In this document: positions 1 through 22,766 of the stretch, one piece after another | Layout: every line of letters begins with the position of its first letter | How positions within the stretch are numbered: position 1 is the stretch's first letter | Origin: a virus | Reading direction: 5' to 3' (one strand) | Length of the DNA: 22,766 nt | IMG/VR virus record: IMGVR_UViG_3300022748_000047 | Span: 1 to 22,766 of that record | Program-made: the position numbers and the translations under genes | The notes under the pieces: generated by a model | Told to the model about the DNA's origin: nothing | Database searches by the model: none | The model's input: the letters and a program-made list of their open reading frames with translations, nothing else

Positions 1-51
1 GAGCCAGTGCAGTCTGGTGCATTAATAATAACTATTGAGAAGTATGAATAA
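1..51 (+). CDS. 3' end of an upstream gene (partial)
   Basis: Frame 1 is open from the first base and stops at TAA 49-51, giving a C-terminal tail that reads EPVQSGALIITIEKYE. The alternating hydrophobic pattern looks like a terminal beta strand of a real protein. The next gene starts at ATG 44 and would overlap it by 8 nt, as is common in this tightly packed genome. Only 16 residues are visible, so the family cannot be named and the call could be chance. Confidence 0.4.
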   Translation, partial: EPVQSGALIITIEKYE

Positions 52-235
52 CGAAAGATACGTTGCTGAGTATCAACCAGAATGGAAAGCGGTTGGAGAT
101 TATCCTCCGCCGAATGGCACGAAGATATTACTACGCACTGTCTATGGCACGGCGATTATCGGCCAGTATTATCCAGAGGGGCAGTTTACTCACTGGTGCG
201 GTCTTCCTAGGATGAAACGCGATGCCAAGAGCTAG
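44..235 (+). CDS. Small DUF551-like phage protein
   Basis: A 63-residue protein of unknown function. The pattern EWKAVGDYPPPNGTKILL near the middle and FTHWCGLP near the C-terminus resembles small phage proteins of the DUF551 type, which carry a W-x-P start and a THW-x-PLP-like end. I chose ATG 44 because it follows a GAGA stretch at 37-40. An in-frame TTG at 35 is the only upstream alternative. The stop overlaps the start of the next gene (222), suggesting translational coupling. No membrane segment, signal peptide or catalytic motif is visible. The family assignment is by motif memory only. Confidence 0.6.
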   Translation: MNNERYVAEYQPEWKAVGDYPPPNGTKILLRTVYGTAIIGQYYPEGQFTHWCGLPRMKRDAKS

Positions 236-473
236 ACAGGATATTATCGGCATGACGATTGGCTACTGGACGATTATAGAAGCGGATCAGGACAAACAGA
301 CGGCCAATGGCGTAAAGCGCGTACTGGTCGCTAAGTGTCGATGCGGAACAATCCGCTCAGTGTTGGAGCAGAATCTGTTGTCAGGCCAGAGCAAGAGCTG
401 TGGGTGTCAACAGCGTATAAAGGCTAGAGAGTATCAAAATCAACTTTGGGCTAAACGCAAAGAAAAAAAATGA
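222..473 (+). CDS. Cys4 (putative zinc-binding) domain protein
   Basis: An 83-residue basic protein with two paired cysteine motifs, CRC (C39, C41) and CGC (C60, C62), likely to bind zinc. The layout is an IGMTIGYWTIIEA start, then KCRCG, then a SGQSKSCGC end. It matches the small domain often found at the N-terminus of phage AP2/HNH endonucleases or as a stand-alone gene near them. Here it lies just upstream of such an HNH/AP2 gene (566), so it may be a DNA-binding partner or a separated domain. ATG 222 follows AGGA (209-212). The C-terminus is Lys/Arg-rich. No nuclease residues are visible, so a catalytic role is unlikely. Confidence 0.7.
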   Translation: MPRARQDIIGMTIGYWTIIEADQDKQTANGVKRVLVAKCRCGTIRSVLEQNLLSGQSKSCGCQQRIKAREYQNQLWAKRKEKK

Positions 474-479
474 TATAAT
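471..479 (+). promoter_or_regulatory. Extended -10 promoter motif before the HNH gene
   Basis: TGATATAAT contains the extended -10 element TGN followed by a perfect TATAAT (474-479). No convincing -35 box sits 16-18 nt upstream, which is usual for extended -10 promoters. The predicted start near G486 is the second base of the structured element that follows. TG here is part of the stop codon of the preceding gene. Similar motifs occur at 7748, 7825 and 8508. Confidence 0.55.
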
Positions 480-484
480 TACGT

Positions 485-533
485 TGCGGCAGGGGCGTGC
501 ATACCCCGCTGATCTAGTCAATCAGCAGCCGCA
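485..533 (+). ncRNA. Three-way-junction leader RNA, copy A (upstream of HNH gene)
   Basis: The segment folds on paper into an outer stem TGCGGC (485-490)/GCCGCA (528-533). It encloses hairpin 1, GGGG (492-495)/CCCC (504-507) with an 8-nt loop, and hairpin 2, GCTGAT (508-513)/ATCAGC (521-526) with a 7-nt loop. A second copy with the same outer stem and covarying inner stems lies at 7839-7888. It ends 32 nt before the HNH start codon. A further small hairpin, TCAAG/CTTGA (537-541/548-552), follows before the GGAG ribosome site (555-558). No known RNA family is recognised. A DNA-level palindrome of REP type is an alternative. Confidence 0.6.
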
Positions 534-565
534 TCCTCAAGACTAACCTTGACCGGAGAATCACA

Positions 566-1060
566 ATGCTTACTCAGCAAAAGTTAAAAGAATTGGTTGT
601 TTATTGCCCTGAGCGTGGTGGTTTGTTTTGGCTTAATCCAACAGGAAGCAAAGCAAAGCCTGGTAATCGCATTGGCGCAAAAACACATGAGGGATACAGA
701 CAAACAAGTTTGTTTTATGTTCAATATAAAGAACATAGGTTGGTTTGGTTGTACCACAATGGATGCTTTCCAAAACATGAAATAGATCATATTAATGGGG
801 TCAGGGACGATAACAGAATTGAAAATTTGCGTGAATGTACGTCAGCGCAGAACAAGCAAAATTTAAGAGTCTGTACAAAAAGAAACGACAGCACAAAAAT
901 TTTAGGTGTTCATCAGCAAATATCAAAGTCTAATAGCTACACTGCAAGAATCAGCGTAAACGGAAAAAATCTTTATCTAGGATCATTTAAAACAAAAGAA
1001 GAAGCATCAGAAGCATACATTGCGGCAAAACGTAAATATCATCAATTTGGGAGATTGTGA
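566..1060 (+). CDS. HNH homing-type endonuclease with AP2 DNA-binding domain
   Basis: A 164-residue protein. The HNH core runs from about residue 57 to 90 (HRLVWLYHNG, then EIDHINGVRDDNRIENLR), with D74-H75 and the downstream Asn residues N83 and N87 as likely metal and catalytic ligands. Residues about 113-158 (starting LGVHQQ, containing ARISVNGKNLYLGSF and EEASEAY) form an AP2/ERF-type DNA-binding domain. Such proteins act as free-standing homing endonucleases in phages. GGAG at 555-558 gives a 7-nt spacing to ATG 566. The gene is more A-rich than its neighbours, as expected of a mobile gene. It has its own promoter-like motif and leader RNA. Its last codons carry the ribosome site of the next gene. 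Confidence 0.9.
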   Translation: MLTQQKLKELVVYCPERGGLFWLNPTGSKAKPGNRIGAKTHEGYRQTSLFYVQYKEHRLVWLYHNGCFPKHEIDHINGVRDDNRIENLRECTSAQNKQNLRVCTKRNDSTKILGVHQQISKSNSYTARISVNGKNLYLGSFKTKEEASEAYIAAKRKYHQFGRL

Positions 1061-1061
1061 G

Positions 1062-1373
1062 ATGGCATCATTTAGTGACTTAGAAATGAAAGTTTTACGT
1101 TGGGCAGAGCAAAAACAAATCATCCAATATGGCAACTCAAAAACGCAACTCCTCAAAACCGCATCAGAGTTTGGCGAACTATGTGATGCTCTTATTAAGC
1201 GCGATCAGCTTGGTGTGCGTGATGGCATTGGTGATGTGCTAGTGACGTTAATCATCGTTGCTGATCTAGAAGGCACTAATCTATTAGAATGTCTTGAACA
1301 CGCCTGGGAAGAGATTAAGGATCGTAAGGGCCGATTGAATGCTAATGGCGTTTTCGAGAAAGAGATTGTCTAA
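1062..1373 (+). CDS. MazG-like nucleotide pyrophosphohydrolase
   Basis: A 103-residue protein with the all-alpha NTP-PPase pattern: EFGEL (E36, E39), then DGIGDVLVTL (D54, D58). These are the acidic residues that bind Mg2+ and the nucleotide in MazG-type enzymes. Such phage enzymes hydrolyse NTPs or dNTPs to monophosphates, or act on alarmones, to tune nucleotide pools. I chose ATG 1062 because GGGAG (1049-1053) lies 8 nt upstream. An in-frame ATT-type start at 1020 inside the HNH gene is unlikely. The stop overlaps the next start by one base (TAATG), so the two genes are probably translated together. Confidence 0.85.
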   Translation: MASFSDLEMKVLRWAEQKQIIQYGNSKTQLLKTASEFGELCDALIKRDQLGVRDGIGDVLVTLIIVADLEGTNLLECLEHAWEEIKDRKGRLNANGVFEKEIV

Positions 1374-1618
1374 TGAAGGGCGAAAACTCTACACACGCTG
1401 ACACTTATCAAATCGCTGGCGATCATTACGCTAGAGACATTCAGCCATGGAATGCGATACGCGCCTGGATGACTGAGGAAGAGTTCAGAGGTTTTCTAAT
1501 TGGAAACGCGATAAAGTACTTGGCACGCGCTGGGCGTAAAGAAAACAATTCTCTGAAAACAGATATAATGAAAGCAAATCATTACTTGATGAAGCTCTTG
1601 GACACGATAGATGAATGA
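1373..1618 (+). CDS. DUF3310 family phage protein
   Basis: An 81-residue protein with the DUF3310 signature: GDHY (16-19), IQPWNAI, then EEFRGFLIGNAIKYLARAGRK and a final helix with ANHYLMKLL. This short helical family is common in phage early regions next to nucleotide-metabolism genes. It is sometimes labelled nucleotide kinase, without firm proof. It overlaps the MazG-like gene by one base and the next gene by 8 nt. No kinase P-loop is visible, so I call only the family. Confidence 0.85.
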   Translation: MKGENSTHADTYQIAGDHYARDIQPWNAIRAWMTEEEFRGFLIGNAIKYLARAGRKENNSLKTDIMKANHYLMKLLDTIDE

Positions 1619-1778
1619 CTTAGATCATATCTGCGCCAACTGCGAATTCTGGGAAAAGCATCGTGATAGAGCTAATGTTGGTGATTGCCTTCTTGATATT
1701 TATGTCGATGACAGTTTGACTGTGATGAAGGCTGGTGACAGATGTGACTACTGGTTAGGTAGATCGGAAGAGGATTGA
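1611..1778 (+). CDS. Small CxxC protein (55 aa)
   Basis: The start ATGAATGAC overlaps the end of the DUF3310 gene by 8 nt, and the frame runs to TGA 1776-1778. The 55 residues carry an N-terminal CANC pair followed by EFWE, then a GDC and a GDRCDYW motif, so four cysteines are placed as in small zinc-binding phage proteins. Function is unknown. Support comes from the tight overlap, the cysteine pattern and normal codon use. It is below the usual length cutoff of gene finders. Confidence 0.65.
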   Translation: MNDLDHICANCEFWEKHRDRANVGDCLLDIYVDDSLTVMKAGDRCDYWLGRSEED

Positions 1779-1872
1779 CTTTACAAGCCGTCTAATGCGC
1801 TAGAAGATCTGGCGGGGCTCAAACTGTAAAGCTATGCAAGGCGCGTCTTGCTGACTGCTAGGAAAGACTAGC
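1779..1872 (+). other. Structured intergenic leader with three predicted hairpins
   Basis: The 118-nt gap before the ART-like gene is rich in inverted repeats. The first is an outer stem CTTTACA (1779-1785)/TGTAAAG (1825-1831) enclosing AGCC/GGCT (1786-1789/1816-1819) and TCTA/TAGA (1791-1794/1801-1804). The others are GCAAG/CTTGC (1836-1840/1847-1851) and GCTAG/CTAGC (1857-1861/1868-1872). None is followed by a clear T-run, so this is more likely a regulatory leader than a terminator. No family is recognised. Confidence 0.4.
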
Positions 1873-1896
1873 AACTTATTGTTATGAGGATTGAGT

Positions 1897-2910
1897 ATGC
1901 CAAGTCTTGCTGAATTGATGAAGGGCTTAACACCACGCCAAAATCAATACATGGCTCGTTTGGTTGCTTCATTGCCAGAAGAATATGGTGGATTAAATTT
2001 ACCATTAAGCAACACTGCAATGGATAGAATGAATTTAATGCGTCAGCCTGGGTTGAATGACCTTTATCACGGTAGCGCAGAGGAAATCATGCAAATAGAT
2101 CCAGCAAAATATGGTTCTAGCACTGGCGCAAAATCAGCAAAACAAGCATTTTGGACCGTTGATGAACCTAGCACAGCAGTTGGATATTCGCATTATGCTG
2201 CTACTCATGCTCCAGTAAAAAGATTGATGCAACAGGCTGAAAAATACGAAAAACTGGGCGATTGGGACACTTACGACGATATTCTTGCAAAAGCTGAAGA
2301 CTTAGAAAGACAATTTCAAGAAAGCAATCTGGCTGGACAAAATGTAATGCCTTTGGTTGCGTTGAAAGGACAAAATCAAGCAATTAATTTAGGTGGACAG
2401 CATTTTATCGACGAAGAACAAAAGATAAACAGACATCTTTTGCAATCAAAAGCAAAAAGATCTGATTTTGCTACATTTGAAAATCTATCAGATGATCCTT
2501 TTTTCGACTCTCGGCCAGCACAACATGTTGCTGTATTGAATCCATCAAAAATTAGATCCAAGTTTGCCGGATTCAATCCATGGCGTAAAGAAGAGGCAAA
2601 TCTTTTAGCTTCTCATCCAATCGCTAACGCAATTGGTCTTACTGGTTTAGCAAAACTACTTTCTCAGGGCCAAGATGTTGATTTACGCGGATCAATCAAC
2701 GATTATTTTAGCGAAGGCTATGATCCTGCTGGCCTTGAGCGTTTAACTGGCGTAGCTCCAACAACACGCAAAGGCGATGTTGCATTAGAGGCTCTTGGTG
2801 CATTGCCTGGACCCATTGGAACAATGGCTACTGGCGCAAGTCTTGTTGATATGGCTGAGAATGCAGATTGGAAGAAGATTAAGAAATCAATTTCAAATTA
2901 CTTCAAATGA
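1897..2910 (+). CDS. Putative ADP-ribosyltransferase-like (ART) phage protein
   Basis: A 337-residue protein. The N-terminal helical segment (about 1-50) is followed by LYHGS (56-60), the H-G-S/T motif that binds NAD in diphtheria-toxin-like ARTs. AFWTVDEPSTAVGYSHYA then fits the next ART strand and its tyrosines. After a charged helical insert comes AVLNPSKIRSKFAGFNP, the typical end of the ART domain of phage polyvalent-type proteins. The C-terminal 60 residues are Gly/Ala-rich with a possible amphipathic helix. Such proteins may modify host targets early or be packaged, but neither can be shown here. I chose ATG 1897 because GAGGA (1886-1890) precedes it. The gene overlaps TerS by ATGA. 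The third catalytic residue cannot be placed with certainty. Confidence 0.65.
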   Translation: MPSLAELMKGLTPRQNQYMARLVASLPEEYGGLNLPLSNTAMDRMNLMRQPGLNDLYHGSAEEIMQIDPAKYGSSTGAKSAKQAFWTVDEPSTAVGYSHYAATHAPVKRLMQQAEKYEKLGDWDTYDDILAKAEDLERQFQESNLAGQNVMPLVALKGQNQAINLGGQHFIDEEQKINRHLLQSKAKRSDFATFENLSDDPFFDSRPAQHVAVLNPSKIRSKFAGFNPWRKEEANLLASHPIANAIGLTGLAKLLSQGQDVDLRGSINDYFSEGYDPAGLERLTGVAPTTRKGDVALEALGALPGPIGTMATGASLVDMAENADWKKIKKSISNYFK

Positions 2911-3209
2911 ACGAAGTTAGCGAAAAAATAACCAAAAAGAAACCGCGAGGCAAACCGTTTAATGGTCAGCCTGGTCCAGGTCGGCCCAAAGGCGTCCCAA
3001 ACAAACAAACTCGCGAAATTAAAGAGATGCTGATGCAATCTCTTGAGGACGCTGGTGGCGCTGAGTATTTTAGACAGCTAGCTGAAACAAACTCATCAGC
3101 TTATGCTTCGCTACTGGGTAAGATCATTCCCGCTGAAGTAAAGAATCAGATTACTGGCGCTGACGGCGGTCCAGTTCAACATGCAATCAAGGTGAAGTTT
3201 GGAGACTAA
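2907..3209 (+). CDS. Terminase small subunit (putative)
   Basis: A 100-residue basic protein. A disordered Lys-rich N-terminus leads to GPGRPKGVPNKQTREIKEML, a motif seen in small terminase-like and DUF5681-type phage proteins. A helical region with AYASLLGKIIPAEV, also typical of this group, follows. The small subunit recognises the packaging site and delivers DNA to the large subunit. Location just before TerL supports the call. It starts inside the preceding stop codon (ATGA overlap), implying coupled translation. It is shorter than P22 gp3 (162 aa) and clearly a different family. Confidence 0.75.
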   Translation: MNEVSEKITKKKPRGKPFNGQPGPGRPKGVPNKQTREIKEMLMQSLEDAGGAEYFRQLAETNSSAYASLLGKIIPAEVKNQITGADGGPVQHAIKVKFGD

Positions 3210-3211
3210 TC

Positions 3212-3397
3212 ATGTTTGGCATTGAAGGAATTATTCTTGGTGCTGTTAGTGGTGTTGCTTTAGGTAAAGCTGAAGTGGAAGCCGGAATTAAATCAGTCGC
3301 AATTTCTGTTGACGAAGACAACGATGAAGGAATCACTGCTGGCGATATTCTGATGGGCGCTATCATCATTGATGCAATTGATGGAAACAACAGCTAA
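3212..3397 (+). CDS. Small Gly/Ile-rich protein, possibly membrane-associated
   Basis: A 61-residue acidic protein with two hydrophobic Gly-containing stretches, IEGIILGAVSGVALG (4-18) and AGDILMGAIIIDAI near the C-terminus, separated by an acidic segment. The glycine spacing resembles a glycine zipper, so membrane insertion or self-assembly is possible. GGAG at 3200-3203 gives an 8-nt spacing to ATG 3212. Its 3' end overlaps the TerL start, so it may couple TerL translation. Function is unknown. Confidence 0.6.
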   Translation: MFGIEGIILGAVSGVALGKAEVEAGIKSVAISVDEDNDEGITAGDILMGAIIIDAIDGNNS

Positions 3398-4649
3398 GTT
3401 TCCACCAAAGCTAAAAGGCTTGTTTGATCCTTTCCGCTATAAGATCCTTCATGGCGGTAGAGGCTCAGGCAAGTCTTTTTCTGTGTCTGCTGCATTGCTT
3501 ATCAAAGGCGCTGAAAAGCCAATGCGTATTCTTTGCGCTAGAGAAGTGCAGAAGTCCATCAAGCAATCGGTCCATACACTGCTTGTAGACCAAATACAGA
3601 CACTTGATCTTGGATACTTCTACACGGTCACGGAAACAGAGATTCGTGGCTTAAATGGCACGATATTCACGTTTTCAGGCTTGGCTAATCACACGGTTGA
3701 ATCCATCAAGTCGATGGCGAATATCAACATTTGCTGGATCGAAGAAGCGCAGAGTGTTAGCAAGAAGTCCTGGGATATTCTTATCCCCACGATTCGTGCT
3801 GAAGGCTCAGAAATCTGGGTAACAATGAATCCAGACTTAGATACGGATGATACTTACACTCGATTCATTGCTAATCAGGTTCCTGACAGCTATGTGGTGC
3901 AAGTCAACTACATGGACAATCCTTGGTTTCCATCAGTGCTTGAAGTCGAGCGCAAGCATTGTGAAATGCACAATAAGAAGGATTACGACAACATCTGGCT
4001 AGGCAAGCCAAAGACTGTAGTTGATGGCGCTATCTATGCTGATGAGTATCAGCTTATGGTTGAACAGCATCGAATCAACCTAGTGACGCATGATCCTATG
4101 CTCAAGACGCATGTGGTTGTGGATCTAGGCTGGAATGATGCAATGTCTATCATCATGGCTCAACGTGCTGGCTCTGAGTGTCGGATTGTTGACTACATTG
4201 AGGAGTCATTTCAGACCCTAGACTGGTATAGCGCAGAACTCAAACGACGCAACTACAACTTCGGCAAACTCTGGCTACCGCATGATGCAGTCCACAAGGA
4301 TTACAAGACTGGCAAGAGCGCAGCAGAGATCATGACAGCGCTTGGCTGGGAAGTAGAAGTTATCCCGATTGGCGATGTAGAACATGGCATAAGGCTAGGC
4401 AGAATGCTGTTTCCAAGGCTTTGGATGGATAAGCAAAAAACTTTTAGATTACAAGAATGCTTAAAGCGTTATCGTCGCAGTATAAATCAGACTACTGGTC
4501 AACCAGGCGGACCATTGCATGATGAATACAGTCATGGCGCAGACGCATTCCGTTATCTTGCAACATGCGTTGACATGTTCCGCAATGATAATATTAAACG
4601 TAGAAAAGAGTATGATACTGGGCAAACTGGTAGCTGGATGGGCGCATAA
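3372..4649 (+). CDS. terL: Terminase large subunit
   Basis: A 425-residue packaging motor ATPase and nuclease of the PBSX/Terminase_3 type. Walker A is GGRGSGKS (28-35) and Walker B is CWIEEA (121-126) with the catalytic acidic pair E124-E125. The RNase H-like nuclease domain shows VVVDLGWNDA (D251), LPHDA and a final HGADAFRY (D391) as metal ligands. Nothing is missing. The enzyme pumps DNA into the prohead and cuts the concatemer. The start is uncertain: ATG 3372 and ATG 3381 (METTAKF) are both in frame inside the preceding gene, and neither has a good ribosome site, so coupling to that gene is likely. The portal gene follows 2 nt after the stop. Confidence 0.95.
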   Translation: MQLMETTAKFPPKLKGLFDPFRYKILHGGRGSGKSFSVSAALLIKGAEKPMRILCAREVQKSIKQSVHTLLVDQIQTLDLGYFYTVTETEIRGLNGTIFTFSGLANHTVESIKSMANINICWIEEAQSVSKKSWDILIPTIRAEGSEIWVTMNPDLDTDDTYTRFIANQVPDSYVVQVNYMDNPWFPSVLEVERKHCEMHNKKDYDNIWLGKPKTVVDGAIYADEYQLMVEQHRINLVTHDPMLKTHVVVDLGWNDAMSIIMAQRAGSECRIVDYIEESFQTLDWYSAELKRRNYNFGKLWLPHDAVHKDYKTGKSAAEIMTALGWEVEVIPIGDVEHGIRLGRMLFPRLWMDKQKTFRLQECLKRYRRSINQTTGQPGGPLHDEYSHGADAFRYLATCVDMFRNDNIKRRKEYDTGQTGSWMGA

Positions 4650-4651
4650 CT

Positions 4652-6847
4652 ATGAACTTAGATACTGATTCAATCATTGATTCTCTTGGTGTTGGCAATG
4701 AGGATAATTCAGCGGCTACACAGGAGAAGCTAGAAACCATCCGTAAGCGGTTTGATATCTGCATGGAATCTACCGCGCAGAATCGACAGGAAATGCTGGA
4801 TGATATTCGGTTTGCACGTCTAGCTGACCAATGGCCCGAAGCTGCAAAGTATGACAGGGCGCGTCCTGGTAAAGAACGGCCAATGCTGGTTGTTAATCGA
4901 CTGCTCCAGTTCCGTGACCGCGTAGTTAATGAAATCCGTCAGAACACGCCAAGTATTCGTATTCGTCCTGTCAATGATGGCGCTGATGAAGAAACGTCAG
5001 AAGTATTGATGGGCATCATTCGTCATATCCAAGACAACAGCAACGCATCCATTGCATACGACACGGCGGTTGAATGGCAAGTAGATACCGGCCTTGGCTA
5101 TTTCCGAGTGCGTAATGACTGGGCAGATGATCGTTCATTCGATCAGGAAATCTTCATTGATCGTATCGTTGATCCAATGAAGGTTTACTTTGATCCGCAT
5201 AGCAAGCAGCCTGATGGATCAGACGCTGAATACTGCATTATTGCTGAAGAGATTCCAAAGGATGAGTTCAAGCGCCTGTATCCAAACGTTCCAGAGACTA
5301 ACTGGGAATCTGCTGGCAATGGAGACATGCAGGGCTGGTATACAAAAGACTCTATCCGCATTGCTGAGTATTACTACATTGAACACTCACAGGAAGAAAT
5401 CTTTGATGAGGAATCTGGCCGTTCGCGCCTTGCGGATGTTAAGCGTTGCATGTGGTGCAAAGTCACGGGACAAACGATCTTAGAAGAAGCTGAGATTCCG
5501 ACGAAATACATTCCGATCATTCCAGTACTAGGACATGAGGTCTGGGTACAGGGTCGGCGGTATTTGTCTGGCCTAGTTCGCAACGCTAAGGACGCTCAGA
5601 GGCTCTATAACTACTATTTGAGCGCTAATGCTGAGAACGTAGCGCTTGCACCTAAAGCGCCGTTTGTAGGCGTTGCTGGACAGTTTGAGACTGATCCGCG
5701 CTGGGGCAGAGCTAATCAGGAATCTTTGGCGTATCTTGAATACGATCCTGTCTCTATTGCCGGTACGCCTGCGCCTCCGCCGCAACGTTCACAGCCGCCA
5801 CAGGCATCTAGCGCAATCATGCAAGCGGTGCAGCTTGCTGAAAATGACATTATGCAATCCATGGGCATTTACCAGCCAAGCCTAGGCGGTGAATCCAATG
5901 AAACCTCTGGCCGAGCATTGATGCTGCGTCAAAAGCAGTCTGAGGCTGGCAACTTCCATTATCAGGACAATCTCAACCGCTCTATCCGTCAAGCAGGACG
6001 CATCGTACTGGATATGATTCCTAAGATTTATGACCGCGCTAGAGTGATTCGCATTCTTGGTGAAGACGGTGTGCCCAAACAGGTCAACATTGATCCCAAT
6101 ATGGGCATGGCTAGTGCATACACTGACAATCCAGAGATTGATAGCATCTACAATCCGGCAGTCGGAACGTATGACGTTGTATGCGACTCAGGTCCAAGCT
6201 ATGCAACCAAGCGCGATGAAGCTGCAAACATGATGCTAGCACTGACACAGGCTAATCCTAGTCTGTTCAACATGATTGGCGATCTGATGCTAAAGAACAT
6301 GGACTGGCCTGGCGCTGAAGAGATTTCTAAGCGCTTGCAAGCTATGCTTCCGCCGCAATTGCAGCCAACTGCTGACGGTACTAAGGTTGATCCGCAAGTC
6401 ATCCAAGCACAGCAGATGATGGAGCAGATGGCTAATCAGATGGAAGAGATGAGTCAAGAGCTACAGTTCTCACGCAATGAGGCCATGCTGAAGATTCAAG
6501 AAGCAGAGCGCCAGTGGTTTGACTCTCAGACTAAGCGCATTGACGTTGAAGGCAAGCTGATGGTCACGGATCAGCAGTTGCAGGCCATGGTCAATGAGAA
6601 TCTCAAACTGATGCTTGGCCTTGGTGCTGAAGAGCTTCCAGAAGAGAACATGGAATTTGAATCTCTGGAAAATACTGTCATGCCAGGCATTCATGAAGCA
6701 ATGGGTCAGGCAGTACAGCCGCCAGTGCAGTCAGCGCCAAAACAATCAGGACCAGCGCCAATGCCTAAGCCTGGTGCAATGACTAGACAGCCGAATGTCG
6801 CAGCATTGACTGGCGAGCAGAAGCCAGAAGAAAAGAACGAAATGTAA
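4652..6847 (+). CDS. Portal protein, P22 gp1-like
   Basis: A 731-residue portal, close to the 725 of P22 gp1. N-terminal helices with RFARLADQWP and RPMLVVNRLLQFRDRVVNEIR match the start of P22-type portals. The stem and wing region carries IDRIVDPMKVYFDP and ETSGRALMLRQKQSEAGNFHYQ-type motifs. The C-terminal part (about 570-660) is Gln/Met-rich and probably a coiled coil, like the P22 barrel. A Pro-rich tail ends the protein. The portal forms the dodecameric ring through which DNA enters and leaves. Position between TerL and scaffold repeats the P22 gene order. Confidence 0.93.
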   Translation: MNLDTDSIIDSLGVGNEDNSAATQEKLETIRKRFDICMESTAQNRQEMLDDIRFARLADQWPEAAKYDRARPGKERPMLVVNRLLQFRDRVVNEIRQNTPSIRIRPVNDGADEETSEVLMGIIRHIQDNSNASIAYDTAVEWQVDTGLGYFRVRNDWADDRSFDQEIFIDRIVDPMKVYFDPHSKQPDGSDAEYCIIAEEIPKDEFKRLYPNVPETNWESAGNGDMQGWYTKDSIRIAEYYYIEHSQEEIFDEESGRSRLADVKRCMWCKVTGQTILEEAEIPTKYIPIIPVLGHEVWVQGRRYLSGLVRNAKDAQRLYNYYLSANAENVALAPKAPFVGVAGQFETDPRWGRANQESLAYLEYDPVSIAGTPAPPPQRSQPPQASSAIMQAVQLAENDIMQSMGIYQPSLGGESNETSGRALMLRQKQSEAGNFHYQDNLNRSIRQAGRIVLDMIPKIYDRARVIRILGEDGVPKQVNIDPNMGMASAYTDNPEIDSIYNPAVGTYDVVCDSGPSYATKRDEAANMMLALTQANPSLFNMIGDLMLKNMDWPGAEEISKRLQAMLPPQLQPTADGTKVDPQVIQAQQMMEQMANQMEEMSQELQFSRNEAMLKIQEAERQWFDSQTKRIDVEGKLMVTDQQLQAMVNENLKLMLGLGAEELPEENMEFESLENTVMPGIHEAMGQAVQPPVQSAPKQSGPAPMPKPGAMTRQPNVAALTGEQKPEEKNEM

Positions 6848-6865
6848 AACAACGTAGGAGTAAGT

Positions 6866-7741
6866 ATGAATGCGTCCACTGAAGAATTTGGCAATAGTGC
6901 GGTTGAAAGCGTCAATCCGGCAGCCGAAAGCGCCAACATGGATCAGAATGCACTTGATGCGAATGCGCTGGAAGAATCGGAATCTAGTGCTAATGCTGAA
7001 GAAGAAGCGATTCAGCCTGAAGATAAAGAGCAAAAAGATCCTTGGTATAAGCGGCGGATTGATGAACTGACCAAAGACAAGCATGAGGCGCGTAGACATG
7101 CAGAACGCTTGGAGAAGATGCTTGAACAGATTGCTGGTCAACAGCAGAGAGCGCCAGAACCAGTAGCGCCTAGCATTCAACCGCCAGATCCTAATGACTT
7201 TGCTGGAGGACAGTATGATCCGCGTTATATTCAGGCTCAGTTGGAATACACGCGAGTTTCAGCGATTGAAGAAGCGAAGAGGGCTGTTGCTGCGGAATAT
7301 GAACAGCGGGCGCAAATTGAGCGTCAGACGCAAGCGCAAGCTAAGCTGGAGGCTTCAGAAGCGGTTACTAGGGCCAAATTTGCGGATTATGACGCGGTTA
7401 TCGAAGGGATTACATCGGACCCTAGGCTTGCACAGAACCCAACGATACGACAAGCGCTACTGGGTTTAGACAATGGACCAGAGATTGCTTACACGCTAGG
7501 CAAGAATCTAGATGTCGCATATGAAATCTCACAAATGAATCCTATTCAGGCCGGTATGCGTTTGGCTGAGATTATTAACCGTGCGCCTAGAAAGACATCT
7601 AATGCGCCAACGCCAATCAAACCGCTAGGCACTACTGGAGCTAATCCAGCTAAGACTTTGTATGAAATGTCTCCACAGGAATTTATTGCTGCTCGTAATG
7701 CAGAAGAACGTGCAAAGCGTGAGGCAAGAATCAAACGCTAA
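6866..7741 (+). CDS. Scaffolding protein (putative)
   Basis: A 291-residue acidic, highly helical protein, near the 303 residues of P22 gp8. It has a disordered acidic N-terminus, then a charged coiled coil (KDKHEARRHAERLEKMLEQI), a Pro/Gln linker, a second long helical region and a short basic C-terminus (ERAKREARIKR). A basic C-terminal helix is how P22 scaffold binds coat protein. Scaffold drives coat assembly and leaves the prohead. AGGAG (6856-6860) gives a 5-nt spacing to ATG 6866. The call rests on position, size and composition rather than on a conserved motif. Confidence 0.8.
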   Translation: MNASTEEFGNSAVESVNPAAESANMDQNALDANALEESESSANAEEEAIQPEDKEQKDPWYKRRIDELTKDKHEARRHAERLEKMLEQIAGQQQRAPEPVAPSIQPPDPNDFAGGQYDPRYIQAQLEYTRVSAIEEAKRAVAAEYEQRAQIERQTQAQAKLEASEAVTRAKFADYDAVIEGITSDPRLAQNPTIRQALLGLDNGPEIAYTLGKNLDVAYEISQMNPIQAGMRLAEIINRAPRKTSNAPTPIKPLGTTGANPAKTLYEMSPQEFIAARNAEERAKREARIKR

Positions 7742-7747
7742 ATACTA

Positions 7748-7756
7748 TGATATAGG
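7748..7756 (+). promoter_or_regulatory. Weak extended -10 motif after the scaffold gene
   Basis: TGATATAGG (TG 7748-7749, hexamer TATAGG 7751-7756) lies just past the scaffold stop. Six bases later comes GCGG (7763), the same spacing as at 474-486 and 7828-7840. The hexamer matches the consensus at four positions and no -35 box is evident, so activity is uncertain. If used, it would start a 61-nt transcript that ends at the terminator 7795-7823. Confidence 0.35.
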
Positions 7757-7762
7757 TTAGTT

Positions 7763-7823
7763 GCGGATCTAATCCGCTTCTTACTCCTCCTTATGGCCTA
7801 GACTAAACATCTGGGCCTTTTTT
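7763..7823 (+). ncRNA. Candidate 61-nt RNA with an anti-Shine-Dalgarno segment
   Basis: Three parts follow the promoter-like motif. The first is a hairpin GCGGAT/ATCCGC (7763-7768/7772-7777). The second is an unpaired pyrimidine-rich stretch containing CCTCCTTA (7786-7793), identical to the common 3' end of bacterial 16S rRNA. The third is a rho-independent terminator (7795-7823). CTTACTCCT (7780-7788) is perfectly complementary to AGGAGTAAG (6856-6864) at the scaffold ribosome site. This layout is that of a terminator-ended small RNA able to pair with ribosome sites. Expression is unproven, and it may simply be the 3' UTR of the scaffold message. Confidence 0.35.
7795..7823 (+). terminator. 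Rho-independent terminator after scaffold
   Basis: GGCCTAGA (7795-7802) pairs with TCTGGGCC (7810-7817), eight pairs with one T-G wobble and a 7-nt loop, followed by six T (7818-7823). It separates the terminase-scaffold unit from the endonuclease and coat genes, so coat expression should depend on promoters beyond it. Confidence 0.85.
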
Positions 7824-7824
7824 A

Positions 7825-7833
7825 TGTAATAAT
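7825..7833 (+). promoter_or_regulatory. Extended -10 motif before the GIY-YIG gene
   Basis: TGTAATAAT (TG 7825-7826, hexamer AATAAT 7828-7833) begins one base after the terminator T-run. The predicted start near G7840 falls at the base of the structured element 7839-7888, exactly as at the HNH gene. There is no clear -35 box. Confidence 0.45.
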
Positions 7834-7838
7834 ATCTT

Positions 7839-7888
7839 TGCGGCAGGAGGTTCGAAACTCCGTCTGGATTCACGCCCAGACAGCCGCA
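7839..7888 (+). ncRNA. Three-way-junction leader RNA, copy B (upstream of GIY-YIG gene)
   Basis: The outer stem TGCGGC (7839-7844)/GCCGCA (7883-7888) is identical to copy A. Hairpin 1 is GGAG (7846-7849)/CTCC (7858-7861) with an 8-nt loop. Hairpin 2 is GTCTGG (7862-7867)/CCAGAC (7876-7881) with an 8-nt loop. Compared with copy A, one of four pairs in hairpin 1 and five of six in hairpin 2 change on both sides and stay paired, which is strong sign of RNA selection. The GGAGGTTCG in hairpin 1 (7846-7854) is repeated at the coat ribosome site (8627-8635). Confidence 0.6.
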
Positions 7889-7922
7889 TTCTTCATGCGT
7901 GACCTATCGTGATGGTGATCTT

Positions 7923-8504
7923 ATGCACAAGCAGTTCTACGTCTACATTCACAAAAAGCCTGATGGGACGCCTTTCTATGTTGGAAAAGGGCATGGAAAA
8001 CGCGCATACAATCTACATAACCGCAACCCACACCACCAAGCTGTACTAAATAAGTACAAAGGCCAGATAATCATTGAAGTTACAAATTGCGAGACTGAGC
8101 AAGCCGCGTTTGAGCTAGAAAAGATCTACATTAAACAGCTGCGCGATCAAGGCTACAGGTTATGTAATCAAACAGATGGCGGTGAAGGCGTATCTGGATT
8201 CAAGTTTCCAGATGAAATAAAAGAACGCGTAAACGCAATCAATCGCACAAAAATTAGATCAGAAGAATTCAAATCAATGGTGTCAGCGCAATGGAAAGGC
8301 GTAAAGCGCGGAGAACAATCGCCAACACATAAACAGAGAAACGCAGAAGCCAAGAAAGGTAATACGTTTCGCCGTGGCGCAAAACACACGCCAGAATCAA
8401 TCGAGAAAATGAAAATAGCTCAGAGAGCATGGAGAGAGGAAAAAAAAAGAAAACAACTAATTGAAAAGTTAAAGAAATTGGAAGATGCTTTACAAGAAAA
8501 ATAA
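7923..8504 (+). CDS. Free-standing GIY-YIG homing endonuclease
   Basis: A 193-residue protein. The GIY-YIG core begins at once: FYVYIHKK (5-12), then PFYVGKGHGKRA (17-28) with the conserved Arg R27, and AAFELEKIYI with the likely metal-binding Glu E66. The rest is basic and modular, with a NUMOD3-like repeat (AKHTPESIEKMKIAQRAW), a short DNA-binding element common in phage homing enzymes, and a Lys-rich coiled tail. I prefer ATG 7923 because the GIY-YIG domain starts there and a weak GGTG lies upstream. GTG 7899 is the longer option, without a ribosome site. It is not inside the coat intron but upstream of the coat gene. It has its own terminator-isolated promoter and leader RNA. Confidence 0.9.
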   Translation: MHKQFYVYIHKKPDGTPFYVGKGHGKRAYNLHNRNPHHQAVLNKYKGQIIIEVTNCETEQAAFELEKIYIKQLRDQGYRLCNQTDGGEGVSGFKFPDEIKERVNAINRTKIRSEEFKSMVSAQWKGVKRGEQSPTHKQRNAEAKKGNTFRRGAKHTPESIEKMKIAQRAWREEKKRKQLIEKLKKLEDALQEK

Positions 8505-8516
8505 ATATGATATAAG
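8489..8516 (+). promoter_or_regulatory. Sigma70-type promoter for the coat gene
   Basis: TTTACA (8489-8494, five of six matches to TTGACA) and TATAAG (8511-8516) are 16 nt apart, with an added TG at 8508-8509. This is the best two-box promoter in the window. Its -35 box lies in the last codons of the GIY-YIG gene. It would supply coat mRNA downstream of the scaffold terminator. Confidence 0.6.
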
Positions 8517-8535
8517 TGCTTTACCAAAAGCATTC

Positions 8536-8605
8536 TGCCTAGATTCTTTTGCGGCCAATTGAACCATTCGAAGGATCGGCTCCTGTTCAATAACCTGATT
8601 AGGCA
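8536..8605 (+). other. Folded 5' leader of the coat gene
   Basis: Nested stems: TGCCTA (8536-8541)/TAGGCA (8600-8605), ATTGAAC (8558-8564)/GTTCAAT (8585-8591) and AGGA/TCCT (8572-8575/8581-8584). A separate hairpin TGCTTT/AAAGCA lies at 8517-8532. The ribosome site GGAGG (8627-8631), 6 nt before ATG 8638, is left free. The stem may stabilise the coat mRNA or guard it from nucleases. No known family is recognised. Confidence 0.45.
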
Positions 8606-8637
8606 AATCTTTTATCAATTTTTTATGGAGGTTCGCA

Positions 8638-10196
8638 ATGTCGAATCAATTGCTTACCATTAGTATGATCAATTGGTCCGTCTAATCTGTAAAGATTAGA
8701 AAAGTACAGGGTGAATTGCTGGAACTCCCTTAGAGCCTAAATGCCACAACGTAGTCTGCAAAGGCAAGCGTGAAGGACTGAAAAGTTTTAGGATTGGGAA
8801 ATCAGCAGCCAAGCGACTCAGGAATGAGTTGAAGGTTCAACGACTAGAACATACCGGCCAGAACGGTCGATGAAGTTCCAAGAGTGCCCTGCATCCTACT
8901 GGGATGAAGATATAGTCTCATCTAGCTTGAAAGGGCTAGGACTAGGAAATTAAAAAGCTAGTCATAAGATAATGCACTAATGAAGCCCTCCGCGTATTGA
9001 CAAACCAGCTGGTTTTCACTCGCGCAGTATCTCGGCAGTATGACGATAAATTTGCCATCGAAGGGGCAAAAATCGGGACTACTATAAATCTCAGGAAGCC
9101 CCCGCGTTATGTCGGTCGTACCGGCCCTGCGCTCCAGGTTGAATCCTCTGTTGAAACCTATGTACCGCTGACCCTGGGAACCCAGTTCGGCGTAGACATG
9201 GCGTTTACGACTCAGGACCTCACGATGAACATCAGCGACTTCTCTGATCGTTTCATCAAGCCTGCTGTAGCGGCTGTTGCGAATAAGATCGACTATGACG
9301 GTCTTCAGCAGTTCCTTAATGTTTACAACCTTGTTGGTACTCCTGGTCAGTTGACCGGCACTCCGACTCAGGCACAGTCTACGGCGGCTATTCTTGCTGC
9401 TCGTGCACGTCTGAATCAGGAAGCCGCTCCGGTTGACGAAGAGCGTCACTTTGTTGTCGATCCGACTGTGGAAGTTGGCATCGTTTCTGGTCTTACGAAC
9501 CTGTTTAATCCGCAGGGTGTTATCTCTCGCATCTTTGAAAAAGGTGCGCTTGGTGACTCTACTCTCGGCTTCAACTTCGCAATGGACCAGAACGTAGGTA
9601 ACTTCACCTCCGGTACGTTCATTGTCGGCACTGACACTCTGGCAGTTGCTGCACAGGCTGGTGGTTCAGTACAGACGAATGCACAGACTGCATTCTCTCT
9701 GACTGCAACGATCACTTCTGGCAAGACGCTGACTCAGGGCACTGTCTTCACCATTCCTGGTGTATATGCAGTTAACCCGCAGAACCGTCAGTCTACTGGC
9801 GCACTGCGCAACTTCGTTCTTACTGCTGGCGTTACCGGCACTGGTTCTTCACAGACCCTTTCTGTGTTCCCGACTCCGGTATTCTCTGGTCAGTTCCAGA
9901 ACGTTACCAGCAGCACTGGCACGATTCCGAGTGGCAACGCTTCTGTCATCTCTGGTTCTAACGGATCTTCTTACCCGAACGCGATTGCATTCCACAAGGA
10001 TGCGTTTGCATTTGGTACGGCTGATCTTATTCTGCCCCAGGGTGTTGACATGGCCGGTCGCGCATCAGCAGATGGCGTGAGCATCCGTCTTGTTCGTCAG
10101 TACGACATCAACAGCGATCAGCTGCCTTGCCGTCTTGACGTACTGTACGGCTGGTCAACCGTCTATCCTGAACTCGCTACTCGCGTAACTGGTTAA
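8638..10196 (+). CDS. Major capsid (coat) protein, P22 type, split by a group I intron
   Basis: The gene is join(8638..8669, 8975..10196), 417 residues after splicing (P22 coat: 430). Exon 1 follows GGAGG (8627-8631) and the joined N-terminus reads MSNQLLTISMITNEALRVL, the usual start of this coat family. RAVSRQYDDKFAIEGAKIG, the Asn/Pro-rich middle with a likely inserted beta domain (GDxFTIPGVYAVNPQNRQSTG-like, about 270-350) and a C-terminal LVRQYDINSDQLPCRLDVLY fit P22-type HK97-fold coats. Without splicing, translation stops after 15 residues at TAA 8683. Automated calling would start at TTG 8997 and lose 18 residues. Codon use in exon 2 is richer in C and G, as for a highly expressed gene. 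Confidence 0.92.
8670..8974 (+). ncRNA. Group I self-splicing intron (ORF-less, IA-like)
   Basis: Splicing after T8669 and G8974 restores the coat frame. The 5' exon ends in T and the intron ends in G, as required. P1: GATC (8667-8670) pairs with GGTC (8675-8678), placing the splice-site T8669 opposite G8676 in the usual wobble. P2: TCTAATC/GATTAGA (8681-8687/8694-8700). P3: TGAA (8712-8715)/TTCA (8836-8839). P4: TGCTG (8717-8721)/CAGCA (8803-8807). P7: GACTA (8842-8846)/TAGTC (8913-8917) within the hallmark GTTCAACGACTA and AAGATATAGTC strings. P9-like stems follow: CTAGC/GCTAG and GACTAG/CTAGTC. It encodes no protein. The subgroup is inferred from the core strings. Confidence 0.92.
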
Positions 10197-10211
10197 TAGG
10201 AGTACACGAAA

Positions 10212-10592
10212 ATGGCTAATCCTGGTCCAAATATTGTCAGTCCTGCGATTATTCGCGGTACTGCCATTGTATCTTTGCCTGTTACCTTCACCTCTGGTCA
10301 GGTTGCAGCATCTACCGTCACTGAAATTGCATTCACTTTGAATGGTCTTGCAGTTGGCGATTGGGTGTCTGTCAATCCGACTAAGGCAGTTGGTACTGAC
10401 ATGGCGATTACCTATGCTTATGTTTCGGCTGCAAACACTATTAAGATTGCATACGCCAAAACCTCTTCTGGCACTGGTACGCCTGCGGCTGATACTTACC
10501 TTGTCAATGTTGTTCGCTCTGATCCCGATCTTTCTGATTTCGGCATCACTGGCTTCAACAACTACGGTATTGTTGCTGCATCAAACCCGTAA
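10212..10592 (+). CDS. Putative head decoration or structural protein
   Basis: A 126-residue beta-rich, Thr/Ala/Val-rich protein directly after the coat gene. AGGAG (10198-10202) precedes ATG 10212. Its layout (FTSGQVAASTVTEIAFTLNGLAVGDWVSVNPT, shown here only by start 10282 and its GDWVSVN motif) and size fit small capsid-associated proteins encoded next to coat in many phages. A terminator follows directly. The decoration role is inferred from position and composition. No name can be given. Confidence 0.6.
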   Translation: MANPGPNIVSPAIIRGTAIVSLPVTFTSGQVAASTVTEIAFTLNGLAVGDWVSVNPTKAVGTDMAITYAYVSAANTIKIAYAKTSSGTGTPAADTYLVNVVRSDPDLSDFGITGFNNYGIVAASNP

Positions 10593-10605
10593 GAAGGTTG
10601 GAACT

Positions 10606-10630
10606 GAGGGGCTTCGGCCCCTCTTTTCTT
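10606..10630 (+). terminator. Rho-independent terminator with TTCG loop
   Basis: GAGGGGC (10606-10612) and GCCCCTC (10617-10623) form seven perfect pairs closed by the very stable TTCG loop, followed by TTTTCTT. It ends the coat transcript unit. The next gene has its own strong ribosome site AGGAG (10634-10638). Confidence 0.9.
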
Positions 10631-10644
10631 ATAAGGAGTAAAGA

Positions 10645-10854
10645 ATGATTGATTTTCCATGTGCAGTGCATCTTGATGACTATGACAGCATTAAGATTGC
10701 TATTGATGAATCACATCTTAAAGAATTACGCGCTCTGGGATACATCACAAGCGCAGAATGGTATGCAAAACATTTGAATGTCAATGTTGATATAATTGAT
10801 TCAAATGAAACGGCTGAAGTTAAACGCAGAGGCCGACCCGCTAAATCTGAATAA
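10645..10854 (+). CDS. Small protein with a C-terminal GRP (AT-hook-like) motif
   Basis: A 69-residue protein, acidic in front and basic at the end (VKRRGRPAKSE). RGRP flanked by basic residues resembles an AT-hook, which binds the minor groove of AT-rich DNA. Similar small proteins with this tail are frequent after coat genes. AGGAG (10634-10638) gives a 6-nt spacing. Its role is unknown, and DNA binding is inferred only. Confidence 0.65.
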   Translation: MIDFPCAVHLDDYDSIKIAIDESHLKELRALGYITSAEWYAKHLNVNVDIIDSNETAEVKRRGRPAKSE

Positions 10855-10880
10855 CTCACAATACAATCTGGTGAGCATCT

Positions 10881-12455
10881 ATGGCTAATGTAAAGATTTC
10901 TGCACTTCCTGCGGTAACTACGGTTGTACCAGGATCTGATGTATTACCGCTTGTATCTGGCGGAATTACCACAAAGGCTACGCCAAATCAGATTGTGCAG
11001 GCGGTTCTACCGGCTCCAGGCGCGATTGGTGGAACTACACCAAATGCAGGCGCGTTTACGACTTTAAGCGCCTCTAGCACTGTATCAGGCACTGGATTTA
11101 GTACTTATCTAGCATCTCCTCCGGCGATTGGCGGCACGGTTGCAGCGGCTATTACTGGCACGACAATTACTGCCAATACTGCATTTGCAGGCGCTCTTAA
11201 TGGTACGGTTGGTGCAACAACGCCAAATACAGGTGCATTCACAACTTTAAGTGCATCTTCTACAGTCTCTGGCACTGGCTTTAGCACTTATCTTGCGTCT
11301 CCTCCTGCAATCGGAGGCACAACAGCAGCCGCTGGCAAATTCACCACACTGGAATACACAAGCACTCTCACTGGCGGCACAGGCGTTATCGCTATCGGCA
11401 CGAACCAGATTTATAAAGATACTTCTGGCAACGTAGGGATTGGGACGAGTTCGCCGCTCACCAAAACAAACATAAGCGGCGGAGCTGGAAACGTATTCCA
11501 AACCTTTACTGATACAACGAGTTCCTATCAACACGCCTATGTCGGCAAGGTAGCAAATGCGTTGACATTTGGTTTTTCAAGCAGCAACGTTAGCTTTGTA
11601 GCTCAAGAAGGAATGCGCCTCGACTCCTCCGGCAACCTTGGCTTGGGTGTTACGCCGAGTGCTTGGGGTAGTGCAACACGCGCAATTGAAATTGGAGCTT
11701 CTTCGTCAATCTCTAATGTCGGGACAACAACAGGAATTACTGTTGGCGCAAACGTTTACAACAACTCTGGATGGAAATACAAGCTCAGTTCTGAACTTAG
11801 CACGCTGTATACCCAATACAACGGCACTCATAGCTGGTCAACCGCCCCCTCCGGCACAGCAGGAAACGCAATCTCCTTCACTCAGGCGATGACGCTAACC
11901 GCTAACGGGAATCTTTTGGTTGGCATGACAAGTGACGCAAACAATACAAACATCATTGACAAAGCAACGTCAGGCAACCAAGCCCTTTACGTCAGGAATA
12001 CAGCTACTAGTGGTACTCCGTATGGGCTTTATATTGCGTACCCAAGCCTTACCCCAAACACCTCTGGCGCTTTCTTTATAGCCTGTCAAGACTCAACGGC
12101 GTTTCGGTATTACGTTGCGTCAAACGGAGATGTATATGCGAAATCAGCAAGCAACCAAGTAATATCAGACGTAAGGCTAAAAGAAAATATACGCGACTTG
12201 GATTTTGGATTAGCACAAATTTTGAAACTAAAACCGCGTAGGTTTGATTGGAAACTTGAAAGCAACAAAACCGAAACCGACGTATCTGGTTTTATAGCTC
12301 AAGAAGTGGAAGATATAATCCCTGAAATGATAATTGATTGGGGGGATGATGGTTATAAAGGCCTTAACAATTCTCCTTTATTTCCAATCCTTGTCAAAGC
12401 CATCCAAGAACTTTCTCAAGAAATCGAAACCCTCAAAGCAAAGGTAAACGCATGA
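10881..12455 (+). CDS. Tail fibre or spike protein with C-terminal S74 chaperone domain
   Basis: A 524-residue fibre protein. The N-terminus MANVKISALPAV is a typical phage fibre start. Ser/Thr/Gly-rich repeats follow (residues 53-86 and 114-147 are near-identical), then YKDTSGNVGIGTSSP and other beta-prism-like segments. The C-terminal 96 residues, from S429-D430 (SDVRLKENI), form a peptidase S74 intramolecular chaperone that trimerises the fibre and cuts itself off before the Ser. The Ser and the Lys four residues later are the expected catalytic pair. A coiled coil ends it. GGTGAG (10870-10875) precedes ATG 10881. It likely binds the host receptor. Confidence 0.9.
   Translation: MANVKISALPAVTTVVPGSDVLPLVSGGITTKATPNQIVQAVLPAPGAIGGTTPNAGAFTTLSASSTVSGTGFSTYLASPPAIGGTVAAAITGTTITANTAFAGALNGTVGATTPNTGAFTTLSASSTVSGTGFSTYLASPPAIGGTTAAAGKFTTLEYTSTLTGGTGVIAIGTNQIYKDTSGNVGIGTSSPLTKTNISGGAGNVFQTFTDTTSSYQHAYVGKVANALTFGFSSSNVSFVAQEGMRLDSSGNLGLGVTPSAWGSATRAIEIGASSSISNVGTTTGITVGANVYNNSGWKYKLSSELSTLYTQYNGTHSWSTAPSGTAGNAISFTQAMTLTANGNLLVGMTSDANNTNIIDKATSGNQALYVRNTATSGTPYGLYIAYPSLTPNTSGAFFIACQDSTAFRYYVASNGDVYAKSASNQVISDVRLKENIRDLDFGLAQILKLKPRRFDWKLESNKTETDVSGFIAQEVEDIIPEMIIDWGDDGYKGLNNSPLFPILVKAIQELSQEIETLKAKVNA
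11037..11138 (+). repeat. Fibre repeat, copy 1 (34 codons)
   Basis: It encodes TPNAGAFTTLSASSTVSG and continues to AIGGT. It is identical to copy 2 at 33 of 34 residues but differs at 21 of 34 codons, 20 of them silent. Confidence 0.9.
11220..11321 (+). repeat. Fibre repeat, copy 2 (34 codons)
   Basis: It begins 183 nt (61 codons) after copy 1 and encodes TPNTGAFTTLSASSTVSG and continues to AIGGT. Twenty-three of 102 bases differ from copy 1, and only one changes an amino acid. Confidence 0.9.
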
Positions 12456-12781
12456 GCAATATATACACTTGGAGCATCAGCGCTCTAAACTGCATCCCGC
12501 AGGTGGGATCTTTAACGGATTACGTTTGCGTCTCTCACTGGACTTGCACCGGGACGGATGGGACCTACACAGGCTCCGTATACACCACGGCCACGTTTAA
12601 CGTGGACCCAGACAAACCCAATTACGTTCCATACGCAGACCTAACCGAAGCTGAAGTCATTCAGTGGACACAGGATGCACTGGGTGCAGAACAGGTCGCA
12701 GCGGTCTATGCGAGCATTGATACACAGATTGAAAACCAAGTAAATCCAAAAATCATCACGCCTAAATTGCCTTGGGCGTAA
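12452..12781 (+). CDS. Conserved small phage tail-region protein
   Basis: A 109-residue acidic protein beginning MSNIYTWSISALNCIPQ, with VCVSHWTCTGTDGTYTGSVY, then NYVPYADLTEAEVIQW and an end KIITPKLPWA. This pattern recurs in small proteins beside fibre genes in many podoviruses and siphoviruses. The role is unknown, but a fibre-assembly or tail-tip function fits the position. It overlaps the preceding fibre gene by ATGA, so the two are probably co-translated. No transmembrane segment is seen. A domain number is not given because I cannot confirm it. Confidence 0.75.
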   Translation: MSNIYTWSISALNCIPQVGSLTDYVCVSHWTCTGTDGTYTGSVYTTATFNVDPDKPNYVPYADLTEAEVIQWTQDALGAEQVAAVYASIDTQIENQVNPKIITPKLPWA

Positions 12782-12807
12782 TCAGGGCAGACCTTAAAGA
12801 GTAAGAT

Positions 12808-12948
12808 ATGAAAATTGATCTAACAACAGAAGAAATTAAGTTCATTCAAGAAATTCTTGGTCAGTTGCCGACACATAGCAACGCATGGCCTTTAGTCCAA
12901 AAGATTGCAAATCAGATCAACTCTAATGAGGGAGAATCTGCTGAATAA
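12808..12948 (+). CDS. Small helical protein (46 aa)
   Basis: The frame from ATG 12808 to TAA 12946-12948 reads [20 protein letters not shown] and ends NEGESAE. A short helical protein with the pattern LTTEEIKFI, then [15 protein letters not shown], resembles tiny proteins found in phage tail regions. GAG (12799-12801) gives a 6-nt spacing. It is too short for usual gene finders. Function is unknown. TATAAT at 12951-12956 follows the stop and could be a weak promoter for the next fibre gene, but no -35 or TG is present. Confidence 0.6.
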
Positions 12949-12989
12949 TCTATAATATCCATACCTCACAACTTGCAGTAGCGAATAAA

Positions 12990-15900
12990 ATGTCTAATCT
13001 TGGCCCTCAACAAATAAACACATCTTATCCCGGCTTACTGCAAGTTCCAGGTGGACTTACAACTGTTTTGCAATATGTCAGCGATGGCGCTGGCAACACA
13101 TCTCCTTGGCAACTTAGCACAACATCTATTGGCTTTGGTTCATTGCAACTTTCCGGCTCTATCGACATGGGCGGAAATGCAATCAACAATCTTGCAACGC
13201 CTGTTCTTGGCTCTGACGCGGCCACAAAAGCATATGTGGATTCTGTTGCTGTAGGTCTTCAGCCTAAAGCGGAAGTAAAGGCTGCAAGCACTGGCGATAT
13301 TACTCTTTCCGGCACGCAGATTATTGACGGCATCACTCTGTCATCTGGCGATAGAGTGCTAGTCAAGAATCAAGCAATTCAATCGCAAAATGGCATTTAT
13401 ACAGTCAGTTCTGGTCCTTGGAGTCGCGCATCTGATGCTGACACTTGGAGCGAATTAGTAAGCGCATATCTATTTGTGCAGCTTGGAACGACTCAAGCAG
13501 CTACATCTTGGGTTTGTAATATCCCGCCTGGAGGAACTCTTGGCGTAACGGCTGTTACTTGGCTATTGTTCTCTCAGTCTTCTTCTGTTCTTTCAAATTA
13601 CCTGACATTTGATGCGCTTGGCGATGGCGAAGAAGGCGTTACGGATATTGCGACTGAAGCAAGTGCTAATGTTCTGACTGAAAGCAGTGAATTTCTAACA
13701 ATTCAAACGCCAAGCGCGTTGCTTTTCAATGGATCTGCGCCATTAACGATTTCTTACAACAGTATTGGCGCGGCTGACATAAATGGATATGACGTAACGC
13801 CGGGATCAGTCTGGAATATCAATGTTCTTGGCAATGCTGAAACCGTTACAAATGGCGTTTACACGTCTACAAATTATCTTGATCCGTCATGGCTGACTGG
13901 CCTTGCGTCTTCTAAGCTCATTGGCGCAGTTTCAGTCAACAACGGCGGTACTGGTGTAGCTACTTTATCCGGTGTTCTGTACGGAAATGGCACTAGCGCA
14001 GTCACAACAGCTACTGGATCTCAGATTTCTACAGCAATTGGCTCTACGCCAGTCGCTTATGCAACCAATCTGACAGGAACTCTAAGCATTGCAAATGGCG
14101 GTACGGGCCAAACCAGTGCAAATGATGCTTTAAATGCGTTGCTTCCAGCGCAATCAGGCAATACAAATCGTGTTTTGTACACGGATGGCATTAATGCTTC
14201 TTGGAGTACATCACTTGCTCTGACAATGGGCAATATGGGCGTTGCTGTTACGCCTGCGCCATGGCCTTTTGCTGGCAACATTCAAGCAAGCAATCTGTCA
14301 TTTACAAGCGTAGGGACGCTTGGAGCCAACGTATATTACGACGGCGGATACAAGTACATAGGACCAGGTGTAGCAACTGCGCTTGCGTTGTCTGCTGATG
14401 CTGGTTTTTATTGGTATTCAACGTCTACGCCAGGGACTGCTGGAGCCGCCGTTCCGTTCAATGAGGTAATGAAGCTAGACGCTTCAGCAAAGCTCACGGT
14501 TGCTGGAGATATCAAAGCAGGCGGAAACATTGGCATTACAAGCAATATTAGTTCCTGGGGCACTGGATCGACGCTAGAGATGTCTTCTGGCGCTATTCAT
14601 TCGCCGGATAACGCAACTATTGATTACGCGCAAAACGTATATCTAAACAGCGCTCCGCAATGGATCAGAAAAAATAACGGTCCTGCTTCTATTTATAGGC
14701 AGACATCAGGCGCACATGAGTTTTATGTTACCGGATCAGGATCTGCTGGAAGCGTTGCAACTTTTGGCGCTCCAAGCGTATCTATTAACAACGCTGGAAA
14801 TCTAAATCTTGCAAATGCGCTGTTGCTGAATGGCAGTGCAGGCACTACTGGACAAGTTCCTACATCTACCGGTGGCGGAGCAATGGTTTGGGGTACTGGT
14901 GGGGGTGCGACTGGACCTGTTGGACCTACTGGACCGTCTGGACCTATTGGACCCACTGGAATACAAGGACCGACTGGGCCAAGTGGATTAGGCGCTACAG
15001 GTGCTACAGGTGCTATTGGACCCACTGGTCCTGCTGGAAGCGCTGGAAATCTCCTGTATTTTAATATTGTTGACTACGGCGCATCTTCTGGTGGATCTGC
15101 TACCACAAACACTACAGCTATAAATAATGCGGCATCTGCGGCAAATGCGGCTGGCGGTGGTGTTGTTTACATTCCACGGGGAACTTATCAGATCAATGGA
15201 ACGATCACTGTTTACAACAAAGTGATTTTTCAAGGTCAGGGAGTTGACGTATCAATAGTACAAAGAGCGCCATCTTTTACTAGCGGTGATATGTTTGTCA
15301 CCTATGGTTTTTATAACTCTCCGGGTGGCACTCCTACATATCCTAATTATAATTCTGTAGCGCAAAATGCTGCAGCAGAAAATAATTCAGCCACAAATCC
15401 TTGGTACATTGGTGGATATTCAAGAGCCGGTGTGTATGAATTTGGTTTTTCAAGCCTAACAATTGACGGAAATAGAGGAGCAACTGGCGGAGCTGGCGGT
15501 TGGTGTCTAATCATTTTCGGTTATGGCTATGTCATAAACAATATTGAGATTGTTGGTTGTCCTCAGGGTGGCATGTATGCGCGTTGGTGGATAGGTGGCG
15601 TTGCAGATCCTTCATTGTTCGATTACGGAACACATCTAAATGCGCCACAAGCATTTGTGACAAATGTCAATATATCTGCTCCTACAATAACACCAGAAAT
15701 AAATGGACCGCATGATGTAATTATTTCAAACTTCATGGTTTCATTTACTAGCCCAAATTCAGTGTATACCGGGGCCGCTCTTTCAATCGGGCCCGGAGCT
15801 CAGGGTGCTTGCATTAGCAATATGCACCCATGGTCATTCAACACAACGATTTGCCTTAAAATTAATTGTTCATTCTGCACAATTACTAATCTAGTTTTAG

Positions 15901-16880
15901 ATAATGTGCAAAATGGCGGCACTATGCTTGTTATTACAGGCGACGGAAACAATGTTCAAGGTATAGTTGTAGGTATTGATAATCAAACAAGCACAGTAGT
16001 TCAGCCGCAATCTGGATATGGTGCAAATCGCGTTAGCATGTTTGTTACGGCTGGCGGCTCAGGTAGCTGCACTCTTTTAAATGCTGCAGCAGAATCAAAC
16101 ATTGGTAGCACATATGAGTTCAACCTATACACATATGGAGCAATCAACATTGTTCCTATTGCGGCTGGATATGTTTCACCTCTTGATTCATTTACATACA
16201 ACGTTTTTAAAGAAAACGGTCACACTGGATCAGTTCCATCAAGCTACCAGCATTTATCAGGGGCAATTCAAGCAAGCAACGGTTTTGGCTCATCAGGTCA
16301 AGTGCTTACTTCATCTGGCGGCGGTCAGATGTCTTGGACGACTGTTGGTAGTGGCGGCTGGACACAATCAGGGTCAAACACATATACATTTGGAAATGTA
16401 GGAATTGGTGTAGGGCCAGATAGTGTTGCAAAATTAAATATCTATAATTCTTCTCTTGCAGCAAATACATCAACATTAGCATTCTTTAATAGAACAACTG
16501 ACGGAGATGTAATTACGTTTTTTGAAGGATCAACATACGCTGGTAAAGTTTATTATTCTGGCGGTGTTGTTGGATTTCAGCCAGCGTCTGATTACAGAAT
16601 TAAAGAAAATGTTTCAGGCATTTCTGATGCAATCAATTCTGTAATGTCTTTAAATCCAGTTAAATACAACATGACTGGATATGAAATGATTGTTGATGGC
16701 TTTCTTGCACACGAAGCGCAACAAGTACTTCCATTTGCTGTATCTGGCACAAAAGACGAGGTAGATGAAGATGGCAATCCGGTTTATCAAGGAATTGATT
16801 ACTCTAGATTTGTTCCGTTGCTCACAGCCGCCATCAAAGAACTTGTTGCCAGAGTTAAAACTCTGGAAGACAAAGGATAG
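12990..16880 (+). CDS. Large multidomain tail spike: beta-helix domain and S74 chaperone
   Basis: A 1296-residue receptor-binding or depolymerase-like spike. The N-terminal part (1-200) holds [20 protein letters not shown] and DADTWSEL, a common fibre domain. NGGTG repeats follow. A short collagen-like run (639-686) leads to a pectate-lyase-type beta-helix: [12 protein letters not shown] (about 692) and [20 protein letters not shown], continuing to about 1100. Enzymatic residues cannot be assigned. The last 97 residues, from S1200 (SDYRIKENV), are an S74 chaperone that should self-cleave. No strong ribosome site precedes ATG 12990. It probably degrades or binds a surface polysaccharide. Confidence 0.88.
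14904..15047 (+). repeat. Collagen-like GXY repeat in the spike
   Basis: Sixteen triplets of Gly-X-Y type (many GPT and GAT) encode residues 639-686, with one shortened triplet (GPS-GL-GAT) that breaks the register. It likely forms a flexible trimeric rod between the stem and the beta-helix. Confidence 0.85.
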
Positions 16881-16959
16881 ATACGGAAACACTATTTGGA
16901 CCGATTATGAGCCTTTTGATATTCGTAAATCAGATCCAAGACAGTTAAAATACTGGTGA
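16881..16959 (+). pseudogene. Possible gene remnant or out-of-frame extension after the spike
   Basis: In the +1 frame relative to the spike, the 79 bases past its stop read [19 protein letters not shown] and PRQLKYW before TGA 16957-16959. This stretch has protein-like composition, with Trp, Tyr, Pro and charged residues. It could be the end of a small gene whose start was lost, or an overlapping gene starting at ATG 16765. A weak hairpin TGACT/AGTCA (16957-16961/16965-16969) followed by TTTT lies next to it. Evidence is thin. Confidence 0.3.
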
Positions 16960-16987
16960 CTCATAGTCATTTTAAGCGAGAAATCAA

Positions 16988-18106
16988 ATGTCTAGACAAT
17001 TTACAGTTACGTTAGTCCCTCCTCTTGGCGGTACGCTAGGGGATTGCGTTTATGAAGTTTTTTACGCTGGAACAACGACTACTGTTGCTGTCTATTCTGA
17101 TTCTGCTTGCACTAGTCAGATTGCTTTGCCAGGACCTGTGACTGACAATCAGATCACTTTTTATGTTGTCAATGGCTCAGTTGAATACGATCTTTTGCTT
17201 GGCGGCGGAAATCTTGTTAGAACGCCAAGGTTAGACAATATCTGGTCCCTTCCTGGTCCTATCTGGGAACTTTCCAGTGTCTACTGGGAAAACAATCCAG
17301 CCATCTGGGATGCAATTAATCCGCAGCCTATTGCTACAAAGACAGTGCAGAATGTCGGTCAGATGTATACAGCAAATGACCTTATTCGTGCTGCTATGCG
17401 CCTTATTCAGGTGTCAGCGGTTGATACGGATCTGACTGCATCTGAACTGCAAGATGGCCTTGAATCGCTCAATAGAATGCTGGATAGCTGGTCAGCGGAT
17501 GAATTGACTTTGTATCAAGTCATTCGCGAGCAGTTCCCGCTGGTGTCTGGGCAAAATCCTTACACCATGGGCTATGGCGGAGATTTCAACACATCTAGGC
17601 CAATGAAGATTGTTGACGCATACCTTGTGCTCAACAACGGATCAATTCCTGTTAGCTATCCAATGCAAGTGCTTGGATACGATGACTACAATGCTGTCAG
17701 GCTAAAGACTCTTAGCACGAACTTTCCTAATTACATTTATTACCAGCCGTCATTCCCGATAGCTCAGGTTTATATTTATCCGATTTTTGCGCCAAATGAT
17801 CCCAGTACACAAGGGCCAGCATATATCAATCTGACTTCTTGGAAGCCGTTTGACATAATCTTAAATCCTACGGCATACATGGAGTACCCTCCAGGCTACT
17901 GGGAAGCGATTGTATTTAATCTTGCAGTTCGCATTGCAGAGGAATATCAGTTTGATATTCGTCCTACAACTGTTCAGTTAGCTGTGAATTCGCTCAAGCG
18001 CGTTAAAAGACTCAATCAACGCACTGTGACGTTGCAGACTGATGTAGCACTAATGAATACATCCCAACTACGTTATAATATATATTCAGACGGATACGGA
18101 CGATAA
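16988..18106 (+). CDS. Tail accessory factor, P22 gp4-like, with N-terminal extension
   Basis: A 372-residue head-to-tail joining protein. The part from about residue 127 (YTANDLIRAAMRLIQV, then LQDGLESLNRMLDSWSADEL) is the P22 gp4-type tail accessory factor, which binds under the portal and completes the head. Its end NSLKRVKRLN is also typical. The first roughly 125 residues are an extra beta-rich domain (MSRQFTVTLVPPLGG, ending in Trp-rich WENNPAIW), absent in P22 gp4 (166 aa). GAG lies upstream of ATG 16988. It sits right before the gp10-like gene, as in P22. Confidence 0.88.
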   Translation: MSRQFTVTLVPPLGGTLGDCVYEVFYAGTTTTVAVYSDSACTSQIALPGPVTDNQITFYVVNGSVEYDLLLGGGNLVRTPRLDNIWSLPGPIWELSSVYWENNPAIWDAINPQPIATKTVQNVGQMYTANDLIRAAMRLIQVSAVDTDLTASELQDGLESLNRMLDSWSADELTLYQVIREQFPLVSGQNPYTMGYGGDFNTSRPMKIVDAYLVLNNGSIPVSYPMQVLGYDDYNAVRLKTLSTNFPNYIYYQPSFPIAQVYIYPIFAPNDPSTQGPAYINLTSWKPFDIILNPTAYMEYPPGYWEAIVFNLAVRIAEEYQFDIRPTTVQLAVNSLKRVKRLNQRTVTLQTDVALMNTSQLRYNIYSDGYGR

Positions 18107-18133
18107 TGTTATATAGGATATACGGAGTTATCC

Positions 18134-19927
18134 ATGCCTGAAACAATGCAACTCCCTATTCTTGGCCCTGGCGTTGCAGGCCGTTCTCGCGCTGTAACGG
18201 CTCAGAAGCGCCAGAATTTGTTCCTTGAAATTAAGCCAGAAAAGGACAAATCAAATCTAGTTGCATACGGTACGCCAGGGTTAAAATATTTTACTTCTCT
18301 TGGCGCTAATCCTGTTCGCGGATTCTGGTGGTTTCAAGCAATCAATCGCCTTTTTGCTGTTGCATACGATCAATTAGTAGAAATCTCTCCAGATGGAAAT
18401 GTCACTAATCGCGGTACGCTTCTAACAACTTCTGGTCGAGTATCTATGGCTGATAATGGCCTTCAGCTAATGATTGTTGATGGCGTATCTGGCTATATCT
18501 TTCAGCCGACTACTGCTGAATTGTCTTACACGCGCTCAGGTCGAGCCGCAACAATTTATGAAACGCTTACGACTAGAACGACTGGTCAGGTCATTACGAT
18601 CAAAGGAGATGCAAATCTTGCGTCTGGAGACTACACAGTCTCATTGATTCAGACTAATGCGCCAGACATGTCTGCTGGTAGTGAATATGTCATTCAGTCA
18701 GTTGGAACAACAAACTTTACGTTAGTTGGCGCTGCATTGAATGAAGTTGGAACGGTCTTTACTGCAACAGGGCCAACGACAGGAACGGGTGTTGTCACTA
18801 ATGCCAACAGCTTTCATATTGGCGTAACGCCATCTGGAGTGTCTAGCGGGAAATGCTTCATTCTCAACAACTTTAGACAAATTAGAACAGCCTATAGCGG
18901 AGTTAATTTTCCTTTAGCATCAACGGTTGCTTTCATTGATTCATACTTTGTTGTCAATGTGATTGGCACAAAGCAATTCTGGATCTCAGGAGGCTATGAC
19001 GGCTTTTACTGGGATCCTTTGCAGTATGCAAGCAAAGAGTCTTACACGGATAATCTGCAAGCAGTCACTGTTGATAATGGCAATATTGTTTTGCTTGGAT
19101 CAGTGTCTCAAGAGTACTGGCAAGACTCTGGCGCATATCCATTTCCGTTTCAAAGAATTGCAGGCTCTCCGACTGATGTTGGCCTAGTTGCAATTCGATC
19201 AATTGCTCGATGTGCTGGAGAAATGTTCTATCTTGGACGCTCTAGGCGCGGTGGCATATCAGTCATGCGAATAGAGAATTATCGCTGCATTCCTGTTTCT
19301 ACGCCTGATCTTGATTTTCTGTTCAGTGAATATGAGACGCCAGAAGATGCGATTGCTTACTCCTATCGGTTTACTGGGCATGAGTTTTATGTCATTAACT
19401 TTCAAGCACAGAAAAAAACATGGATGTACGATGCAACGTCTGATGTTTGGTCTGAATTGACATCAGGATCTGACTCTAGGCATTACGGACAATTAGCCAC
19501 ACAGTTTCAGAACAAGATTTTTGTTTCTGATTATAGAAACGGAAATATCTACACATACGATTCTGAAACTTACACAGACAATGGCGATTACATTGCCAGA
19601 GAGCTTATTACGCCTCATTTCTTTGCAAGCACATCGTTCAACAAGTTGCATATCTATCGGTTGCGTATGGATATGGAGCAAGGCAATGGTGTTGTTTCTG
19701 GTCAAGGCCAAACGCCACAGGTTATGTTGCAAGTAAGCCGTGACGGTGGATACACCTGGGGAAATGAAATGTGGACTTCATCAGGTCAAGCTGGACAGTT
19801 TTTGCACAGAGCAGAATGGCGCAGACTTGGTGTAAGTCGTAACTATGTATTTAAGTTTCGTATTACTGATCCTGTAAAAGTTGTCATGATGAGCGCGGCT
19901 GCTTATGCAACTGAGGCTGCAAAATAA
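18134..19927 (+). CDS. Tail plug/DNA stabilisation protein, P22 gp10-like, with inserted domains
   Basis: A 597-residue protein, compared with 472 in P22 gp10. The start LPILGPGVAGRSRAV and QKRQNLFLE match the N-terminus of gp10-type beta-propeller tail proteins. FWISGGYDGFYWDPLQYASKE and EYWQDSGAYPFPFQRIAGSP are family motifs. Residues about 141-245 form an insert with AGSEYVIQSVGTTNFTLVGA, a module repeated across unrelated phage proteins. The protein closes the tail below gp4 and holds DNA in the head. GGAG (18124-18127) gives a 6-nt spacing. The stop overlaps the next start by one base. Confidence 0.9.
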   Translation: MPETMQLPILGPGVAGRSRAVTAQKRQNLFLEIKPEKDKSNLVAYGTPGLKYFTSLGANPVRGFWWFQAINRLFAVAYDQLVEISPDGNVTNRGTLLTTSGRVSMADNGLQLMIVDGVSGYIFQPTTAELSYTRSGRAATIYETLTTRTTGQVITIKGDANLASGDYTVSLIQTNAPDMSAGSEYVIQSVGTTNFTLVGAALNEVGTVFTATGPTTGTGVVTNANSFHIGVTPSGVSSGKCFILNNFRQIRTAYSGVNFPLASTVAFIDSYFVVNVIGTKQFWISGGYDGFYWDPLQYASKESYTDNLQAVTVDNGNIVLLGSVSQEYWQDSGAYPFPFQRIAGSPTDVGLVAIRSIARCAGEMFYLGRSRRGGISVMRIENYRCIPVSTPDLDFLFSEYETPEDAIAYSYRFTGHEFYVINFQAQKKTWMYDATSDVWSELTSGSDSRHYGQLATQFQNKIFVSDYRNGNIYTYDSETYTDNGDYIARELITPHFFASTSFNKLHIYRLRMDMEQGNGVVSGQGQTPQVMLQVSRDGGYTWGNEMWTSSGQAGQFLHRAEWRRLGVSRNYVFKFRITDPVKVVMMSAAAYATEAAK

Positions 19928-20127
19928 TGGCTATTCCACAACCGCCATTTAGGTCTGCAACTGCTGATAAAAACGGCATGTTTAACCCTGTTTGGGTACA
20001 ATGGTTTCAGCAAGTTCAAGAACAACTTAGCTCTAGTAGTAGCCCAGTAATTGATGGCGGTACGCCTTCATCTATTTATGGCGGATCTATCACAGCCATT
20101 AGCGGCGGAACGGTAGGAAACAGATGA
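19927..20127 (+). CDS. Small tail protein before the collagen-like fibre
   Basis: A 66-residue protein with [17 protein letters not shown] near the middle, a pattern typical of short phage proteins that lie just ahead of fibre genes, followed by a Ser/Gly-rich tail. It starts in the stop codon of the gp10-like gene and overlaps the fibre gene by ATGA, so three genes share a translational chain. It may be a fibre anchor or assembly factor, inferred from position. Confidence 0.7.
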
Positions 20128-22073
20128 CAGTTCAAATCCAACTTAGAAGAGGCTCTGCCTCAGAATGGTCAACAGCTAATCCGACTCTTGCATCCGGTGA
20201 AATGGGTGTAGAAACGGATACTGGCCGATTCAAGGTTGGTAATGGTTCTACGCCATGGAATGCTTTGCCATATTCATCTGGCCCTGCTGGCCCTACTGGT
20301 CCACAAGGTGCAACTGGTGCTGCTGGCGATCCTGGCGGACCTACTGGCGTAACTGGTCCTACTGGCGCAACAGGTGTTGGCACAACAGGCGCAACTGGGC
20401 CAATTGGAGCGACCGGAATTCGCGGAGCAACAGGTCCGACTGGTATTGGAACGACCGGAGCAACAGGAGTTATTGGACCTAACGGAATTACTGGAGCCAC
20501 TGGCGTTCAAGGCGCTACAGGACCAGCAGGAACAACTGGCGCACAAGGACCAACCGGCGTACAAGGCGCAACTGGAATACAAGGTGCTACAGGTATTCAA
20601 GGAACGATTGGCGTAACAGGCGCAACAGGTCCGCAAGGATTAGCTGGAGATACTGGCGCTACTGGCATACAAGGACCAACAGGTGCTATTGGGCCACAAG
20701 GCGCATCTGGAGCAACTGGACCAGTAGGTGCAAATGGACCACAGGGCGCAACAGGATTAACTGGCGCAACTGGTATTGCTGGAAATACTGTCCTTAATGG
20801 AACTGTGGCTCCGACTGCTGGAATTGGTGTAAATGGTGATTTTTACATCAATACAACCAATGAAAATATTTATGGCCCTAAAGCCGCTGGCGCTTGGCCG
20901 GTTGGCGTTTCTCTTGTAGGTTCAACTGGCGCTACTGGATTACAAGGATCTACAGGGCCGATTGGCGTTACAGGACCGCAGGGCGCAACTGGCGTTATTG
21001 GCGTAACGGGCGCGACTGGCGTACAAGGAATAACAGGAGCAACAGGCGTTGCTGGCGCTGGTGGTGCTAATGGTTACTGGGGATCTTTTTATGATACTAG
21101 CAACCAGGCAGCAACAAGCACAACTGCTGTTTATCCCGCAAAACTGAATCATACCGATATCAACAGTAATGGCGTAAGCATCGGTAACGATCCTTCAGGC
21201 AATCCGACCAAGATTATTTTTGCTAATGCTGGCGTTTACAACGTTCAATTTTCAGCGCAGTTCGTTAACACAGACACACAGATTCATAACGCGCAAATTT
21301 GGCTACGACTAAACGATACAGGTAGCGCTGGTGACATTGCTGATTCTGCCGGTGAAATTGCGATCACAAACAGTCATGGTGGCATTGATGGTCTGAACGT
21401 TGTTTCTTGGAACTATGTTCTCAAGCTAAATGCCGGTGACTATCTACAATTGATGTGGCGCGTTGATAGCACTCAGGTCAGCATGCAGACGCTTCCTGCG
21501 GGAACCAGTCCGGTTTATCCAGAAACGCCTTCATTGATTTTGACGGCTACTCAGGTTCTTTATACGCAAATCGGACCATCAGGAGCTACTGGCCCTATCG
21601 GACCTACTGGAGCGATTGGTGTTACTGGACCTACTGGTGTAGGCATTACAGGTGCTACTGGTGTACAAGGTCCGACTGGACCACAAGGAGTTACGGGGCC
21701 TACTGGTCCAACTCCAGTTCAAAACATTACGCATTACAACTCGACTTCTGCTACGAACGTACAAGGTGGATTGGCGATTGGCTCAACTGTTACGCAAGCG
21801 GTTGTAGACACTGACGCTAGCGGCTCTACTAATGGCATTACATTGCCGACAGGCGCTAGTGGTATGATTGTGACCGTAACGAACCTTGGGCCACAAAATT
21901 TGAATGTTTATCCTGCATCTACTGGGCGGATCTATCAGGCAACGGCTACAAATTCGCCAGTGCTTTTGATTGCGGGAGATGCTTCTCAATTTGTTTACAT
22001 TAGCTCAAATTCGTTAGGTTCTTGCTGGTTCCAGCAGATTTACGCATTTGACTGTTTGTTAACAGAGACATGA
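20124..22073 (+). CDS. Collagen-like tail fibre with jelly-roll domain
   Basis: A 649-residue fibre. Residues 1-50 ([20 protein letters not shown], then [17 protein letters not shown]) form the attachment head found on many phage fibres. Collagen-like runs cover 53-220, 267-314 and 484-530. A linker with [19 protein letters not shown] follows the first run. Residues 317-480 look like a C1q/TNF-type jelly roll ([25 protein letters not shown]). The end (531-649) is a beta domain with a QFVYISSN strand. The modules suggest a trimeric rod with two adhesive heads for host binding. Thr is very frequent in Gly-X-Thr triplets. Confidence 0.9.
20280..20783 (+). repeat. Collagen-like repeat block 1
   Basis: About 56 Gly-X-Y triplets (residues 53-220). 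Most carry Thr or Gln in the third place ([12 protein letters not shown]). The codons for repeated triplets vary, so long exact DNA repeats are rare. Confidence 0.9.
20922..21065 (+). repeat. Collagen-like repeat block 2
   Basis: Residues 267-314 form about 16 Gly-X-Y triplets between a linker and the jelly-roll domain. Composition matches block 1, with many GAT and GVT triplets. Confidence 0.85.
21573..21713 (+). repeat. Collagen-like repeat block 3
   Basis: Residues 484-530 form about 16 triplets joining the jelly roll to the C-terminal beta domain. One triplet is broken at GVGITG. Codons vary between repeats. Confidence 0.85.
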
Positions 22074-22766
22074 AATTACATCTAATCGGTATTTTTCACA
22101 CGATAACAAAGCCAGAATATTCACATTGCGCTTTTACTGGGCGCGTTATGAGATTTGGCAAAATGATGATTCCGTATGGATATGAAGTCATTGAATACAG
22201 CAATGAAGGTGCAGAGTCAGAAGCGACTGAGCACGTAACTATTCTTGAAAAAGATGAGTTTGAGTCATTGCGGGAACGGATGAACTATTCTCCTCCGCAT
22301 GGCGAAGCGTCAATGGATTCTGACATTTACAGGGCATTTTGCGCCAAACTCAATCAGGAATTAGCAAAGCGCGTACAACCTGGAGATATTGTCTGCCATC
22401 CGTTTGGACATGCGCATGGTTATCTGGATCAGATTTTGCCTTACGCCAAGCATGTAGAGATCGGCATTGGCTATCCGACTTGTCATTTTCCATTGCGAGT
22501 GTATGAAACTTACACTTGGTGGGCATGGCATCAAGGAAAAGAACAGCAAGCCGGGAATGCTTATCAATGGGTTTGTCCCATGGGATATGACATTGATGAC
22601 TGGGAAGTTAAGAGAAACGCTGGCAAATATCTTCTTTACTTTGGTCGCATTGTTGAATGCAAAGGATTGTACACGGTCAAAGAAATTGCAAAGCATGTAG
22701 ATATGCCAATCATTATGTGTGGCGCTGGAGATCCTACGCCATTTCTTGATGATGGCATTCCAAATT
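22070..22766 (+). CDS. GT-B glycosyltransferase (partial, runs off the window)
   Basis: The frame opens at ATG 22070, overlapping the fibre stop by ATGA, and stays open for 232 codons to the window end. The N-terminal part begins [20 protein letters not shown]. The C-terminal part shows [20 protein letters not shown] and [13 protein letters not shown], the GR-x-x-x-x-KG and G-x-G pattern of the donor domain of GT4-like glycosyltransferases, which move a sugar from a nucleotide-sugar. The missing end should hold the E-x-x-x-E motif. The coupled position after a Thr-rich collagen-like fibre suggests that it glycosylates phage fibres. That role is inferred. Confidence 0.85.

Follow-up and report, generated by a model that had tools for sequence, protein, structure and literature searches.

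A candidate phage small-RNA gene behind the scaffold gene, with a linker complementary to the scaffold start region

Introduction

Capsid assembly requires a fixed ratio of scaffold to coat protein. In phage P22, the scaffolding gene is autoregulated post-transcriptionally, free scaffold protein being the repressor, and to our knowledge no small RNA takes part in this control. The C4 antisense RNA of phages P1 and P7 lies upstream of its target in the same transcript and controls an antirepressor. Among described systems, the nearest in mechanism to the element studied here appear to be OppZ and CarZ of Vibrio cholerae, two autoregulatory small RNAs derived from 3' UTRs, which RNase E releases from the mRNA and which depend on Hfq (PMC7398697), and the icaR mRNA of Staphylococcus aureus, whose long 3' UTR pairs with its 5' UTR with the involvement of RNase III (PMC3868564). 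The nearest in layout appears to be Yfr1 of cyanobacteria, an RNA of 54-69 nt in which two stem-loops flank an open stretch of 16-20 nt containing ACUCCUC (PMC2190773, RF01116).

Here, we analyse an element located directly behind the scaffold gene of a P22-type podovirus. We think it rather probable, from sequence comparisons, that positions 7748-7823 are a phage small-RNA gene whose RNA, of ~61 nt, would repress scaffold translation. Like OppZ and CarZ, the element sits at the far 3' end of the operon that it would control and shares its terminator, and it is predicted to pair with the start region of this same operon, which would block translation. Unlike these bacterial, RNase E-processed, and Hfq-dependent RNAs, it has a conserved promoter spacing that suggests a primary transcript. 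As in icaR, an anti-Shine-Dalgarno sequence downstream of a gene could pair with the Shine-Dalgarno (SD) of the same gene, but icaR relies on a long 3' UTR without a separate small RNA, whereas the phage element is a short promoter-terminator unit. The succession of a 15-nt hairpin, a 17-nt linker, and a terminator, 61 nt in all, matches the layout of Yfr1, but location and target differ and the ultraconserved Yfr1 undecamer ACUCCUCACAC is not complete. The resemblance to C4 lies in a proposed phage RNA that is on the same strand as its target, adjacent to it, and endowed with a short complementarity to its ribosome binding site; the upstream position of C4 in the target's transcript and its action on an antirepressor, not on virion assembly, set the two apart. 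Finally, the P22 system shares with the one proposed here the tuning of scaffold synthesis after transcription to match assembly, but its repressor is the scaffold protein, while the one proposed here is an RNA.

Results

The window, by which we mean the whole 22.8-kb virus record that was analysed, belongs to a freshwater P22-type podovirus with the gene order terminase, P22 portal, scaffold, P22 coat. The scaffold was identified by its match to PHROG 8865, head scaffolding protein (E 1.7e-32), and shares 27% identity with the protein annotated as scaffolding in Xanthomonas phage PBR31; a search for the coat in the genome collection returned distant coats only (36-39%). Downstream of scaffold, the 61-nt segment is followed by the gene of a GIY-YIG-like homing endonuclease, then by a second promoter and its structured leader, and finally by coat exon 1 and a group I intron (Table 1). 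The comparisons below use loci around coat and scaffold relatives from IMG/VR (designated by L and a number), whose gene starts were predicted by a simple script.

Table 1. Features of the scaffold region and of the candidate small-RNA gene in the window
Feature	Position	Strand	Remarks
Proposed target AGGAGTAAG	6856-6864	+	SD and spacer of the scaffold gene
Scaffold gene, 291 aa	6866-7741	+	Between P22-type portal and P22-type coat
Candidate small-RNA gene	7748-7823		76 bp including the promoter element; directly behind the scaffold gene
Extended -10 element TGA-TATAGG	7748-7756	+	TGNTATA invariant in 13 aligned haplotypes, five lineages
Spacer, -10 to first transcribed G	7757-7762	+	6 nt; length fixed, sequence variable
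5' hairpin GCGGATCTAATCCGC, 6 bp	7763-7777	+	Opens at the predicted transcription start
Single-stranded linker TTCTTACTCCTCCTTAT	7778-7794	+	Contains CTTACTCCT and CCTCCTTA
Anti-scaffold stretch CTTACTCCT	7780-7788	+	Complementary to 6856-6864
16S-like octamer CCTCCTTA	7786-7793	+	Within the linker
Intrinsic terminator	7795-7823	+	8-bp stem 7795-7817, TTTTTT 7818-7823
GIY-YIG-like homing endonuclease gene	7899-8504		Free-standing; PHROG 314

Several neighbouring features deserve a record of their own. At 8508-8633, coat has an extended -10 promoter of its own, TGATATAAG, and a 5' leader that is structured and conserved, with the core ATTCGAGGGATTGGCTCCC and a variable hairpin upstream of this core. 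RNAalifold applied to 29 relatives gave 17 pairs in the leader, 16 of them with two-sided compensatory changes; Rfam holds no match to it (window and L066), and it is possibly a cis-regulatory coat RNA not described before. A conserved structured stretch ahead of the GIY-YIG-like gene (GCGGCAGGAGGTTCGAAACTCCGTCTGGATTCACGCCCAGACAGCCGC, 7842-7889) shows paired changes in L040, and a similar structure is found in L001/L004, there without the endonuclease gene. The group I intron (8638-8939; RF00028, 82 bits) interrupts the coat gene near codon 11 and apparently lacks an internal ORF; interruptions of coat also occur in L011, L040, and L065. An HNH endonuclease gene (566-1060; PHROG 99, E 1.4e-58) is the second homing-type gene of the window, and two large ORFs with collagen-like GPTG/GATG repeats (12990-16880 and 20124-22073) are probably structural.

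The 61-nt segment has a predicted fold of -20.8 kcal/mol (z -5.3 versus shuffles, 0 of 200 as good), which is largely due to its two hairpins, and its terminator is predicted to be the 3' end of both the RNA and the scaffold operon. The -10 element is of the same class as the coat promoter at 8508. It was not listed by a general promoter scan of the window and, as TATAGG, it lacks the usual final T, has no -35, and is not optimal, which counts against a small-RNA gene; it is credible as a promoter only because it is conserved. A search of Rfam for known families produced sub-threshold matches only. The Yfr1 model scored 17.7 bits (gathering score 38), and at the place of its undecamer the window has ACUCCUCCUUA and the best relatives, L009 and L082, have ACUCCUCAC. 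The C4 model had no match in the window, nor at E values up to 10 in 7730-7850. Since no family cut-off was reached, we file the element as a member of no family.

Taken by itself, the window genome gives pairing signals that do not exceed chance. Around 6% of all its 61-nt segments have a perfect complement of at least 9 nt to one of 20 start regions, and CCTCCTTA is expected 0.35 times per window. As a consequence, the claim rests on the relatives, not on the window.

In 12 of the 12 haplotypes examined, the same module directly follows the scaffold gene: TGNTATARN, an invariable gap of 6 nt, a G at the opening of a perfect hairpin, a single-stranded linker of 14-22 nt, and a terminator. A scan of all the loci fetched by that point found this layout behind scaffold only, and the predicted RNA measures 59-69 nt across module-bearing lineages. 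In distant annotated phages, scaffold and coat are direct neighbours or are separated by a terminator alone, and the module is absent; further coat queries against the viral collection returned the same contigs, and the clade looks exhausted there. The hairpin sequence is wholly replaced between lineages (arms GCGGAT/ATCCGC, GCCAG/CTGGT, GTGCTA/TAGCAC, GTCAGC/GCTGAC, and GTCTC/GAGAC) with 25 of 25 pairs standard, and when arms were reassigned between lineages a single assignment out of 120, the true one, kept every pair. Two-sided changes affect four of five hairpin pairs in relatives, with all cells paired (because MAFFT alignments misplace the arms, the counting was done with a script that works by stem position), and the terminator stem is altered with compensation in L085/L087. 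A transcription start would require just such a constant distance between an extended -10 and the purine that opens a variable hairpin, and this conserved layout speaks for the discrete small RNA between promoter and terminator, with its 5' end at 7763, that the original prediction had proposed. L089/L091 and, as a separate case, L212 have a tRNA gene between the scaffold stop codon and the module; the module is intact from the promoter on, which argues against a plain read-through function.

We then compared the linkers with the scaffold start region (-25 to +18, hereafter TIR) and with the other genes of the same locus. In all 16 loci, the best target was scaffold. In the window, three competing genes trail it by no more than 1.1 kcal/mol, and it is the only gene to rank first in every relative. 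This rank was rejected as sufficient evidence by itself, because linkers taken from other lineages also place scaffold first in 50% of the cases, and we therefore used a reassignment test among six lineages. The native linker/TIR sum was reached by 3-5 of 720 reassignments (native included), depending on the representatives, a value that is a guide and not an exact probability because the six lineages belong to one clade and share ancestry. The linker thus varies together with its target, and the site of pairing shifts between lineages, from the SD in the window to the start codons in L053 and L072, with both spanned in L031. In the window lineage CTTACTCCT pairs with AGGAGTAAG; the partners in L072 are TCACTCAT in the linker and AUGAGUGA in the TIR. 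In L053, a duplex of 12 bp joins GUCUC...AUCACUC to codons 1-5 (-15.1 kcal/mol), and in L031 a 22-nt linker forms 20 bp from the SD to codon 5 (-27.8 kcal/mol). Shuffled linkers reached the native strength in 0.7% of cases in the window, 2.7% in L072, 3.7% in L046, and 19% in L009, and in 0 of 300 in both L053 and L031. Co-folding indicates that hairpin and terminator can persist during linker pairing (window, L053, L072, and L031). The scaffold ribosome site, named as the partner from the window alone, thus appears well chosen, since pairing between linker and scaffold beats reassignment across lineages. Some observations count against a small-RNA gene: the core is broken in L083 (CTCATC) though its scaffold SD is unchanged, the pairing is weak in L005 (-9.9), and that of L009 is ordinary, as its shuffles indicate. 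When the whole 3' UTR replaced the linker in the pairing test, there was no clear native excess; this version is noisy, as hairpin arms join in. In the L031 element (1938-1980 of that locus), the untranscribed spacer (TGAACC) duplicates the scaffold codons with which the linker pairs, so that in a transcript reading through from upstream a longer hairpin would mask the linker.

Could the linker pair by chance? The element might be a transcription end with two hairpins, under selection for terminator strength and protection of the mRNA 3' end only. Pyrimidine-rich linkers pair with any purine-rich SD, and both the ranks obtained with cross-lineage linkers and the frequency of equally perfect matches among random segments fit this idea. 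Yet the native pairing is stronger than under reassignment, L031 and L053 pair with codons past the SD at a strength that no shuffle attains, and the linker core CTTACTCC is kept while the neighbouring 5' arm changes, so we regard this explanation as improbable.

The original prediction had given most weight to ribosomal mimicry. All the strings that it listed are in place, including AGGAGTA at 10198, AGGAGTAA at 10634, and GGAGG at 8627, and CCTCCTTA is identical to the 3' end of the E. coli 16S rRNA. An RNA with the ribosomal anti-Shine-Dalgarno might bind many mRNAs and cause a general translation shutdown, like the toxic small RNAs of Betaproteobacteria, whose model (RF02278) scores 19.2 bits. 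This is far below the gathering score of 50, and L066, which has a terminator only and lacks the element, scores alike (18.3). The octamer CCTCCTTA occurs in 4 of the 11 close haplotypes with a terminator and is lost, with terminators intact, in the other seven (L082, L083, L086, L087, L089, L091, and L093), the very loss that the prediction had said would tell against it; the core CTTACTCC is retained in 10 of the 11. L072 is entirely devoid of CTCC, and a general damping of translation through the sites at 8627, 10198, and 10634 found no comparative support. We therefore rejected 16S mimicry on the evidence of the relatives and consider it very improbable.

Discussion

Our analysis leads us to propose a mechanism in which 1) the extended -10 promoter would start transcription at G7763; 2) the resulting RNA of ~61 nt would have two hairpins, one at its 5' end and one formed by the terminator, with an open linker between them; 3) the linker would base-pair with the translation initiation region of the mRNA from the scaffold gene immediately upstream; 4) this pairing would cover the scaffold SD or, in relatives, the start codon and first codons; and 5) it would lower scaffold translation and help to set the scaffold-to-coat ratio. 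From these patterns we infer expression of the RNA, action in trans, and repression as the outcome.

The same sequence can be read as the 3' UTR of the scaffold mRNA, with the linker folding back on its own start region as in icaR, and with a promoter-like element that is incidental or part of an extended stem. The pairing between linker and TIR needs no promoter, and the L046/L127 lineage, where the lack of a recognisable -10 counts against a small-RNA gene, is complementary all the same. Terminator-only lineages (L066, L050, L056, L015, L012, and L007) have partial complementarity to the scaffold start, which in some of them might fit a role in cis (-16.7 in L050, 6 bp in L015). A further, outer stem formed by the -10 region with the linker would also fit, but it is weak (5/120 to 9/720), is carried by L031 and L053, and is weak in the window lineage; it was rejected. 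On balance, we find such a purely cis-acting element unlikely, and a number of arguments favour a separate RNA. First, the element has a predicted promoter of its own. Second, its predicted start is fixed, and a 3' UTR gives no reason for the exact 6-nt spacing between TGNTATARN and the hairpin G in 12 haplotypes. Third, the tRNA genes found between stop and element in two lineages would sever the 3' UTR from the mRNA. The sequence may also have a cis role in the 3' end of the scaffold mRNA, and cis and trans action may both operate.

Other arrangements were seen in lineages without the module. The unusual scaffold SDs AGGGG (L050), CGGAGA (L015), and TGGGG (L007) have matching CCCCT, TCTCCG, and CCCCA upstream of the scaffold terminator. 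In L001, L004, and L042, a small ORF replaces the module, and its codons CATTGCTTCTGAT could form a 13-nt duplex with ATCAGGAGTAATG in the scaffold SD region, while the remainder of the locus offers no site as good; this is possibly the same control in another form, or a coincidence.

The chances seem to us evenly balanced that these loci represent a family of phage small RNAs that have their own promoter and terminator behind scaffold, co-evolve with the scaffold start, and set the scaffold-to-coat ratio in capsid assembly. We know of no earlier case of a small RNA controlling phage morphogenesis, and this one, if true, would be the first. A word search of a 2025 review of phage small RNAs found that capsid and morphogenesis are not mentioned (PMC12197685). 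An RNA brake lodged in the gap between scaffold and coat would, if true, be a very compact solution, unlike the protein repressor of P22.

Follow-up and report, generated by a model that had tools for sequence, protein, structure and literature searches.

The two near-identical stretches in the tail-fibre gene of this phage are very probably old members of a widespread fibre repeat that is constrained at the protein level, and whose silent DNA has drifted to near randomness. Each stretch represents a single unit of a tail-fibre repeat 34 residues long (with a period of 61 when a spacer is included), the core of which is FTTLSASSTVSGTGFSTYLASPPAIGGT. The resulting pattern, nearly fixed protein encoded by divergent DNA, is the ordinary outcome of protein selection and not of DNA kept different on purpose.

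The window, that is, the whole stretch of DNA analysed, is a virus record of 22,766 bases from an uncultured phage, with genes for a P22-type coat protein, terminase, portal protein, head-closure and fibre proteins. The ORF that contains the repeats (Table 1) scores 51.6 bits against the PF13884 cut-off of 22, and it can be assigned on this sequence evidence to the Peptidase_S74 tail fibres. Comparison of the whole 524-residue ORF with annotated phages matched 620 records, all below 60% identity, and the best 40 of the 620 span residues 167 onward. A sequence search of solved structures with the whole ORF gave nothing better than myelin regulatory factor (E 0.13), over the chaperone domain. 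The window carries two further ORFs of this general kind: a second fibre-like ORF of 1296 residues (12990-16880), in which a pectate-lyase-like domain and a short collagen-like run accompany a Peptidase_S74 domain of its own, and an ORF of 649 residues (20124-22073) that contains long Gly-X-Y runs of collagen type and has matches among the PHROGs for collagen-like tail fibres. We take the ORF at 7899-8504, located 5' of the coat protein gene, to be a putative GIY-YIG-type endonuclease, and the one at 566-1060 is presumably of the HNH type, both judged by the look of their sequence. None of the nine relatives compared matches positions 8026-8963 in DNA at E 1e-10, a pattern such as a mobile insertion would give.

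Table 1. Coordinates of the tail-fibre ORF and its parts within the window
Feature	Coordinates	Strand	Remarks
Tail-fibre ORF, 524 aa	10881..12455	+	Two repeat modules between the N-terminal part and the C-terminal chaperone domain; matches tail-fibre PHROGs
Fibre N-terminal part	10881..11033	+	Common to fibres of capsid-fetched relatives
Repeat module copy 1, 35 codons	11034..11138	+	Alignable to syntenic fibres L086, L087, L090 up to 11132
Spacer, 26 residues	11139..11216	+	Module start to start = 61; kept together with modules in other phages
Repeat module copy 2, 35 codons	11217..11321	+	Codon-by-codon alignment to copy 1
Downstream fibre region	11322..12164	+	In other phages, follows different N-terminal parts
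Peptidase_S74 intramolecular chaperone domain, residues 429-483	12165..12329	+	PF13884, E 1.1e-13

The initial annotation described two 34-codon repeats (11037-11138 and 11220-11321) with 33 of 34 residues identical and 21 codons different, 20 of them silently, through changes in 23 of 102 bases. A codon-by-codon comparison gave exactly these counts, with both copies in frame within the ORF. The single replacement is Ala GCA / Thr ACA at 11046/11229, and the 23 base differences fall at 20 third, 2 first and 1 second codon positions, one Ser pair being AGC/TCT. The true start of the unit lies one codon further 5', at 11034 and 11217, which raises the identity to 34 of 35 residues with 21 silent codons; the likeness ends at the residue directly after the unit (Val/Thr), though Ala-Ala-Ala comes next. 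A DNA repeat finder with a minimum length of 30 reported no repeat family in the window, where the copies are 77% identical in DNA. Near-copies that stand as a pair within a phage fibre gene are also the setting of the template and variable repeats of a diversity-generating retroelement. In such pairs the differences lie at adenines of the template and mostly change the residue. The window pair has the opposite character, given the silent nature of all codon changes except one, and its adenines differ at 7 of 23 sites in copy 1 and 8 of 24 in copy 2, so there is next to no chance that it arose in this way.

The repeat is not confined to this phage. Scanning viral contigs with the repeat region yielded at least 404 confirmed relatives, and the module is present in all 80 loci retained from it as well as in the window. 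The dataset comprised 318 sequences, namely 317 loci obtained with four queries (including module patterns, the capsid and the downstream region) plus the window. From 414 domain hits, 358 were kept, in 172 ORFs of 168 of the 318 sequences; the remaining 56 were dropped for being gapped relative to the profile, cut by the end of an ORF, affected by non-ACGT letters, or in agreement with the reference at fewer than 22 of 35 residues. Merging near-identical ORFs (single linkage, 93% module DNA identity) left 86 cluster representatives with 189 modules. Successive modules of the representatives are spaced by 34 residues in 72 of 103 cases and by 61 in 17, the latter being the spacing of the window pair, and the longer spacing contains a conserved spacer. 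In two loci (L063 and L197) a pair of ORFs of 306 and 265 residues, each with modules, takes the place of the single repeat-bearing fibre ORF of 525 residues seen in L060.

Across the 189 modules of the 86 clusters the core residues are almost invariant, in a collection whose fetching favoured conserved modules, and Gly18, Gly20, Pro28, Ile31 and Gly32 (0-based) are the same in 189 of 189 modules, all preselected at 22 or more of 35 residues. Most modules come from loci fetched by exact 8-residue patterns within the module, so that the near-invariance is partly a matter of ascertainment and the conservation is inflated. A kept module was found in 9 of 80 loci fetched by capsid and in 4 of 80 fetched by the downstream region. 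Agreement with the reference is 24.8 of 35 residues in capsid-fetched representatives (5 modules; pN 0.25), 29.0 in downstream-fetched ones (2 modules) and 30.9 in module-fetched ones (134 modules).

Searches of family libraries and structures with the module region were largely negative. There was no Pfam match up to E 1 for the module region of the window or of L013; in L045, a DUF4382 match below the cut-off (E 0.0005, residues 455-540) touches the start of one module. The best PHROGs match of the window's module region reached only E 0.034. A sequence search of solved structures with this region found no relative, the best hit being a chitinase structure (E 0.11) that was taken as chance. 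Among annotated phages, one record, Burkholderia phage BcepC6B, has a weak relative of the module region (48% identity). Of 166 pattern stretches located in genome contigs, 14 code for a relative, and Hyphomicrobiales and Paraburkholderia are among the titles of the records concerned. A literature text search with the module peptide found no paper, and among the matches listed for repeats, silent change, fibres and polyubiquitin no title or abstract opening describes the module. The results point to a common fibre repeat that is missing from the family libraries used and that varies in copy number between near-identical phage contigs; the family could help in the study of how fibres are built and exchanged.

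The silent sites of the window pair are near saturation (dS of about 1.8, with dN of about 0.04). By the NG86 method, there are 20 silent differences over 29.2 sites (dS 1.84) and 3 replacement steps over 72.8 sites (dN 0.042). Random synonymous draws from the same gene differ at 23.4 of 34 codons, compared with 21 observed (probability of 21 or fewer, 0.24), and when module codons are excluded from the pool, 13 of 34 silent codons are shared where 10.4 are expected (z 1.0). Each window copy is as close in DNA to modules of other phages (up to 83 of 105 bases) as to its partner copy (81). In the family, pairs of modules that share at most 40% of their silent codons agree at 29.0 of 35 residues within genes (76 pairs) and at 29.3 between genes (15,116 pairs), and 33 or more of 35 residues are identical in 11.8% and 12.3% of them, respectively. 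Since residue identity is equal within and between genes once silent sites are scrambled, the window pair is like many other pairs of the family. At least 33 of 35 residues are identical in 48 within-gene pairs, and 8 of these, which come from 7 genes and include the window pair, are at least as silently diverged as it is. Less in keeping with this, the window pair is the most diverged of the 17 cassettes with a 61-residue spacing, its silent share being 0.38 against 0.52-0.78 in the 16 others. What looks striking within one gene dissolves against the wider family, in which two modules from unrelated phages look alike.

The initial annotation had left two options, an old duplicate under strict purifying selection or silent divergence that is favoured because it blocks recombination, and had proposed to compare silent and replacement change across homologues. 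Among module pairs with scrambled silent codons, residues are conserved to the same degree within and between genes. Silent divergence close to saturation, a dN of about 0.04 and the near-invariant core of the 189 modules all speak for the first option.

The second option has some points in its favour, because the silent codons of the window pair are near-random and the pair is the most silently diverged of the spaced cassettes. Another comes from the fibre ORFs of L008, L009 and L010, near-identical phage contigs that differ by one exact 102-base (34-codon) unit. The extra unit of L008 is identical to the preceding one, and L009 lacks one such unit and is otherwise identical over the 1,050 gene bases compared, with the caveat that short-read assembly can err at such repeats. 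The L008/L009 comparison indicates that identical units exist and vary in number; as the difference in length occurs where adjacent units are identical, a cost of identity is conceivable. Selection for divergence, however, predicts that copies within a gene share fewer silent codons than chance would give, and the reverse was found: the share is 0.52 within genes, compared with 0.33 expected and 0.30 between genes. None of 220 within-gene pairs falls below z -2 (the lowest is -1.96) and 103 lie above z 2; the pairs are not independent, and when z is taken gene by gene it averages +2.03 for the 48 genes, with a negative value in 5. An earlier count on module-fetched loci alone (95% linkage, stricter cut) gave 0.45 of silent codons differing within genes and 0.71 between. 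Nor are neighbours more diverged, the silent share being 0.51 for copies 34 residues apart and 0.48 for those more than 120 residues apart, and the adjacent units of L008 are identical in DNA. Selection for silent divergence is not supported, and it is very improbable that a block to recombination accounts for the pair.

Protein constraint on an old repeat is compatible with two histories of the pair, which stand near even. The copies may have entered the gene by separate routes, the N-terminal part bringing copy 1 and the downstream part copy 2, with the recombination joint within or close to copy 1; we give this just under an even chance. The alternative, somewhat under even in our estimate, is an old in-place duplication of one unit without later exchange. 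The composition of the fibre bears on both. Among the 12 relatives whose capsid is 92-99% identical (L082-L092 and L121), the N-terminal part of the fibre is common to 11, L082 having no fibre match. Identity in these 11 capsid-fetched loci is 57-71% over 63-116 residues, and 37% in L126-L128. Sharing extends over some 63 residues in L083, L084, L085, L089, L091, L092 and L121, over 67 in L088, and over 99 to 116 in L086, L087 and L090; in L088 there is a further match, at 38%, to residues 114-523, and in L121 a weak second one. At the level of sequence, these comparisons establish the fibre as a mosaic of parts from different phages.

Alignment of the window with the DNA of L086, L087 and L090 runs through copy 1 and breaks off at 11132, and these fibres have a single module at the place of copy 1, after which they diverge from the window. 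The 10 capsid-fetched loci with a detected module have one each, and in other phages the alignable cassette DNA sets in at about 11022-11053 and continues through copy 2. The end point and the alignments of the other phages together suggest a junction in or next to copy 1, and hence separate histories. The rank of the window pair as the most silently diverged of the 17 spaced cassettes leans the same way. The three loci are mutually related, however, so their shared end point does not amount to three cases, and many of the 80 capsid-fetched loci are fragments. Silent codons give a divided answer: copy 1 and the L086 module have 13 of 23 in common (7.2 expected) and copy 2 shares 12 of 27 with that of L128 (7.5 expected; copy 1 shares 5), but copy 2 also shares 11 of 23 with L086, above expectation, and the L127 module gives no contrast between the copies (8 and 6 of 27). 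In a quick tree of 64 modules, built on 105 columns and with stars on 4 of its 61 inner branches, copy 1 is grouped with the syntenic modules with a support of 77, which is not significant. This tree is a poor one, since a tree joining both window copies scored 29.9 log units higher (p-AU 0.94); the joined tree was not rejected, as in-place duplication would have it. Separate arrival is also weakened by the lack of copy-by-copy colinearity with the 16 other cassettes (one-sided p 0.91), and viral contigs gave no hit to exact 27-base probes taken from the DNA of each copy. In-place duplication gains from the module-spacer-module cassettes present in 10 further gene clusters, where the two copies are plainly related (silent share 0.52-0.78), and from the unit-length difference between L008 and L009; against it stand the mosaic fibre and the window pair's own want of significant silent kinship (z 1.0). 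That the pair is a duplicate, as the initial annotation has it, thus stands near even, for in a mosaic fibre the copies may have come separately.

Returning to the old, protein-constrained repeat, its history is very probably as follows. Selection on the protein makes the unit near fixed while, as the counts show, silent positions have changed until the common origin is almost unreadable. Units would be gained or lost whole, one at a time, between identical neighbours, as seen in one contig set in which assembly error is possible. New units would then drift silently, and fibre parts are reassorted among phages, as the mosaicism described above shows. Given the periodicity of the units and their tandem position, after the N-terminal part and ahead of the C-terminal chaperone, each may be a structural segment of a trimeric fibre shaft, and the constraint may come from packing or register within it. 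An AlphaFold2 model of the cassette (15 sequences) was poor, with a mean pLDDT of 50.7 and a pTM of 0.21. It is also conceivable, though unlikely, that the module is an exchange joint at the protein level, its residues rather than its DNA being fixed across unrelated environmental phages so that swapped fibre parts fold in register, with the crossover in or next to copy 1. If this were true, every fibre swap would leave a protein-identical, DNA-diverged pair.

The layout agrees with that of the self-chaperoned phage tail fibres (Peptidase_S74), with modules located between an N-terminal part and a C-terminal chaperone; the difference is that the module region itself has no Pfam counterpart within the limits given above. 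For protein repeats in general, Persi, Wolf and Koonin (2016, PMC5120217) stress fast divergence between units of one protein, whereas the residues of the fibre modules barely diverge; they also report that individual repeats are conserved once fixed, and in this the fibre modules are alike. A close parallel is polyubiquitin, in which, according to Sharp and Li (1987) as recounted in PMC10457151, tandem units have a fixed protein sequence and accumulate silent substitutions between units, and are closer within one gene than across lineages. The fibre units differ in that they make up part of a phage fibre, are less strictly identical, have a spacer in some cases and lie in a mosaic gene, and in the window pair the within-gene signal is gone (13 of 34 silent codons shared). 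At the level of the family the likeness to polyubiquitin is retained, with a silent share higher within genes (0.52) than between them (0.30). The fibre repeat is ordinary in kind and in mechanism, and resembles polyubiquitin.
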